Below are positions 1-64,000 of a stretch of DNA of 64,000 nt, piece by piece. Position numbers and translations under genes: made by a program. Where the stretch lies: positions 796,416-860,415 of the forward strand of contig NZ_DS990556.1 in assembly GCF_000155635.1 (NCBI RefSeq), given 5' to 3'. Numbering within the stretch: the stretch's first letter is position 1; every line of letters starts with the position of its first letter. The stretch comes from Cyanobium sp. PCC 7001. Lineage in GTDB: Bacteria; Cyanobacteriota; Cyanobacteriia; PCC-6307; Cyanobiaceae. The notes below the pieces were generated by a model that made no database searches, was not told the origin of the DNA, and saw only the letters and a list, made by a program, of their open reading frames with translations.

Positions 1-200
1 GCCGGACGCAGGTCGAAGGGAAACCAGCGCTGCACCGAAGCGGCCATGCCGCCGCCGCAGGGCTTGGTCCGGGGAAAGGTGGCCCGTTCCAGCACCAGCA
101 CCTCGTGACCCAGCCGGGCGAGGTGATACGCGGCGGCGGCACCGGCGGCACCGGAGCCGATCACCACCACCTCGGGCCTGCAGCCCGCCAGGGTGCTCAC
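1..200 (-). CDS. FAD-dependent oxidoreductase, geranylgeranyl-reductase-like (partial, N-terminus only)
   Basis: Only the first 66 or so codons lie in the window; the gene runs off the left edge. Translation from a GTG at 200-198 gives a Rossmann FAD-binding start (VVVIGSGAAGAAAAYHLARL, the GxGxxG pattern), an acidic residue ending the second strand (VLVLER), then KPCGGGM, a motif common in geranylgeranyl-reductase-type flavoproteins. The start lies 10 bases downstream of the frr stop, so it is probably cotranscribed with frr. The family reduces isoprenoid chains or hydroxylates related substrates; which applies here cannot be read from this fragment. Confidence 0.75.
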   Translation of the reverse strand, partial: MSTLAGCRPEVVVIGSGAAGAAAAYHLARLGHEVLVLERATFPRTKPCGGGMAASVQRWFPFDLRP

Positions 201-210
201 GCTGATCCGC

Positions 211-750
211 TCACACCTTGAGGATCTCGGCTTCCTTCTCCTTCAGGTGCTTCTCCAGTTCCTCGATGAACTTGTCGGTGAGCTTCTGCACCTTGTCCTG
301 CTCGTCGCGGCTCTGGTCCTCGGAGAGCTCGCCGTCCTTCTCCTGCTTCTTGATGCGGTCGATGCCGTCGCGGCGGTTGTTGCGCAGGGCCACCTTGCCC
401 TCCTCCGCATACTTGGCGGCGATCTTGCAGAGCTCCTTGCGCCGGTCCTCGGTGAGGGGGGGGATGTTGATGCGGATCACCCGGCCGTCGTTGTTGCAGG
501 TGAGGCCCAGGTCGCTCATGGCGATGGCCTTCTCGATCAGCCCCATGGCGCCGGTGTCGAAGGGCTGGATCTGGATGGTCTGGGAATCGGGGGTGGAGAG
601 GCTGGCGAGCGACTTGAGGGGCGTTTCGGCGCCGTAGTACTCCACCGAGATCTTGTCGAGCAGGGAGGGGTTGGCCCGGCCGGTCCGGATGGTGTTGAAG
701 TTGCGCAGGGCGGCGTCCACCGATTTGCGCATGCTGGCTTCGAGATCCAT
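211..750 (-). CDS. frr: Ribosome recycling factor
   Basis: Cytosolic RRF (179 aa), which with EF-G splits post-termination ribosomes. The protein has the expected length and layout: N-terminal helix ([18 protein letters not shown]), the conserved [10 protein letters not shown] segment, the small beta domain, then [35 protein letters not shown] leading into the long C-terminal helices, described here only by its conserved ends. It lies 54 bases downstream of pyrH on the same strand, the classic pyrH-frr pair. No anomaly is seen. Confidence 0.97.
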
Positions 751-804
751 GGCGATGGCTTGAGGGCTGATGCGGGAAGTCTGAGGGAGCGGGGGTGTGG
801 CCCC

Positions 805-1515
805 TCAGGAGGGGTGGATGCGGGTGCCGATCGGTTCGCCCGCCACGGCCCGGCCGATGTTGCCGGCCCCGAACAGATCAAACACCACGATCGGGATGGC
901 GTTGTCCTTGCAGAGGGCGATGGCCGCCGCGTCCATCACCTCCAGCTCACCGCTCAGCACCTCCAGGAAGGAGAGGCTCTCGTAGCGCCGGGCGTCGGCA
1001 TGCTTGGCCGGGTCCTTGTCGTAGACCCCGTCCACCTTGGTGGCCTTGAACACCACATCGGCACCGATCTCGGCGGCCCGCAGGGCGGCGGTGGTGTCGG
1101 TGGTGAAGAAGGGATTGCCGGTGCCGGCGGCGAAGATCACCACCCGCCCCTTCTCCATGTGGCGGATGGCCTTGCGCCGGATGTAGGGCTCCGCCACCTC
1201 CTGCATGGAGATGGCGCTCTGCACACGGGTGGGCACTCCGGCCCGCTCGAGCCCGTCCTGCAGCGTGATGGCGTTCATCACGGTGGCCAGCATGCCCACG
1301 TAGTCGGCGGTGGCCCGGTCCATGCCGGCGGCACTGCCCTTGAGGCCGCGGAAGATGTTGCCGCCGCCCACCACGATCGCCAGCTGGGTGCCGTCGGCCA
1401 CGCAGGCCGCCACATCGGCCGCGATCGCCTGCACGATCGCCGGATCGATGCCGTAGCCCTGCTCTCCCATCAGCGCCTCGCCGCTGAGCTTGAGGAGCAC
1501 GCGCTGATAACCCAT
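805..1515 (-). CDS. pyrH: UMP kinase
   Basis: Phosphorylates UMP to UDP in pyrimidine nucleotide synthesis; a cytosolic hexameric amino-acid-kinase-fold enzyme. From the ATG at 1515 the product is 236 aa, the normal family length. It opens with [15 protein letters not shown], has the glycine-rich GGGNIFRG and the [16 protein letters not shown] segment, and ends with the nucleotide-binding part ([15 protein letters not shown]). The frame stays open about 50 codons upstream, but that extension is Arg/Trp-rich and unlike the family, so the internal ATG is preferred. frr follows. Confidence 0.97.
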
Positions 1516-1640
1516 CGGCACCACGGATTTGCCGCACCGTAGCAATGGCCAGGACTGGAATCCCGCCGTGGTCAGCTGGCTTGTCGCGGCCGGCCGGGGG
1601 CGCTTCACTGCTTCCAACTCCACCGCCGAGGCCCCTGCCC

Positions 1641-1832
1641 ATGGCCGCCGATCCCACGCCATCCACGGTGAGGAGCTGCGGGGTGATGGCCCGCCTCACC
1701 CTCTCCGCCCTGGAGCGGGCCAGCACGGACACCACCATCTGGCGGGAACCCGCCGTGCATCACGCCCTGCTGATCAGTGGCCTCTCGGTGCTGGTCAGTG
1801 GGCTGGCCCAGCTGCAGCACGACCTGGGCTGA
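1641..1832 (+). CDS. Small hypothetical protein
   Basis: A 63-aa frame on the strand opposite its neighbours, between pyrH and cobO. It has a polar N-terminus ([14 protein letters not shown]) and a short hydrophobic helix ([17 protein letters not shown]) and looks like the small alpha-helical proteins often found beside core cyanobacterial genes. A second possible start is the ATG at 1686 (48 aa). No family is recognised and there is no clear ribosome-binding site, so it may be spurious. Confidence 0.4.
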
Positions 1833-1869
1833 ACCCCGCCGGCCCCAGCTGCCGAGGCCACCTGCCGGT

Positions 1870-2535
1870 TCAGTACTCGATCCCGGCCTGGGCCTTCACC
1901 CCCTGCTCCCGGAACGGGTGACGCACCAGGGTCATCTCGGTCACCAGGTCCGCCCGCTCCAGCAGGCCTGCGGGAGCGCCGCGGCCGGTGAGGGCCACGT
2001 GGGTGAGGGGCGGCCGCAGACTCAGCCCCTCCAGCACCTGCTCGAGCTCCAGATAGCCCAGCTTGAGGGCCACATTCACCTCGTCGAGCACCACGAGCTG
2101 ACGGCTGGCATCCGCGAGGTAGGCGCAGGAGCGCTCCCAGGCCAGCTGCACCAGGGCCCGATCGCGCTCCCGGTCCTGGGTTTCCCAGGTGAAACCCTCG
2201 CCGAGAGCATGCCAGTGGAGCGCTTCGCCGAACACCTCCAGCGCCCTGGCCTCGCCGGGATGCCAGCCCCCCTTGATGAACTGCACCACCGCCACCTGGC
2301 CGCCATGGCCGAGGGTGCGCAGCACCAGCCCCAGGGCCGCGGTGGTCTTGCCCTTGCCGTTGCCGGTGAACACCAGCACCAGCCCCTTCTCCAGGCTGCG
2401 TTCCCCCACCCGCTGCTGCTGCACCTCCTTGCGGCGGGCCATGCGGCGCCGGTAGGCCTCCTGATCGCGCTCCGGAGCGAGGTCACCCCCGGGCCCCAGC
2501 TCCTGGGCGATCTGATCGAGGGTGGTGTCGCTCAT
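1870..2535 (-). CDS. cobO: Corrinoid adenosyltransferase (CobO/BtuR type)
   Basis: Transfers the adenosyl group of ATP to cob(I)alamin or cobyrinic acid a,c-diamide, making adenosyl-corrinoids. The 221-aa product has an extended N-terminus with the conserved RRMARRKEVQQQRV stretch, the P-loop VFTGNGKGKTTAALGL (about residues 54-69), QFIKGGWHPGE, and VVLDEVNVALKLGYL as the Walker B region. Length and motifs are typical. The start is only 18 bases downstream of the recombinase gene stop, so the two may be cotranscribed. Confidence 0.95.
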   Translation of the reverse strand: MSDTTLDQIAQELGPGGDLAPERDQEAYRRRMARRKEVQQQRVGERSLEKGLVLVFTGNGKGKTTAALGLVLRTLGHGGQVAVVQFIKGGWHPGEARALEVFGEALHWHALGEGFTWETQDRERDRALVQLAWERSCAYLADASRQLVVLDEVNVALKLGYLELEQVLEGLSLRPPLTHVALTGRGAPAGLLERADLVTEMTLVRHPFREQGVKAQAGIEY

Positions 2536-2553
2536 ACGCGCCGGCCAGGGGAC

Positions 2554-3615
2554 TCAGGCTGCATCCTGACCGGCCAGGCCCCCCTGACGGGCCAGGGCCG
2601 CGTCCACCGCCTGCTGCTGGTCGCGGCGGGTGATCCAGTGGTGGTAGGTGCGGGTGTGGATCGCCACCGAGTGGCCCATCATCCGCGCCGCCACCGTGTC
2701 GGGCAGGCCGATGTGGATCGTGCGCACCGCCCAGGCATGGCGCAGGTCATAGGGGGTGATCGGCAGGTCGTAGCGACGGAACTGCTCCGCCACCCGGCGC
2801 CCCACCTGCTGCAGGGTGGTGCGGCGCAGGTCGGTGCACACCGGGGGCAGGGCCGCGGGATCGGCTCCGAGCCGCTCCAGGCCGAAACGCTCCACCCAGT
2901 GGGGCTGGAACGGCCACACCTGGTGCTCACCGGTCTTGCTGGTGGGCAGCACCCTGATCACCCGGTCACCACCGGGCGCCAGGGGCGAGAGATCACTGAA
3001 GAAGGCCTCGTGGTTGCGGAGGCCGTAGCAGGCGATCAGGCCATACACCAACCGCCAGCCGGGGTTGGGCACCTGGTCCACCAGCTCCAGGATCTGGTGG
3101 TCGCTCGGCAGCTGGCGGAAGCGGGCCACATGCAGGCCGTAGCCGGCGGCCCTCTCGGTCCAGTCGGAAGGCAGCTCCAGCCCCACCTGCCGCGCCAGCG
3201 CCGCCAGGGCCGTGCCGCATTGCTGGCGGCTGCGGCTGCCCGGGGCATAGCTCTCCAGGGTCTGGAGCAGCAGGGCCGGATCCAGCGGGCGGTTCTGCCC
3301 GCCCCCCAGGTCAGTGAGGCGGCGCAGGTAGGGCCTGTAGGCGGCCGTCCAGGTGGTGCGGCTGCCGGCCGGGTTGCGGCGGCGGCGTGGATCGCTGAAG
3401 AAGGCCTGCTCGAAGGCCGACACCGCGGCCTCCAGACCACCGGCCAGGGGCGCCTCCTCCCCGGACGTGCCGGGGGGAGCATCCGGGGAGGAGGCGCTCC
3501 AGAGCGCCCAGGCAAAGGTGTCGAGCTCGAGCTGGCGCTGCACCTCCCGCAGCCTGGCGAGGGCCTCGGCCACCGCCTCGACCGTGGCCGGCAGGCCCAG
3601 GGAGAGCCGCTGCAC
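2554..3615 (-). CDS. Tyrosine recombinase/integrase family protein (chromosomal, start uncertain)
   Basis: The C-terminal half is a tyrosine-recombinase catalytic domain: GLRNHEAF (first Arg), TPYDLRHAWAVR (the HxxR-like box), MMGHS, and HTRTYHHWI with the candidate nucleophile Tyr. The coordinates use the GTG at 3615 (353 aa). However, the frame stays open to a TAG just upstream of 3804 and that extension reads as a recombinase N-terminus (VDGLIRQHNARLSLAGLGL), so the true protein is probably 55-64 residues longer and begins at a non-standard codon: CTG at 3804, ATC at 3798 or ATT at 3783. It sits in a housekeeping neighbourhood (cobO, hemH) with no att sites or phage genes, so it is more likely a resident recombinase than part of an element. 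Confidence 0.85.
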   Translation of the reverse strand: MQRLSLGLPATVEAVAEALARLREVQRQLELDTFAWALWSASSPDAPPGTSGEEAPLAGGLEAAVSAFEQAFFSDPRRRRNPAGSRTTWTAAYRPYLRRLTDLGGGQNRPLDPALLLQTLESYAPGSRSRQQCGTALAALARQVGLELPSDWTERAAGYGLHVARFRQLPSDHQILELVDQVPNPGWRLVYGLIACYGLRNHEAFFSDLSPLAPGGDRVIRVLPTSKTGEHQVWPFQPHWVERFGLERLGADPAALPPVCTDLRRTTLQQVGRRVAEQFRRYDLPITPYDLRHAWAVRTIHIGLPDTVAARMMGHSVAIHTRTYHHWITRRDQQQAVDAALARQGGLAGQDAA

Positions 3616-3888
3616 CCGCCGCCTGCCGCTGCCGCTGCGACAGGGCAGGGGCCCGCGCAGGCCGATGCGGCCGCCGCGGCGCTCGAGCCGCAGGCCCAGG
3701 CCGGCCAGGGACAGCCGCGCGTTGTGCTGGCGGATCAGCCCGTCGACAGCTGCCGTGGCAGCGGCGGTGGCAGACGTGGAAATGGCCGGCGTTCGGATGG
3801 CCAGACCCTATCGATGCCCACCGGGCACCGCTAGCCCCAGGCCTGCAGCGTTACGCTCACGCCCATGACGGTGAAGGGATCCGAGAGC

Positions 3889-5064
3889 ATGGCCAAGGTT
3901 GGCGTGCTGCTGCTGAACCTCGGGGGCCCCGAGCGGATCCAGGATGTCGGCCCGTTCCTCTACAACCTCTTCTCCGATCCGGAGATCATCCGGCTGCCCA
4001 ATCCCGCCCTGCAGAAGCCGCTGGCCTGGCTGATCAGCAGCCTCAGGGCCGGCAAGTCCCAGGAGGCCTACCGCTCCATCGGAGGGGGGTCCCCCTTGCG
4101 CCGCATCACCGAACAGCAGGCCCGGGAACTGCAGAGCACCCTGCGGCAGCGGGGCATCGAAGCCACCAGCTACGTGGCGATGCGCTACTGGCATCCCTTC
4201 ACCGAGTCCGCCGTGGCGGACATCAAGGCGGATGAGGTGGACGAGGTGGTGGTGCTTCCCCTCTATCCCCACTTCTCGATCAGCACCAGCGGCTCCAGCT
4301 TCCGGGAGCTGCAGCGTCTGCGGCAGGCCGATCCGGCCTTCCGGCGCCTGCCGATCCGCTGCATCCGCAGTTACTACGACGATCCGGGCTACATCGCGGC
4401 GATGGCCGAGCTGATCGCCAGGGAGATCCGGGCCTGTCCGGATCCCAGCCAGGCCCACGTGTTCTTCAGCGCCCACGGCGTGCCCAAGAGCTATGTGGAG
4501 GAGGCGGGCGACCCCTACCAGAAGGAGATCGAGGCCTGCGCCGGACTGATCATGCAGAAGCTCGAGGCCGACCTCGGCCACGCCAATCCCTTCACCCTCG
4601 CCTATCAGAGTCGGGTGGGGCCGGTGGAGTGGCTGCGGCCCTACACCGACGAAGCGCTCCATGCCCTGGGGGAGGAGGGGGTGAAGGATCTGGTGGTGGT
4701 GCCGATCAGCTTCGTGAGCGAACACATCGAAACCCTTGAAGAGATCGACATCGAATACCGGGAGATCGCCACGGAGGCGGGCATCACGAACTTCCGTCGC
4801 GTGCCGGCCCTGGACACCAGCCCCTCCTTCATCTCCGGCCTGGCCAACCTCGTACAGCACGCGCTGGAAGGCCCGGAGGTGAACCTGGACCAGGCGGCGT
4901 CCCTGCCCACCAAGGTGAAGCTCTATCCCCAGGACAAGTGGGCCTGGGGCTGGAACAACAGCTCCGAGGTGTGGAACGGCCGCCTCGCCATGGTGGGCTT
5001 CTCGGCCTTCCTGCTGGAGCTGCTGAGTGGAAAGGGCCCGTTGCATGCGCTGGGACTGCTCTGA
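3889..5064 (+). CDS. hemH: Ferrochelatase with C-terminal chlorophyll-binding-like helix
   Basis: Inserts Fe2+ into protoporphyrin IX, the last step of heme synthesis. From the ATG at 3889 the product is 391 aa: [50 protein letters not shown] and [19 protein letters not shown] (metal-site His), then [19 protein letters not shown]. After the roughly 320-residue catalytic core comes a linker and [20 protein letters not shown], a membrane helix with the light-harvesting-like chlorophyll motif typical of cyanobacterial and plastid HemH. A frame-compatible ATG eight codons upstream (3865) is less likely because homologues begin MAxVGV. Its 3' end overlaps the next gene by 20 bases. Confidence 0.97.
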
Positions 5065-5638
5065 ACCGCTGCGGCGGTCCGTGCGGCTGGTGGCCCTCGG
5101 TCTGGCCCTGGCGAGCGCTCTGGCCCCGGCCCTGCCGGCACGGGCCAGCAGCTGGCGGTTCGGTGCCTTCCCGGTGGCCAGCTTCGCCGGCTACACCAGT
5201 GCCTTCGGCATGCGCGTGCATCCCCTCCGGGGCGACGTGCGCCCCCACTACGGCCTGGACATCGCCGCCCCACTCGGCTCACCGGTGCGCAACTGGTGGG
5301 CCGGCGTCGTGCAGGAGGTCATCAACGACGGCGGTTGCGGCGTGGGCCTGGTGATCCGCTCGGGCGCCTACGAGCACATCTACTGCCACCTCTCGGGGAT
5401 CGGCCAGGGCGGGGTGTACCGCAGCGGATCCGTGCAGCTGCGATTGGGCCAGCCGGTGCGCACCGGCCAGGTGATCGCCCACGTGGGACTGAGCGGCAGC
5501 ACCACCGGCCCCCATCTGCATTGGGGCCTGCGCCACGATGGCCGCTGGATCGATCCGGCCAAGGTGCTGCGGGCGATGGCACGGGCCAGGCAAGCCCCAA
5601 ATGCGGTACCAAGACCTAGGGTTGCTGGTGTTCGATAG
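5045..5638 (+). CDS. Secreted M23-family (LytM-type) metallopeptidase
   Basis: About 197 aa from the ATG at 5045, inside the 3' end of hemH. A hydrophobic signal peptide ([19 protein letters not shown]) is followed by an LytM domain with the zinc-binding HYGLDIAAP (HxxxD) and PHLHWGL (HxH) motifs. Members cleave peptidoglycan cross-bridges or act as inactive activators of amidases; the metal ligands are kept here, so activity is plausible. An A/G-rich stretch about 10 bases upstream (around 5029-5035) supports this start. Likely periplasmic. Confidence 0.9.
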
Positions 5639-5667
5639 ATGGCCCGCGTGCCAGGCCTGCTGGAGCC

Positions 5668-7608
5668 GTGACGCTTACGCCCCTCACCTCTGCGGTCGAG
5701 ACCGCACCGACGGCCCCGGCCGGAGAGGCCGCCAGCGAGTCGTGCGGTTCTGCTGAGGCGCCACGCGAGACGCCACGTGAGGCGCCACGGCGGGTGTCCG
5801 GCGGCTACGCCCTGATGGACGCCTTGCACCGCCACGGCGTGACCCACATCTTCGGCTACCCCGGTGGGGCGATCCTGCCGATCTACGACGAGCTGCACAA
5901 GGCGGAGAGCCGGGGCTGGCTCAAGCACATCCTGGTGCGGCATGAGCAGGGCGGCAGCCACGCGGCTGACGCCTACGCCCGCGCCACGGGCCGGGTGGGC
6001 GTGTGCTTCGGCACCTCGGGGCCCGGGGCCACCAACCTGGTGACGGGCATCGCCACCGCCCACATGGATTCGGTGCCCATGGTGGTGATCACGGGCCAGG
6101 TGCCCCGGGCGGCGATCGGCACTGATGCCTTCCAGGAAACGGACATCTTCGGCATCACCCTGCCGATCGTGAAGCACTCCTGGGTGGTGCGCGATCCCCG
6201 CGACATCGGTCGCATCGTGGCCGAAGCCTTCGTGATCGCCGCCACGGGCCGCCCGGGCCCGGTGCTGATCGATGTGCCGAAGGACGTGGGCATCGAGGAG
6301 TTCGACTACGTGCCGGTGGAGCCCGGCAGCGCCATCCCCGCCGGTTTCCGCCTGCCCCCCGAGCCCGAGGCTGAACGCATCCAGGCGGCCCTGGAGCTGA
6401 TCCGCGACGCCCGCCGTCCGCTGCTCTACGTGGGCGGCGGTGCGATCAGCAGCGGCGCCCACGAGCAGGTGCGGCAGCTGGCCGAGCTGTTCCAGATTCC
6501 GGTCACCACCACCTTGATGGGCAAGGGGGCCTTCGATGAAACCCACCCCCTCGCGGTGGGCATGCTGGGCATGCACGGCACGGCGTACGCCAATTTCGCC
6601 GTCACCGAGTGTGATCTGCTGATCGCCGCCGGTGCCCGCTTCGACGACCGCGTCACCGGCCGGCTCGACGGTTTCGCGCCCCGGGCCCAGGTGGTGCACA
6701 TCGACATCGATGCCGCCGAGGTGGGCAAGACGCGGATCCCCGAGGTGGCCGTGGTGAGCGATGTGCGCCTGGCCCTCGACGCCCTGCTCACTGCCGCCCA
6801 GAGCATGGCCGCCAACCAGGACAGCGCCATCCAGCAGGGCCGGACCGCCCCCTGGCTGGAGCGCATCGCCAGCTGGAAGCGGCACTATCCGCTCGTCACC
6901 CCCACCCCGGAAGGAGAGATCGCGCCCCAGGAGGTGGTGATCGCCCTGCAGGAGCTGGCCCCGAAGGCCTACTACACCACCGATGTGGGCCAGCACCAGA
7001 TGTGGGCCGCCCAGTACCTGCACAACGCTCCGCGCCACTGGGTGAGCAGCGCCGGGCTGGGCACCATGGGCTTCGGCCTGCCGGCGGCGATGGGGGTGCA
7101 GACGGCCTTCCCCGACGAGCAGGTGATCTGTGTGGCGGGCGATGCCTCGATCCTGATGAACATCCAGGAGCTCGGCACCCTGGCCCAGTACGCGCTGCCG
7201 GTGAAGGTGGTGGTGCTGAACAACGGCTGGCAGGGCATGGTGCGCCAGTGGCAGGAGAGCTTCTACGACGAGCGCTATTCCGCCTCCGAGATGACCGGCG
7301 GCATGCCCGATTTCGAAGCCCTCGCCGAGGCCTTCGGCGTGCGGGGCGTGCTGATCACCGAGCGGTCGCGGCTGCGGGAGCAACTGGCCGAAGCCCTGGC
7401 CCACCCCGGGCCCGCCTTCATCGATGTGAAGGTGCGCCGCAACGAGAACTGCTACCCGATGGTGCCTCCGGGCGCCAGCAATGCCCAGATGGTGGGCCTG
7501 CCCACCCACCCCGAACTCGCGATCGACACCACCCGGCAATGCAACAGCTGCGGCTCCAGCACGGCCAGCGACCACCGCTTCTGCCCCAGCTGCGGCGCCA
7601 AGCTCTGA
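5668..7608 (+). CDS. ilvB: Acetolactate synthase large subunit with C-terminal zinc ribbon
   Basis: ThDP-dependent enzyme that makes acetolactate or acetohydroxybutyrate for branched-chain amino acids. The 646-aa product starts at GTG 5668 with a Thr/Ala-rich leader of about 45 residues, then GGYALMDALHRHGVTHIFGY and PGGAILPIYDELH, catalytic Glu in LVRHEQGGSHAADAYARAT, a central domain (RFDDRVTGRLDGF), and a ThDP domain with GDASILMNIQEL and NNGWQGMVRQWQ. The last 25 or so residues form CNSCG...FCPSCGAKL, a four-Cys zinc ribbon not part of the standard enzyme. The small subunit gene (ilvN/ilvH) is not in the window. Confidence 0.96.
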   Translation: MTLTPLTSAVETAPTAPAGEAASESCGSAEAPRETPREAPRRVSGGYALMDALHRHGVTHIFGYPGGAILPIYDELHKAESRGWLKHILVRHEQGGSHAADAYARATGRVGVCFGTSGPGATNLVTGIATAHMDSVPMVVITGQVPRAAIGTDAFQETDIFGITLPIVKHSWVVRDPRDIGRIVAEAFVIAATGRPGPVLIDVPKDVGIEEFDYVPVEPGSAIPAGFRLPPEPEAERIQAALELIRDARRPLLYVGGGAISSGAHEQVRQLAELFQIPVTTTLMGKGAFDETHPLAVGMLGMHGTAYANFAVTECDLLIAAGARFDDRVTGRLDGFAPRAQVVHIDIDAAEVGKTRIPEVAVVSDVRLALDALLTAAQSMAANQDSAIQQGRTAPWLERIASWKRHYPLVTPTPEGEIAPQEVVIALQELAPKAYYTTDVGQHQMWAAQYLHNAPRHWVSSAGLGTMGFGLPAAMGVQTAFPDEQVICVAGDASILMNIQELGTLAQYALPVKVVVLNNGWQGMVRQWQESFYDERYSASEMTGGMPDFEALAEAFGVRGVLITERSRLREQLAEALAHPGPAFIDVKVRRNENCYPMVPPGASNAQMVGLPTHPELAIDTTRQCNSCGSSTASDHRFCPSCGAKL

Positions 7609-7634
7609 ATCCCCTGCTTCGCAAAGGTCTGGGG

Positions 7635-8021
7635 GTGATCCTGGCGCTGGCCCTGGCTGCCACCGCCCTGTTCAGCCAGGCCGGTGCCGCCGCGGCCGCC
7701 GAGCTGCTGCACGTGCGGGGCAACGGGCAGCTGCAGATCGGTGACGGAAACCGCAGCTACACGGTGGGGCTGGCCTGCATCCAGATCGCGCCGGAGCAGC
7801 GCCCGGAGGCCGTGGCCTGGCTGCGCCAGGAGCTGCCGCGCCGCAGCAAGGTGAACCTGCGCCCCTTCGGCAGTGAGGCCGGCATCCTGATGGCCAGCGT
7901 CACCCGACTGCCGCGGGAGCGGGCCGGGATTGACGGGCTGGATCTGGGCCAGGGCCTGGTGGCGGCGGGATTGGCGACTCCCGCCTCAGGCCACATGAGC
8001 AGCTGCGCGCCGTTCGGATGA
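7635..8021 (+). CDS. Secreted protein with degenerate staphylococcal-nuclease-like fold
   Basis: Begins at a GTG 26 bases after ilvB; a 128-aa protein with a clear signal peptide (VILALALAATALFSQAGAAAAA). The mature part (GNGQLQIGDGNRSYTVGLAC, VAWLRQELPRRSKVNLRP, GLDLGQGLVAAGLA) follows the strand order of SNase/OB-type domains, but the catalytic Arg/Glu set is not evident, so nuclease activity is doubtful. It ends in an ATGA overlap with the next gene, so the two are probably translationally coupled. Family assignment is by pattern only. Confidence 0.65.
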   Translation: MILALALAATALFSQAGAAAAAELLHVRGNGQLQIGDGNRSYTVGLACIQIAPEQRPEAVAWLRQELPRRSKVNLRPFGSEAGILMASVTRLPRERAGIDGLDLGQGLVAAGLATPASGHMSSCAPFG

Positions 8022-8254
8022 GCTTGAACCGCACCGCCAAGGGCATCGTTCTGGTGCCGACGCTCCTGCTGGGAGCCGCGTTTCTGGCGGCTGCAGTGTG
8101 GGGCCAGGGGGCTGCCGAAGAGAACCGGTCCCTGGCCTTGGGTCTCGGCAGCGCCCTGATGGCGGCGGGCCTGCTGGCGCAATGGCTGCCGGAATCAGAT
8201 CCCGAGCTGGCAGATCAAGAGCAAACAGGACCCAACCAGCAGGATCAGGGCTGA
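8018..8254 (+). CDS. Small two-helix membrane protein
   Basis: 78 aa with two hydrophobic helices (GIVLVPTLLLGAAFLAAAVWG and LALGLGSALMAAGLLAQWL, given here only to mark the segments) and an acidic Gln-rich tail. Its ATG overlaps the stop of the preceding secreted-protein gene (ATGA), which supports the start and suggests coupled expression. A perfect palindrome follows immediately. No function is recognised. Confidence 0.6.
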   Translation: MSLNRTAKGIVLVPTLLLGAAFLAAAVWGQGAAEENRSLALGLGSALMAAGLLAQWLPESDPELADQEQTGPNQQDQG

Positions 8255-8276
8255 GGCCGCCTGCTAGCAGGCGGCC
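8255..8276. terminator. Perfect 22-bp palindrome, probable bidirectional terminator
   Basis: An 11-bp inverted repeat with no spacer (GGCCGCCTGCT and its complement) lies directly after the stop at 8254 and 10 bases before the convergent stop at 8286. Position between converging genes fits a two-way transcription barrier. Neither side has a T-run. Confidence 0.55.
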
Positions 8277-8285
8277 CCCAAGGCC

Positions 8286-8768
8286 TCACTTGTTGCCCCC
8301 GACAGCTTTGGAGTACTCGCTCAGCACCTCGTCGATGAACTTCTTGTCAGTGGCACCAAGGCGGTTGTAGCAGCCCTGGCGCACCCGTCCCACCACCTGG
8401 ATGATGGTGCCGTTGGCGATCTGCTCGGGCTGCAGCTTGCCGGCATTGGCCACCTGGCCCCCATAGCGGTTCGTCACCACGTAGGTGATCGCCTTGGCAT
8501 TGGAGAGCACCGCCTTCTCCATGGGCACCTTCGATTCCACGACCATCTCGCACACGTTCACGGCCGCGGCCAGGGCCATGTCGTTCATCAGCTCCATGGA
8601 GGCCGGCTTGGCGGCAGCGGCCGCCTGGGCGCGGGCAGGCAACCCCGCGCCAGGGGTGGCGCCGAGGCCCACAGCCAGTGTCGTGGCGAGGGCTGAAACG
8701 GCAGTGGTGGTGACGACAACGGAGACCCGAGCCTTGGCGGTGAGGCAGGCCTGAAGGGAGCGGAACAC
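8286..8768 (-). CDS. Conserved secreted protein of unknown function
   Basis: About 160 aa from a GTG at 8768. A signal peptide (VVVTTTAVSALATTLAVGLG ... AQAAAAA) precedes a compact helical domain: MELMNDMALAAAVNVCEMVV, MEKAVLSNAKAITYVVTNRY, IIQVVGRVRQGCYNRLG, FIDEVLSEYSKAVGG. The two cysteines could form a disulfide. It resembles a family I remember from marine cyanobacteria that is sometimes mislabelled as a cAMP phosphodiesterase; no catalytic motif is visible. It is divergent from ppsA. The frame is open further upstream but those residues are not signal-like. Confidence 0.65.
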   Translation of the reverse strand: MFRSLQACLTAKARVSVVVTTTAVSALATTLAVGLGATPGAGLPARAQAAAAAKPASMELMNDMALAAAVNVCEMVVESKVPMEKAVLSNAKAITYVVTNRYGGQVANAGKLQPEQIANGTIIQVVGRVRQGCYNRLGATDKKFIDEVLSEYSKAVGGNK

Positions 8769-8902
8769 GAAAACCGTGGGTGGGGCGGTTGGATTGGGAC
8801 CACTGTGGCACCCGGAAACGGGCACACCCAGTCTTTCGGGCCATTCACAGTCGGAGCGCAGAGTGTCCATCGGGTGCAGATTCAGGGAAGCGCCCCCTGG
8901 CC

Positions 8903-11389
8903 ATGGCTTTCCCTGACGCATTGGTGCTGCCCCTGGCGGCGGTGGATCTGCAGGCCCTGCCCCAGGTGGGCGGCAAGAACGCCTCCCTCGGTGAGATGAT
9001 CCAGGCCCTGGCCGCCGCCGGGGTGCAGGTGCCGGGCGGGTTTGCGGCCACCGCCAGCGCCTACCGCCATTTCCTGGCCGCCAACGCCCTCGAGGCGCCG
9101 CTGCACGGGATCCTCGACGGCCTGGATGCGAGCGACCTGGCCGCGCTGAAGTCGGCCGGGGCCGCAGCCCGGTCCCTGCTGCTGGCGGCCCCCCTACCGC
9201 CCGATCTCGAAGAGGCCCTGCTGGCCAGCTACCGCGAGCTCAGCCCAGCGGCGCCGGCGGGTGCCTCCCCCGATCCGATCGCGGTGGCCGTGCGCTCCAG
9301 CGCCACCGCCGAAGACCTGCCGGATGCCTCGTTCGCCGGCCAGCAGGAGACCTACCTCAACGTGCGGGGCGAGCGGGCGCTGCTGGCCGCCTGCCGCCGC
9401 TGCTACGCCTCCCTGTTCACCGATCGGGCCATCTCCTACCGCCAGATCAACGGCTTCGATCACTTCGAGGTGGCCCTCTCGATCGGGGTGCAGCGGATGG
9501 TGCGCTCCGATCTGGCCGCCTCGGGGGTGATGTTCAGCATCGACACCGAGACCGGCTTCCGCGACGCCGTGCTGCTCACCGCCGCCTACGGGCTCGGGGA
9601 GACGGTGGTGCAGGGGGCGGTGAATCCCGACGAATACCTGATCTTCAAACCCACCCTGGAGCAGGGTTTCGCGCCGATCGTGCAGCGGCGCTGCGGCAGC
9701 AAGGCGATCCGGATGGTCTACGCCGACGCCCCGGCCCCGGCCGATGGCGGAGCCGCCGGCTGGGTCCATGAACCGGGCCAGGCCAGCACCCGCATCCTGC
9801 CCGTGCCGGAGGAGGAGCGGCGGCGGTTCGCCATCAGCGACGCCGAGGCCCTGCAGCTGGCCCGCTGGGCCTGCGCCATCGAGCGGCACTACAGCCAGCG
9901 GCGGGGAACCCCCACACCGATGGACATCGAGTGGGCCAAGGACGGCAGCACCGGCGAGCTGTTCATCCTCCAGGCCCGGCCCGAAACGGTGGAGTCCCGG
10001 CGCAGCGGCACGGTGCTGCGGCGCTGGTCCCTGGCTCCCCACAGCGCGGAACTGCTCAGCCGCGGCCGGGCCATCGGTGCCTCGGTGAGCAGCGGCCCGG
10101 CCCGGCTGATCCGTGATCCCGGTGAGATCAACCGCTTCCGCCAGGGGGACCTGCTGGTGACCGAGCGCACCGACCCCGACTGGGAGCCGATCCTCAAACG
10201 GGCCAGCGGGGTGATCACCAACCAGGGCGGCCGCACCTGCCACGCCGCGATCATCGCCCGCGAGATGGGGATCACGGCGATCGTGGGCACGGGCGACGCC
10301 ACCCAGCGGATCCCCGATGGCGAGCTGATCACGGCCAGCTGCTGCGAGGGGGATGAGGGCAAGGTGTACCGCGGCGCGCTGCCGTTCACGGTGGAGGAGC
10401 AGGACCTGGGCGACCTCCCGGCCACCCGCACCAGGATCCTGATGAACGTGGGCAACCCGGAGGAGGCCTTCAAGCTCGCCGCCATCCCCTGCGACGGCGT
10501 GGGGCTGGCCCGGCTGGAGTTCATCATCGCCAACCACATCAAGGTGCACCCCCTGGCCCTGCTGCAGCCGGAGGAGGTGGCGGAGGCGGCCGAGCGGCAG
10601 GCGATCGCCGAGCTCACCGCCAGCTACGCGCAGCCCACCGACTACTACGTGGACCTGCTGGCCCAGGGCATGGGCCGGATCGCGGCCGCGTTCCACCCAC
10701 GGCCAGTGATCCTGCGCTTCTCCGATTTCAAGAGCAACGAGTACGCCCGCCTGCTGGGGGGAGGGGTGTTCGAGCCCAGTGAGGAGAACCCGATGCTGGG
10801 CTGGCGTGGGGCCTCCCGCTACTACGCCCCGGCCTTCCGCGAGGCCTTCGGGCTCGAGTGCCAGGCGCTGCGGCGGGTGCGCGAGCGGATGGGCCTGGAC
10901 AACGTGATTCCGATGGTGCCGTTCTGCCGCACCCCGGAGGAAGGGGAGCGGGTGCTGGCGGAAATGGCCCGCCACGGGCTCGAACGGGGCCGCAACGGGC
11001 TGGAGGTGTATGTGATGTGCGAGCTGCCCAGCAACGTGATCGCCGCCGAGGCCTTCGCAGAGCGCTTCGATGGCTTCTCGATCGGCTCCAACGACCTCAC
11101 CCAGCTGACGCTCGGGCTGGATCGCGATTCGGCCCTGGTGGCCGACCTCTTCGATGAGCGCCAGGCGGCGGTGAAGACCATGATCCAGATGGCGATCCGC
11201 ACCGCCCGCCGCTGCGGCCGCAAGATCGGCATCTGCGGCCAGGCCCCCAGTGACCACCCCGACTTCGCCGCTTTCCTCGTGGCCGAGGGCATCGACTCGA
11301 TCAGCCTCAATCCCGATGCCGTGCTGCAGACGCGCCTCTCGGTGGCCGCCATCGAGGCGGAGCTGCAGCAGCAGGAGCAGCAGGGCTGA
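8903..11389 (+). CDS. ppsA: Phosphoenolpyruvate synthase (pyruvate, water dikinase)
   Basis: Makes PEP from pyruvate and ATP through a phospho-His intermediate. From the ATG at 8903 it is 828 aa. The N-terminal ATP-grasp half shows VGGKNASLGEMIQ, VAVRSSATAEDLPDASFAGQ and PMDIEWAKDG. The central swivelling domain has GGRTCHAAIIAREMGI with catalytic His at about residue 447. The C-terminal TIM barrel has RFSDFKSNEYARLLGG, ENPMLGWRGASRY, FSIGSNDLTQLTLGLDRDS and KIGICGQAPSDHPDF. Length and order are standard. It is a stand-alone gene between divergent and convergent neighbours. Confidence 0.95.
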   Translation: MAFPDALVLPLAAVDLQALPQVGGKNASLGEMIQALAAAGVQVPGGFAATASAYRHFLAANALEAPLHGILDGLDASDLAALKSAGAAARSLLLAAPLPPDLEEALLASYRELSPAAPAGASPDPIAVAVRSSATAEDLPDASFAGQQETYLNVRGERALLAACRRCYASLFTDRAISYRQINGFDHFEVALSIGVQRMVRSDLAASGVMFSIDTETGFRDAVLLTAAYGLGETVVQGAVNPDEYLIFKPTLEQGFAPIVQRRCGSKAIRMVYADAPAPADGGAAGWVHEPGQASTRILPVPEEERRRFAISDAEALQLARWACAIERHYSQRRGTPTPMDIEWAKDGSTGELFILQARPETVESRRSGTVLRRWSLAPHSAELLSRGRAIGASVSSGPARLIRDPGEINRFRQGDLLVTERTDPDWEPILKRASGVITNQGGRTCHAAIIAREMGITAIVGTGDATQRIPDGELITASCCEGDEGKVYRGALPFTVEEQDLGDLPATRTRILMNVGNPEEAFKLAAIPCDGVGLARLEFIIANHIKVHPLALLQPEEVAEAAERQAIAELTASYAQPTDYYVDLLAQGMGRIAAAFHPRPVILRFSDFKSNEYARLLGGGVFEPSEENPMLGWRGASRYYAPAFREAFGLECQALRRVRERMGLDNVIPMVPFCRTPEEGERVLAEMARHGLERGRNGLEVYVMCELPSNVIAAEAFAERFDGFSIGSNDLTQLTLGLDRDSALVADLFDERQAAVKTMIQMAIRTARRCGRKIGICGQAPSDHPDFAAFLVAEGIDSISLNPDAVLQTRLSVAAIEAELQQQEQQG

Positions 11390-11410
11390 CGGCGCCCCGG
11401 CTGCAGCGGC

Positions 11411-12331
11411 TCAGGGGCGATCCAGGCGCACCTGCAGGGGCGGCGCCTGCACCAGGTGGACCGTGGCGGAGGCGATCTGCACCCTGTCGCCCGCCGCCTC
11501 GAAGGCCTCCAGGATCCGTTGGTAGAGGTGGTCTTTCGTGGAGCGGCGGGTCTTGACGTCCACCACGTAGCGGAGGGTGAACTCCATCCAGTTGTCGGTG
11601 AGCACCAGGGTCACCTGGGGTTCCACCCCGGCATTCTCCAGCAGGTACTTCTGCAGCATCTGGCGCCAGGCCGAACGCACCGTGTCCGTGAACTGCTCGG
11701 AGGCGATTTCGGCGCCGATGTCCTCGAGGATGCGGCGGGCCAGGCGATGGTCACCGCCGTACTGCACGGGAATACGCAGCTCATCCCAGAGAAAGGGGAA
11801 ATCGCCTGAGTAGTTGAACACCGGCTCCTTGAACACGAAGCTGTTGGCGATCCGCACGATGCGGCCGCTGTAGAGGTCCGAATTCACCCATTCCCCGAGC
11901 TCCATCAAGGTGGTTCGCAGAATGCCGATGTCGATCACGTCGCCCTTGATCCCGCCGAGCTGAACCCGATCCCCCGGGGTGTAGAACCCGCCGAAGGAGA
12001 TCGCGATCCACCCCGCCACGCTGCCGATCACCTCCTGCAGGGCGAAGGCGATGCCCGCACCCGCCACCCCGATCGCCACGGTGAGACCGCCGAGGCGGTC
12101 CTTGAAGATCACCGTGATGCCCACCAGGGCCAGGAAATAGCCGCTCAGGGCCACCAGCTTGCGGGCGTAGTAGCGCGTGTCGTTGTCGCGCAGATAGCGG
12201 GTGAGAGAAGCCTGGCTGATCCGGATCAGCAGGGTGACCGCGAGCAGCACAAGACCCGCCGCCATGAACTTGGCCACCAGCGGATCACTGGTCCAGGCGG
12301 GGGCCGTGGCGGGGGAAGGGGAAGCGGCCAT
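11411..12331 (-). CDS. Small-conductance mechanosensitive channel (MscS family)
   Basis: 306 aa from the ATG at 12331. N-terminal hydrophobic helices (FMAAGLVLLAVTLLIRI, LVALSGYFLALVGITVIF) precede the pore-lining TM3 (TVAIGVAGAGIAFALQEVIG), then the beta domain with IAISFGGFYTPGDRV and GDVIDIGILRTTLMELGEWV. The C-terminal alpha/beta vestibule follows. It would release solutes on hypo-osmotic shock from the plasma membrane. It lies 19 bases downstream of the MBL-fold gene and is probably cotranscribed with it. Confidence 0.9.
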   Translation of the reverse strand: MAASPSPATAPAWTSDPLVAKFMAAGLVLLAVTLLIRISQASLTRYLRDNDTRYYARKLVALSGYFLALVGITVIFKDRLGGLTVAIGVAGAGIAFALQEVIGSVAGWIAISFGGFYTPGDRVQLGGIKGDVIDIGILRTTLMELGEWVNSDLYSGRIVRIANSFVFKEPVFNYSGDFPFLWDELRIPVQYGGDHRLARRILEDIGAEIASEQFTDTVRSAWRQMLQKYLLENAGVEPQVTLVLTDNWMEFTLRYVVDVKTRRSTKDHLYQRILEAFEAAGDRVQIASATVHLVQAPPLQVRLDRP

Positions 12332-12350
12332 GGGATGGGTTCGCTGGATG

Positions 12351-13106
12351 TCAGCCGGCCCCGGCGAGCTGGTAGGGCTCGCCGGGAACCGGATCGATGA
12401 GGCGATGGGGACCAACCCCGGCCGACAGGAGCGCTGCCTCCTCGGCACTTCCCTGCTGCCACAGGGCCCGGGTGAGCAGCCCCTCGAAGCGCACATCCCC
12501 GCCGGCGGTGCTGGCCAGCACGGTGGAGGGCCGGAAGCGCTCCAGCAGCGACGGCAGCACCTGACGGCCCCGCACGAACGGACCGGCCAGGGGCAGGCCC
12601 AGATCCACCACGGGGGTGATCACCGCATCCAGCGGCTCGGCGGGGAGGCTGGGGTCGAGAAAGCCATGGGGCTCGAGGTAGAGGCTGCCCGCCGGGTGGT
12701 CGAGGCGGTAGCCGTTCTCCACCTGGGGCACGGGCGCGCCGGCGGTGGCCCGGATCCCGAGATCGCCCAGGCTGTGGCTCTCGCCTGGTGCCAGGGCGGT
12801 GACGTGCTGGAATCCCAGCTGACGGACGCGGCGGGCAGCCGTCGGCGAGGCCACCACCGGCAGATCGCGATCCAGCAGCTCCAGACTGGGGGGATGGCAG
12901 TGGTCGGCCAGGCCCTGGGTGAGCAGCAGCAGGTCGAGCCCTTCCGGAACGGGCCAGGGGCGGGGCAGCTGGCCCCGGAAGAACCAGGGGCCCGGGGGAA
13001 ACTCCAGGGCGCCGGTGAGCCACGGATCCACCAGCACGCTCAGCTGGTCGAACTGCAGCAGCCAGCCGTTCGCTCCGTAATAGGTGGCCTGCAACCCGAG
13101 CGGCAT
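12351..13106 (-). CDS. MBL-fold protein with degenerate metal motif
   Basis: 251 aa in the metallo-beta-lactamase/UlaG-like fold: YYGANGWLLQFDQLSVLVDPW is the first sandwich, followed by LLLLTQGLADHCHPPSL where the canonical HxHxDH is reduced to QGLADH, with His further on in EPHGFLDPS. Loss of the first two His suggests altered or absent hydrolase activity. I recall similar cyanobacterial proteins with this change. It is first in a two-gene operon with mscS. Substrate unknown. Confidence 0.75.
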   Translation of the reverse strand: MPLGLQATYYGANGWLLQFDQLSVLVDPWLTGALEFPPGPWFFRGQLPRPWPVPEGLDLLLLTQGLADHCHPPSLELLDRDLPVVASPTAARRVRQLGFQHVTALAPGESHSLGDLGIRATAGAPVPQVENGYRLDHPAGSLYLEPHGFLDPSLPAEPLDAVITPVVDLGLPLAGPFVRGRQVLPSLLERFRPSTVLASTAGGDVRFEGLLTRALWQQGSAEEAALLSAGVGPHRLIDPVPGEPYQLAGAG

Positions 13107-13166
13107 GGGAAGGGCAAACGCAGAGAACCGGACGGGCAGCCGGCTGGGGCCCCGCCCGCCAAGACC

Positions 13167-13307
13167 CTAGAGCGGTTGCAGCCGCAGCGGCCGCGCGGGA
13201 GGAGCCACCATGGCGCCCAGTTGCCACAGCTGCACGGCATGGGCCCCGCAGCGCAGCACCGACAGCACCGCAAGGGCGACGCAGAGGGGGCAGTGGGCGA
13301 GTCCCAT
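13167..13307 (-). CDS. Possible small hydrophobic protein
   Basis: A 46-aa frame (start MGLAHCPLCVALAVLSVLRC) with one hydrophobic segment and three cysteines, CPLC among them. It fills part of the space between the MBL-fold gene and the divergent FAD oxidoreductase. There is no family match and no good ribosome-binding site; it could be chance. Confidence 0.25.
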   Translation of the reverse strand: MGLAHCPLCVALAVLSVLRCGAHAVQLWQLGAMVAPPARPLRLQPL

Positions 13308-13443
13308 GAAGACGTGGCGGGCGACGGATCGGGAGTGCTGAGGAGGACTCCTGCCCTCCCACCATGGCGACACCGGGGAGCCGGCGACACGATTGCAACG
13401 GAACCGCCGCGATCTACAACGGAGGCACCGGACCGGACCTCAC

Positions 13444-15180
13444 GTGCTGCGGCTGAGTGAACTGAAGCTGCCGCTGGACCACAGCGAGGCGGATCTGGCC
13501 GCGGCCATCTGCCGGCGGTTGCGCATCGCCCCCCAGCAGCTGCAGCGGCACCAGCTGGTGAAGCGCAGCGTCGATGCCCGCCGAGGCCAGCCGATCCGCC
13601 TGGTCTACAGCCTCGATCTGGTGCTGGAGCTCTCGCCGGGGGAGGAGCAGCGGCTGCTGCGGCGCTTCAGCGGCGATCCGCATCTGCGGCCCAGTCCGGA
13701 CACCACCTACCGCTTCGTGGTGCCGCCGGCGCCGACAGCCGAGATCGCGCAGCGGGTGGTGGTGGTGGGAGCGGGGCCGTGCGGCTACTTCGCCGCCCTG
13801 CTGCTGGCCCAGATGGGGCTGCGGCCGCTGCTGCTGGAGCGCGGTCAGCCCGTGAAGCGCCGCACCGCCGACACCTTCGGGTTCTGGAAGGGGCAGCTCC
13901 CCTTCAACCCCGAATCCAACGCCCAGTTCGGCGAGGGCGGTGCCGGCACCTTCTCCGACGGCAAGCTCTACAGCCAGGTGAGTGAGCCGAAGCGCTACGT
14001 GCGCAAGGTGCTGGAGGAACTGGTGGCGGCCGGGGCCAGTCCCGACATCCTCACCCTGCATCGCCCCCACATCGGCACCTTCAAGCTGGCCACGGTGGTG
14101 CGCGGGCTGCGCCGCCGCATCGAGGAGCTCGGCGGCGCGGTGTGGTTCGAGAGCCGGGTGGATGCGTTGATCTGCCGACCCGACGACCGGCGGGTGGAGA
14201 CGGTGGTGCTGGCCGACGGGCGCCGCATCGCCGTGCAGCAGGTGGTGCTGGCCGTGGGCCACAGCGCCCGTGACACCTTCGCCATGGTGCAGCGGGCGGG
14301 GGTGGCCCTGGAGGCCAAACCCTTCGCCGTGGGCCTGCGGATCGAGCACCCCCAGCCCCTGATCGACCGGGCCCGCTGGGGGGAGGCCGCCGGGCACCCG
14401 CGCCTGGGGCCGGCCGAGTACAAGCTGGTGCACCACTGCAAGGCGCCCGCCCTGGAGGGTCGCAGCGTGTACAGCTTCTGCATGTGCCCCGGTGGGCTGG
14501 TGGTGGGCGCCACCTCCGAGCCTGGGGCCGTGGTGACCAACGGCATGAGCCAGCACTCCCGCAACGAGCGCAACGCCAACAGCGCCCTGGTGGTGCCGGT
14601 GGGTCTGGACGATGTGAAGCCCTTCGGCCGGGGGCCGGATGACCCCCTGGCCGGGGTGGCCTTCCAGCGCCACTGGGAAGCCCGGGCCTTCGCCGCCGGT
14701 GGTGGCGACTTCCAGGCCCCGGCCCAGCGGGTGGGGGACTTTCTGGCGGGGAAGCCGGTCGCGGACCTGCCCCTCCCCAGCGACGGCGTGCGGCCCTCTT
14801 ACCAGCCGGGTGTGCGCTGGGCGGACCTGGGGACATGCCTGCCCCCTGCTGTGGTGGAGGCCATCCGGGAGGCTCTGCCCGCGTTCGCCCGCCGGATTCC
14901 GGGCTTCGCCATGCCGGAGGCCCTGCTCACCGGCGTCGAGACCCGCACCTCCTCACCCCTGCGGATGCCGCGGCACCCCACCAGCCTGGAGAGCGTCAAC
15001 ACGCCGGGGCTCTATCCGGGTGGGGAAGGAGCCGGCTATGCCGGTGGCATCCTCTCGGCGGCGATCGACGGCATCAAGCTGGCGGAACAGGTGGCGCTGG
15101 CCCAGCAGGCGGATCGGCTCAGTCCTCCTCGTCCTCCGAACCGAGGGGAACCAGACGGATCTGCTTGCGGCCGAGCTTGA
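13444..15180 (+). CDS. NAD(P)/FAD-dependent oxidoreductase (COG2509-type dehydrogenase)
   Basis: About 578 aa from GTG 13444 (LRLSELKLPLDHSEADL). An N-terminal domain of about 90 residues precedes the FAD Rossmann motif RVVVVGAGPCGYFAALLLAQ, then FGEGGAGTFSDGKLYS, a second nucleotide-binding part (LAVGHSARDTF), FCMCPGGLVVGATSEPG, and the C-terminal closure TPGLYPGGEGAGYAGGILSA. The layout is that of the large uncharacterised flavoproteins of COG2509, substrate unknown. Its last 62 bases overlap the convergent abrB gene, so its tail (SPPRPPNRGEPDGSACGRA) is probably not conserved. Confidence 0.88.
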   Translation: MLRLSELKLPLDHSEADLAAAICRRLRIAPQQLQRHQLVKRSVDARRGQPIRLVYSLDLVLELSPGEEQRLLRRFSGDPHLRPSPDTTYRFVVPPAPTAEIAQRVVVVGAGPCGYFAALLLAQMGLRPLLLERGQPVKRRTADTFGFWKGQLPFNPESNAQFGEGGAGTFSDGKLYSQVSEPKRYVRKVLEELVAAGASPDILTLHRPHIGTFKLATVVRGLRRRIEELGGAVWFESRVDALICRPDDRRVETVVLADGRRIAVQQVVLAVGHSARDTFAMVQRAGVALEAKPFAVGLRIEHPQPLIDRARWGEAAGHPRLGPAEYKLVHHCKAPALEGRSVYSFCMCPGGLVVGATSEPGAVVTNGMSQHSRNERNANSALVVPVGLDDVKPFGRGPDDPLAGVAFQRHWEARAFAAGGGDFQAPAQRVGDFLAGKPVADLPLPSDGVRPSYQPGVRWADLGTCLPPAVVEAIREALPAFARRIPGFAMPEALLTGVETRTSSPLRMPRHPTSLESVNTPGLYPGGEGAGYAGGILSAAIDGIKLAEQVALAQQADRLSPPRPPNRGEPDGSACGRA

Positions 15181-15487
15181 TCTCGAACTCATCGCCGGGC
15201 TCCAGCCCGAGCTGGGCGGTGTAGGCCCGGCCCACCATCAGGTTGCCGTTGAACTGCACCTTGGTGGAATAGCTGAGCTTGCGACCCCCTTTGGCGCTGG
15301 CGGGGGAGCTGCCGAAATCCACACCTTTGGCGCTGAGCAGGGCCTCATAGAACGCCGTGAAATTCAGCCGTTCCGAGCCGTCTTTCTTCGTGGAAACATA
15401 GCCACAGGCCCTGACAAGATCCGATTTGCCAACGTCGCCAAGCTCCTTGACTTTATTGAGAAGATCGGTTCCGGTCAGCATCATCAT
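15119..15487 (-). CDS. Cyanobacterial AbrB-like transcriptional regulator (cyAbrB)
   Basis: 122 aa. The N-terminal half (LTGTDLLNKVKELGDVGKSD, LVRACGYVSTKKDGSERLNF) and C-terminal AbrB-type swapped-hairpin domain (KVQFNGNLMVGRAYTAQLGL, EPGDEFEIKLGRKQIRLVPL) match the cyanobacteria-specific cyAbrB layout with the DNA-binding domain at the C-terminus. Such proteins regulate carbon/nitrogen balance and inorganic-carbon uptake genes in other cyanobacteria, of interest here because the window carries the carboxysome locus. Three in-frame ATGs (15487, 15484, 15481) make the exact start ambiguous. It converges with and overlaps the flavoprotein gene. Confidence 0.92.
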   Translation of the reverse strand: MMMLTGTDLLNKVKELGDVGKSDLVRACGYVSTKKDGSERLNFTAFYEALLSAKGVDFGSSPASAKGGRKLSYSTKVQFNGNLMVGRAYTAQLGLEPGDEFEIKLGRKQIRLVPLGSEDEED

Positions 15488-15550
15488 TTGCGTGCACTGC
15501 TCACATTATTGCCTTTCGCCTGCACCTTTCGCAAGGTCGGCTACTGAATC

Positions 15551-17215
15551 ATGAGGCTGCAGGTTGTCTGGTTCAGACGCGATCTTCGCCTAGGAGATCA
15601 TCCTGCGCTGCATCAGGCCGCATCAGAAGGTGCGGTTCTGCCGCTGTTCATCCTGGATCCGGCACTGTTGCAGCACCCGGAAACCGGTGTGGCCCGGGTC
15701 GGGGTCCTGCTCGACAATCTCGCGGCTCTGGACCACGAGCTGAAACAGCTGGCGTCGAGGCTGCTGGTGCGCTGGGGTGAACCGGCGGCCTGCCTGCTCT
15801 CGGTGGTGAAGGCCTACCGCGCCGATGCCGTGCTGGCGCACGTGGACAGCGAGCGCATCGTCGGCCGGGTGCGGGATGCCCGGGTGCAAGGACAGCTGCA
15901 GCAGGCCGGGGTGCCCCTGCGCTGGATCGAACCGCCGGGCGGGCTGGAGGAGCTGGTGCCCTATCCCGCCTACCGCAGGTTCTGGCATGGGGTGATGGCG
16001 GCCGAACCGCTGCCGGCACCAGGTCGCCTGCTCACGCCGCCGCCGGCGGCGGGGGAGTCCACCGCGGCCGCCGTGCCCAGCCTGGAGGCGCTCGGGATGG
16101 TGGACGACGGCAAGCCCCGCCCTCCGGGTGGCAGCGCGGCGGCCCTGCAGCGCCTGCAGGCCTTCTGCCGGCAGGAGGTGTCGTCCCGCTACTACTGGCA
16201 GCTGAGCTATCCGGCGGCCCGGGCCAGTTCGGGCATCAGTCCCTATCTCAAGTTCGGTGTGCTCAGCCATCGCCAGTGCCTGCGCGCGATCGCTCCACTG
16301 CGCCGCGGGGACGCCGGACGGCAGCGCAGCTGGCGCCAGCTGGTGAGCCGCCTGCGCTGGGGTGCGGGCATGGCCCAGCGCTTTCGCTACCTGCCCCAGC
16401 TGGAGCTGGAACCGCTCTGGCGCTGCCATCGCGACGATGCCGTTCTCAGGGACACCCAGGAGGAGATGTACCTGCGCTGGCAGGAGGGGCGCACCGGTTT
16501 TCCGATCGTGGATGCGGTGTCCCGCTGCCTGCTGGCCACCGGGGGCTGGCGCGACCTCAACTTCCGCAGCCGTGCCATCCACGCCAGCTTCCTCACCAAC
16601 CTCTGCGGCATCGACTGGCGCTATGGCGCGCTCCACTACATGCGCCACCTGCTGGACGGGGACTGCCCGATTGATCACTACCAGTGGGCGATGCAGGCGG
16701 GCGTGACGGCCGGAGGCACTGGGGCATGGACGCGGATCTACCACCCCGGCCAGGTGGCAGTGAACCGCTGCGACCCCCATGGGGTGTTCATCCGCCGCTG
16801 GCTGCCCGAACTGGCGGAACTCACCAACGACCAGCTGGGCCTGCCTCCGGCCATGGCGGCCTACCCGCCGCCGATGCTCGACTACGAAACGGCCCGGCGA
16901 GATCGGCTCCGGAGCCTGGAAGCGCGCCGCCAGGGGTGGACCCGCGGCAGCTTCAGCCCGATGCCGGACGACCTCACACCCTTCGGAGCGGAGCGGTTCA
17001 GCGTTGCCGAAACGGCCTGGTGCCAGGGCAGCAGCCATGACCACACCCTGCTGCCCGGACCTCTCGACCTCGCCAGCCTGGATGCGGCGGAACGGCGAGC
17101 CCTGGAGAGCTGGTTCGTGATGGGCCGGCCGAACCCGTCCACATCCGGCACCGGCCGCAGCCGCAGCCATCACAACAGCGCCGCTCGGCAGCTCAGCCTG
17201 TTCGGCCCGGACTGA
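15551..17215 (+). CDS. DNA photolyase/cryptochrome family flavoprotein
   Basis: 554 aa. The N-terminal photolyase domain starts MRLQVVWFRRDLRLGDHPAL; the C-terminal FAD domain has WQEGRTGFPIVDAVSRCL, NFRSRAIHASFLTNLCGIDW and VNRCDPHGVFIRRWLPEL. Where class I photolyases carry the Asn near the flavin (NNGGWQWAA), this protein reads CPIDHYQWAMQ, and it has an extra GGTGAWTRIYHPGQV insertion; these changes fit an atypical photolyase or cryptochrome subgroup. The Arg/Ser/His-rich tail looks disordered. It is divergent from abrB with a 63-base shared upstream region. Confidence 0.85.
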   Translation: MRLQVVWFRRDLRLGDHPALHQAASEGAVLPLFILDPALLQHPETGVARVGVLLDNLAALDHELKQLASRLLVRWGEPAACLLSVVKAYRADAVLAHVDSERIVGRVRDARVQGQLQQAGVPLRWIEPPGGLEELVPYPAYRRFWHGVMAAEPLPAPGRLLTPPPAAGESTAAAVPSLEALGMVDDGKPRPPGGSAAALQRLQAFCRQEVSSRYYWQLSYPAARASSGISPYLKFGVLSHRQCLRAIAPLRRGDAGRQRSWRQLVSRLRWGAGMAQRFRYLPQLELEPLWRCHRDDAVLRDTQEEMYLRWQEGRTGFPIVDAVSRCLLATGGWRDLNFRSRAIHASFLTNLCGIDWRYGALHYMRHLLDGDCPIDHYQWAMQAGVTAGGTGAWTRIYHPGQVAVNRCDPHGVFIRRWLPELAELTNDQLGLPPAMAAYPPPMLDYETARRDRLRSLEARRQGWTRGSFSPMPDDLTPFGAERFSVAETAWCQGSSHDHTLLPGPLDLASLDAAERRALESWFVMGRPNPSTSGTGRSRSHHNSAARQLSLFGPD

Positions 17216-17234
17216 AGCCAGGCGGCTCGGCCTC

Positions 17235-18044
17235 TCAGGCCTGGGACACGATGCCGCTCCACTGCACGGCCTTCACCTGGTCGCGGCGCCAGGAGTGGAA
17301 CAGCTCCGGCTCGTCGGCCGTGCAGAGCGGACACACGGCGATCTGGTCGGGGGCGAGCCCGAGGCGCTGCAGCTGGGCGCTGGTGGCCGCCCGGATGTCC
17401 ATCCGATCGCGTCCTGGCTCGGGGTCCTGCAGCAGCCCCCCGCCGCCGCGCAGCAGATCCAGGGCCTCCTCGGGGTCGCTGAGACCGGGATCGAGGCTGA
17501 GGGCCACCTGCTGGCTCACCTCCCGCAGCACCTGGTAGCGCTGGCCGGCGATGGCCGGGCCGAGGGCAACGCGCAGATCCTCGAGGCTGCTGCCGGCCTG
17601 CAGCAGCAGCTCCAGGGCCGCCGGCACGATCCGGCCGGCCACGCCGCGCCAGCCCGCATGGCACGCCGCCACTCGCCCTGACCCCACATCGGCCAACAGC
17701 ACCGGTGTGCAGTCCGCCCCGCACACCCACAGGCTCTGGGCGCCGGTTTCACTGGCGAGGCCGTCAGCCTCGGGCCAGGGTTCAGCGGCGGCCTCGCTGG
17801 CCGGCAGCACGAGGGCTCCGTGCACCTGCCGGGCCCGGTGCACGCTGACGCCGGCACTCACATAGCCCGCCAGCACCCCCGGCGGCCGGCCCTGCCACTG
17901 GCGGGTGAAGAAGCCATGTTCGAAGCCGTCGAGCAGCTCGCACTGCAGGTAGTAGCCCCCGTAGCAACCCACCCAGGTCCAACCGGGGAGACTGTTGAAG
18001 CCGGCGTCGGGGCGATCGAACGGTGCCGCAACCCCCTCAGCCAT
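17235..18044 (-). CDS. pgeF: PgeF/YfiH (laccase-domain) family purine-nucleoside or peptidoglycan-editing protein
   Basis: 269 aa from the ATG at 18044. Conserved metal-site motifs of the YfiH/DUF152 family are present: the RQVHG segment, GADCTPVLLAD, VAACHAGWRGVAGRIV, and CPLCTADEPELFHSWRRD. Family members act as multi-purpose purine nucleoside phosphorylase/adenosine deaminase or as peptidoglycan-editing factor; the role here is not decided by sequence. The start overlaps the stop of the Tab2-like gene by 8 bases, so the rps1 homologue, Tab2-like and pgeF form one transcript. Confidence 0.92.
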   Translation of the reverse strand: MAEGVAAPFDRPDAGFNSLPGWTWVGCYGGYYLQCELLDGFEHGFFTRQWQGRPPGVLAGYVSAGVSVHRARQVHGALVLPASEAAAEPWPEADGLASETGAQSLWVCGADCTPVLLADVGSGRVAACHAGWRGVAGRIVPAALELLLQAGSSLEDLRVALGPAIAGQRYQVLREVSQQVALSLDPGLSDPEEALDLLRGGGGLLQDPEPGRDRMDIRAATSAQLQRLGLAPDQIAVCPLCTADEPELFHSWRRDQVKAVQWSGIVSQA

Positions 18045-18966
18045 CGGGGAGATCCCGCAGCATCCAGAACCCCTCGAACCGCTGATCGCTCTCGCGGGCC
18101 TGCACGGCGATGAACTGCAGGCCGCCGGCCCGAAGCCGCGCCTCGGCAAAGGCCTGGCGGGCCGCGTCGGCTTCCGGCTCGGGCAGGGTGGCCAGCAACC
18201 AGCGATCCTCGAGGCCCGCCTCCAGCACCAGCTGGCGGTCCACCATCTCCAGGCGCACCGGCTCCAGGCCCGCCAACCAGCCGGCCAGAGCCAGGGCACG
18301 GCTGGCGCTGAACAGGCGCAGACCGGGCACGGCAGCCTCAGGATCAGCGTCCTCCGGCAGGGGAACGAGCCCGGCGAATCCGGTGTCCCACTCCTTCGCA
18401 CCGGCCAGAGCGGCCACGGGAAGGCTGGCCCAGGCCCAGCTGTCGCCGCGGGCGGCCTCGGGCAGCGGCACCGGCACCGGCCGGATCGCCTGGGGCGGCG
18501 GAGCCAGGGGGCCGGCCATGAAGCCATCCTCCTGGGGATACACCTCCCGTTCGCGCTGCTGCAGCCAGCTCACCAGGGCGTAGGTGCGGCGGCTGGGAAT
18601 GAGCTCCAGACCCAGACCCTCGGCGGCCCGCTGCACCATCGTGCGCATGGAGGCGCGCCAGCAGCGCAGCCGCCGAGGCGGTGCGAAGCCGGCTGCGGCC
18701 GCCTGCTCCTGAGCCAGCTGCAACGACTCCCGCAGCCAGATGGAATTCACACTCGAGGCGGGGCAGGCCCGCACCCAGCGAAAGCTCTCGGCGATGGGAC
18801 GGCCCTCCTCGCCCACCCCCGGGGTGGAGCAGATCAACAGCTCCCAGCGCTTCTTGCCGTCGGAATCAAGGATCGGCCTGGAGTAGAAATCGAGTTCCCA
18901 GTCGGGACCCACGCCCTGAATCGCGCCGGTCACCGCGGCGCGCCCCCCCTCACGCACATCCGTCAT
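18037..18966 (-). CDS. Tab2/Atab2-like RNA-binding protein (DUF1092)
   Basis: 309 aa with the family hallmark WELDFYSRPILDSDGKKRWE followed by LLICSTPG, the SFRWVRACPASSVNSIWLRE segment, and a Gln-rich RERxxYP region (LQQREREVYPQEDGFM). In Chlamydomonas and Arabidopsis the homologue is needed for translation of photosystem I reaction-centre mRNAs; cyanobacterial members are thought to act in photosystem expression. The start overlaps the upstream S1-protein gene as ATGA, a link between an S1 RNA-binding protein and this putative translation factor. Confidence 0.9.
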   Translation of the reverse strand: MTDVREGGRAAVTGAIQGVGPDWELDFYSRPILDSDGKKRWELLICSTPGVGEEGRPIAESFRWVRACPASSVNSIWLRESLQLAQEQAAAAGFAPPRRLRCWRASMRTMVQRAAEGLGLELIPSRRTYALVSWLQQREREVYPQEDGFMAGPLAPPPQAIRPVPVPLPEAARGDSWAWASLPVAALAGAKEWDTGFAGLVPLPEDADPEAAVPGLRLFSASRALALAGWLAGLEPVRLEMVDRQLVLEAGLEDRWLLATLPEPEADAARQAFAEARLRAGGLQFIAVQARESDQRFEGFWMLRDLPDG

Positions 18967-20207
18967 CCGGCGTTCTGCTCCTGCTGCCGCAGCACCGACC
19001 GGGCCCGGTTGGCCCGGTCGGCGGCCTCGGCCATCACCCGCTCCTTCTCCACCAGCAGTTCACCGGGCTGGCCTTCGAGCAGGGCCGTGTTGAGGGCGAT
19101 GCGGCCCCGGCCGGGGTCGAGATCGGTGATCAGGGCAGACAGGCGTTCCCCCTGGCTGAAGGCCTCCCGCAGATCCCGCAGCTCGGCGCCGGTGACGCAG
19201 CTGTGGTGGAGCAGGCCACTGATGCCGCCGAGATCCACGAAAAAGCCGTAGGGCTTGATCGAGGCCACCACGCCCTCCACCAGCTGCCCCACCTCCAGTT
19301 CCGCAAAACGGGCTGCCGTGGCGGCGCGTTTCTCGGAGAGCACGAGCTTGCGGGTCTCGGGGTTCACCTCCAGAAAGGTGACGCCGAGGGTCTTGCCCAC
19401 CAGGGCCTCATGGTTCTCACCCTCCTGCAGCTGGGAGCGGGGGATGAAGCCCCGCAGGCCCTCCAGGTCGCAGGTGACGCCGCCCCGGTTGAAGCCGTTC
19501 ACCTTCACCTGCACCACCTTCCCCTCCTTCTCGAGGACACGCACCTTCTCCCAGCTCTGGCGCAGGGCGAGGGCCCGGGCACTCACGGTCACCATGCCGT
19601 CGGCGTTCTGCTCCCGGGTGACCAGCACCTCCACCTGGGTGCCCTTGGGGAAGCGCTCCTTGAGGTTGGTGATCACGCCGAGGCCGGCTTCCTTCTTGGG
19701 CATGAAGCCCGGGGCCTTGCCGCCGATGTCCACGTACACCCCGTCGCTCTCCAGGCCGATCACCTCGCCGGTGACCACCCCCCCGGTGCTGCCCACAAAA
19801 TCCTGTTCATCGAGGGCGGCCAGGAAGGCCTGCTCATCGAAATCGAAATCGTCCACGCTGCGGCTCACCCCCTGGCTGGGGGGGGAAGCAGGACGCTTGC
19901 GAACCCCCTGGCCGCCATCGGGCCCGAGCAGATCAGCCATGGTGAGGCCCTCCATGGCCCCCATGTCGAAGAGCTCGGCGTCGCTGCGGGGCTGCTGGGA
20001 CCTGGGGGCGGCAGGAGGCCTGGGAGCGTCCGGTGCTGCGGCGGAGGTCTCGGACTCCGCCGCAGCAGGGGGGGCCTCCGGCTCGTCCTTCTTGATCATC
20101 AGCACCTGGGGTGGCTTGCGCTGGGGCGGGCCGGCCGGAGGACGCGGCGTTCCTGGCGGGTTGGGCCGGGTGGACGGGGCTGGCGGTTGATTGCCGGATC
20201 CGGCCAT
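18963..20207 (-). CDS. S1-domain RNA-binding protein (ribosomal protein S1 homologue)
   Basis: 414 aa from the ATG at 20207. The first 140 or so residues are Pro/Ala/Ser-rich and disordered; the rest has three S1 OB-fold domains: GGVVTGEVIGLESDGVYVDI, KVVQVKVNGFNRGGVTCDLE and VGQLVEGVVASIKPYGFFVD. Cyanobacteria carry more than one S1 homologue; this shorter three-domain form with a long N-terminal extension is one of them. It heads the chain with the Tab2-like and pgeF genes (4-base then 8-base overlaps), consistent with a role in mRNA translation. Confidence 0.9.
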   Translation of the reverse strand: MAGSGNQPPAPSTRPNPPGTPRPPAGPPQRKPPQVLMIKKDEPEAPPAAAESETSAAAPDAPRPPAAPRSQQPRSDAELFDMGAMEGLTMADLLGPDGGQGVRKRPASPPSQGVSRSVDDFDFDEQAFLAALDEQDFVGSTGGVVTGEVIGLESDGVYVDIGGKAPGFMPKKEAGLGVITNLKERFPKGTQVEVLVTREQNADGMVTVSARALALRQSWEKVRVLEKEGKVVQVKVNGFNRGGVTCDLEGLRGFIPRSQLQEGENHEALVGKTLGVTFLEVNPETRKLVLSEKRAATAARFAELEVGQLVEGVVASIKPYGFFVDLGGISGLLHHSCVTGAELRDLREAFSQGERLSALITDLDPGRGRIALNTALLEGQPGELLVEKERVMAEAADRANRARSVLRQQEQNAG

Positions 20208-20231
20208 CTGCAGTGCTGCTGACAGCACCAC

Positions 20232-20237
20232 ACTGTA
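20232..20237 (-). promoter_or_regulatory. Putative -10 element (TACAGT) of the S1-homologue gene
   Basis: On the minus strand TACAGT lies 24 bases upstream of the ATG at 20207 and fits the cyanobacterial TAnnnT -10 pattern. No convincing -35 is visible. The same hexamer occurs at a similar distance before ado. Confidence 0.3.
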
Positions 20238-20300
20238 GGGATCGGATTCTTCATTGACCGACCCACCCCAGCACCGCCCCGCGGCGGTGATCGCTCCGCC

Positions 20301-21188
20301 ATGCCGCCCCAGCCCTTGAGCCGGCCCTTTCCCGGGCCCCACCGGGACCTGATGGCCCTGCCCTGGCCCCAGGTGCAGGCCGCCGCCGAACAGCCCGGCA
20401 GCACCGTGATCTGGCCCTGGGGTGCCCTGGAGCAGCACGGCCCCCAGCTGCCGCTGGGCACCGATGCCCTCTTCGCCGACCGGGTCGTGAACGCGGTGCT
20501 GGAGCGCCTGCCGCAGGAGCGGCCCATCTGGCGGCTGCCGTTGCAGAGCCTCGGCTTCTCGCCGGAGCACCAGGGGTTCTGCGGCACCCTCAGCCTCAGC
20601 GCCGCTCAGGTGATCGACCTGGTGATGGCGGTGGGAAGCCAGCTGGCCGGGGCGGGCTTCAGCCGGCTGCTGCTGCTCAATGCCCACGGCGGGCAGATCG
20701 GCCTGCTCCAGGCCGCCGCCCGCCAGCTGCGGGCCTCGGCTCCCCAGATGGCGGTGCTGCCCTGCTTTCTGTGGAGCGGGCCCGAAGGCGTAGCGGACCT
20801 GCTGCCGGCATCCGAACGGGCGCACGGTCTTCATGCCGCCCTGGCGGAGACGAGCCTGATGCTGCACCTGGCTGCGGAGATGGTGCTGCCGGAGCGGCCA
20901 TGCGACGGACTGGCCGGGCCAGCCCCACCTGAGGGCTGGAGCCTGGAGGGCGCCGCCCCCTGTGCCTGGCTCAGCTCCGACCTCAGCCGCAGCGGCGTGA
21001 TCGGCGACAGCACGGCGGCGAGCGCCGAGCTGGGGGCCAGGTTGTTCGAGCGGCTGGTGGACGGCTGGGTGCGGCGCTGCGACAGCCTGCTGACCAGCAC
21101 CTGGCCGCCCACCGGCCTCTCCACGCAGCAGCGCTTGAGGCAGCACCGGTTCACGCAGCACCGTTCTGACACCGCATCCGAGGCCTGA
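20301..21188 (+). CDS. Creatininase-family protein
   Basis: 295 aa with the creatinine amidohydrolase-type metal motifs: [20 protein letters not shown] followed by TD (Glu, His, Asp ligands), [14 protein letters not shown], and [12 protein letters not shown]. The final Glu region ([15 protein letters not shown]) is also present, so the metal site is complete. Creatinine itself is an unlikely substrate in cyanobacteria; related enzymes act on cyclic amides in cofactor pathways. It is immediately upstream of ado, a neighbourhood I recall as conserved in picocyanobacteria. Confidence 0.9.
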
Positions 21189-21215
21189 GCCGGGCCCGCC
21201 TCGGTCAGAGGTGGT

Positions 21216-21221
21216 TACAGT
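21216..21221 (+). promoter_or_regulatory. Putative -10 element (TACAGT) of ado
   Basis: TACAGT lies 29 bases before the ado ATG, matching the TAnnnT -10 pattern; no clear -35 is seen. Confidence 0.3.
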
Positions 21222-21250
21222 CTGCCCACTGGTTCACGTTCCGAAGTCCT

Positions 21251-22000
21251 ATGGCGTCTGTTGCTCACCCTGCTGTCGCCGTACAGCCCGCCACCAAGCC
21301 CGCCGACACCGCAGCAGAGCGGGGCGATGGACTGCCCGACTTCTCCAGCGACACCTACAAGGACGCCTACAGCCGCATCAACGCGATCGTGATCGAGGGC
21401 GAGCAGGAAGCCCACGACAACTACATCGCCCTCGGCACCCTGATTCCCGACCAGGCCGACGAGCTGGCGAAGCTGGCCCGCATGGAGCTGAAGCACATGA
21501 AGGGGTTCACGGCCTGCGCCAACAATCTCGGGGTGACGGCGGACATGCCGTTCGCCAAGGAGTTCTTCGCCCCGCTGCACGGCAACTTCCAGAGGGCCCT
21601 GGCCGAAGGCAAGGTGACCACCTGCCTGCTGATCCAGGCCATCCTGATCGAGGCCTTCGCCATCTCGGCGTACCACATCTATATCCCCGTGGCCGACCCC
21701 TTCGCCCGGCGGATCACCGAGGGCGTGGTGAAGGACGAATACACCCACCTCAACTACGGCCAGGAGTGGCTGAAGGCCAATCTGGCCGACGTGCGCGAGG
21801 AGCTCGAGCAGGCCAACCGGGAGAACCTGCCGCTGGTGCGCAAGATGCTCGAGCAGGTGGCCGGCGACGCCGCCGTTCTGCAGATGGACAAGGAGGATCT
21901 GATGGCCGATTTCCTCAGCTCCTACCAGGAGGCCCTGATGGACATCGGCTTCACGGGCCGTGAAATCGCCAAGCTGGCGGCGGCGGCTCTGGTGGGCTGA
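21251..22000 (+). CDS. ado: Aldehyde-deformylating oxygenase
   Basis: Converts fatty aldehydes to alkanes plus formate using O2 and reductant; a ferritin-like di-iron enzyme. The 249-aa product has an Ala/Thr-rich N-terminal leader, then iron-ligand helices with [59 protein letters not shown] and [16 protein letters not shown], giving the expected ExxH and carboxylate set. aar follows at 22061, the standard cyanobacterial hydrocarbon pair. Confidence 0.97.
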
Positions 22001-22023
22001 CGGGCCGCCCCAGGCGAGCGTGG

Positions 22024-22049
22024 GAGGATGTAGCGTCCGCGACATCCTC
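22024..22049. other. Hairpin in the ado-aar spacer
   Basis: An 8-bp perfect inverted repeat (GAGGATGT ... ACATCCTC) with a 10-base loop lies 11 bases before the aar start. It could attenuate read-through from ado, protect an mRNA end or be an operator; no T-run follows. Confidence 0.45.
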
Positions 22050-22060
22050 TTGCATCCCGC

Positions 22061-23110
22061 ATGTTCGGCCTGATCGGTCACTCGACCAGTTTTGAGGAGG
22101 CCCGGGCCAAGGCCCGGTCCCTCGGCTTCGACGAGTACGCCGACGGTGACCTCGACATGTGGTGCGCTGCCCCTCCCCAGTTGGTGGAGAAGGTGACGGT
22201 CACCAGCCGCACCGGCAAGACCATAGAGGGGGCCTACATCGATTCGGTGTTCGTGCCGGAGATGTTGCGCCGTTTCAAGACGGCCAAGCGCAAGGTGCTC
22301 AAGGCCATGGAGCTGGCCCAGCGCTCGGGCATCGACATCACCGCCCTGGGCGGTTTCACCTCGATCATCTTCGAGGACATGAACCTGCTGCGGGAGGAGC
22401 GGGTGAGCGCCGTGCAGCTGAACTGGGAGCGGTTCACCACCGGCAACACCCACACCGCCTGGGTGATCTGCCAGCAGGTCGAGCGCAACGCCTCTTCGCT
22501 GGGCATCGACCTGGCCAGCGCCAAGGTGGCTGTGGTGGGTGCCTCCGGCGACATCGGCAGCGCGGTCTGCCGCTGGCTGCAGCGCCGCGGGGTCGGTGAG
22601 CTGCTGCTCGTGGCGCGGCGGCCTCAACCCCTGGTGGACCTGCAGGAGAGCCTGGGGGAGGGCAGGATCCTGGACCTGGAGGCGGCTCTCCCCGAAGCCG
22701 ATGTGGTGGTGTGGGTGGCCAGCCTGCCCCAGAGCCTTCAGATCGACACGGCCAGCCTCAAAAGGCCCTGCCTGATGATTGATGGCGGCTATCCGAAGAA
22801 CCTGGACGCCAAGGCAGCCGCCGAGGGGGTCCACGTGCTCAAGGGCGGCATCGTGGAGTTCTGGCAGGACATCGGCTGGCAGATGATGGAAGTGGCCGAG
22901 ATGGCCGTGCCCCAGCGTCAGATGTTCGCCTGCTTCGCCGAGGCCATGCTGCTGGATTTCGAAGACCTGCACACCAACTTCAGCTGGGGCCGCAACAACA
23001 TCACCCTCGCGGCGATGGACCGGATCGGCGAGGCTTCCCTGCGCCATGGCTTTGAGGCCCTGGGTCTGCAGCATGCCGGCGCCGTCTCCCCAGCCCTTGC
23101 CGCTGCCTGA
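22061..23110 (+). CDS. aar: Long-chain acyl-[acyl-carrier-protein] reductase
   Basis: Reduces acyl-ACP to fatty aldehyde with NADPH, supplying ADO. 349 aa starting [20 protein letters not shown]. The catalytic Cys region is formed by [18 protein letters not shown], and the NADPH Rossmann motif is [19 protein letters not shown]. The C-terminus includes [20 protein letters not shown]. Length is normal. It sits between ado and accA, so precursor supply (malonyl-CoA) and alkane output are adjacent. Confidence 0.96.
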
Positions 23111-23162
23111 GCCTCACGCCTGAGCCCCTCAGGTTTCCCTGTCCCCGACGCATCGCCACCCC

Positions 23163-24152
23163 ATGGCCCGCCGCGCTCTCCTGGAGTTCGAGAAACCTCT
23201 GGTCGAGCTGGAGGACCAGATCGAACAGATCCGCCAGCTGGCCCGCGATTCCGAGGTGGACGTGAGCCAGCAGCTGCTGCAGCTGGAAACCCTGGCCACC
23301 CGCCGCCGCAAGGAGATCTTCGACAACCTCAGCGCCGCCCAGAAGATCCAGGTGGCCCGCCACCCCCAGAGGCCCAGCACGCTGGATTACATCCAGCTGA
23401 TCACCGACAGCTTCATCGAACTGCACGGCGACCGCCGCGGCTCCGACGACCAGGCCCTGGTGGGTGGCGTGGGCCGGCTGAACGGCATCAGCATGATGCT
23501 GTTGGGTCACCAGAAGGGGCGTGACACCAAGGAGAACGTGGCCCGGAACTTCGGGATGGCCTCGCCCGGGGGCTACCGCAAGGCGATGCGGCTGATGGAC
23601 CACGCCGATCGCTTCCGGCTGCCGATTCTCTCCTTCATCGACACGCCCGGGGCCTATGCCGGTGTTCTGGCCGAGGAGCAGGGCCAGGGCGAGGCCATCG
23701 CGGTCAATCTGCGGGAGATGTTCCGGCTGCGGGTGCCGATCATCGCCACGGTGATCGGGGAAGGGGGGTCCGGCGGCGCCCTCGGGATCGGCGTGGCCGA
23801 CAGGCTGCTGATGTTCGAGCACAGCGTGTACACCGTGGCCTCCCCCGAGGCCTGCGCCTCCATCCTGTGGCGGGATGCCACCAAGGCGCCGGTGGCGGCC
23901 GAGGCGCTCAAGATCACCGGCCCGGATCTGCTGCAGCTGGGCATCGTGGACCAGGTGCTGCCGGAGCCCTCGGGTGGCAACCACTGGGCGCCGCTCCAGG
24001 CCGCCGAAACCCTCAAAGGTGCCTTGCACCACCATTTGACCACCCTGGGGGCGCTGAACGAATCGGAGCTCCAGGCGCAGCGCTATGCGAAATTCCGGCA
24101 GCTCGGCAAGGTGCTGGAGCCCGGCACCCCAGAACCTTCGTTGAGCTCTTAA
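23163..24152 (+). CDS. accA: Acetyl-CoA carboxylase carboxyltransferase subunit alpha
   Basis: Carboxyltransferase half-subunit forming malonyl-CoA with AccD. 329 aa: [119 protein letters not shown] (oxyanion region) and [12 protein letters not shown]. All are standard. accB/C/D are not in the window. Confidence 0.97.
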
Positions 24153-24236
24153 GGTTCGTGACGGGATCAAGGCCTGCCTTCCGGCCGGCCCTTCGGTTTT
24201 GCATCCCGCCCTTGCCGTTCCCGTTCCAGGCTCCGT

Positions 24237-24947
24237 TTGGCCACCGCTCTGATCACCGGCGCCTCCCGAGGAATCGGGGCGGCAGCGGCCCACCGCCTCG
24301 CCGCGGCGGGTTTCGATCTGCTCCTCGTCGCCCGGTCCGCCGATGCCCTCACCAGCCTGGCCCATGGGCTGAACGCCCATGGCGGTCGCGTGGAGTGCAC
24401 GGCCCTCGACCTGGCCCAGGCCCATGGCCTGGAGGAGGGGATCACCGAACTCTGCTCGCGCGGCCTCGAGCCCGATGTGGTGATCAACAACGCGGGGATG
24501 GCCTACACCGGTGAACTGAAGACAATGCCGCTCGAGCAGTGGCAACGACTGATCCAGCTCAACCTCACCGCGGTGTTCCAGGTGTGCCGCTGCCTCATTC
24601 CGGGGCTTCGGGCCCGGGGCGGCGGCCACATCATCAACGTGAGCAGCCATGCGGCCCACCAGGCCTTTCCGGACTGGGGGGCCTACTGCGTGAGCAAAGC
24701 GGGGCTGGTCTCGCTCAGCCGTTGTCTGGCCGCTGAAGAGCGGAGCCATGGCATTCGCGTCAGCACACTCACCCTGGGTGCGGTGAATACACCACTCTGG
24801 GACAGCGAAACCGTCCACAGTTCCTTTGATCGGCATGCCATGCTTGACCCTGAGCGGGCCGCCGACGCCCTGCTGTACCTGGCCCAACAGCCCGCCACCC
24901 AGGTGGTGGAAGATCTGACCCTCATGCCGGCCGCCGGCGCGCTCTGA
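24237..24947 (+). CDS. Short-chain dehydrogenase/reductase
   Basis: 236 aa beginning at a TTG (no ATG/GTG is near the conserved start ATALITGASRGIGAAAAHRL). The SDR set is complete: TGxxxGIG cofactor motif, NNAGMAYTGELKTM, NVSSHAAHQ (catalytic Ser) and YCVSKAG (YxxxK). It lies between accA and folE, 8 bases before folE. A 3-oxoacyl-type or pteridine-type reduction is possible from context, but the substrate cannot be assigned. Confidence 0.88.
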   Translation: MATALITGASRGIGAAAAHRLAAAGFDLLLVARSADALTSLAHGLNAHGGRVECTALDLAQAHGLEEGITELCSRGLEPDVVINNAGMAYTGELKTMPLEQWQRLIQLNLTAVFQVCRCLIPGLRARGGGHIINVSSHAAHQAFPDWGAYCVSKAGLVSLSRCLAAEERSHGIRVSTLTLGAVNTPLWDSETVHSSFDRHAMLDPERAADALLYLAQQPATQVVEDLTLMPAAGAL

Positions 24948-24955
24948 CCATCCCT

Positions 24956-25699
24956 ATGACTTCAACCCTGCCCTCCAGTTTCAGTGCCAAGGGTTCGGCA
25001 CCTGCCGCCACGCCACTGCCCGTATCCCTGAGGATTCGTGATCGCCTGGAGAAGGCGGGTGTGTCCTTTTTCGCCAACGACAACATCGCCGATCACCTCC
25101 TCGATGGAGAGCTCGACCAGCTCGAGATCGAGGTGGCCGGCAAGGTGCGCGAGCTGCTGCGCAGCCTGGTGATCGACATCGACAACGATCACAACACCGA
25201 AGAGACCGCCGAACGGGTGGCTCGGATGTACCTCCACGAGGTGTTCAAGGGTCGCTATCACGAGCAGCCGAAGATCGCCAGCTTCCCCAACGTGAAGAAG
25301 CTCGACGAGATCTATACCGTGGGTCCCATCTCGGTGCGCTCCGCCTGCTCCCACCACCTGGTACCCATCCTCGGCAATTGCTGGATCGGCATCAAGCCCG
25401 GCGACCAGGTGATCGGCCTTTCCAAGTTCTCCCGCGTTGCCGACTGGGTGTTCTCAAGGCCCCACATCCAGGAGGAGGCCGTAATGATCCTCGCCGATGA
25501 AATCGAGCGTCTCTGCAAGCCTCAGGGACTGGCTATTCTTGTCAAAGCGCAGCACTACTGCATGAAGTGGCGGGGCGTGAAAGAACCCCAGACCAGCATG
25601 GTGAACTCCATCGTGCGGGGTGATTTCCGCCATGACCCCAGCCTCAAGGCCGAGTTCTTCGAGCTGGTGAAGCAGCAGGAAGCCCTGCTCTCCACCTGA
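24956..25699 (+). CDS. folE: GTP cyclohydrolase I
   Basis: Makes 7,8-dihydroneopterin triphosphate from GTP for folate and pteridines. 247 aa with a Ser/Ala-rich N-terminal extension, then ETAERVARMYLHEVFKG, VRSACSHHLVPILGNCWIG (zinc Cys/His), GLSKFSRVADWVFSRPHIQE and KAQHYCMKWRGVKE (second Cys). All catalytic and zinc residues are present. It is the last gene of the ado-aar-accA-SDR-folE run and converges on the next gene. Confidence 0.96.
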   Translation: MTSTLPSSFSAKGSAPAATPLPVSLRIRDRLEKAGVSFFANDNIADHLLDGELDQLEIEVAGKVRELLRSLVIDIDNDHNTEETAERVARMYLHEVFKGRYHEQPKIASFPNVKKLDEIYTVGPISVRSACSHHLVPILGNCWIGIKPGDQVIGLSKFSRVADWVFSRPHIQEEAVMILADEIERLCKPQGLAILVKAQHYCMKWRGVKEPQTSMVNSIVRGDFRHDPSLKAEFFELVKQQEALLST

Positions 25700-25708
25700 C
25701 CTCCCCCC

Positions 25709-26266
25709 TCAGGGCTTCACCGGCCCCACCATGGGGCTGGCCTGGCGCCGGCTGCCCGTGACCGTTCCAACGGTTCCCTCGCCCGGCAGGCTCACCATCA
25801 CCATCACCAGGGCTCCCACATCGGAGGCCTGCAGCTGGTAGCGGGGTCCGGAGGCATCCGGAATCAGCAGCCACTGGCTGCTGCCGGGCGAGAGCCGGTA
25901 CCAGTGAAAGGCCTGATCGGGCACGCCAGCCAGTCCATCGGCGGCCGCTTCGGAAGACACTGCCGCCATGAGCAGTTGCCCCTCGGCGGCTTCGCCCCTG
26001 AGGACGAGGGACTCAAGGCCCTCGATGCCCTGCTCCACGGCCCCTTCCAGCGCTTCCGTGCCGGCGATCTGCTGCCGCAGCGCCTTGATCTGGCTCTGGG
26101 GATCGGCGGAAACCCCGGGCACGCAGGAGAGCTGACCCTCGATCAGCTGGCAGCCCACCAGGTCCTGAGCCCTGCTCGGCGCAGCAGCAGCCAGCGCAGC
26201 GGCCAGCAGGGCCGTGGCCAGCGCATGGCGGCCCGGAGCGCTGAAGCGGAGATGGCGGCGGGCCAT
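25709..26266 (-). CDS. Secreted hypothetical protein
   Basis: 185 aa with an N-terminal signal peptide (ALATALLAAALAAAAPSRAQ) and a mature part with a Cys pair near its start (VGCQLIEGQLSCVPG), a helical segment (IKALRQQIAGTEALEGAVEQ), then a strand-rich C-terminus (FHWYRLSPGSSQWLLI). I do not recognise a family. It lies downstream of trpF on the same strand (48-base gap). Confidence 0.6.
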   Translation of the reverse strand: MARRHLRFSAPGRHALATALLAAALAAAAPSRAQDLVGCQLIEGQLSCVPGVSADPQSQIKALRQQIAGTEALEGAVEQGIEGLESLVLRGEAAEGQLLMAAVSSEAAADGLAGVPDQAFHWYRLSPGSSQWLLIPDASGPRYQLQASDVGALVMVMVSLPGEGTVGTVTGSRRQASPMVGPVKP

Positions 26267-26314
26267 GGAGGGAAGCCTGAGGTGATGGGATCCTCGCGCG
26301 GGATCGGGATGGGC

Positions 26315-26989
26315 TCAAACGCTGGTTCGCACAGCGGCCACCAGGGCGGCCACCCGCGTGAGGTCCTTGTCGGCCGGCCCGCGCTCCACGCCGCTGGAGG
26401 CATCCACTCCCGTGGGAGCGAGCTGCTCGAGAACGCCCCTGACCCGCTCGGGGTTGATGCCGCCGGCCAGCCACCAGGGCAGGGGCGATCGCCAGCCCAC
26501 AAGCCAGTCCAGGGGAATCCGATGGCCCGTGCCCCCCAGCTGGTCCGCCACGAAGGCATCCAGCAGCAGGGCATCCACGTGGCTGCGGTAGGCCTCGGCC
26601 TGCTCCAGATCCGCCCTGGAGCGGATGCGCAGGGCCTTCCAGATGCGGCAGCCGAGGGCCCGGCGCAGGGTGCTGCACCGCGCGGGTGATTCCTGGCCGT
26701 GCAGCTGCAGGATGCGGTGGCCGCGCTGCGGATGGAGCTCCTCGAGCTGGGCGTCGCTGGGATCGGCCACCACCAGCACGCCGTCGCAGGCGGGTGCGGC
26801 CGCCTCCACCGCGGCGAAGATGGCGGCACGCTGGGCGGGCGACACAAACCGCGGCGAACCCTGCACCCCGATCACCCCGATCGCGTCCACCCCCAGCCGC
26901 GCCACGGCGGCCGCCTGGGCCGGATCCCGCAGCCCGCAGATCTTGATCCGGGGGCAGAAGGGGCCGGGCACGGAGGAGGGCGACCCCAT
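26315..26989 (-). CDS. trpF: Phosphoribosylanthranilate isomerase
   Basis: Tryptophan biosynthesis step 3. 224 aa from the ATG at 26989: IKICGLRDPAQAAAVARLGV (general-base Cys in KICG), GVIGVQGSPRFVSPAQRAAI, LQLHGQESP, LLLDAFVADQLGGTGHRIPL (catalytic Asp), WWLAGGINPERVRGVL and GVDASSGVERGPADKDLTRV. The enzyme is complete. The reading frame is accidentally open for another 2 kb upstream; that part runs antisense to the M50 gene and through the lipoate-ligase region, with no family features. Confidence 0.95.
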   Translation of the reverse strand: MGSPSSVPGPFCPRIKICGLRDPAQAAAVARLGVDAIGVIGVQGSPRFVSPAQRAAIFAAVEAAAPACDGVLVVADPSDAQLEELHPQRGHRILQLHGQESPARCSTLRRALGCRIWKALRIRSRADLEQAEAYRSHVDALLLDAFVADQLGGTGHRIPLDWLVGWRSPLPWWLAGGINPERVRGVLEQLAPTGVDASSGVERGPADKDLTRVAALVAAVRTSV

Positions 26990-27067
26990 CGGGAGCGGAC
27001 AAACCTGGCCCTTTCTAGGATTGGCCCATGAACGGCCGGGCCCGCACCGGCACCGGGATGTTTCGCC

Positions 27068-28327
27068 GTGGGTGAGGGTTGGCAGCTGATGAAGATCCGC
27101 GGCATCCCACTGCGGATCCATCCCAGCTGGTTCGTCATCCTCCTGGTGGCCACCGCAGCGTTCCAGCAGCACTACTCCAGTGCCCTGAAGGGCGGGGCGA
27201 TCGGCGAGGCCGGCATCTGGGCCCTCGGCCTGGGAACGGCGGTGCTGCTGTTCGTGTCGGTGCTGCTGCACGAGCTGGGCCATTCGCTGGTGGCCATCAG
27301 CCAGGGCGTGAAGGTGCGCAGCATCACCCTGTTCCTGCTCGGCGGTGTGGCGAGCGTGGAGCGGGAATGCAGCACCGCCATCGGGGCCCTGCTGGTGGCC
27401 GCCGCCGGGCCGGCGGTGAGTCTTGGGCTGGGCATCTCCCTGCTGGCCAGCACCCATGCGGCCAGCCACCTGGCCCCATGGCTGGGGGCGATGGTGGCCG
27501 AGCTCGGCACCCTCAACATGGTGCTCGCCCTGTTCAACCTCCTGCCGGGCCTGCCCCTGGATGGGGGCCTGATCGTGAAGGCACTGGTGTGGCAGGCCAG
27601 CGGCAGCCGCCGCCGGGGCATCGAAGTGGCCAATGGCTGCGGCCGCTTCCTGTCCTACCTGGCCATGGGGCTGGGCACCGTGCTGCTGCTTCGCGGCGGG
27701 GGCGTGGGGGGGGCCTGGCTGATCCTGCTGGGCTGGTTCGGTCTTGGAGCCGTGCGCAACCAGCAGCAGTTGCTGCTGCTCCAGAACGCTCTCAACACCG
27801 TTCAGGTGAAGGAGGCCTCCCGCCGCCGTTTCCGGGTGCTGGAGGCCGACCAGACCCTCAGGGACGTGAGCCGCATGCGGCTGGGGGAACCCAGCCCCGT
27901 GGGGGCGGCCGACTGGTTGCTGGTGTGCGAACGGGGCCGCTGGCGGGGCGTGATCGACGATGCCGCCCTGCAGGAGATCCCGGTGCAGCGCTGGGACAGC
28001 GACCGTGTGGCCGACCACCTCCAACCCCTCTCCAGCCTGCCCTCGATCCCCGAATCCGCCCCGCTGTGGCAGGCGGTTCAACTGCTGGAGACCGACCAGA
28101 CCAGCCGGCTGCTGGTGCTGAGCCCTGCCGGCCTGCCGAGCGGCACCCTGGAACGACCGGACCTTGGCGAGGCCGTGCTCCAGAAACTCGGGCTCAAGCT
28201 GCCCGCCCCTCTGCTGGAGGCGGCACGGCGCCAGAACATCTACCCGCTGGGGCTGGCGCTGCCCCAGGTGGTGCGCAGCATGGTGGCGTCCGGCGAGACG
28301 GCGTCGGCTGCGGATCCGGGTCGCTGA
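27068..28327 (+). CDS. Site-2 protease family (M50) zinc metalloprotease with C-terminal regulatory domain
   Basis: 419 aa starting GTG 27068 (an internal ATG at 27089 is possible). Intramembrane protease core: VSVLLHELGHSLVAISQGV with HExxH-type zinc ligands, a GPAVSLGLGI helix, and NLLPGLPLDGGLIVKALVW carrying the LDG third ligand. After about residue 235 a cytoplasmic part follows (VLEADQTLRDVSRMRLGE ... LLVLSPAGLPSGTLER) in the usual position of paired CBS domains. Divergent from trpF with 78 bases between. The last 88 bases overlap the convergent lipoate-ligase gene. Confidence 0.9.
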   Translation: MGEGWQLMKIRGIPLRIHPSWFVILLVATAAFQQHYSSALKGGAIGEAGIWALGLGTAVLLFVSVLLHELGHSLVAISQGVKVRSITLFLLGGVASVERECSTAIGALLVAAAGPAVSLGLGISLLASTHAASHLAPWLGAMVAELGTLNMVLALFNLLPGLPLDGGLIVKALVWQASGSRRRGIEVANGCGRFLSYLAMGLGTVLLLRGGGVGGAWLILLGWFGLGAVRNQQQLLLLQNALNTVQVKEASRRRFRVLEADQTLRDVSRMRLGEPSPVGAADWLLVCERGRWRGVIDDAALQEIPVQRWDSDRVADHLQPLSSLPSIPESAPLWQAVQLLETDQTSRLLVLSPAGLPSGTLERPDLGEAVLQKLGLKLPAPLLEAARRQNIYPLGLALPQVVRSMVASGETASAADPGR

Positions 28328-29127
28328 GGATGCGACTGGCCTGAGGCCGCCGCCGGCACGGTTGAGCAGTGCAGGTGGCGCTGCGCCACCGCCGCCAGCT
28401 CGGCGGCCCGCAACGGCTCGGGGCGCTCCAGCTCCAGGGGAAAGGGAAGGGCCTCCTGGGCAGCCTCCAGCAAGAGCCGCTCCAGGGCATCGCCCTGACA
28501 AGGGAGCGCAGGCAGCCGCGGTGGTGGAGTGCCGAACAGCCGTGACCAGAGCTGGGGACAGGGCGCCAGCTGGATCGCCCCGTGCTGCAGCAACCGCCCT
28601 CCGCGCCAGAGCTGGGCGCTGCCCACCCGCTTCGAACCATCGGCATGGACGAGATCGGCGGCGGTGCCCAGGGCGAAGCAATTGGGCGAACCCAGGTCGC
28701 CGCGGGCCGGACCGGCGCCGAAGGCCAGCGGCAGACCGAGACGCCGGAAGGCCAGCTGCAGCCAGGCACTGGCCGCCGCGTAGGCCTCCACCCGCCGCCG
28801 CGGCGGCTCGGGCCACACCAGGGCATAGGTGATGTCGCCGCCGTGCAGCACGGCGCGCCCGCCGCTGGGGCGACGCACCAGGTCGAGGCTGCCGTCGGCG
28901 GCCAGGGCACTCCAGTGGCTGGGACAGCGCCGCTGGTGCTGACCGAGGGAGAGGGTGGGACGCTGCCAGCGGTAGAGACGAAAGGCGGGGCGGGGTTGCT
29001 CCAGCAACCAGGCATCCAGCCCCATCTGCCAGCGACCTCCCAGGCAGGTGGTGGGCAGCCAACGGCCGGACGGACCGCAAGCACCCGAAGGAGCGGAAGG
29101 GATGGAGCCGGCCCTAGGTGTCTGCAT
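28240..29127 (-). CDS. Lipoate-protein ligase A family protein
   Basis: About 295 aa from the ATG at 29127. Family motifs are clear: LVRRPSGGRAVLHGGDITYA (RRxxGG), FALGTAADLVHADGSKRVGS with the Lys-GSAQ adenylate site, and LQHGAIQLAP. It would attach lipoyl (or octanoyl) groups to E2/H proteins, though some members are amidotransferases. The start lies within the last 14 bases of crr6, so the two are likely one transcript. The C-terminal 30 or so residues overlap the M50 gene and are low-complexity. Confidence 0.85.
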   Translation of the reverse strand: MQTPRAGSIPSAPSGACGPSGRWLPTTCLGGRWQMGLDAWLLEQPRPAFRLYRWQRPTLSLGQHQRRCPSHWSALAADGSLDLVRRPSGGRAVLHGGDITYALVWPEPPRRRVEAYAAASAWLQLAFRRLGLPLAFGAGPARGDLGSPNCFALGTAADLVHADGSKRVGSAQLWRGGRLLQHGAIQLAPCPQLWSRLFGTPPPRLPALPCQGDALERLLLEAAQEALPFPLELERPEPLRAAELAAVAQRHLHCSTVPAAASGQSHPQRPGSAADAVSPDATMLRTTWGSASPSG

Positions 29128-29626
29128 CGAGCGGTTGCCAGAAGGCCGGATCCACTTCCAGCCCAAGAACCGCAGCCATCTGCACCAGCCCCTGCCGGCA
29201 CTGGAGTCCGCGGCTGCGGCTCCAGGCATCGAGAAGAAACAGGCGGTGGGTGATCCACAGCTCCAGGGCCTCGGGCGCGAAGCGGATGCCCTCGCCGCGG
29301 CTGAAGCCGTGGGGCAGCAGCATGGCCACATGGCGGGTGAGCTGACCGCTGCTGCGCTCGATCAACAGGGGCAGCCAGGGCATCGCCGCGTCGGCCCGCA
29401 GGCACCAGAGCCGCACTTCGGGAATTTCGGAGAGCTCCCGCGGATCGTCGGGCTGGCGGGGCCACTCAAAGCTGAGATCGAGGCTGCCACCGTGCTGCAG
29501 CAGCTGCTCAGGCGACAGGGCCGCCCAGGCCGCCAGGGGCGAGAGGTCCAGGGCCGCGATGGCGGCAGGACCGACCTGCACGGGCCCCGGAGCAGGGGCT
29601 GGGGCCAGGGGCGGGTTGGGCGTCAA
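29114..29626 (-). CDS. CRR6-like NDH-1 assembly factor (DUF1817)
   Basis: 170 aa after a Pro/Ala-rich leader. Recognised by SLDLSFEWPRQPDDPRELSE, IPEVRLWCLRADAAMPWLPL and the C-terminal GIRFAPEALELWITHRLFLL segment, typical of CHLORORESPIRATORY REDUCTION 6. In plants CRR6 is needed to assemble the NDH hydrophilic arm (NdhI); a similar role in cyanobacterial NDH-1 is inferred. It is divergent from psaM and overlaps the lipoate-ligase gene downstream. Confidence 0.87.
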   Translation of the reverse strand: MTPNPPLAPAPAPGPVQVGPAAIAALDLSPLAAWAALSPEQLLQHGGSLDLSFEWPRQPDDPRELSEIPEVRLWCLRADAAMPWLPLLIERSSGQLTRHVAMLLPHGFSRGEGIRFAPEALELWITHRLFLLDAWSRSRGLQCRQGLVQMAAVLGLEVDPAFWQPLDADT

Positions 29627-29711
29627 GAGCTGTGACAGCAGGAAGGTCGGGGCTGGACCGTAGCGGGACCACAGCGAAGAATGGTGCCGTCATGTTCTGT
29701 CGTGTGCCTCC

Positions 29712-29816
29712 ATGGTCTCCGTTCTCAACCAGGCCGAGATTCTGATCGCGCTCGTGGTGGCGGCCCACGCCGGGGTGCTGGCCGTGCGCCTCTGCTTCAG
29801 CCTCTACAAGGCCTGA
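29712..29816 (+). CDS. psaM: Photosystem I reaction centre subunit XII (PsaM)
   Basis: A 34-codon gene: MVSVLNQAEILIALVVAAHA then GVLAVRLCFSLYKA. This is the PsaM pattern: one membrane helix, xAEIxxALVVA, HAGVLAxRL and terminal SLYKA. The small subunit sits in the PSI trimer near the monomer interface. It is divergent from crr6, with 85 bases between the two starts, and por lies about 800 bases downstream. The length matches the family. Confidence 0.9.
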   Translation: MVSVLNQAEILIALVVAAHAGVLAVRLCFSLYKA

Positions 29817-29862
29817 GGTTCGCTGCTGCCGCGCGGGTCGCCCCCGGGGCCAGTGCCGACCC

Positions 29863-30573
29863 TTGGCATGGCCCCCCGGACCCGCTAGAAGCAGTCCGTC
29901 GTCCAAGGCTCCCACGTTGGCTCCTGCGCCCCGGCCCCTTCCCCCTCCACGCAAGGCCAGGCCTGCTGCCACGCCCACGGCTGCTGCCACGCCCCTGGGT
30001 GCTGCGTCGCCCCTGACAGCCTCCAAGCCTTTGACAGCCTCCACGAGCACCAGCACCCCGGTGAAGCGGTTCTCCCCCCACCCGCGCACCGCAGCCACCA
30101 GGGCAACGGCGCCATCCCCAGCAGCGGCAGGCTCCGCAACGCCAGCCCCTGCCGCGGCTCAGGCATCAGTGCCCCCCTGGCCCGGCAGCACCCGGACGGC
30201 GACGGCGTCCACCGTGAGCCTGTCGGCGGCGGCCAGTCTCTCCCTGGAGCGCCGTGAGCTGATCTGCAGCGTGGTGGGCCTCACGATCAAGACCGGTCTG
30301 GCGATCGTGGCCGCGGTGAGCCTGGTGCGCCTGGCCGTGGCCTACCAGGAGCGGATGGAACGCCAGGGCGAGCTCTCGGCGGTGCTCCAGATCGAGCAGG
30401 CGAAGCTCGCCAAGGCCAGGGAGCGGTTCGACCAGCTCTTCGCCGTCGAGGGCGAGCAGCGCCTGATCCGCGAGCAGAACCAGTGGATCGCGCCGGATCG
30501 CCTGCGGGTCGTCTGGAGCCAGGCCCCGTTTCCGTCTGTTGAGCAGGATCCGTCTCAGCCCGGGAAACCCTGA
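29863..30573 (+). CDS. Membrane-anchored coiled-coil protein of unknown function
   Basis: The frame begins at TTG 29863 (236 aa); TTG 29917 (218 aa) is an alternative. The first 125 residues are Pro/Ala/Thr-rich and probably disordered. After them come LERRELICSVVGLTIKTGL and AIVAAVSLVRLAVAYQERME (one membrane helix), a short coiled coil (LSAVLQIEQAKLAKARERFD) and the highly conserved-looking QRLIREQNQWIAPDRLRVVW. I recall this C-terminal signature from other picocyanobacteria, so the gene is real; no function is known. It lies between psaM and por. Confidence 0.7.
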   Translation: MAWPPGPARSSPSSKAPTLAPAPRPLPPPRKARPAATPTAAATPLGAASPLTASKPLTASTSTSTPVKRFSPHPRTAATRATAPSPAAAGSATPAPAAAQASVPPWPGSTRTATASTVSLSAAASLSLERRELICSVVGLTIKTGLAIVAAVSLVRLAVAYQERMERQGELSAVLQIEQAKLAKARERFDQLFAVEGEQRLIREQNQWIAPDRLRVVWSQAPFPSVEQDPSQPGKP

Positions 30574-30585
30574 GCCCCTCCGTAG

Positions 30586-31605
<1,020 letters not shown>

Positions 31606-31610
31606 GCCCC

Positions 31611-32066
31611 TCAGAGGCGGCGCCGGAAGCCGTCGTTGAAGGTGGAGCTGCTGCTGTCGGCCTTGGTCAGCTTCCAGACGTTGCGGCTGAGGCGCCGGGC
31701 CCTCAGCCCGCCCCGCTCCACCACCGGGGCACCGGGCCGGGCACCGAGCAGCACCGTCACCTCCGCCGTGCTCAGTGGGGCCCCCGTCTGCAGCGCCAGG
31801 TTCACCAGTTCCAGGCGCTGGCGCAGGGCCGAGAGATCGGCGCTGCCGCCATCCTCCACCTCGTTCCACACCCAGGGCAGGTCCTCGCTGGACCCGGCCA
31901 TCTTCTGCATCAGCCCCAGGCCGATGATCGCCAGGGCCTGTTCAGGCTTGATGCCCTGGGCCGAGGCGGCCGCGAGCCAGTCGGACATCGGCACCTGGCC
32001 GCTCTGGTCGTGCATGGGGTCGGCCTGGGTGGCGGCGGCGTGGGCTGTGCTGCGCTTGGCGGCCAT
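31611..32066 (-). CDS. Conserved hypothetical protein, helical with possible winged-helix tail
   Basis: 151 aa from the ATG at 32066. The N-terminus is Ala/Ser-rich; then [20 protein letters not shown], a helix ([20 protein letters not shown]), and a basic C-terminal stretch [20 protein letters not shown] ... NVWKLTK, laid out like a winged helix. I recall similar proteins across cyanobacteria but no assigned function. It is convergent with por (5-base gap) and divergent from csoS1D. Confidence 0.65.
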
Positions 32067-32341
32067 GGCGCTCCGGTCAGGATGGTCGGAAGGTATCGGC
32101 TCCCAGCCCCGGGGCAAGGGCGGGGCGCCTGTGGCGGCAGGTAAAGTCGCTGCCACCGGTCGCTCCCCCTTGTTTCCAAGCAGGGCCCTGCGGCCGCGGC
32201 TCCACGGCCTGCAGGTCCTCCGGTCCAGGTCGGCACCACAGCGGCGTCCCCACACCAGCGCTTCACGACCCGCCCCGGATCACGGCCCCGGCCCCCGGGG
32301 TCCACGACTCAGCACCGTTCGGAGGAGATCCGGCCCACCCC

Positions 32342-33145
32342 ATGCCCTCCAGCCCGCTCACCCCTGACGATCGGGCCCCACGGCAACGACGCGGCGGTCT
32401 CCTCGGAGGAGGGCGGTTGATCACCGGCACCGTGGTGAGCCCGGAGAGCTCGGGCGCCAGCTGCGTGATCACCACCGACAGCGAGGGCAGCCGGCTGGCA
32501 CGGCAGAACAGCCAGGTGCAGTCGATCGAGCTGCGCACCTACGTGTTCCTCGACTCGCTGCAACCCCAGCTCGCCGCCTACATGGGCACCGTGAGCCAGG
32601 GCTTCCTGCCGATCCCGGGCGATGCATGCCTGTGGCTGGAGGTGTCACCCGGCATGGCGGTGCACCGCGTCACCGACATCGCCCTGAAGGCCAGCACCGT
32701 GCGGCTGGGCCAGATGATCGTGGAGCGGGCCTTCGGCTCCCTGGCGCTCTACCACCGCGACCAGAGCAATGTGCTCCACTCGGGCGATGTGGTGCTCGAG
32801 GCGATCGGCAACACCGTCGAGCAACGCAGCCGCTGCGATGTGAGCTGGACGGAGATCATCCGGGCGATCACCCCCGACCATGCCGTGCTCATCAACCGTC
32901 AGAACCGGCGGGGCTCGATGATCCAGGCCGGGATGAGCATGTTCATCCTGGAAACGGAGCCCGCCGGCTACGTGCTGATCGCTGCCAACGAGGCCGAGAA
33001 GGCCTCCAACATCACGGTGGTGGACGTGAAGGCGGTGGGGGCCTTCGGCCGACTCACCCTGGCGGGCCGCGAAGGGGATGTGGAGGAGGCCGCCGCCGCC
33101 GCCATGCGCGCCATCCACCACATCAACGCCACGGCCCGAGGCTGA
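32342..33145 (+). CDS. csoS1D: Carboxysome shell tandem-BMC trimer protein CsoS1D
   Basis: 267 aa, two fused BMC domains forming the trimeric/stacked gated pore of alpha-carboxysomes. After a 50-residue leader the first domain reads [20 protein letters not shown] and the second carries [40 protein letters not shown] and [21 protein letters not shown] strong GGAGGAG lies about 15 bases before the ATG. csoS1D-rdgB-csoS1 is the arrangement known in Prochlorococcus. Its own upstream spacer (32067-32341) means it can be transcribed apart from the main cso operon. Confidence 0.93.
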
Positions 33146-33179
33146 GGGGCGTCCGGGCCCCTGCGGTCCCGTTGCAGCC

Positions 33180-33758
33180 TCAGGAGAGGTCGAGCAGGGC
33201 CTTCAGACCTGGGGCCATCTGGCGGGCGGCCTTGCCGCGGCTGCCGAGCCGGAGACGCTGATGCTCGCTCATCTGGGCGTAGGTGCAGGCTGCCTCCCGT
33301 ACGTAGAAGATCGGGTCGTAGCCGGCGCCCTGCCCCTGGGGGGCGTCCAGCACCACGCCGCGGCAGACCCCTTCGGCCTCCAGCCGCACGGCACCGGTGG
33401 GATCCGCCAGGGCCATTGCGGACATGAAGCTGCCGCTGCGGTAGGGCGTGTCGCCGAGCTCGGCCAGGAGCCTGGCCACCCGCTCGGGATCCGTGGGGGC
33501 GTAGCGGGCGGAAAAGATGCCCGGAGCGCCTCCCAGGGCATCCACCTCGATGCCGGAATCGTCGGCCAGGGCCCAGTGGCCGGTGCGGACCGCCGCCGCG
33601 CTCGCCTTGAGCCTGGCGTTCTCGATGTAGGTGGCGCCGGTTTCCTCCACGTCGAGGTCACGCGGCTGGGCGCACACCTCCAGCTCCAGCGGCTGGAGCA
33701 TCGACCCGATCTCCCGCACCTTGTGGGGATTGCCACTGGCGATCACCAGGGTGGGCAA
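33180..33758 (-). CDS. rdgB: Non-canonical purine NTP pyrophosphatase (RdgB/HAM1)
   Basis: Hydrolyses ITP/XTP/dITP to keep them out of nucleic acids. Motifs: LVIASGNPHKVREIGSML, ETGATYIENARLKASAAAVR, ALADDSGIEVDALGGAPGIF, SARYAP and GYDPIFYV. The start is uncertain: TTG 33758 gives about 192 aa, the normal length; GTG 33746 is possible, and an ATG at 33851 would add 31 non-conserved residues. It is on the opposite strand between csoS1D and csoS1, a conserved oddity of cyanobacterial cso loci. Confidence 0.92.
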   Translation of the reverse strand: MPTLVIASGNPHKVREIGSMLQPLELEVCAQPRDLDVEETGATYIENARLKASAAAVRTGHWALADDSGIEVDALGGAPGIFSARYAPTDPERVARLLAELGDTPYRSGSFMSAMALADPTGAVRLEAEGVCRGVVLDAPQGQGAGYDPIFYVREAACTYAQMSEHQRLRLGSRGKAARQMAPGLKALLDLS

Positions 33759-33840
33759 GGGCTCGACTCGGGTGCCGGCATTGTCCCCCAGAGGAGGGAC
33801 CCACGGGTGGGCGGCCCCCGAAGGAGGGATCGGCGGCGTT

Positions 33841-33854
33841 GAACATTCCACCCC
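33841..33854 (+). repeat. Copy 1 of GAACATTCCACCCC
   Basis: Identical over 14 bases to the copy at 34133-34146. The core CATTCCAC occurs a third time, inverted, at 34030-34037. Confidence 0.7.
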
Positions 33855-33861
33855 TGGTCAG

Positions 33862-33889
33862 GCACGAAGCTGAAAGCACGAAGCTGCAA
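33862..33889. repeat. Tandem duplication of a 14-bp unit
   Basis: GCACGAAGCTGAAA is followed directly by GCACGAAGCTGCAA (13 of 14 identical), upstream of csoS1. Head-to-tail pairs of this length can be operator pairs or simple slippage products. Confidence 0.6.
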
Positions 33890-34132
33890 GCTCAGCGGCA
33901 AGTCCAGGCGAAGCCGATCCGCTTTCACGCTAGGGAGAATCGCCAACGGGTAGGCGCCGGGGCCTTCCATGTCAGCGGCCGCAGACCGGCTGCGCCGACT
34001 GGGCCGCCAAGCAAAGGCTAACGAAATGTGTGGAATGGATCAGCGGTACTTATCAGTGCCGACACAAACGGTGATGACCCAGACAGCGCATTTGCTTGAC
34101 GCAGGGTTTGGCGGCGGACCATGGTTGCCTGC

Positions 34133-34146
34133 GAACATTCCACCCC
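34133..34146 (+). repeat. Copy 2 of GAACATTCCACCCC, in the csoS1 leader
   Basis: Lies 18 bases before the csoS1 start, just ahead of the Shine-Dalgarno sequence, so it may act in mRNA rather than DNA. Confidence 0.65.
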
Positions 34147-34164
34147 CTCCTCCAGGAGCAGGTA

Positions 34165-34479
34165 ATGGCAAACGAAACCATGGGCATCGCCCTCGGCATG
34201 ATTGAGACCCGCGGTCTGGTGCCCGCCATCGAAGCGGCTGACGCCATGACCAAGGCTGCCGAAGTGCGGCTGATCGCCCGCGAGTTCGTCGGCGGCGGCT
34301 ACGTGACCGTGATGGTGCGTGGTGAGACCGGTGCTGTCAACGCCGCTGTGCGGGCCGGTGCTGATGCCTGCGAGCGCGTGGGCGACGGCCTGGTGGCCGC
34401 CCACATCATTGCCCGCCCCCACCGCGAAGTGGAGCCTGCTCTGAGCGGCAGCGCCGGTTTCGTGGGTTCCAAGGACTGA
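34165..34479 (+). CDS. csoS1: Major carboxysome shell hexamer protein CsoS1
   Basis: 104-aa single BMC-domain protein that tiles the shell facets. Reads MANETMGIALGMIETRGLVP, AIEAADAMTKAAEV, REFVGGGYVTVMVRGETGAV, CERVGDGLVAAHIIARPH. The start is set by AGGAG seven bases upstream; the frame is open earlier but not BMC-like. Codons here end more often in T or C than in neighbouring genes, as in cbbL, consistent with very high expression. The core differs from the CsoS1E domain at only 4 of 87 positions. Confidence 0.98.
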   Translation: MANETMGIALGMIETRGLVPAIEAADAMTKAAEVRLIAREFVGGGYVTVMVRGETGAVNAAVRAGADACERVGDGLVAAHIIARPHREVEPALSGSAGFVGSKD

Positions 34480-34486
34480 GGCCGCT

Positions 34487-34503
34487 GAACGCCTGAGGCG
34501 TTC
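34487..34503 (+). other. Hairpin in the csoS1-cbbL spacer
   Basis: A 7-bp perfect stem (GAACGCC/GGCGTTC) with a TGA loop, 7 bases after the csoS1 stop and 39 bases before cbbL. No T-run follows, so it is more likely an mRNA processing or stability element than a terminator. Confidence 0.5.
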
Positions 34504-34542
34504 CCCTCGTCATCCCCTTACCGACCCAACCGGAGAAACTCC

Positions 34543-35955
34543 ATGAGCAAGAAGTACGACGCCGGGGTCAAGGAGTACCGCGACACGTATTGGACTCCTG
34601 ATTACGTCCCCCTCGACACCGACCTGCTGGCCTGCTTCAAGTGCACCGGCCAGGAAGGCGTGCCCAAGGAAGAGGTGGCCGCCGCCGTGGCCGCTGAATC
34701 CTCCACCGGCACCTGGTCCACCGTCTGGTCCGAGCTCCTCGTCGACCTCGACTTCTACAAGGGCCGCTGCTACCGCATCGAAGACGTGCCGGGCGACAAG
34801 GAGGCGTTCTACGCCTTCATCGCCTATCCCCTCGACCTGTTCGAAGAGGGTTCGGTGACCAACGTGCTCACCTCCCTGGTGGGCAACGTGTTCGGCTTCA
34901 AGGCCCTGCGCCACCTGCGCCTGGAAGACATCCGCTTCCCGATGGCGTTCATCAAGACCTGCCCCGGCCCGCCGAACGGCATCTGCGTCGAGCGCGACCG
35001 GATGAACAAGTACGGCCGTCCCCTGCTGGGCTGCACCATCAAGCCGAAGCTCGGTCTGTCGGGCAAGAACTACGGCCGGGTGGTCTACGAATGCCTGCGC
35101 GGCGGCCTCGATTTCACCAAGGACGACGAGAACATCAACTCCCAGCCCTTCCAGCGCTGGCAGAACCGCTTCGAGTTCGTGGCCGAAGCCGTTGCCCTGG
35201 CCCAGCAGGAGACCGGTGAGAAGAAGGGGCACTACCTCAACTGCACCGCCGCCACGCCCGAGGAGATGTATGAGCGGGCCGAGTTCGCCAAGGAACTCGG
35301 GCAGCCGATCATCATGCACGACTACATCACCGGTGGCTTCACCGCCAACACCGGTCTGTCGAAGTGGTGCCGCAAGAACGGCATGCTGCTGCACATCCAC
35401 CGCGCCATGCACGCGGTGATCGACCGCCATCCCAAGCACGGCATCCACTTCCGGGTGCTGGCCAAGTGCCTGCGCCTCTCCGGTGGTGACCAGCTGCACA
35501 CCGGCACGGTGGTGGGCAAGCTGGAGGGTGATCGCCAGACCACCCTGGGCTTCATCGATCAGCTGCGCGAATCCTTCATTCCCGAAGATCGCAGCCGCGG
35601 CAATTTCTTCGATCAGGACTGGGGTTCGATGCCCGGCGTGTTCGCCGTGGCCTCCGGCGGTATCCACGTGTGGCACATGCCCGCCCTGGTGGCGATTTTC
35701 GGCGACGATTCCGTGCTCCAGTTCGGTGGTGGCACCCACGGCCACCCCTGGGGTTCGGCCGCCGGCGCCGCCGCCAACCGGGTGGCCCTGGAGGCCTGCG
35801 TCAAGGCCCGCAACGCCGGCCGGGAAATCGAGAAGGAGAGCCGCGACATCCTGATGGAAGCCGCGAAGCACAGCCCCGAGCTGGCCATCGCCCTCGAAAC
35901 CTGGAAGGAAATCAAGTTCGAGTTCGACACCGTCGACAAGCTCGACGTCCAGTGA
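34543..35955 (+). CDS. cbbL: RuBisCO large subunit, form IA
   Basis: 470 aa; carboxylates RuBP inside the carboxysome. Conserved motifs: [39 protein letters not shown], the carbamylated Lys in [11 protein letters not shown] (about residue 193), [40 protein letters not shown] and [20 protein letters not shown]. The start [17 protein letters not shown] and the cso context mark form IA. GGAG seven bases upstream of the ATG is a good ribosome-binding site. Confidence 0.99.
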
Positions 35956-36053
35956 TCGCCCACTGAGGGGATCGGCAGCGCGGCACGCGCCAACCTGCCT
36001 CCCCCGGTGACCAGGCACCAGCCTCCATCCATCCCATCCACCACAGGATCCCC

Positions 36054-36395
36054 ATGCCCTTCAAGAGCACCGTGGGTGACTACCAAACAGTCGCCACCCT
36101 GGAGACCTTCGGCTTCCTCCCGCCGATGACCCAGGACGAGATCTACGACCAGATCGCCTACATCATTGCCCAGGGTTGGAGCCCGCTGATCGAGCACGTG
36201 CACCCCAGCCGCTCGATGGCCACCTACTGGTCCTACTGGAAGCTCCCCTTCTTCGGCGAGAAGGATCTCGGCGTGATCGTGAGTGAACTCGAGGCCTGCC
36301 ACCGGGCCTACCCCGACCACCACGTGCGCCTGGTGGGCTACGACGCCTACACCCAGAGCCAGGGTGCCTGCTTCGTGGTGTTCGAGGGCCGCTGA
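36054..36395 (+). CDS. cbbS: RuBisCO small subunit
   Basis: 113 aa: MPFKSTVGDYQTVATLETFG, FLPPMTQDEIYDQIAYIIAQ, GWSPLIEHVHPSRSMATYWS and VRLVGYDAYTQSQGACFVVF. It lacks the extra betaA-betaB loop residues of plant forms, as expected for bacterial form IA. It follows cbbL after 98 bases and is followed by a hairpin before csoS2. Confidence 0.98.
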   Translation: MPFKSTVGDYQTVATLETFGFLPPMTQDEIYDQIAYIIAQGWSPLIEHVHPSRSMATYWSYWKLPFFGEKDLGVIVSELEACHRAYPDHHVRLVGYDAYTQSQGACFVVFEGR

Positions 36396-36422
36396 GCGTC
36401 CCCTCCGGATCACCACTTCTCC

Positions 36423-36448
36423 GCGGTTCCTGGATCCTCAGGAACCGC
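36423..36448 (+). other. Strong hairpin between cbbS and csoS2
   Basis: A 10-bp perfect inverted repeat, GCGGTTCCTG with CAGGAACCGC, and a 6-base loop (GATCCT), 27 bases after the cbbS stop. The next bases are C-rich with no T-tract. It may partly terminate transcription or protect the cbbLS 3' end, giving far more RuBisCO and CsoS1 than scaffold. Confidence 0.65.
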
Positions 36449-36606
36449 ACCCCTCCCCGCCGCAGGTCTGACCCCCTGGCCGTGAGCCCAGCCGTTCACA
36501 GCCAGGGAGCCAGACAGTCCGTTACCAGAGCCCTCCAGCCCCCGTGCTGCCGGCCCTGATCTCGGAGCTGCGGCCTCACCACAGCGACCTTCGACGACGG
36601 GCGGAC

Positions 36607-39033
36607 ATGGCCAGCACATCCAGCCGGGAAGCAGCACTCGAGCGCCGCCGGGCCCTCACCAACGGTGGCAAGAAAGCCGCAAGCCGGTTCATCTCGAGCC
36701 CGAGCCGGGTGCGCACCGCCGCCGATGTGCGCCTCAGCCGCCCCGCCGGCCAGGCAGCTTCTGCGGCCGCCTCCAGTTCCCAGGCGCCCCCAGCCCAGGC
36801 CGCTGCCCCCAGTTCCTCTTCCGCACCCCGCGGCCGCAGCGGCCTGAGCCTCAGCGCCCCCGAGCCGGGCCGCCGCAGTGAGCCCAGGCGCGTGATGAAC
36901 CGCAGCCGGGAGCTGGTGCTGGCCCGCCGCGAGGCCCTCACCCAGAAGGGCAAGCGGGCCGACACCTCCCGGGACCGCACCCGCACGGATCTGGGCCGTG
37001 AAGTGACCCGGGGTACCGGCTCGCCCGCTGCCGCCCAAGCCCCGGCCCAGGCCGCGCCATCCGCCGAGAAGCCATGCGGCTGCAAGGACCGCAGCAACGA
37101 CGCTCCCGGCCTGAGCCTCTCAGGTGGCCGCGGCAGCACAGGCCGTAGCCAGGCCTCCCAGCGCCCCTCGAGCCGTCGGGTGCAGGCCCAGCACAACCCC
37201 AGCCGCGCGCTGGTGCTGGCCCGCCGCGAGGCCCTCTCCAAGCGCGGCAAGTCCGCCAACGCCCCCACCAACAGCACGGCCGCGTCCGTGGCACGGCAGG
37301 GCAACCCCGACATCAGCACCCGCGAGCTCGCCCAGAAGGTGCGGGAGCTCAAGGCCCGGGTGGGCAGCGCCGGCTCCAGCCGCAGCGGCTGCACCCGCCC
37401 CACCGGCCCGAACCGCCACGGGGCCCGCCAGGCAGCCGCCGCCGACGCCCACTGGAAAGTGGGCATGAGCGAAACCAGTTCCGGCCAGGTGGTGACCGGC
37501 ACCCAGGCCAACCGCTCACCCAAGACCACCGGCAACGAGGCCGCCACCTGCCGGGCGATCACCGGCACCGAGTACCTGGGCGCCGAGGTCTTCCAGACCT
37601 TCTGCCAGAGCGAGGCGCCGCGGCTGCAGCCCGCCAAGGTGCGGGTCACGGCCACCACCCACGGCAACCGGGTCACCGGCAACGAGGTGGGCCGCTCCGA
37701 AAAGGTGACCGGGGATGAGCCCGGCACCTGCAAGAACGTCACCGGCACCGAATACGTGTCGGCCAACCAGTCCGCCAGCTACTGCGGCAGCACCAACCCC
37801 AGCCCCCGCAAGGTGGGCCGCAGCCAGACCCTGGGCGGCCAACCCGTTTCCGGCGTGCTGGTGGGCCGCTCGGAGCGGGTCACCGGCGACGAGCCGGGCT
37901 CCGGTCTGCAGCTGACCGGCGACCAATACCTGGGAGCCGAGCCTCCCGCGCCGGGCCGGGCGCCCAGCAAGGTGGAGACCCTGCAGACCCTGCGCGGCAC
38001 CGGCGTCACCGGCACCGCCGTGGGCCGCAGCGAGCGGGTCACCGGCGATGAGCCGGGCAGCTGCCGGATCATCACCGGCGACGAATACATCGGCACCCAG
38101 CAGTACGAGAGCTTCTGCGGCGTCAGGCCCGCACCCGAGGCCGCCAAGGTGGGCTTCAGCGTCACCAACCGGGCCCAGGTGGTGAGCGGCACCCGCACGG
38201 GCCGCAGCGAGAAGGTGACCGGCGATGAGCCCGGCACCTGCAAGGCCGTCACCGGCACGCCCTACGCCGGTCTGGAGCAGGCCTCCGACCACTGCCCCAC
38301 ACCCGCCGTGCGCACGATCCGGGATCGCACCCCGGTGCGGGGCTCGAGCCGTATGAGCGGCATCCAGCCGGGCATCGGCGGCGTGATGACCGGCGCCGAG
38401 CGCGGGGCCTGCGAGGCCGTGACGGGCACTCCCTACGTGGGGGCCGACCAGCTGGCGGCCGCCTGTGGCGCCGCCAGCAGCGGCGACGCCGATTTCCCCC
38501 AGCCCCTCGAAACCGCACCCTGGCAGCAGTTCAGCGTGCAGTCGCCGGCCCGGGCCGCCCAGATCGCCCGACAGTCGAGGTCGGGCGTCACCGGCAACAG
38601 CTACGAGCAGGGGGGGAGGATCACCGGCCCTTTCGACATGGCCGGTGACAAGGTGACCGGCACCGAACAGTTCCGTTTCGACCGTCGGGGCCCCCAGCTT
38701 TCCCGCGGTCCGATCCAGACCAGCGTCATGGCTGCGGCACCGGTGAGCGTCGATGAAGACGCCAGGCCCACCTCCCGGGTGACCGGGGAGGGGATCTCAG
38801 CCGGACTCAAGATCACCGGCGATGACTGGGATCGGGGCGATCGGGTCACCGGCACCGAAGGCAGCTCCGCCCGGCGGCGCAACCCCACCCGGGTGGGCCC
38901 GATGAGCGCGATGCCGGGGTTCCAGCCGAAGCGCAACGATGAGGTGCCCGAACCGGTGAGCCGGGTCACGGGCTCCAGCGGCAACACCCAGGCCGGATCC
39001 CTGATCACGGTGTCCGGCGGCGCTCGCGGCTGA
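36607..39033 (+). CDS. csoS2: Carboxysome assembly scaffold CsoS2
   Basis: 808 aa, intrinsically disordered linker between RuBisCO and shell. The N-region has three clear RuBisCO-binding helices near residues 6-22, 100-119 and 199-218 (SREAALERRRALT, SRELVLARREALTQKGKRAD, SRALVLARREALSKRGKSAN) and a divergent fourth near 234. The middle region has six repeats starting near 285, 344, 402, 455, 515 and 570, built on VTG/ITG triplets (GRSEKVTGDEPGTCKNVTGT), mostly with a Cys pair; repeat three has none. The C-region starts near 639 and ends with SLITVSGGARG, the shell anchor. Start: ATG 36607 beginning MASTSSREAAL; a GTG at 36544 is unlikely. Contains a possible -1 frameshift element at 38610-38648. 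Confidence 0.97.
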   Translation: MASTSSREAALERRRALTNGGKKAASRFISSPSRVRTAADVRLSRPAGQAASAAASSSQAPPAQAAAPSSSSAPRGRSGLSLSAPEPGRRSEPRRVMNRSRELVLARREALTQKGKRADTSRDRTRTDLGREVTRGTGSPAAAQAPAQAAPSAEKPCGCKDRSNDAPGLSLSGGRGSTGRSQASQRPSSRRVQAQHNPSRALVLARREALSKRGKSANAPTNSTAASVARQGNPDISTRELAQKVRELKARVGSAGSSRSGCTRPTGPNRHGARQAAAADAHWKVGMSETSSGQVVTGTQANRSPKTTGNEAATCRAITGTEYLGAEVFQTFCQSEAPRLQPAKVRVTATTHGNRVTGNEVGRSEKVTGDEPGTCKNVTGTEYVSANQSASYCGSTNPSPRKVGRSQTLGGQPVSGVLVGRSERVTGDEPGSGLQLTGDQYLGAEPPAPGRAPSKVETLQTLRGTGVTGTAVGRSERVTGDEPGSCRIITGDEYIGTQQYESFCGVRPAPEAAKVGFSVTNRAQVVSGTRTGRSEKVTGDEPGTCKAVTGTPYAGLEQASDHCPTPAVRTIRDRTPVRGSSRMSGIQPGIGGVMTGAERGACEAVTGTPYVGADQLAAACGAASSGDADFPQPLETAPWQQFSVQSPARAAQIARQSRSGVTGNSYEQGGRITGPFDMAGDKVTGTEQFRFDRRGPQLSRGPIQTSVMAAAPVSVDEDARPTSRVTGEGISAGLKITGDDWDRGDRVTGTEGSSARRRNPTRVGPMSAMPGFQPKRNDEVPEPVSRVTGSSGNTQAGSLITVSGGARG
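38610..38648 (+). promoter_or_regulatory. Candidate -1 programmed frameshift element in csoS2
   Basis: In the csoS2 frame the bases read CAG GGG GGG AGG, so G GGG GGG (38610-38616) fits the X XXY YYZ slippery rule. Four bases later a perfect 9-bp stem (TCACCGGCC 38621-38629 with GGCCGGTGA 38640-38648) closes a 10-base loop. A -1 slip adds EDHRPFRHGR and stops at TGA 38646-38648, giving about 680 aa, ending at the start of the C-region. Such a shift is known for csoS2 of Halothiobacillus neapolitanus. The stem may also be a by-product of ITG/VTG codons. Confidence 0.5.
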
Positions 39034-39040
39034 TCGGCCC

Positions 39041-40792
39041 ATGCCCCGTCGTACCAACCGCCCCAGCACAGCCGCACCGCTCGCCCCCACGGCGCCGCGC
39101 CGACGCCCTGGCGTGGTCGAAGCTCAGCGGGGTCCCGCAGCGGCTGGCGCAGAGGCGGCCGAACCGGCGCCGCCGCTGCGGGGCACCCGAGCCCGCGCCG
39201 CCATGCAGGCCTCCCGCACCCCGGCGTCCCCGGCCGCGTCCCGGCCCGTCGGGCGACGCAGCTCCAGACCCGGGACAACGGCTAGGCCGGCCTCCGCAAC
39301 GGTCCGGCCGCCGCGGGGCTTCAGCAGGTCCGCACCGGCCGCCTCCACCCCAGCCGCGGCCCGGAGCCTTCGCGCCAACCGGTCCCGGCTCCATCCGCTC
39401 ACGGATGCATCCGCCAACGACGCCCTGCACGCCTACGACACCGCGGTGAAGCTGGCGTTCGATCGGATCGTGCCGGTGCTCAAGCGGCTCTCGGCCCTGC
39501 AGCACGAGGATGACTTCGTCGGCCGGGCCCAGGCCATCGCCCTCGAGGAGCTGGGCTTCCCCCTACCCGAGCCGATCCTGGACACCGCCTGGGTGAGCCA
39601 GCTGGACATGCGCACCCTGTACGCCTGGTGCGTGTTCGAGACCTACGAGCAGACGAGCGAGGCCTTCTTCCGCGACGACCCCCTCCAGGGCCAGCCGGGC
39701 AGCCCGTCCGCCGAGGCCTTCGATCGCTTCCTGCTGGACTGCGGCTTCCACCTGCTGGACATCACCCCCTGCGCCGATGGCCGCCTCGCCCATGCCATCG
39801 GCTTCGGCCTGAGGCTGCCCTTCAGTTCGGTGCGCCGCCGCCCCCACGCCGGCGCCCTGTTCGATGTGGAGAACACGGTGAACCGCTGGGTGAAGACCGA
39901 GCACCGGCGCTACCGCGAAGCCCAGCCTAATCCGGCCCATGCCGACACCCGCTACCTGAAGGTGGCGCTTTACCACTTCAGTTCCCTCGACCCCCAGCAT
40001 GAGGGCTGCGCCGCCCATGGCAGCGACGACGCCCTGGCGGCATCGTGCGGCCTCAGCCGGCTCAAGGACTTCCAGCAGGCCGTGGAGAACAGCTTCTGCT
40101 GCGGCGCCTCCGTGGACCTGCTGCTGATGGGCATCGACACCGACACCGACGCGATCCGGGTGCACGTGCCCGGCATGGACGGCAGCACCCGCCTGGATCG
40201 CTGGCTCGACGCCCGGGACGTCTACGACGCCACCCTGGGCCTGCCGCCGGATCAGGCGAGGCAACGGGTGAGTGCCCTGGTGCAGGAGGCGGCCGCGTCG
40301 GTGCCCGACCCTGGCATGGTCACCCTGGTGGCCCGGCTGTTCGAGCACAACATCTCCCAGATCGACTACGTGCGCCAGTTCCATGGGGGCGCCTACGACG
40401 ACGCCGGCCATGCCGAGCGCTTCATCGGCGTGGGCATCGGCTTCAAGGAGATCCACCTGCGCAACCTCACCTACTTCGCCTACATGGACACGGTGGAAGA
40501 GGGGGCCGCCGATCTCGACGTGGGCGTCAAGATCTTCAAGGGGCTGAATGTGTCCCGGGGACTGCCCGTGCCGGTGGTGGTGCGCTTCGACTACCACGGC
40601 CAGGTGCCCGGGGCGCGGGACCGGGCGGTGCGCCACTGCCAGCGGGTGCAGACCGCCATCGAAAGCCGCTACCCCGAGCTGTTCCAGCAGGGGCTGCTGC
40701 ACGCCCTGCTCACGGTGCGGGACCAGGATCGGCACACCCCGGCCGAGGCGGTAGGTTCCACCATCGTGTTCGCAACCGGAGGAGGGCACTGA
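39041..40792 (+). CDS. csoSCA: Carboxysomal carbonic anhydrase CsoSCA (CsoS3)
   Basis: 583 aa. Converts bicarbonate to CO2 inside the carboxysome. The first 125 or so residues are Arg/Pro/Ala-rich and disordered (RRRPG, RPVGRRSSRPG), the part known in other species to bind RuBisCO. The catalytic domain has LLDITPCADGRLAHAIGF: Cys244 with Asp246 and Arg248 as the C-x-D-x-R dyad of this family, and further Cys/His in DPQHEGCAAHGSDDALAASC. NSFCCGASVDLLLMGIDTDT and the pseudo-repeat C-terminal domain follow. It starts 7 bases after csoS2. Confidence 0.96.
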   Translation: MPRRTNRPSTAAPLAPTAPRRRPGVVEAQRGPAAAGAEAAEPAPPLRGTRARAAMQASRTPASPAASRPVGRRSSRPGTTARPASATVRPPRGFSRSAPAASTPAAARSLRANRSRLHPLTDASANDALHAYDTAVKLAFDRIVPVLKRLSALQHEDDFVGRAQAIALEELGFPLPEPILDTAWVSQLDMRTLYAWCVFETYEQTSEAFFRDDPLQGQPGSPSAEAFDRFLLDCGFHLLDITPCADGRLAHAIGFGLRLPFSSVRRRPHAGALFDVENTVNRWVKTEHRRYREAQPNPAHADTRYLKVALYHFSSLDPQHEGCAAHGSDDALAASCGLSRLKDFQQAVENSFCCGASVDLLLMGIDTDTDAIRVHVPGMDGSTRLDRWLDARDVYDATLGLPPDQARQRVSALVQEAAASVPDPGMVTLVARLFEHNISQIDYVRQFHGGAYDDAGHAERFIGVGIGFKEIHLRNLTYFAYMDTVEEGAADLDVGVKIFKGLNVSRGLPVPVVVRFDYHGQVPGARDRAVRHCQRVQTAIESRYPELFQQGLLHALLTVRDQDRHTPAEAVGSTIVFATGGGH

Positions 40793-40793
40793 G

Positions 40794-41090
40794 ATGCTGA
40801 TCTGCAAGGTGGTGAAACCGCTGGTGTCCACCAACCGCATCCCCGATTTCGAGCACAAGCACCTGCAGGTGGTGCTCGATGGCAGCACCCAGAAGGTGGC
40901 GGTGGATGCGGTGGGTTGCATCCCCGGCGACTGGGTGATCTGCGTCGGCAGTTCCGCAGCCCGGGAGGCCGCGGGAAGCAAGTCCTACCCCAGCGATCTC
41001 ACGATCGTGGGAATCATCGACCACTGGGATCCGGACGCCGGCAAGCAGGCTCCTCCCGCCGGTGGGACCTCCAGCGGGGGGACCAGGTGA
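40794..41090 (+). CDS. csoS4A: Carboxysome shell vertex pentamer protein CsoS4A
   Basis: 98 aa, CcmL/EutN-family pentamer that caps shell vertices. MLICKVVKPLVSTNRIPDFE, VVLDGSTQKVAVDAVGCIPG, DWVICVGSSAAREAAGSKSY and LTIVGIIDHWD are typical. A low-complexity tail (QAPPAGGTSSGGTR) follows. It begins 1 base after csoSCA and shares one base with csoS4B (TGATG). Confidence 0.97.
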   Translation: MLICKVVKPLVSTNRIPDFEHKHLQVVLDGSTQKVAVDAVGCIPGDWVICVGSSAAREAAGSKSYPSDLTIVGIIDHWDPDAGKQAPPAGGTSSGGTR

Positions 41091-41341
41091 TGGAGATCAT
41101 GCAGGTCACCGGTTCGATCATCTGCACCCAGCGGGTGGAAGGGCTGCTGCACTGGAACCTGCGCACGTTGCGCAATGCCAAGGGCAAGCTCGCTGTGGCG
41201 GTGGATCCGGTTGGGGCCTCGCCCGGCAACTGGGTGTTCACCGCCAGCGGATCGGCCGCCCGCTTCGCCACCGGGGTGCCCGAAACCCAGACGGATCTCA
41301 CCATCGGCGGAATCATCGATTTCTGGGAACCCGATGGCTAG
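41090..41341 (+). CDS. csoS4B: Carboxysome shell vertex pentamer protein CsoS4B
   Basis: 83 aa, second CcmL/EutN-family pentamer: MEIMQVTGSIICTQRVEGLL, RTLRNAKGKLAVAVDPVGAS, PGNWVFTASGSAARFATGVP and LTIGGIIDFWEPDG. Its ATG shares the last base of the csoS4A stop codon, so translation is coupled. Vertices need few copies per shell, in line with its place far down the transcript. Confidence 0.96.
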   Translation: MEIMQVTGSIICTQRVEGLLHWNLRTLRNAKGKLAVAVDPVGASPGNWVFTASGSAARFATGVPETQTDLTIGGIIDFWEPDG

Positions 41342-41420
41342 GTGATCCCCAGCCGGCCGGCCCGCCCGGGGCCACGCCGATGTGCCTTCCCCCTCCTTGT
41401 CCCGTCGCCCGCCGCCCGCC

Positions 41421-42164
41421 ATGGCCAGCCCCCCATCCCGACCCCCAGGACAGGCCACCACGCCAAAAGCGACGACCCCTGCCGCCACTCCGGCGTCGGC
41501 CCCGTCCACCAAGCCGGCCCCTGCGGCAGGAACCAAACCGGCATCCCCCCCGGCGGCGGGCACCCAAGCTGCCAGCAGCCCTGCTCCCACCACGCCCATG
41601 ACCAGCAGCAAGGCCTCCACTTCCAGCACCACCTCCAGCACCAAGGCCCTTCCGGCTGCCGCCACCGGCAGCACCCGCAGCAGCCGCACCCCCGCTCGCA
41701 CGGCGGGCCGCAGCACCACCGCCCGCAGCGGCGGCAGCTCCAGCGGCACCACCACCCGCCGCTCCTCCGCGGCCTCAGGCCGCTCCGCTGGCGCCGGCCG
41801 TTCCGGCGGCGGCAGCGGCACCACCCGTCCCTCCTCCACCCCGGCAACCCCCTCCATGGCACCCACCGTTCACGGCATCGCGCTCGGCATGATCGAAACC
41901 CGGGGTCTGGTGCCGGCCATTGAGGCGGCGGATGCCATGACCAAGGCCGCGGAGGTCACCATGGTGGCCCGCGAATTCGTGGGCGGCGGTTACGTCACCG
42001 TGATGGTGCGGGGCGAGACGGGCGCGGTGAATGCCGCCGTGCGCGCCGGCGCCGATGCCTGCGAACGGGTGGGCGACGGCCTGGTGGCGGCCCACATCAT
42101 CGCCCGCCCCCACACCGAGGTGGAGCCGGCGCTGCAGGGCACTGAGGCCACCCGCCGCCTGTGA
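41421..42164 (+). CDS. csoS1E: Carboxysome shell protein CsoS1E with long disordered N-terminal extension
   Basis: About 247 aa from the ATG at 41421 (GTG 41382 would add 13 residues). Residues 1 to about 145 are Pro/Ala/Ser/Thr-rich, becoming Arg/Gly/Ser-rich (RSSRTPARTAGRSTTARSGG). The last 100 residues are a BMC domain from GIALGMIETRGLVPAIEAAD to IIARPHTEVEPAL, differing from CsoS1 at 4 of 87 core positions (RLI to TMV, R to T). CsoS1 has no such extension. It may bind cargo or limit shell tiling; this is inference. The 3' end overlaps the next gene by GTGA. Confidence 0.9.
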   Translation: MASPPSRPPGQATTPKATTPAATPASAPSTKPAPAAGTKPASPPAAGTQAASSPAPTTPMTSSKASTSSTTSSTKALPAAATGSTRSSRTPARTAGRSTTARSGGSSSGTTTRRSSAASGRSAGAGRSGGGSGTTRPSSTPATPSMAPTVHGIALGMIETRGLVPAIEAADAMTKAAEVTMVAREFVGGGYVTVMVRGETGAVNAAVRAGADACERVGDGLVAAHIIARPHTEVEPALQGTEATRRL

Positions 42165-42637
42165 TCGCCATGGACGCCGCGCATCCGCGCGTCCTGGGCT
42201 ACCTGGGCCGCGCGCTCAGTCTCGAACTCTCGGCCGTGCAGCAGTACATGACCCAGGCCTCGCTCGTGGAGCTCTGGGGCGACACCGACGCGGCCACCCG
42301 CTTCCGGCAGGAAACGGTGGAGGAGATGCAGCACGCCGAGAAGCTGGTGAAGCGCATGCTGGCCCTGGGGGTGGCCCCGGCCGCGTCCCAGCTGCGGCCC
42401 GCCGGCCATGCGGCCGATCTGGCCGGACTGCTGCGCCAGAACCTCAGCCTGGAAGACGATCTCATCAATCATTACGCCGAAGCCGTGCGCTTCTGCCTTT
42501 TGATCGGAGATGGCGAGAATGAGGCCTTCTTCCGGGATCTGTGGACCGACGAGCAGCACCATGCCGAAGACCTGGGCCGCTGGCTGCGCAGCCTGACTGG
42601 CTCCCGCGGCCGCTTCGAGGAGCGGGCCACCTTCTAG
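42161..42637 (+). CDS. Ferritin-like (bacterioferritin-related) protein of the cso locus
   Basis: 158 aa from GTG 42161, which overlaps the csoS1E stop (GTGA); ATG 42170 is an alternative. Four-helix ferritin-like fold with carboxylate/His ligand helices: LGRALSLELSAVQQYMTQAS, VEEMQHAEKLVKRMLALG, LSLEDDLINHYAEAVRFCLL and LWTDEQHHAEDLGRWLRSL, giving ExxH pairs for a di-iron site. Bacterioferritin homologues are known in alpha-carboxysome loci. Iron storage, peroxide removal or a CO2-fixation-linked redox role are all possible. Confidence 0.85.
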   Translation: MIAMDAAHPRVLGYLGRALSLELSAVQQYMTQASLVELWGDTDAATRFRQETVEEMQHAEKLVKRMLALGVAPAASQLRPAGHAADLAGLLRQNLSLEDDLINHYAEAVRFCLLIGDGENEAFFRDLWTDEQHHAEDLGRWLRSLTGSRGRFEERATF

Positions 42638-42712
42638 AGGCCTGCCCGGTCGGCGGACCCCGCCAAGCCCATCGCCCCTTCGGGGCTGCCTGAGGTCTCC
42701 GTCGGTACCCCC

Positions 42713-44578
42713 TTGAGCGCACCCCTGCCCCTCTCGGTTCAGCTGGCCTGGCTGATTCCCCTCTACGGGTTCAGCGGCATGGTGCTCTCCATGCCCTGGG
42801 CCTGCGGCTGGATCAAGCGCAACGGTCCACGGCCGGCCGCCTACCTGAATGTGCTCGTCACCCTGCTGGCGGTGGTGCACGGCTTCGTGGTGGCGCGGGA
42901 GGTGCTGCTGCGGGGCCCGGCCCACCTGGCCATTCCCTGGTTCTCCGCCGCCGATCTGCAGCTCAGCATCGGCCTGGACCTCTCGCTCACCAACCTGGCG
43001 GCCCTGGAGCTGGTGACCCTGATGAGCCTGCTGGCCCAGGTGTTCGCCCTCGGCTACCTCGACAAGGAATGGTCGCTGGCCCGCTTCTACGCCCTGGTGG
43101 GTTTCTTCGAGGGTGCCCTCTCCGGCGTGGTGCTCAGCAGCAACCTCTTTCTGAGCTACTTCCTGCTGGAGATGCTCACCCTCTCCACCTACCTGCTGGT
43201 GGGCTTCTGGTACGCCCAGCCGCTGGTGGTCACCGCCGCCCGCGACGCGTTCCTCACCAAGCGGGTGGGGGACGTGCTGCTGCTGATGGGGGTGGTGGCC
43301 CTCTCGGCCTGGGCCGGGTCGATGGAATTCACCGACCTCTACAGCTGGGCGGCCGAGGCCCGCAGCTCCGGCAGCCTCACGCCGCTGGCCGGCACGCTGC
43401 TGGGCCTGGGGCTGATCGCCGGGCCGATGGGCAAGTGCGCCCAGTTCCCGATGCACCTCTGGCTGGATGAGGCGATGGAGGGGCCGAACCCCGCCTCGAT
43501 CCTGCGCAACTCCGCGGTGGTGACCGCGGGCGCCCTGGTGCTGCTCAAGCTGATGCCGCTACTGCAGCTCTCGCCGGTGGCCACCGATGTGCTGCTGGCG
43601 GTGGGCACGATCAGCGCCATCGGCGGCGCCCTGGTGGCGCTGGCCCAGGTGGATCTTAAACGGGCCTTCTCCTACGGCACCACCTCTTACCTGGGGCTGG
43701 TGTTCATCACCATCGCCCTGCAGCTGCCCGGCATCGCCCTGCTGCTGCTGTTCGCCCACGGTCTGGCCAAGGCGCTGCTGTTCATGAGCGTGGGCAGCGT
43801 GATCGCCGCCACCAACTGCCAGGACCTCACCGAACTGGGTGGCATCGGCACGCGCATGCCGGCCACCGGCAGCGCCTATCTGGTGGCCTCCGCCGGCCTG
43901 GTGGGCCTGCTGCCGCTGGGCTGCTTCTGGTGCTTCGGCCTGGGGGTGCAGTCGATGCTGGCGGCCTCGCCGCTGTTCGCGGCCGTGCTGCTGCTCACCA
44001 ATCTGCTCACCGCCCTCAACCTCAGCCGCGTGTACCGCAGTGTGTTCCTGGGCAGGCCCATGCCCAAGACCCGCCGCACCCCCGAGGTGAACTGGCTGAT
44101 GGCCCTGCCGATGGTGAGCCTCACCGTGCTGGTGCTGCTCACCCCGCTGCTGATCGCCCGGCTGGATCCGGTGCCCGGGATCGCCTCGTTCTCCTGGCCC
44201 GTGGCCGCCGCGGTGGCGGTCAGCGGCCTGGTGGGCGTCGCGATCGGCGCCGTCCTCCCCCTGGATCAGTTCCGTTCACGGGCGAGCGGCCAACCGCTGC
44301 GGAGCATCCAGGACCTGCTGGCCTTCGACTTCTACACCGAACGGGTGTACCGCAACACCGTGGTGGCCCTGGTGGCCCTGCTGGCCCGCCTCACCGACTG
44401 GCTGGATCGCCGCCTGGTGAACGGTCTGGTCAATGGCCTGGGCCGGCTGTCGCTGCAGAGCGCCGAGGGGCTCAAGCTGGGGGTGAGCGGCCAGCTGCAG
44501 TCGTACGTGCTCACCGTGGTGGTGGCGATCGTGCTGCTGTTCTCCGCCCTGAGCTGGCTGACCCGGGGGGTGGCATGA
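42713..44578 (+). CDS. ndhF4: NDH-1 CO2-uptake complex subunit NdhF4
   Basis: 621 aa from TTG 42713; a multi-spanning MrpA/NuoL-type antiporter-like subunit. Hallmarks: YLDKEWSLARFYALVGFFEG, GPMGKCAQFPMHLWLDEAME then GPNPASILRNSAVV, VDLKRAFSYGTTSYLGLVFI. It ends with an amphipathic/C-terminal helix region. Located with ndhD4 (ATGA overlap) and cupB, it is the constitutive low-affinity CO2-hydration module that supplies bicarbonate to the carboxysome. Confidence 0.9.
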   Translation: MSAPLPLSVQLAWLIPLYGFSGMVLSMPWACGWIKRNGPRPAAYLNVLVTLLAVVHGFVVAREVLLRGPAHLAIPWFSAADLQLSIGLDLSLTNLAALELVTLMSLLAQVFALGYLDKEWSLARFYALVGFFEGALSGVVLSSNLFLSYFLLEMLTLSTYLLVGFWYAQPLVVTAARDAFLTKRVGDVLLLMGVVALSAWAGSMEFTDLYSWAAEARSSGSLTPLAGTLLGLGLIAGPMGKCAQFPMHLWLDEAMEGPNPASILRNSAVVTAGALVLLKLMPLLQLSPVATDVLLAVGTISAIGGALVALAQVDLKRAFSYGTTSYLGLVFITIALQLPGIALLLLFAHGLAKALLFMSVGSVIAATNCQDLTELGGIGTRMPATGSAYLVASAGLVGLLPLGCFWCFGLGVQSMLAASPLFAAVLLLTNLLTALNLSRVYRSVFLGRPMPKTRRTPEVNWLMALPMVSLTVLVLLTPLLIARLDPVPGIASFSWPVAAAVAVSGLVGVAIGAVLPLDQFRSRASGQPLRSIQDLLAFDFYTERVYRNTVVALVALLARLTDWLDRRLVNGLVNGLGRLSLQSAEGLKLGVSGQLQSYVLTVVVAIVLLFSALSWLTRGVA

Positions 44579-46086
44579 GCGATCTGCCCCTGCTCTCGCT
44601 GCTGCTGCTGATCCCCTTCGGGGGCAGTGTGGCCCTGCTCGCCTGGCCCGGCCTGGTCAGCGCGGCCCGGGTGCGCAGCGTCTGCATCGCCGTGCTCGGC
44701 CTGCAGTTGCTGGTGAGCCTGCTGGTGGTGCAGGCCTTCGATCCCGCCCAGGCGGGCCTGCAGCTGCAGGAAGCCCATGGCTGGGTGCCGGGGCTGGGCC
44801 TCGACTACCGCCTGGGGGTCGATGGCCTGTCGCTGCCACTGGTGCTGATCAACGGGGCCCTCACCCTGGTGTCGGTGGTGTGCACCCGCGAGTTCAGCCG
44901 GCGGCCCAGGCTCTACTTCGCCCTGCTGCTGCTGATCAGCGGGGCCGTGAACGGAGCCTTCCTGGCCGACAACCTGCTGCTGTTCTTCCTGTTCTATGAA
45001 CTGGAGCTGATTCCCCTCTGGCTGCTGATCTCGATCTGGGGAGGAACGGGACGCGCCTACGCCGCCACCAAGTTCCTGATCTTCACCGCCATCTCGGGCA
45101 TGCTGATCCTCGGGGCTTTCCTGGGCCTGGCCCTGTTCACCGGCAGCGTGGACTTCAGCCTCACCCCCGTGGACAGTGAGCGCCTGGGGATGGGAGCCCA
45201 GCTGGTCCTGCTGGCGGCGCTGCTGGTGGGCTTCGGCATCAAGATGCCGCTGGTGCCCTTTCACACCTGGCTCCCGGATGCCCACACCCAGGCCTCCACG
45301 CCGGTGTCGGTGCTGCTGGCGGGCGTGCTGCTGAAGCTGGGCACCTATGGCCTGCTGCGCTTCGGCATGGGCCTCTTCCCCGAAGCCTGGGCCCGGCTCG
45401 CACCCGCGCTGGCCGTGTGGGCGGCGGTGTCGGTGGTGTTCGGCTCCCTGGCGGCGATCGCCCAGCAGGACATGAAACGGATGGTGGCCTACAGCTCGGT
45501 GGGCCACATGGGCTACATCCTGCTGGCCGCCGCGGCCGCCACGCCGGTGAGCCTGCTGGGCACGGAGTTCCAGATGGTGAGCCATGGCCTGATCTCCGCC
45601 CTGCTGTTCCTGCTGGTGGGAATCGTGTACCGCAAGACCGGCACCCGCGATCTCACCGTGCTGCGCGGCCTGCTCAACCCCGAACGGGGCCTGCCCCTCA
45701 CGGGCTCGCTGATGATCGTGGGTGTGATGGCGAGCGCCGGGATGCCGGGCATGGCGGGCTTCATCTCCGAATTCCTGGTGTTCCGGGGCAGCATCACGGC
45801 CTACCCCGTGGCCACCCTGGTGTGCCTGGTGGGCTCCGGCCTCACGGCGGTGTACTTCCTGCTGCTGGTGAACCGGGCCTTCTTCGGGCGTCTCGCCGTC
45901 ACCCCCCCCAGCGATCCGATCCAGGACGGCCGGCTGGACATCCAGCTGGCCGCGGTGAACCCCCGCGAAACCGTGCCGGCGATCGCCCTCGGGATCGCCG
46001 TGGTGGGCCTGGGGCTGTTGCCCAGCACCCTGGGTCACCTCAGCGAAGCCGCCACCACGGCCATGGCCCAGGCGAGGATCGGCTGA
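44575..46086 (+). CDS. ndhD4: NDH-1 CO2-uptake complex subunit NdhD4
   Basis: 503 aa; NuoM-type proton-translocating subunit. Motifs: RLGVDGLSLPLVLINGALTL, FFLFYELELIPLWLLISIWG (conserved Glu), KMPLVPFHTWLPDAHTQAST, AQQDMKRMVAYSSVGHMGYI and GMPGMAGFISEFLVFRGS. Start overlaps the ndhF4 stop by 4 bases, and the stop shares one base with the cupB start, so the three are coupled. Confidence 0.93.
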   Translation: MSDLPLLSLLLLIPFGGSVALLAWPGLVSAARVRSVCIAVLGLQLLVSLLVVQAFDPAQAGLQLQEAHGWVPGLGLDYRLGVDGLSLPLVLINGALTLVSVVCTREFSRRPRLYFALLLLISGAVNGAFLADNLLLFFLFYELELIPLWLLISIWGGTGRAYAATKFLIFTAISGMLILGAFLGLALFTGSVDFSLTPVDSERLGMGAQLVLLAALLVGFGIKMPLVPFHTWLPDAHTQASTPVSVLLAGVLLKLGTYGLLRFGMGLFPEAWARLAPALAVWAAVSVVFGSLAAIAQQDMKRMVAYSSVGHMGYILLAAAAATPVSLLGTEFQMVSHGLISALLFLLVGIVYRKTGTRDLTVLRGLLNPERGLPLTGSLMIVGVMASAGMPGMAGFISEFLVFRGSITAYPVATLVCLVGSGLTAVYFLLLVNRAFFGRLAVTPPSDPIQDGRLDIQLAAVNPRETVPAIALGIAVVGLGLLPSTLGHLSEAATTAMAQARIG

Positions 46087-47294
46087 TGCCCGTGATTCCT
46101 GCCCACCTCACCCGCAACGGCGGCATGCCGCCGCAGGAGGAGCTCGAGCGGCGCCTGCTGAGCGGCGAAACCCTGCTGGCCGAGAGCGACGATCACCTGC
46201 TGGAGGTGGTGGGCATTCTGGAGAGCTATGGCGAGGTGCTGGATGCCTACAGCATCAACCTGATCTTCCAGGCCGAGCGTCAGTTCCTCAATCCCTTCCC
46301 ACTGCTCAAGTACCTGAACGGCGATCCCAGCCCTGCCAGGATCTGGCGGAATCTCAACCACGACCGCATCAATTTCGAGTACGCCGAGTACTGCATGAAG
46401 ACCATGCTCTGGCATGGCACCGGCGGGCTGGATGCCTACCTCGACAGTGAGGCCTTCGCCGCGAACTGCCAGGCGATCATCGCCCGCAAGCGGCGGCGGG
46501 ATCCGCTGATGGCCCTGCTGAATCCCCTGTTCCCGGCCTTTCTGCCCGAGCTGATCCGCACCGCCGCCACCACCCACGCCCTGGGGCAGTTCTGGCGGGT
46601 GATGAGCGACCTGTTTCTCGATCTGGCCAGGGCCGAGCGGGACGGCACGGTGCGCAGCATCGCCGCCGTGGTGGACTTCATCCGCGATGGCCTGGTGGCC
46701 GCCGCCGCCAACCCCATCACCTACGCCGTGGAACTGGAGGGACAAACCCTCTGGGTGCTGCCTCCCGAGGCCGGGCTCACCTTCCTGATGGACGTGGCCG
46801 TGCCCTACGTGGAAGCGGTGTTCCTGCGGGGCACCCCCTTCTTCGGCACGGTGAGCTTCAACGCCCAGGCCCAGCAGATCTCCCCCGACCAGGGGAGGTT
46901 CGCCTACGGCGCCCTGTTCGCCGATCCCCTGCCCACCATGGGGGCCGGCATTCCGCCCAGCCTGCTGATGCAGGACATGTACCGCCATCTGCCTGCGGCC
47001 CTGCATGCCTGGTATCTGCAGCGGGGCCGGGGCGAGGGGGACATCCGGGTGAAGATCTGCTGCAGCTTCCAGAAGTCGATGTTCTGCGTGACCAACGCCG
47101 CCATCAACGGGATGATGCCCCACCCCCTGGACAGCGCCGACCCGGACCATCAGGCCGAGAACCGCGCCCATGTGCGGGGCTGGGCCGAACGGCTGGCGAG
47201 CAGCCGCACCGATTGCCTGGCCGCCTCGCCCGTCCCCGCGGAAGCCCCCGCGCCCGAGCCGGCAGGGAAGAGCGGCAGCCCAGCCCTGGCCTAG
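46086..47294 (+). CDS. cupB: CO2 hydration protein CupB (ChpX)
   Basis: 402 aa. Recognised by [58 protein letters not shown] and [20 protein letters not shown]. CupB is the hydration subunit bound to NdhF4/NdhD4 that turns CO2 into bicarbonate in a light-energised, one-way reaction at the thylakoid. A Pro/Ala-rich tail ([20 protein letters not shown]) is unlike the core. Start ATG 46086 is set by the shared base with ndhD4. Confidence 0.93.
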
Positions 47295-47303
47295 GGTCTG
47301 GCT

Positions 47304-47573
47304 ATGGAGCAGACCTGGACTCCCCGCCCCAAGCCCGAGCATCCGGAGCGCCTGGAGCGCCGGATCGAATTCGCCGACTACGGGGCCACCCGCGATTTCC
47401 TGGAGCGGCTCAACGACCTCTGCGAAGCGGAGTCGCGCTACCCCGACATCAGCTTCGGGCGCACCTACGTGAATCTCACCCTGCGCTCCGAGACGGACGC
47501 CGACACCGTCGGCGCCCCGGACCACGCCTTCGCCGCGGCGATCGATGGCCTGCTGGCGGATGGCGGCACGTGA
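47304..47573 (+). CDS. Alpha-carboxysome RuBisCO assembly factor (acRAF), pterin-dehydratase-like
   Basis: 89 aa with the pterin-4a-carbinolamine dehydratase fold: [37 protein letters not shown] and [13 protein letters not shown]. Dehydratase His residues of the canonical (E/D)xxHHP motif are absent (RYPDISF instead), as in the acRAF group, which assists folding/assembly of form IA RuBisCO rather than acting on pterins. It is directly before cbbX with a GTGA overlap. Confidence 0.88.
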
Positions 47574-48484
47574 GCGCGTCCGAGCCTGCCGTGGATCTGT
47601 GGGCCGCCTACGAGGGGGCCGGCATTCAGGAGGTGCTGGATGAGCTGGATCGCGAGCTGATCGGCCTGCGGCCGGTGAAGGCCCGCATCCGGGAGATCGC
47701 GGCCCTGCTGGTGGTGAACCGGGCCCGGCAGCAGGTGGGACTCGAAACGGCGCCGCCCTCGCTGCACATGTCCTTCACCGGCGGCCCCGGCACCGGCAAG
47801 ACCACGGTGGCCGAGCGGATGAGCAAGATCCTGCACGGCCTCGGCTATGTGCGCAAAGGCCACGTGGTGACCGCCACCCGGGACGATCTGGTGGGGCAGT
47901 ACATCGGCCATACGGCTCCCAAGACGCGGGAGATGTTGAAGAAGGCCATGGGTGGCGTGCTGTTCATCGACGAGGCCTATTACCTTTACCGGCCCGAGAA
48001 CGAGCGGGATTACGGCGCCGAAGCCATCGAGATCCTGCTGCAGGTGATGGAGAACAACCGGGATGATCTGGTGGTGATCTTTGCCGGGTACAAAGACCGA
48101 ATGGATGTGTTCTACCACTCCAATCCAGGGCTCTCGTCGCGGGTGGCGAACCACATCGACTTTCCCGACTACACCGCGCCTGAACTGCTGGCCATTGCCC
48201 GCATGATCCTCGCCCACGAGAACTACCGCTTCAGCCAGGAAGCCGTGGCCGCCTTCGAGGACTACATCCACCGCCGCATGCAGCTGCCCTTCTTCGCCAA
48301 CGCCCGCTCGATCCGCAATGCCATCGACCGGGCGCGGATGCGTCAGGCCAACCGGCTGTTCAGCCGCATGGGCAGCGCCCTCACCAAGCTCGATCTGATG
48401 ACGATCGAGGCGGAGGATATCACTGCATCACGGGTGTTCCAGGGGGAGGTGGAAGGCCTGGATCCGGCTGTGCCGCTCACCTGA
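47570..48484 (+). CDS. cbbX: RuBisCO activase CbbX (AAA+)
   Basis: 304 aa AAA+ remodeller that removes inhibitory sugar phosphates from RuBisCO. Walker A GGPGTGKT at residues 71-78, Walker [21 protein letters not shown], sensor residues near [22 protein letters not shown], arginine-finger region [19 protein letters not shown]. The start GTG 47570 overlaps the acRAF stop. The pore loop region ([15 protein letters not shown]) is intact. It closes the carbon-fixation island. Confidence 0.95.
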
Positions 48485-48487
48485 GAG

Positions 48488-48751
48488 TCAGTTGGGGAAG
48501 GGGTCCAGGCGCGGCGATGCCGGCGGACGGCCCGTGCCCCCTTCCAGCTTGGTGCCGCAGGTGATGCTGCCATCGCTGGCGACGCTGCAGTTCTCGGGCA
48601 CCACGGTGGAACCGGCCGGCGGCGGCGCACCTTGCCGCTGCCAGGTCTGGGTCTGGGCCTGAGCCGGCGGGGCCGCAGCCAGACTGAGGCCGGTGGCCAG
48701 TGCCGCGAGCGCTGCCGGCAGCAAGGAGGCGGGGGCGGAAGGCTGCGCCAC
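48488..48751 (-). CDS. Small secreted protein of unknown function
   Basis: 87 aa from GTG 48751. Signal peptide LLPAALAALATGLSLAAAPP then AQAQ, and a short mature part with a Cys pair in ENCSVASDGSITCGTKLEGG and a Pro-rich tail ending LDPFPN. The VPENCSVASDGSITCGTK pattern is like short exported proteins I recall in picocyanobacteria. It converges with cbbX (3-base gap). Confidence 0.55.
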   Translation of the reverse strand: MAQPSAPASLLPAALAALATGLSLAAAPPAQAQTQTWQRQGAPPPAGSTVVPENCSVASDGSITCGTKLEGGTGRPPASPRLDPFPN

Positions 48752-48939
48752 GGAACCGGATGGCTGGGACTGAGAGAACCCTAGCCGCTGCCTTGGCGCT
48801 GGGGTGATGGAGGCGGCGCCGACACTTGGCCCCCACGGAGTCACCGGGCAGGCGAAGGCTGCACCGGTGGTGGTGTCTTGCCTGCAACAGCGCTGATCAG
48901 AAACAGCCCGGATCACGCCATCGCCATACAATCCAAGCG

Positions 48940-49482
48940 ATGAACATCCACATGATGAACCCCGTGCCATCCACCCATCAGGGATCGTGTCACCGTCGCG
49001 CGCGCACTGCGCGGCCACTGCTGATGGCAGCCAGCTCGGTGATGGCCTTTCTGGCCACAGCCGCCATTCCAGGTTTGGCTCAGGCGGAAACCTGCACATT
49101 CCTCCAGCCGATCGGAGGCGATGGCAGCGATCCCGTGGTGTCCAAAACCGTGGGCCGGGCGAAGTTGCTCGGCCGAACGAACTGGAACACCGATTTCATC
49201 GTGGATCGCCCCTACAAGAGCTACAAGTTCTTCTTCACGGCGAATTCCTCCGATGCCAATGCTAAATATCCCGTGGAGGGATTCATGAAATTCACCGATG
49301 GCACCAGCCTGCAGGTGATCAACGCCACGATGAATCCGCCGATCGGCAAGGGACAGGAGTTCGGTCCATTCCCGGCGGTGCCCGAGAAGCAGGCCAGCCA
49401 GATGAACTTCAAGGTGGGAGCCAGCAGCGACCCGGGGGCCCTCGGCTTCAGCTACCGCATCTCGGTGCAGGGGTGCCTGTGA
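48940..49482 (+). CDS. Secreted beta-rich protein with terminal cysteines
   Basis: 180 aa from ATG 48940 (ATG 48952/48955 are alternatives). Signal peptide LLMAASSVMAFLATAAIPGL then AQA; mature ETCTFLQPIGGDGSDPVV, FIVDRPYKSYKFFFTANSSD, FMKFTDGTSLQVINATMNPP, GFSYRISVQGCL. Only two Cys, at either end of the mature chain, likely form a disulfide. Codon use is more A/T-rich than its neighbours. No family is recognised. Confidence 0.6.
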   Translation: MNIHMMNPVPSTHQGSCHRRARTARPLLMAASSVMAFLATAAIPGLAQAETCTFLQPIGGDGSDPVVSKTVGRAKLLGRTNWNTDFIVDRPYKSYKFFFTANSSDANAKYPVEGFMKFTDGTSLQVINATMNPPIGKGQEFGPFPAVPEKQASQMNFKVGASSDPGALGFSYRISVQGCL

Positions 49483-49498
49483 GCCGCAGGAGCTGAGC

Positions 49499-50977
49499 TC
49501 AGCGCCGCTTGCGGGAATCGATCTGCAGCAGGTCACGCACCTGCTGCACCTGGCGGGCAAGGGCAGGATCGGCGCTGAGCTTCCTCTCGATCTGCTCCAC
49601 GGCGTACATCACCGTGGAGTGGTCCTTGCCCCCGAACACCTCGCCGATGCGGGGCAGGGAGAGGTTGGTGCTGTGGCGCATCAGGTACATCCCCACCTGG
49701 CGGGCCTGGCTCACGGCCCGCTTGCGGCTGGGGCTGCGCATCTCGTCCCCCCCCACGCCGAACACCTCCGACACCTTCTCCAGCACCTGCTCGGGCTTCA
49801 CCTCCACGTCCCGGCCGGCCGGATCGAGCATGGGCGCCACCGACTCCACCGTCATCGGCAGACCGGTGATCGAGGCGAAGGCCACGGCCCGGGTGAGGGC
49901 GCCCTCGAGCTCGCGGATGTTGGAGGTGAAGCGGCCGGCGATGAACTGGATCAGCTCGCGCGGCAGGGCCATCTGCTCCTGTTCGGCCTTCTTGTGCAGG
50001 ATCGCCATGCGGGTCTCGAGGTCCGGCGCCTGGATGTCGGCGATCAGACCCATGGAGAAGCGGGAGATCAGCCGCTCCTGCAGCCTGGGGATCTGGCTGG
50101 GGGGGCGGTCGGAGGCGATCACGATCTGCCTGCCCGCTTCATGCAGGGCGTTGAAGGTGTGGAAGAACTCCTCCTGGGTGTACTCCTTGCCCTCGATGAA
50201 CTGGATGTCGTCCACCAGGATCAGGTCGGCTGCGCGGTAGCGGTCGCGGAAGGCCTGCATCCCGTCCTTGCGGATGGCCTGGATCAGGTCGTTGGTGAAG
50301 GTTTCGGTGGACACATAGAACACCCGCGCCTCCGGGTTGATCTCGAGGCGGTAATGCCCGATCGCCTGCATCAGGTGGGTCTTGCCCAGGCCCACACCGC
50401 CACAGATGAACAGCGGATTGAATTCCCGGCCCGGCGCCTCGGCCACGGCCAGGGCCGCCGCATGGGCCATGCGGCTGTTCGGACCCACCACGAAGCGGTT
50501 GAACACGTAGCGGGGATTCAGGCCCGGCGCGAAGGCCTGGCGCCCCCCACGGCCATGCACCGTCGGCCCGGGGGCGCTGCCGGCCACCGGAGCGCCGCCG
50601 TTGCCACCGGGCTGGCCCATGGCTGAGGCAGGCACCCCGGTGGCGGATCCGTAAGGGGGGGCTGGAGCCCCGGGCAGCTCAACCACCACCTGTTGGCCGC
50701 CCACCGCCAGGCCCACGGCGGGCTCGGCCTGGGGGGCGGTGTCGACGGACACCTGCAGGGGGCGGCCGGCGATCTCGCTGGCCACCGCGGCGATCGTGTC
50801 GAGGTAGTTCTTGCGGAGCCAGCCGCAGGCGAAGCTGTTGGGGGCCTCCAGGTGCAGGGCGGAGCCATGGAGGCCCTGGCAGCGGGCCGGGCGGATCCAG
50901 GTCTCGAAGGTGGGCTTGCTGAAACGCGCCTGGAGTGCCTGCTGAACCTGGTGCCACAGCTCTTCTGCCTGCTGCAC
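49499..50977 (-). CDS. dnaA: Chromosomal replication initiator DnaA
   Basis: 492 aa from GTG 50977 ([20 protein letters not shown]). Domain I, a Gly/Pro-rich domain II (residues about 95-150), AAA+ domain III with [20 protein letters not shown] and [20 protein letters not shown], and domain IV with [20 protein letters not shown] and [14 protein letters not shown], the box-binding helix-turn-helix. Complete. dnaN is not adjacent, usual for cyanobacteria. On the minus strand TATATT (51003-51008) lies 25 bases before the start and could be its -10. Confidence 0.97.
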
Positions 50978-51037
50978 CGACGGCCCCCTCTCGCGGGTGC
51001 TGAATATACGCAGATCCCCCGGCCCGGTCGGTCTTAA

Positions 51038-52213
51038 ATGAAGCGCATTCCCACCTGGCCCACGCCACCCCCGATGCCCCGTACCCGCTCCTGGCCCGGC
51101 GCCGTGCTGATCGGCTCGCTGCTGCTCACGGGCTGCACGGGCGGGATGCCACGGCTGCCGCAGCTGCCGCGTCTGCCCGGCCAGCCGGACCAGGGCAACG
51201 TGCGGATCAGCGACGCCGGCCCGACGCCGCCGCTGCAGCCCAGCAACAACGTGATCGTGGATGCGGTGGCCAAGGTGGGCCCCTCGGTGGTGCGGATCGA
51301 CACCACCAAGCGGATCATCAACCCCCTGGGCGGTCTGTTCGGCCGTGGCCCCACCATCCAGGAGCAGCAGGGCCAGGGGTCGGGCTTCATCACCCGCTCC
51401 GACGGCGTGCTGCTCACCAACGCCCACGTGGTGGACGGCGCCAGCGAAGTGAGCGTGACCCTGCCGGACGGCCGCAGTTTCACCGGCAAGGTGCTGGGCA
51501 GCGATCCCCTCACCGACGTGGCGGTGGTGAAGGTGGTGGCCACCAACCTGCCCGTGGCGCCGCTGGGGGATTCCGCCAAGCTGCGGCCCGGGGAATGGGC
51601 GATCGCCATCGGCAATCCCCTCGGCCTCGACAACACCGTGACCGCCGGGATCATCAGTGCCATCCAGCGCACCAACGCGGTGGGCGAGGGCCAGCGGGTG
51701 CCCTACATCCAGACCGATGCGGCGGTGAACCCCGGCAACAGCGGCGGACCGCTGATCAACGACCGGGGTCAGGTGATCGGCATCAACACGGCCATCCGCC
51801 AGGCACCCGGGGCGGGCCTGAGCTTCGCCGTGCCGATCAACGTGGCCAAGCAGATCGCGGCCCAGATCCTGGAGCGGGGCTTCGCCAGCCATCCCTACAT
51901 CGGCGTGCGGCTCCAGGCCCTCACCCCCCAGCTGGCGCGCGAGATCAACGCCACCACCGACCAGTGCCGGCTGCCGGAGGTGAACGGCGTGGTGGTGGTG
52001 GATGTGATGCAGGGCAGCCCGGCCTCCAAGGGGGGCCTCAAGCCCTGCGACCTGATCGAATCGGTGGGTGGACGCAAGGTGCGCAATCCCTCGGAGGTGC
52101 AGCTGGCGGTGGACCAGGGCCGCGTCGGGGAACCCCTCGAGGTGGTGGTGCGCCGCGGCGATGCCACCACCTCCCTCACCCTCCAGCCGGCCGAGCTGCC
52201 GCGGCAGGAATGA
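51038..52213 (+). CDS. DegQ/HtrA-family serine protease, predicted lipoprotein
   Basis: 391 aa. Signal II with lipobox ([14 protein letters not shown]), a Pro-rich linker, and a trypsin-like domain with triad His in [11 protein letters not shown], Asp in [12 protein letters not shown] and Ser in [20 protein letters not shown], followed by one PDZ domain ([40 protein letters not shown]). Periplasmic quality-control protease tethered to a membrane. It is divergent from dnaA with a 60-base shared region. Confidence 0.93.
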
Positions 52214-52226
52214 GGCGGCGGGCCGA

Positions 52227-52844
52227 ATGAGCGCCGCAGCCCCCCTGGAGCTGGTGGTGATGGCCCGCTGGCCGGCCCCCGGGCGCTGCAAGAGCCGCCT
52301 GGCCGCCGGCATCGGTGCGGGCCGGGCCGCGGCGATCCAGGGCCGGTTGATCCAGCACACGCTGGCCACCGCCCGTCTGAGCCGCCGCAGGCTGGGCTGC
52401 CGCCTGGTGCTGGCCGTGCAGGGGCTGGGGCCGCGGGCCTGCCGGCGCTGGGGGGCCGAGCTGGGCTGTGACGTAGCGGTGCCCCAGGGCGGCGGCGGTC
52501 TGGGCACGCGGCTGCAGCGGCAGCTGCAGCGCGCCCTCGCCGCCGGGGCCGGCCGCGTGGTGCTGATCGGCAGCGACCTGCCGACCCTGGAAAGCGCCGA
52601 TCTGGAGGCGGCCTTCGCCGGCCTCGGACCCAGCGGGCTGGTGCTGGGCCCGGCCGGCGATGGCGGCTACTGGCTGATCGGCCTTGATCACTCCAGGCCG
52701 GCTCTGCTGGCCGGGATCCCCTGGGGCAGTGGCGCGGTGCTGGAGTGCACCCTCGCGGTGGCCAGGCGCCTCGAGCTCAGCCCCGTGCTGCTGGCGGTGC
52801 GCCACGATCTGGACCGGGCCGCCGACCTGAGACCCTGGCGCTGA
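52227..52844 (+). CDS. TIGR04282-type (DUF2064) arsenosugar glycosyltransferase
   Basis: 205 aa; nucleotidyltransferase-like fold: [57 protein letters not shown]. In other bacteria this family is linked to arsenosugar synthesis with the TIGR04283 glycosyltransferase, which is the next gene 3 bases on. arsM and the radical SAM partner are not in the window. Confidence 0.85.
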
Positions 52845-52847
52845 GCC

Positions 52848-53576
52848 ATGAGCGCCCAGGACCCCTGGCTGAGTGTGGTGATCGCCAGCCGCAACGAACG
52901 CCGGGCCCTGCCGCCGCTGCTGGCCCAGCTGGGCAGCGCTCCGGATCTGGTGCGGGAGGTGCTGGTGGTGGATGGCGGCAGCGATGACGGCAGTGGCCAG
53001 CTGGCCGGCCTGGCCGGCGCCGCCCTGCTGCGCTCGGAGCCTGGTCGCGGCTGCCAGCTCGCCCTCGGCGCCAGGGAGGCCCGGGGGCCCTGGCTGCTGC
53101 TGCTCCATGCCGACGTGCGGCTGCCCACCGACTGGGCGCAGCGGATCCGGGCGGTGCCGCAGCGACAGGGGCAGGACCAGGCGCTGGGCGCCTGGTATTT
53201 CGATCTGGGCATCGCCGGCGCTCACCCCGGCCTGCGGCTGGTGGAGCTGGGGGTGGCCCTGCGCAGCCGCTGGCGCCAGCTGCCCTATGGCGATCAGGGT
53301 CTGCTGCTGCCCCTGTCGCTCTACCGGGCCAGCGGCGGGATGCGGCCCCTGCCGCTGATGGAGGATCTGGATCTGGTGCAGCGGCTGCGGCGCCTGGCCC
53401 AGCTGCGCAGCCTGGGGGCGGCGGTGCGGGTGGATCCGCGGCGCTGGCGGCAGGGGGGGATCTGGCGCACCACCCTCGACAATGCCCGCCTGCGCCGCCA
53501 GTGGCGCCGGGGCGTGCCCGCCGCCACCCTGGCCCGCCGGTACTACGGCGGCAGCTGGAACGACCCAGGCGCCTAG
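52848..53576 (+). CDS. TIGR04283-type GT2 glycosyltransferase
   Basis: 242 aa GT-A enzyme: WLSVVIASRNERRALPPLL, VREVLVVDGGSDDGSGQLAG, GPWLLLLHADVRLPTDW (DxD-like metal site), PYGDQGLLLPLSLYRASGGM, PLPLMEDLDLVQRLRRLAQL. It pairs with the DUF2064 gene upstream. Its stop shares CTAG with the convergent GNAT gene. Confidence 0.88.
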   Translation: MSAQDPWLSVVIASRNERRALPPLLAQLGSAPDLVREVLVVDGGSDDGSGQLAGLAGAALLRSEPGRGCQLALGAREARGPWLLLLHADVRLPTDWAQRIRAVPQRQGQDQALGAWYFDLGIAGAHPGLRLVELGVALRSRWRQLPYGDQGLLLPLSLYRASGGMRPLPLMEDLDLVQRLRRLAQLRSLGAAVRVDPRRWRQGGIWRTTLDNARLRRQWRRGVPAATLARRYYGGSWNDPGA

Positions 53577-54067
53577 GGCGCGTACCAGAAGGCGCAGCGG
53601 CGCTCGAGGGGCTCCAGCTCCCAGCCCTGGGCCTGATAGAACTCCACCACCTGGGGGTCGGCGAACAGGCTGACGCGGTCCACCTCCATGCTGCGCAGCT
53701 GATCCAGCACGTAGAGCATCAGCGCCTTGCCCAATCCCACCCCCTGGTAGTGGGGGTGCACCGCCACGTCCCAGACCGTGGCCTCCACCACCCCGTCGCC
53801 GGTGCAGCGGGCGAAGCCCACCAGCTTCGGCAGGCGGGGATCGTGGCGCCACAGCCCCACCCGCAGCAGGCTGTTCTGCAGCGCCTTGCGCACGCGCCGC
53901 AGGGGACGGCGGCTCCAGCCCACCGCGTCGCAGAGCTGCTCGAGCTCGATCAGGTCGATCTCCCGCTGGGTGCTGAGCACCAGGGAGATCTGGGGGTTGG
54001 GCGTCGGGCAGAGCCGATGCCCCTCCCCGTAGAGAGTGGTGAGGAGCTCGACCGGATCCACGGACAC
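53573..54067 (-). CDS. GNAT-family N-acetyltransferase
   Basis: 164 aa: AKL-type beta-alpha-beta core with VWDVAVHPHYQGVGLGKALM (the V-x-P-x-x-Q/R-GxGxG/A acetyl-CoA motif), DQLRSMEVDRVSLFADPQVV and EFYQAQGWELEPLERRCAFW. Close in layout to cyanobacterial/plastid NSI-like acetyltransferases; substrate not determined. Overlaps the upstream glycosyltransferase stop by 4 bases on the opposite strand. Confidence 0.88.
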   Translation of the reverse strand: MSVDPVELLTTLYGEGHRLCPTPNPQISLVLSTQREIDLIELEQLCDAVGWSRRPLRRVRKALQNSLLRVGLWRHDPRLPKLVGFARCTGDGVVEATVWDVAVHPHYQGVGLGKALMLYVLDQLRSMEVDRVSLFADPQVVEFYQAQGWELEPLERRCAFWYAP

Positions 54068-54098
54068 GGCGGGGCGCGGGATGCCACGATCCTGCCTG

Positions 54099-54971
54099 AT
54101 GGCACCAGCAACAGCGCGACGATCCAGCCTTTCCGGCGCATGCCCGGCCGAGCAGCGTCCGCTGATCGTGGCGGCCCATGGCTGGCTGCTGGCCGGACGC
54201 CTGTGGGACCGGCTGGCGGCCAGCCTTGCCCCCGGCTGGGACCTCTGGGCTCCGGATCTGCCCGGGTTCGGCGGGCGGGAACGGCCGAAGGGCCTGCAGC
54301 CCAGCCTGGCCAGCTATGGCACCTGGCTGGCCCGTGAGGCCAGCGAGCGGGCCTGGAACGGCCGGCCCGTGGTGCTGATGGGCCATTCCCTCGGCGGCAG
54401 CCTGGCCCTGCATGCGGCGCCGCAGCTGGGCAGCCAGCTGGCCGGCCTGATCCAGATCGCCGTGGGCGGCGGGGTGTATCAGCCCCGGCCCTTCGCCCAG
54501 GTGCGACGCGGCGGAGCGGTGTTTCTGAAGTTGCGGCCCCGCTGGCTGCTGCGGCTGCCGGGCAGTGATGGCCTGCGCAGCCCGCTGCTGGCCGACCGCC
54601 ATGCCGCCCAGGGGCTGCTGGCCTGCAGCATGCGCCGCAGTGCGGTGCGGCAGCTGCCCGGCCTCGCGGCCTGCCTCACGGTGCCGAGCCTGTGGATCGC
54701 CGGCAGCCGCGATCAGGTGATGGAACCCCGCTATGTGCGCCACCTGGCGGGGTATGCCCCCCGGCACGACGTGCGGGTGCTGGAGGGCGCGGGCCACCTG
54801 CCGATGCTGCGGCAGCCCGAGGCCCTGGCGGAGCTGATCCGCCCCTGGCTGGAGGCCCTGGATGCCCCCCGTGCCCCGGAGTGCCCCGGTGCCGCCGGCA
54901 CGACGGGGCCGGCCACGGTGATCCGGCTTCAGAGCAAGTCCAGGCCGCCCCCCCCGCCCGAGGGGGCCTGA
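54099..54971 (+). CDS. Alpha/beta-fold hydrolase
   Basis: About 290 aa (ATG 54099; ATG 54081 also possible). LIVAAHGWLLAGRLWDRLAA (oxyanion region), VVLMGHSLGGSLALHAAPQL with nucleophile GHSLGG, Asp in LWIAGSRDQVMEPRYVRHLA and His in GAGHLPMLRQPEALAELIRP complete the triad. Substrate unknown. The last 35 residues are Pro-rich and low-complexity. Convergent with the ABC exporter gene. Confidence 0.85.
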   Translation: MAPATARRSSLSGACPAEQRPLIVAAHGWLLAGRLWDRLAASLAPGWDLWAPDLPGFGGRERPKGLQPSLASYGTWLAREASERAWNGRPVVLMGHSLGGSLALHAAPQLGSQLAGLIQIAVGGGVYQPRPFAQVRRGGAVFLKLRPRWLLRLPGSDGLRSPLLADRHAAQGLLACSMRRSAVRQLPGLAACLTVPSLWIAGSRDQVMEPRYVRHLAGYAPRHDVRVLEGAGHLPMLRQPEALAELIRPWLEALDAPRAPECPGAAGTTGPATVIRLQSKSRPPPPPEGA

Positions 54972-54976
54972 GTCCC

Positions 54977-56776
54977 TCAGAGAGCGGCCAGCCCCTTGTC
55001 CTGCAGCTCCGCCAGCCGGGCATAGAGGCCGCCGGCGTCCCGCAGCTGCCGGTGGGTGCCCTGCTCGATCAGCCGGCCCCGCTGCAGCACCAGGATCCGG
55101 TCGGCCGCCTCCACGGTGGCGAGGCGGTGGGCGATCACGATGGCGGTGCGCTGCTGCAGCAGACGGTCCAGGTCCTGCTGCAGGGTGGCCTCGGTGGAGG
55201 GGTCGAGGAAGGCCGTGGCCTCATCCATCACCAGCACGGAGGGATCGCGGATCGCGACCCGGGCCACCGCCAGCAGCTGGCGCTCGCCGGAGGAGAGGTT
55301 GGCGCCGCGCTCCCGCAGCTCGGTGGCGAGGCCATCCGGCAGCCGCCGCAGCAGGGGATCGAGGCCGAGGTCGCGGCAGAGCTGGGCCAGCTCCTCGGTG
55401 GCGATCGGCGCGTCGAGCCGCAGGTTGTCGGCCACGTTGCCGCTGAACAGGAAGGTGTCCTGCAGCACCACCCCCAGCCGCTGGCGCAGGGTGGGGATGG
55501 GCAGCTCGCGGATGTCGATCCCATCCAGCAGGATCCGACCGCGCTGGGGCTCGTAGAGGCGGCAGAGGAGGCGGATCACCGTGGTCTTGCCGGAGCCGGT
55601 GGGACCCACCAGGGCCACATGCTCCCCGGGGGCGATGCGGAAGGAGAGATCGGTGAGGATCGGGTCGTCCTGCCGGTAGGCGAAGGACACGTTCTCGAAC
55701 ACCACTTCGCCGGCGCTGCTGCGCTGGCCGCCGGAGCGCCGGGCCGCCGCCGAGCGCTGGGAGGCGGGGAGTTCCTGGATCTCGATCGGCTGCTCGAGCA
55801 GTTCGCCGATCCGTTCCACCGCGGTGAGTCCGCCCTGGATCTGGGTGAAACGCTCGGCGAGTTGACGCAGCGGATCGAACAGCCGCTGGGAATAGAGGAT
55901 GAAGGTGGTGAGGGTGCCCAGCCCCAGGGCGCCGGCGGTGACCATGCTGCCGCCCAGGGCCAGCACCAGGGCCACGGCCACCAGGGCCACCCATTCGATG
56001 AAGGCCGAGATGGCGCTGTCGTAGAAGATCGTGCCGGTGACGGCCTTGCGGTAGGCGTCGGTGGTGCGGGCGAAGCGGGCGCTGTTGACCCGCTCGCGCC
56101 GGAACATCTGCACAACCTCAAGCCCCTGCAGGTTCTCCTGCAGATCGGCGTTGAGCTGGCTCAGTTCCTCCCGCACCCGGTAGTTGGCGCGGCGGTAGCG
56201 GCGCTGCAGCCAGAGCATGCCCAGCACCACCGGCAGCTGGGAGCAGAGCAGCAGCAGGCCGAGGCGCCATTCGATGCTGAGCATGGTGACGGCGATCACC
56301 AGCAGGGTGACCAGATCGGCCAGCACCCCCACGGCGCCGCTGCCGAACACCTCGGCCAGGGCGTCCACATCGCTGGTGAGCCGGGTAAGCAGCTTGCCCA
56401 CGGGCATGCGGTCGTGGAAGCGCAGCGACAGGGCCATCGCATGGGCGAAGAGGTCGTCGCGGATGCGGGCCGTGAGCCGCTGACCCACCGCCTGCACGCT
56501 GTAGCTCTGCACGCCCTGGAGGGCGAGGCGCAGCAGCACCGCCCCCAGCAGCACCAGCACCAGCAGGCGCAGGGCCTGGGCCACGGGCATGCCGGTGAGG
56601 AAGCCCAGGGTGGGTTCGCCCCGCAGCACGGCGATCGCCTGGCCCACCAGCAGCGGCTGGATCGCGGCGGCAGCCGCCACCGGGATCAGCAGCAGCAGGG
56701 TGACCAGCAGCCGGCGGCGATCCCGCCCCAGATAGGGGAGAAGACGTCGCAGGCGCTCGCGGTCCAGGGCCGCCAT
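54977..56776 (-). CDS. ABC transporter, fused permease and ATPase (exporter type)
   Basis: 599 aa half-transporter. Six-helix membrane domain (LLVTLLLLIPVAAAAAIQPL, LRLLVLVLLGAVLLRLALQG and others), then NBD with Walker A VALVGPTGSGKTTVIRLL, Q-loop GVVLQDTFLFSGNVADNLRL, signature ANLSSGERQLLAVARVA and Walker B VLVMDEATAFLDPSTEATLQ. MdlB/lipid-exporter-like; substrate unknown. It shares one base with the hisG stop (TGATG), so hisG and this gene are coupled. Confidence 0.93.
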   Translation of the reverse strand: MAALDRERLRRLLPYLGRDRRRLLVTLLLLIPVAAAAAIQPLLVGQAIAVLRGEPTLGFLTGMPVAQALRLLVLVLLGAVLLRLALQGVQSYSVQAVGQRLTARIRDDLFAHAMALSLRFHDRMPVGKLLTRLTSDVDALAEVFGSGAVGVLADLVTLLVIAVTMLSIEWRLGLLLLCSQLPVVLGMLWLQRRYRRANYRVREELSQLNADLQENLQGLEVVQMFRRERVNSARFARTTDAYRKAVTGTIFYDSAISAFIEWVALVAVALVLALGGSMVTAGALGLGTLTTFILYSQRLFDPLRQLAERFTQIQGGLTAVERIGELLEQPIEIQELPASQRSAAARRSGGQRSSAGEVVFENVSFAYRQDDPILTDLSFRIAPGEHVALVGPTGSGKTTVIRLLCRLYEPQRGRILLDGIDIRELPIPTLRQRLGVVLQDTFLFSGNVADNLRLDAPIATEELAQLCRDLGLDPLLRRLPDGLATELRERGANLSSGERQLLAVARVAIRDPSVLVMDEATAFLDPSTEATLQQDLDRLLQQRTAIVIAHRLATVEAADRILVLQRGRLIEQGTHRQLRDAGGLYARLAELQDKGLAAL

Positions 56777-57435
56777 CAGGCCACCCCGGCCGGCAGCGGC
56801 GCCGCCGACACCGCGGCCACTCGGTCCACGATCGCCTGGAGCGGACCGTCATCCAGCCGCAGGGCCAGGGGATGGCCCACCAGGCGGGCGGTGGAGTGGA
56901 AGAGGTCTTCGATCGCGATCAGCCCGTTCTCCTCGAGGGTGCGGCCGGTGGCCACCAGATCCACGATCGCTTCGCTCATGCCGGTGATCGGACCGAGTTC
57001 CACTGAACCGGCCAGATGGATCAGCTCCACGGGAAGGTCGAGCGCCTCGAAATAGGCCTCGGCGCAGCGGGTGAACTTGCTGGCCACGCGGCAGTGGGCC
57101 GGCAGGTCCACGGCGCGGCGGTAGGGACTGCTGGCCTTCACGGCCACGCTCATGCGGCAGCCGCCGAAGCCGAGGTCCACCAGCTGGGCCACCGGCAGCT
57201 GGTGCTCCCGCAGCACGTCGTAGCCCACCACGCCCAGCTGGGCCTGGCCATAGGCCACGTACACCGGCACATCGGCGTTGCGCACCAGCAGGGCCCGGGC
57301 CGCACCGCAGGCGCTCGGCACCATCAGCTGCCGGTTGCCCGGCTCGAGCACCGCCGCAAAGTCAAGGCCGGCGGCCGCGAAGCGACGCACTGAATCCTTG
57401 AGGAGGGCACCCTTGGCCAGGGCAACGGTGATCAT
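56776..57435 (-). CDS. hisG: ATP phosphoribosyltransferase, short form
   Basis: First step of histidine synthesis. 219 aa: [76 protein letters not shown], and [20 protein letters not shown] then [16 protein letters not shown]. The C-terminal regulatory domain of the long form is absent, so a HisZ partner should exist elsewhere. It is 29 bases from the divergent gloB-like gene and shares one base with the ABC gene. Confidence 0.95.
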
Positions 57436-57464
57436 GGAGACACTCCGCAGACCGGACTTTAACG

Positions 57465-58259
57465 ATGGGCCCTGACGCCCGAGAGAACACCACCGGCTCC
57501 GCCGCAGGCCCGCCCGGGACCCTCGCGGTGTCCCTGATCCCGGTGCTGCAGGACAACTACGTGTTCCTGCTGGAACGGGACGGCGAGGCGGCGGTGGTGG
57601 ATCCCGCCGTGGCCGCCCCCGTGGACGCGGCCCTGCGGCAGAGGCACCTGCAGCTGCGCGCCATCCTCCACACCCACCACCACAGCGACCACATCGGTGG
57701 CACGCCGGAGCTGCTGCGGCGCTGGCCCGGCTGCGCCGTGGTGGCCGCCGCCGCCGACCGGCAGCGGATCCCCTTCCAGACCCGCAGCGTGGCCGATGGC
57801 GAGCGCTTCACGTTGCTGGGTGAACCGGTGGAGGTGATCGCCGTGCCCGGCCACACACGGGCCCACATCGCCTACTGGCTGCCGCGCTCCGGCCATCTCT
57901 TCTGCGGCGACACCCTCTTCGCCGGGGGCTGCGGGCGCCTGTTCGAGGGCAGCGCCGCCGAGATGCACCACTCCCTGCAGCGGCTGGCGGCCCTGCCCGC
58001 CGACACCCGGGTGTGGTGCGCCCACGAGTACACCGCCGCCAACCTGGGCTGGGCGCGGGCCGTGGCGCCTGAGGAGGATCCGGCCGCCGCTGCGGCGATC
58101 GCGGAGCGGCTGCAGCAGGTGCTGGAGCAGCGCCAGCGGGGAATCGCCACCGTGCCGAGCCGGATCGGGGTGGAGCTGGCCACCAACCTGTTCCTGCGGG
58201 CGCCGGATGCCCCCGCCCTGGCCAGGCGGCGGCGGCACAAGGACCACTGGCGTGGCTGA
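57465..58259 (+). CDS. gloB: Hydroxyacylglutathione hydrolase (glyoxalase II)
   Basis: 264 aa MBL-fold hydrolase: [40 protein letters not shown] (THxHxDH zinc site complete), [37 protein letters not shown], and [17 protein letters not shown]. The C-terminal lid ends with [11 protein letters not shown]. Hydrolyses S-D-lactoylglutathione in methylglyoxal detoxification. Confidence 0.94.
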
Positions 58260-58298
58260 GGCAGACGCTCCCTCCGCCCCCGGCCCGGCCCCACGCGT

Positions 58299-59462
58299 TC
58301 AGAGCGCCACCAGGGGCAGGCGCTGGGGGAACAGGATGCCGCCGTGCCCCGGCCTCAGCTGCAGCCGGCAGCGCTGACCACGGCCGTACTCCTGCTCCAG
58401 CGGCAGGCGCAGCCGCAGGGTGAGCCCGTCGAGGTGGAGCTGATACAGCCAGGCACTGCCAAGGAACTCCCGGCCCAGCACCCAGGCCTCGCCATTGGCC
58501 TGCGGCACCAGATCGATCGCCTCCGGACTCACCAGCACCTCGGCCTGGGAATCGAGCGGCCCGTCCAGCACGGCTGCGGAGGCGGCCTTGCGGGCCGCGA
58601 GCCTGCCGAGGGGTGTGCACAGCAGACCGTCCTGGCACTGCGCCGGCAGCAGATTGCCCTGCAGCACGAAGCGACCCACGAAGGCGGTGGCGGGCTGCTG
58701 CACCAGATCCCGTGGACTGGCGCACTGGTGCAGCTCCCCGTCGCACAGCACCGCCACCCGGTCGCAGATGGCCAGGGCCTCCTCGGGATCGTGGGTCACG
58801 ATCAGGCCGCTGGCGCCGCACTGGCTGAGCACCAGCGGCAACTCGCTGCGCAGGCGCAGCCGCACCTCCACATCGAGATTGGAGAAGGGTTCATCGAGCA
58901 GCACCACCGAGGGCCCCGGGGCCAGGGCCCTGGCCAGGGCCAGCCGCTGACGCTGGCCGCCGGAGAGTTCGTGGGGATAGCGGCGCTCCAGACCCTTGAG
59001 CCCCAGCAGCTCCAGCAGCCAGGCGGCCCGGCTGGTGTCCTGGCCGCGACGCAGGCCGAAACAGGCGTTGCGCCAGGCATCGAGATGGGGGAAGAGGGCG
59101 TAGTCCTGGAACACCATCCCCACCCCGCGGCGTTCCGGCACCAGCCAGCGCGAGGGCCCGGCCACCTGGCGGCCATCGATCAGCACGGCCCCCCGCTCGG
59201 GCCGCTCGAAGCCGGCGATCAGGCGCAGCAGGGTGGTCTTGCCGCAGCCGGAGGGACCCAGCAAGCCCATCAGCTCGCCGTGCCTCAGGCTCAGCTCGAG
59301 ACCCCGCAAGGTCCAGTTGCCCTCCCCGGCGGCGGCGTAGCAATGCCAGAGGTCCTGCAGCCGCACATGCTCGCGGAGCTGCAGATCCGGGGGAGTGAGG
59401 GCAGTGAGGGGTGAGGCGATGGCAGCGAAGGCCTGGGGGCCCGGAGTTCGCGGCACCATCAT
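58299..59462 (-). CDS. ABC transporter ATP-binding protein (CysA/FutC/PotA class)
   Basis: About 387 aa from the MM pair at 59462/59459. Walker A LLGPSGCGKTTLLRLIAGFE, Q-loop GMVFQDYALFPHLDAWRNAC, signature LSGGQRQRLALARALAPGPS, Walker B VVLLDEPFSNLDVEVRLRLR and H-loop VTHDPEEALAI. The C-terminal 120 residues are the OB/TOBE regulatory part (LVSPEAIDLVPQANGEAWVL). Iron(III) import is the best guess from class, but no permease or binding-protein gene is adjacent. Confidence 0.9.
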   Translation of the reverse strand: MMVPRTPGPQAFAAIASPLTALTPPDLQLREHVRLQDLWHCYAAAGEGNWTLRGLELSLRHGELMGLLGPSGCGKTTLLRLIAGFERPERGAVLIDGRQVAGPSRWLVPERRGVGMVFQDYALFPHLDAWRNACFGLRRGQDTSRAAWLLELLGLKGLERRYPHELSGGQRQRLALARALAPGPSVVLLDEPFSNLDVEVRLRLRSELPLVLSQCGASGLIVTHDPEEALAICDRVAVLCDGELHQCASPRDLVQQPATAFVGRFVLQGNLLPAQCQDGLLCTPLGRLAARKAASAAVLDGPLDSQAEVLVSPEAIDLVPQANGEAWVLGREFLGSAWLYQLHLDGLTLRLRLPLEQEYGRGQRCRLQLRPGHGGILFPQRLPLVAL

Positions 59463-59500
59463 GATGAAGGCCCACGTCGCGAACGGGAGCCATCCGCGCC

Positions 59501-59950
59501 ATGAGCAGCTCCGCATCAGCCAGCCCCACGACGGAGCCCACCGCCCTTCCGACAGCCGTAGCCGTTCACGAGGCGGTTCACACCACCGAGGCCCCGGCTC
59601 CGGTGGGTCCCTACAACCAGGCGGTGCTGGCGGGGGGGCTGCTGTTCTGCTCCGGGCAGATCGGCCTGGATCCGGCCAGCGGCCAGATGGTGGGCGGTGG
59701 GGATGTGGAGGCCGAAACCCGTCAGGTGCTGCGCAACCTGGAGGCGGTGCTGCGGGCGGCCGGCAGCACGCCGGCCCAGGTGGTTCGCACCACGGTGTTT
59801 CTGGCGGACCTGGCCGATTTCGCGGCGGTGAACGCCATCTACGCCGAAACCTTCGGGGAGGGGGTCTCCCCGGCCAGGGCCTGCGTGGAGGTGGCCGCCC
59901 TGCCGAAGGGGGCCCGGGTGGAGATCGACTGCATCGCCCTGGTGGGCTGA
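59501..59950 (+). CDS. ridA: RidA family enamine/imine deaminase
   Basis: 149 aa. PAPVGPYNQAVLAGGLLFCS, GQIGLDPASGQMVGGGDVEA, NLEAVLRAAGSTPAQVVRTT, VFLADLADFAAVNAIYAETF and SPARACVEVAALPKGARVEI are typical, with the substrate-binding Arg in PARACV. An N-terminal Ser/Thr-rich leader of about 30 residues precedes the domain. Removes reactive enamines made by PLP enzymes. Divergent from the ABC ATPase gene. Confidence 0.93.
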   Translation: MSSSASASPTTEPTALPTAVAVHEAVHTTEAPAPVGPYNQAVLAGGLLFCSGQIGLDPASGQMVGGGDVEAETRQVLRNLEAVLRAAGSTPAQVVRTTVFLADLADFAAVNAIYAETFGEGVSPARACVEVAALPKGARVEIDCIALVG

Positions 59951-59969
59951 GCAGGTCGGGGCGACGCCG

Positions 59970-60170
59970 TCAGCCGGGATCCACCGGACACTCCATCAGA
60001 CCCTGGGCCTGGTCATCCACTTCGCTGAGGCGGGCCAGGATCGCCTGCAGATCCTGGGGGGCGAGTTCACCGTCGCCGCCCCACTTCATGCAGGTGCTGC
60101 CGAGGCAGGTGGCGTCGGGAGCAACGAGGTTGCTGAGGTCGCTGGCGGGATCGTGGCGGTGGCGTTCCAT
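59970..60170 (-). CDS. Small conserved hypothetical protein
   Basis: 66 aa from the ATG at 60170. Contains CLGSTCMKWGGDGELAPQDL (two Cys) and a helix LQAILARLSEVDDQAQGLME. Acidic. An upstream ATG (60194) would add eight residues. Function unknown. Convergent with ridA. Confidence 0.5.
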   Translation of the reverse strand: MERHRHDPASDLSNLVAPDATCLGSTCMKWGGDGELAPQDLQAILARLSEVDDQAQGLMECPVDPG

Positions 60171-60322
60171 CCGGCCCCCTGTCTGGGATTCCACACTAAG
60201 CCGATCCGGGCTCCGCGACTGAGACGCATCTGGTCACAGATCGCCGCGCCTCCGGTCATGGGGCAGACACACGGCCCCGGTTGAGTGAGGGCATCCCCCC
60301 GAGGGGGACTCGTCCTCACACG

Positions 60323-60814
60323 ATGACCACCATGACCATCCAACCGCTTCACCGGCGCCTGCTCGCCCTGATGGGCGCCACCGGCCTGCTGGGCCTGATG
60401 GCCGCGCCCTCCGCTGCGCTGGCCGGCCCCCGGGCATGGCAGAAACCCGCCTACGTGCTCGTGCCCGCCCGCCAGGTGCCGATCCGTCGGGTGCCGATTC
60501 AGCAGCTGCCGGCGCGGCGCGTGGTGCGCACGGTGGACCGCCGCGATCGGCGCAACCCGAGGGTGTACGACACCTACGCCGTGCAGAGCGTTCCCTACCG
60601 CCGCGAGTCGCGGGTGGAGGAGCTGCGGGCCGATCTGGAACGGGACGCCCGCCGCTGCAACACCGGCCGCCTGGTGGGCGGGTTGCTGGGGGGTGGCGCC
60701 GGCTACATCGCCTCCCAGGATGACGGCCGGGCCTGGGCCGTGCCACTCGGCGCCCTGCTCGGTTCTCAGGTGGGCTGCAACGTGGGGTCCGGCCGCGGTC
60801 CGGCTCCCTGGTGA
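60323..60814 (+). CDS. Exported protein with glycine-zipper tail
   Basis: About 163 aa from ATG 60323 (ATG 60332 alternative). Signal peptide LLALMGATGLLGLMAAPSAA then LAG. A basic repeat-like stretch (PARQVPIRRVPIQQLPARRV) and a C-terminal glycine-zipper membrane segment RLVGGLLGGGAGYIASQDDG ... LGALLGSQVGCNVGSG. Similar proteins sit in the outer envelope; function unknown. Its 3' end overlaps the convergent DUF2254 gene by 49 bases. Confidence 0.65.
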   Translation: MTTMTIQPLHRRLLALMGATGLLGLMAAPSAALAGPRAWQKPAYVLVPARQVPIRRVPIQQLPARRVVRTVDRRDRRNPRVYDTYAVQSVPYRRESRVEELRADLERDARRCNTGRLVGGLLGGGAGYIASQDDGRAWAVPLGALLGSQVGCNVGSGRGPAPW

Positions 60815-62103
60815 ATCCAGGCAGCCGCCTGGCGCAGCCGCTGCCGTTCCGCCTCCAGCCGCAGGGCCTGCTCGCCGTGCTCGAGGGCCAGCAAGGCCTG
60901 GCCCCGGGCCGCCTGGCTCAGGCCCGGCAGCGGCAGCAGGCTCAGCCGGTGCAGCCCCTTCTGCAGCCGCAGCCCCACCTCGAGGGATCCGGCTCCATCG
61001 CGGGCCAGGGCCTGGAAGGCATCGTCCAGCAGATCGGCCATGGCCAGACCGGGGAGCCGCAACCGGTCGAAGCGCGGTGGCACGGCTTCACGGCGCTGAC
61101 GGTCCAGCGACGCCTCGGCCCAGTGGCTGAACAGCCGCACGAAGCTGCCGATCACGTGAATCGCCGTGCCGGGGTCATTCACCGCCGGGGACAGGGCCCG
61201 GCTGGCGATCTCCGAGAGCACCACCAGCCCGAAGCGCGGATCATCGTCGAAGGTGCGGCTCTCACCGATCAGAAAGGTGTCGGCCATCTGCTCGAGGAGC
61301 TCCGGATCCGTGACGGTCTGCCCCCACACCCGGGCCAGCACCCGGCTGGTGGTGATGAAAGCCCCGGGCAGCGCCCGCACCGCCACCTGCACGCCCGCCG
61401 TCTCCGCCAGCAGCTGCAGTGCACCCAGGTCGATGCGCTGCAGGTAGCCCACCTGCTGGCTCAGCACCTCCACGCAGCCGGCGGGCTCATCGGCCACCAG
61501 AGGGAGGGCTCCCAGGGTGGGGCGCTGGGCCCGATCAAGCAGCGCGCGGGCCGCCACCGCCTCCACCCGGCTGATGGTGTTGGTGACCCGGCCCAGCCGG
61601 GCGATGCGATCCACCCAGGTGACGAAGCTGAGCACCACCACCGCGAACACCAGCAGGGTGAGCAGGAAGAGGGCGAAGCGGCCGGTGCGGCCATACAGCC
61701 CGTTCATCAGGGCGATCAGGGCCACGATGCCGAAGATGAACGCGCCGATGAAGGTGGAGAGGGCGTACTGGGACACGTCGTCCGACACCACCACCGCCAG
61801 GGCCCGCGGCGTGGCCACGGTGCCCGCCGAGGCATAGGCCGACAGCATCGAACCGGCCGCGAACACGGCGATCACCAGCATGCTGGAGGAGATGATCCGC
61901 AGCAGGGTCTCCAGCGTGTCGGCGCTGATGTCCGGCAGCAGCAGATCGGGAAGCAGCCCGTCCACCAGGCGGGCCAGGGCCACGCCCACCAGGGACACCA
62001 GGCAGAGCAGCAGCGGCTTGACCCAGAGCTTCTCCCGCAGCCGGTTGAGAGCAAAGGCGAGGCGCCCCTGCAGGCTCAGGGCGATGGGGTCATGGCGGGC
62101 CAT
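60766..62103 (-). CDS. DUF2254 family membrane protein
   Basis: 445 aa. Four hydrophobic helices in the first 170 residues (KPLLLCLVSLVGVALARLVD, IISSSMLVIAVFAAGSML, LSTFIGAFIFGIVALIALMN, FALFLLTLLVFAVVVLSFVT). Soluble part with GCVEVLSQQVGYLQRIDLGA, EIASRALSPAVNDPGTAIHV and DRLRLPGLAMADLLDDAFQA, the DUF2254 signature stretch. Function unknown. Confidence 0.85.
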   Translation of the reverse strand: MARHDPIALSLQGRLAFALNRLREKLWVKPLLLCLVSLVGVALARLVDGLLPDLLLPDISADTLETLLRIISSSMLVIAVFAAGSMLSAYASAGTVATPRALAVVVSDDVSQYALSTFIGAFIFGIVALIALMNGLYGRTGRFALFLLTLLVFAVVVLSFVTWVDRIARLGRVTNTISRVEAVAARALLDRAQRPTLGALPLVADEPAGCVEVLSQQVGYLQRIDLGALQLLAETAGVQVAVRALPGAFITTSRVLARVWGQTVTDPELLEQMADTFLIGESRTFDDDPRFGLVVLSEIASRALSPAVNDPGTAIHVIGSFVRLFSHWAEASLDRQRREAVPPRFDRLRLPGLAMADLLDDAFQALARDGAGSLEVGLRLQKGLHRLSLLPLPGLSQAARGQALLALEHGEQALRLEAERQRLRQAAAWIHQGAGPRPDPTLQPT

Positions 62104-62182
62104 GGCAGGGCGGGGGCGCAGCCCGTCCAGTGTCAGGCCTCAGCAGGACACCCAGACCGCTTCAAGCCCGTTCCAACAGCAA

Positions 62183-62206
62183 AGCCCGGGACGGAGGTCC
62201 CGGGCT
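62183..62206. terminator. Stable GC hairpin upstream of the DUF2254 gene
   Basis: Perfect 10-bp inverted repeat AGCCCGGGAC / GTCCCGGGCT with a GGAG loop. Read on the minus strand, TT follows the stem and there is no long T-run, so it could be a weak terminator or an RNA structure in the DUF2254 leader. Confidence 0.45.
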
Positions 62207-62285
62207 GTTGTCGGCTTAGCCGTGGTGCCCGTCTCCATGACAGGAGGCGGAGAGGGGGCGCAGCTAGGTGATCGAACGGATCGTC

Positions 62286-62310
62286 AAAAAAGGGTCGTCA
62301 GATGTTGACG
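62286..62310 (-). terminator. Terminator-like element on the minus strand
   Basis: Read on the minus strand: CGTCA, a 5-base loop, TGACG, then ACCC and a run of six T. The stem is only 5 bp, so strength is doubtful. It lies about 380 bases past the ferredoxin-MBL stop. Confidence 0.35.
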
Positions 62311-62692
62311 TGAAGGTCTTCGGTTGTGGGGGCGGAGCTGGCTGGCGATGGCTCCTGGGGCCATGGCGCTAGAGAGGTTCTTCGTGGCTTCCGGGGCACC
62401 TGGACCGGGGTCGTGGCGCAACTGGTTCAACCAGGTGCAGGGCGGTGCATGGAGCGGTGGAGAAGAACCGGAGATGGTTCGAGATTGTTGGAGCAGGGTC
62501 CGAACGTCAGTGCGCTCCTGACATCTGGTTGGGCGGAGTGTCGTCCACAGGGAGCCTCCGAGATCGGTTGAACACACCATCGGCCCAAACCACGGCAGCG
62601 TCGAGGGCAGGGCCCGCAACGGACAACTCTCTTCACTGGCGGCAATGCCGCTTCACACTGCCTCCGCCTGCGTTCTCTCGGCCTGCACGGCC

Positions 62693-63580
62693 TCAGCCCG
62701 CAGCAAGTCCGCGGCAGTAGGCCAGGGTGCAGTCGATCGCCGGGCCCCAGGCGCCCGGCTCGAAGGGATGGCGATCGCCATGGCCCGGCAGCAGCCAGCG
62801 CACGTCGAGGTCGCGCAGCCGCTCCACCGAGGCCACCTGGCTGGGCCAGTCCCACCAGCAGTAGGTGCGGGACGCCACCACGGCCTGCTGGGCCGGACTC
62901 CACCAGAGGTGATCGCCGCTGAACAGGATCTGCTCGCCCAGCAGCGCCACCATCGAACCGGCGGTGTGGCCAGGGGTGGGGATCAGGCGCAGCTGGGTAT
63001 CGAGGGCCACGGGGGCATGGCCCTCCACCAGCCGCTCGGCCTCGGGGGCCGCGTCGGCATCGGCCTGGTGGATCCAGCGCTCGCAGCCGAACTCTGCCGC
63101 CCAGCGGTCATGGTCGGCCACGTCGTCGCGGTGGGTGAGCACGATGGCGGCCAGCCCGCCGAGGGCCTCGATGCGGCGGGCCAGATGGCCGTTGAAGCGG
63201 GGGCTGTCGATCAGCACGTTGCCCTGGGGCCGCACCACGAGGTAGCTGCTGGCACCGAAGCTCTTGCGCGAGGCCCAGCCGCAGTAGTGCACGGCGCCGG
63301 CCGGATGGGAGAAGAGAAGGGCAGGAAAGCCCTCGGCCGGCGTGTGGCGCAGCAGCTCGGGAGTGGCCCCGATGGCCGCCACCGGACAGGCCTGCAAGGC
63401 GAGCAGGGCCTGGGCGATCTCCGGCTCCCCCTCCGGCTGGTGCACCACGTGGGAACTGTCGCCGGTGGGGGCGAAGTGGTGGGGATCCCACTGCCAGCAG
63501 GTGCCGCAGTCGATGCAGGTGGAATCCACGTAGAAGGCGCCAGGGGCGTTGCTGGGCAGGCGCAGGGCGGGCCGGGCCAT
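62693..63580 (-). CDS. Ferredoxin-domain/MBL-fold fusion protein
   Basis: 295 aa from the ATG at 63580. N-terminal single [4Fe-4S] ferredoxin part: YVDSTCIDCGTCWQWDPHHF and ALLALQACPVAAIGATPELL (four Cys). Then an MBL fold with AIVLTHRDDVADHDRWAAEF (HxxxxxDH), LIPTPGHTAGSMVALLGEQI, LFSGDHLWWSP and WLLPGHGDRHPFEPGAW. It may couple hydrolase or oxidoreductase activity to an Fe-S electron relay; substrate unknown. I recall similar fusions in other cyanobacteria and plants. Confidence 0.88.
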   Translation of the reverse strand: MARPALRLPSNAPGAFYVDSTCIDCGTCWQWDPHHFAPTGDSSHVVHQPEGEPEIAQALLALQACPVAAIGATPELLRHTPAEGFPALLFSHPAGAVHYCGWASRKSFGASSYLVVRPQGNVLIDSPRFNGHLARRIEALGGLAAIVLTHRDDVADHDRWAAEFGCERWIHQADADAAPEAERLVEGHAPVALDTQLRLIPTPGHTAGSMVALLGEQILFSGDHLWWSPAQQAVVASRTYCWWDWPSQVASVERLRDLDVRWLLPGHGDRHPFEPGAWGPAIDCTLAYCRGLAAG

Positions 63581-63674
63581 CCGGGGTGTGCGGGTTCTCA
63601 ACCTAGGCAGCAGCGGCGAGGGGCCTGCCCCGCACCGCCAGAATCGCTACACCCGAGCGGCGTGGCCGGCGGCG

Positions 63675-64000
63675 ATGCCAGAGCCCTACTTCGAGCTTCA
63701 GGCGGTGACGGCCTACCGGGGCAGGCGGCCGGTGTTCGAGAACCTGAGCCTGCGGCTGTGCACCGGCGAACACACGGTGATCCTCGGCCCGAACGGCTCC
63801 GGCAAGAGCTCCCTGATCAAGCTGCTCAGCCGCGAGATCTATCCGGTGGTGCAGCCGGGGTCGTGGCTGCGGATCTTCGGGCGGGACACGGTGAACCTCT
63901 GGGCGCTGCGCCATCGGATCGGGCTGGTGTCGCCCGATCTGCAGGCCCACTACAGGCCCGGGGTGAGAGGAGAGGATGTGGTGCTCTCCGGCTTCTTCGG
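63675..64000 (+). CDS. ABC transporter ATP-binding protein (partial, N-terminus)
   Basis: Starts at ATG 63675 and runs off the right edge (109 codons seen). FELQAVTAYRGRRPVFENLS, Walker A VILGPNGSGKSSLIKLLSRE, and IGLVSPDLQAHYRPG at the Q-loop position. It is closest in feel to the ModF/YheS-type cytosolic ATPases; the rest is needed to decide. Divergent from the ferredoxin-MBL gene. Confidence 0.85.
   Translation, partial: MPEPYFELQAVTAYRGRRPVFENLSLRLCTGEHTVILGPNGSGKSSLIKLLSREIYPVVQPGSWLRIFGRDTVNLWALRHRIGLVSPDLQAHYRPGVRGEDVVLSGFF

Follow-up and report, generated by a model that had tools for sequence, protein, structure and literature searches.

We postulate that many alpha-cyanobacterial genes for the carboxysome scaffold CsoS2 carry a -1 frameshift cassette, that the copy in Cyanobium sp. 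PCC 7001 is degraded, and that a run of seven G residues (G7) in that copy belongs to the SD-like part of the cassette; sequence comparisons make this reading likely. The anatomy of the element, a bias in codon choice, the co-occurrence of its parts, and the absence of the heptamer from a MED4-like gene were observed directly in the genes compared here.

In the proposed cassette, located in C-region repeat 1, an SD-like purine run precedes C CCU UUU at Pro675-Phe676, which is followed by 6 nt and a 9-bp hairpin. Held in place by the hairpin and by SD contact, the ribosome would let its Pro and Phe tRNAs re-pair from CCU UUU to CCC UUU, with UGA as the next codon. The product of about 676 residues (CsoS2 1-676) would retain the middle repeats and the N-region, which binds Rubisco. 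It would be without the final 132 residues, which form most of the C-region that anchors CsoS2 to the shell, much as in proteobacterial CsoS2A. We infer the slipping itself, its frequency, and the role of the product from these patterns.

The csoS2 gene of Cyanobium sp. PCC 7001

The window, a 64,000-nucleotide stretch of contig NZ_DS990556.1 that was analyzed as a whole, contains csoS2 from an ATG at 36607 to a stop codon ending at 39033. The 808-aa product matches Pfam CsoS2_M (E 2.6e-204), and its residues 633-808 match solved CsoS2 C-domain chains. The Rubisco subunits of the window are identical to PDB 7YYO (large subunit to chain A, 470/470; small subunit to chain B, 113/113), and its carbonic anhydrase agrees with 8THM at 460/461 aligned residues, with only the first residue differing. 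Published passages assign the 7YYO and 8THM proteins to Cyanobium sp. PCC 7001 (PMC10689251, PMC11086599). The features of the gene discussed below are as follows.

36607 to 39033, forward strand: csoS2, alpha-carboxysome scaffold CsoS2, 808 aa, identified by its translation, Pfam CsoS2_M, and a sister gene (L003) that is 94% identical
38610 to 38616, forward strand: G7, in-frame G GGG GGG at codons 669-670, read as SD-like part and not as slip site
38611 to 38619, forward strand: SD-like GGGGGGAGG, separated from the heptamer by 8 nt, with anti-SD pairing of codons 667-672
38628 to 38634, forward strand: candidate slippery heptamer C CCT TTC (CCCTTTT in 76/159 genes, CCCTTTC in 10/159)
38641 to 38661, forward strand: downstream hairpin GCCGGTGAC-AAG-GTGACCGGC, 6 nt past the heptamer, with one G-G mismatch (38647/38655)
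38646 to 38648, forward strand: TGA in the -1 frame, which would end a short product at 680 aa
38621 to 38648, forward strand: 9-bp stem of the original prediction, with most of the heptamer in its loop and a 3' arm that overlaps the downstream hairpin

Because of that overlap, the 9-bp stem and the downstream hairpin are mutually exclusive. The heptamer, which encodes part of the peptide ITGPF(D), lies 11 bases past G7. A slip at the CCCTTTC of the window would meet a -1 stop four codons on, adding Arg-His-Gly-Arg and terminating at the UGA that also closes the G7 frame, so that the product has 680 residues both ways. Since its heptamer contains UUC, its hairpin has a G-G mismatch, and its stop is not immediate, we read the PCC 7001 cassette as decayed; it is probably silent or very weak. 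A short product in this strain could still lie below gel detection or be kept out of carboxysomes.

Rfam gave no element at the site and one sub-threshold match elsewhere in 36400-39300. An internal start at ATG 38638 was also considered and dropped; this codon is 18 nt from the G-rich run and is CTG or TTG in many relatives.

Sample of related genes

All 13 genomes of the genus yielded csoS2, as did 363 of 400 from the family, and a genome collection supplied 80 loci. The loci taken represent part of the family matches, including 80 further places, and are a sample rather than the whole family. Before any counts were made, we removed four loci: two that duplicate the window gene and two that are partial. 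The resulting 191 sequences, including the window, gave 159 distinct csoS2 genes, which were aligned by codon. We divided these into a GC-richer set (137 genes with GC3 ≥ 0.5) and an AT-rich set (22 genes). Genes with an in-frame CCCTTTY are called carriers (86/159, 83 of them with GC3 ≥ 0.5); 54 non-carriers have GC3 ≥ 0.5. The proteobacterial csoS2 comparison covered two plasmid copies plus one Candidatus Thiodictyon gene.

A candidate slippery heptamer at Pro675-Phe676

The heptamer C CCU UUY stands in frame at codons 675-676 in all 86 carriers, reading CCCTTTT in 76 genes and CCCTTTC in 10, the window among them. Elsewhere within the 159 genes, no other in-frame CCCTTTY was found, and the next most recurrent heptamer column comprises 31 genes. 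In 76/76 CCCTTTT genes, a -1 slip on C CCU UUU GA would place UGA straight after CCC UUU.

Codon usage does not account for this pattern in the GC-richer set, where the CCT TTT pair occurs in 75/137 genes compared with 4.6 expected from each gene's own usage. It is the most deviant codon pair past the first ten codons (534 columns). Each codon also stands out singly in these 137 genes: Pro675 is CCT in 86 (20.8 expected; z 16.2, next Pro column 3.7), and Phe676 is TTT in 89 (28.0 expected; z 13.6, next Phe column 7.6). When clusters at <80% identity were each represented by one gene, CCT TTT was retained in 21/39 genes versus 0.96 expected, with a maximum of 6 in 20,000 simulations. A likelihood ranking of 592 columns put Phe676 2nd and Pro675 19th, and other csoS2 columns deviate strongly too. 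Among the 22 AT-rich genes, CCT TTT occurs less often than expected (2 versus 7.2).

A general codon-pair bias as the source of CCT TTT was ruled out for the Cyanobium genome itself and for carrier loci. The ORFs of that genome contain 196 Pro-Phe pairs, of which one is CCT TTT and seven are CCT TTC, and the genes flanking csoS2 at 21 carrier loci have CCT TTT in 3/90 Pro-Phe pairs. In the flanking genes of 40 non-carrier loci, AT-rich Prochlorococcus among them, the count is 16/118.

On a FastTree tree, the carrier state requires 17 changes (12 forced by starred branches), compared with 52.8 in shuffles. CCT675 requires 14 changes for its 86 copies, whereas other Pro columns mostly change once per one to two copies. 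A pairwise scan for synonymous conservation ranked codons 674-684 2nd of 674 scan windows in carriers, a result of little weight since the carriers had been chosen by the heptamer; in non-carriers, the scan window starting at 674 ranks 400th of 680. Over codons 660-692, the PCC 7001 gene and L003 share 30/31 amino acid-identical codons, which is equalled by 37/775 scan windows, and the same comparison with L004 (18/28) is nothing special.

Some other csoS2 codon columns showed patterns of their own. At codon 630 (38494-38496 in the window), an in-frame TTTCCCN is present in 31/159 genes, with TTT for Phe in 52/110 (z 7.6) and no near -1 stop (median, 47 codons). An in-frame A AAA AAG appears at alignment column 151 in 10 genes, accounting for 10 of the 11 AT-rich or similar rows, with a -1 stop following a few codons later; this heptamer may be due to chance in AT-rich DNA. 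We also detected a strong codon bias just past the start, at codons 5-10 (window 36619-36636), where codons 8-9 are GAA GCA in 76/101 genes versus 3.9 expected.

Hairpin and SD-like sequence are enriched with the heptamer

In relatives, the hairpin takes the form GCCGGTGAC-AAG-GTCACCGGC, with 9 bp starting 6 nt past the heptamer. Among genes with GC3 ≥ 0.5, all nine pairs can form in 44/83 carriers (4.3 expected from recoding) and 1/54 non-carriers (0.8 expected). In 56% of 86 carriers versus 2% of 54 non-carriers, the hairpin is more stable than in recodings (p<0.05). The energy cut for a strong hairpin is missed by 32/86 carriers, which include many marine Synechococcus that form a block.

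Relative to recodings, the six codons upstream pair more strongly with the anti-SD sequence in carriers (mean z -1.35) but not in the 54 non-carriers (0.01). Within the window, GGGGGGAGG at codons 667-672 beats 99% of 200 recodings in anti-SD pairing (p 0.01). Arg671 is encoded by AGG in 33/86 carriers (2.7 expected) and 0/54 non-carriers, and AT-rich non-carriers mostly have AGA. The SD-like motif is absent in 22/83 carriers. Mann-Whitney p values for the hairpin and the SD-like sequence ignore relatedness and are not taken as proof.

With a simple SD motif as the measure, all three parts are present in 39/83 carriers, and none of the three in 48/54 non-carriers. The association persists after clustering at 80% identity, with the hairpin in 18/24 carriers and 1/15 non-carriers and the SD motif in 19/24 and 3/15, respectively. 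Tree-aware tests were mixed and significant for the SD motif alone. Independent tree pairs linked the heptamer with the SD motif in 6.7 same and 0.0 opposite cases (median p 0.016), with the hairpin in 3.8 and 0.0 (median p 0.125), and with AGG/AGA at codon 671 in 4.1 and 1.0 (median p 0.375). For CCCTTTT alone with the hairpin, the figures were 3.8 same and 2.6 opposite (median p 1).

One alternative is that CCCTTTT, the SD-like run, and the hairpin serve to slow the ribosome or make it pause when it reaches the C-region, for the sake of folding, assembly, or mRNA stability, and that no frameshift takes place. The retention of the parts at synonymous positions would be expected under pausing as well, and the loss of one part in some carriers fits it. 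Pausing needs no perfect in-frame XXXYYYZ heptamer, though, nor does it account for the immediate -1 stop in the 76 CCCTTTT genes, and we consider this explanation unlikely.

It is quite unlikely that the pattern has no function at all and reflects inherited codon choice, together with Thr-Gly and Ala-Gly codons (ACC GGC, GCC GGT) that form inverted repeats. The clustering of carriers on the tree and the deviation of other csoS2 columns from usage are both in keeping with such an origin. Against it, the codon pair is in excess among genes of <80% identity, CCT675 has been retained along long branches and changes less often per copy than most other Pro columns, and the complete hairpin is rare in recodings of the same peptide.

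The G7 run

The original prediction placed a -1 slip on G7 itself, and the letters are as it described: an in-frame G GGG GGG, a 4-nt spacer (AGGA), and a perfect 9-bp stem, TCACCGGCC / GGCCGGTGA (38621-38629 / 38640-38648), with a 10-nt loop. Reading in the -1 frame from G7 gives GGEDHRPFRHGR*, that is, a stop after ten codons with EDHRPFRHGR as the last residues. The computed product has 680 aa, which bears out the predicted length of about 680 of 808. The claim that it ends exactly at the start of the C-region was loose; the match to C-domain chains starts near residue 633.

The combination of G7 and stem is uncommon, yet it is one among many noticeable ones. In-frame XXXYYYZ heptamers number five in the csoS2 of the window. 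When csoS2 was recoded 1,000 times with its protein sequence preserved, 0.6% (own codon usage) or 9% (genome usage) of the recodings contained an in-frame G7, 0.1% combined G7 with a 9-bp stem 1 to 10 nt on, and 0.3 to 0.7% had any heptamer with such a stem. G7 runs are rarer in the window than expected (21 versus a mean of 74 in dinucleotide shuffles). We counted 14 in-frame G7 runs in 260 ORFs picked mechanically from this genome, 0 of them with such a stem. A count of 108 heptamers with stems in genome ORFs was an artefact, as 104 lay in a single ORF composed of masked N. The 84 nt 3' of G7 did not fold in any unusual way (z -0.79).

Whether related csoS2 genes keep G7 had been suggested as a check, and they do not. 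The run is present in 3/159 distinct genes (the window, L003, and L057), and 47 genes encode Gly-Gly at this position, using a variety of codons. It is broken by synonymous changes in close relatives: L004, the second closest gene to that of the window in the tree, has GGA GGC, and L037 and L040 have GGT GGC.

That PCC 7001 makes a 680-aa CsoS2, with the peptide SGVTGNSYEQGGEDHRPFR as its expected mark, by slipping on G GGG GGG with help from the stem at 38621-38648 is very improbable despite the rarity of the combination in recodings and the identical letters kept in sister L003, and G7 was rejected as the slip site on its poor conservation and on reports of a single CsoS2 form in this strain (PMC6120970, PMC9314367), its 4-nt spacer also being short.

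G7 is probably a component of the SD-like stretch within a three-part element and not the frameshift site itself. A -1 element that would end CsoS2 at this place, as predicted, is strongly indicated in many relatives, with its parts reassigned: C CCU UUU would be the heptamer, a second hairpin farther downstream would take the place of the 9-bp stem, and the G-rich run is better explained as an SD-like part.

CsoS2 forms reported in cyanobacteria

For PCC 7001, the published protein evidence, as far as the cited passages go, is against a visible short CsoS2. One paper describes CsoS2 in Cyanobium carboxysomes as a single isoform and the gene as lacking a frameshift motif (PMC6120970), and another reports full-length CsoS2 only (PMC9314367). 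Purified carboxysomes of MED4 are reported to contain one CsoS2, of length 765 (PMC4499774). In our sample, L219 is identical over 164 residues to the solved 765-residue Prochlorococcus CsoS2. This MED4-like gene reads A CCT TTT and has no slippery CCC, in line with the one CsoS2 reported for MED4 (PMC4499774).

In the passages cited, reviews disagree on csoS2 frameshifting in cyanobacteria. One states that the slippery sequence is absent from many cyanobacteria (PMC12312397), and one that MED4 and PCC 7001 do not frameshift (PMC12918739); a third credits a 2016 paper with frameshifting in Synechococcus WH7805 and Prochlorococcus MIT9313 (PMC13370225). WH7803 (L088) has CCCTTTT followed by a 9-bp hairpin, and the frameshifting credited for WH7805 and MIT9313 is possibly due to this very cassette. 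Given that credit, the novelty of our proposal is partial. The parts of the literature searched yielded no description of CCCUUUU or of an SD-stimulated site in csoS2.

A 792-aa CsoS2 in our sample (L208) is probably that of Prochlorococcus MIT9313, for which PMC4499774 gives 792 aa. Its gene reads T CCT TTT AAT, with no slippery CCC and an immediate TAA in the -1 frame, although MIT9313 is listed as frameshifting (PMC13370225).

That over half of the sampled csoS2 genes keep their own cassette and make an anchorless short CsoS2, with the PCC 7001 copy degraded and MED4 having none, seems to us somewhat better than an even chance.

Comparison with known systems

The -1 frameshift of proteobacterial csoS2 is documented for H. 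neapolitanus by Chaijarasphong et al. 2016 (via PMC5009743, PMC11365436). As described in the cited passages, it occurs in middle repeat 6 (PMC11365436), gives a short CsoS2 of 570 of 869 aa (PMC5009743) with a -1 tail of three residues (PMC5009743, PMC11365436), and has no apparent SD stimulator (PMC5009743). The proposed cassette resembles the proteobacterial one in its gene, its -1 direction, its heptamer with, in many carriers, a hairpin, and a predicted short CsoS2 that lacks the shell-anchoring end. The likeness to proteobacterial CsoS2A drawn in the original prediction does not extend to position, as the cyanobacterial site lies in C-region repeat 1 (codons 675-676 of 808) and the H. 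neapolitanus site in middle repeat 6. SD-like sequence is enriched at the cyanobacterial site, unlike in H. neapolitanus, and CCCTTTT would add no -1 residues, unlike the three in H. neapolitanus and Nitrobacter hamburgensis.

The Nitrobacter hamburgensis plasmid csoS2 (L218) has C CCA AAA at codon 568 of 891, followed by the -1 tail ILR and a stop; the cyanobacterial heptamer is CCCUUUU instead of CCCAAAA. Past codon 568 of L218, CCGGTGAC can pair with GTCACCGG, and these resemble the cyanobacterial hairpin arms. In the one Candidatus Thiodictyon csoS2 gene, the position of the cyanobacterial heptamer reads GGG CCC TTC.

The E. coli dnaX cassette combines an SD stimulator, a heptamer, and a hairpin, with termination about one codon after the shift and a short product (PMC5009743). 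The proposed element is similar in that the heptamer is often preceded, at a distance of about 10 nt, by an SD-like sequence and, in many carriers, followed by a hairpin, and in its predicted product without C-terminal domains. It differs in gene and heptamer (A AAA AAG in dnaX), and no common origin is implied. CcmM of beta-carboxysomes likewise provides long and short scaffold forms from one gene, but its short form is truncated N-terminally (PMC13370225).

Implications for carboxysome biology

CsoS2 forms are reported to influence carboxysome size and assembly (PMC13370225), and having a single csoS2 product is cited as an advantage of PCC 7001 for constructing carboxysomes in plants (PMC6120970). 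The cassette could let one gene yield both a full and a shortened scaffold protein. If our reading is true, many alpha-cyanobacteria would have a second, anchorless form, and conclusions drawn from model strains would not generalize. The rule of one form in cyanobacteria would then rest on PCC 7001 and MED4, one with a degraded copy and the other with none. Strains that keep the cassette and strains that have lost it would then differ in carboxysome size or in how Rubisco is packed, and this natural series of intact, lost, and half-degraded copies would offer a way to test what the short form does.
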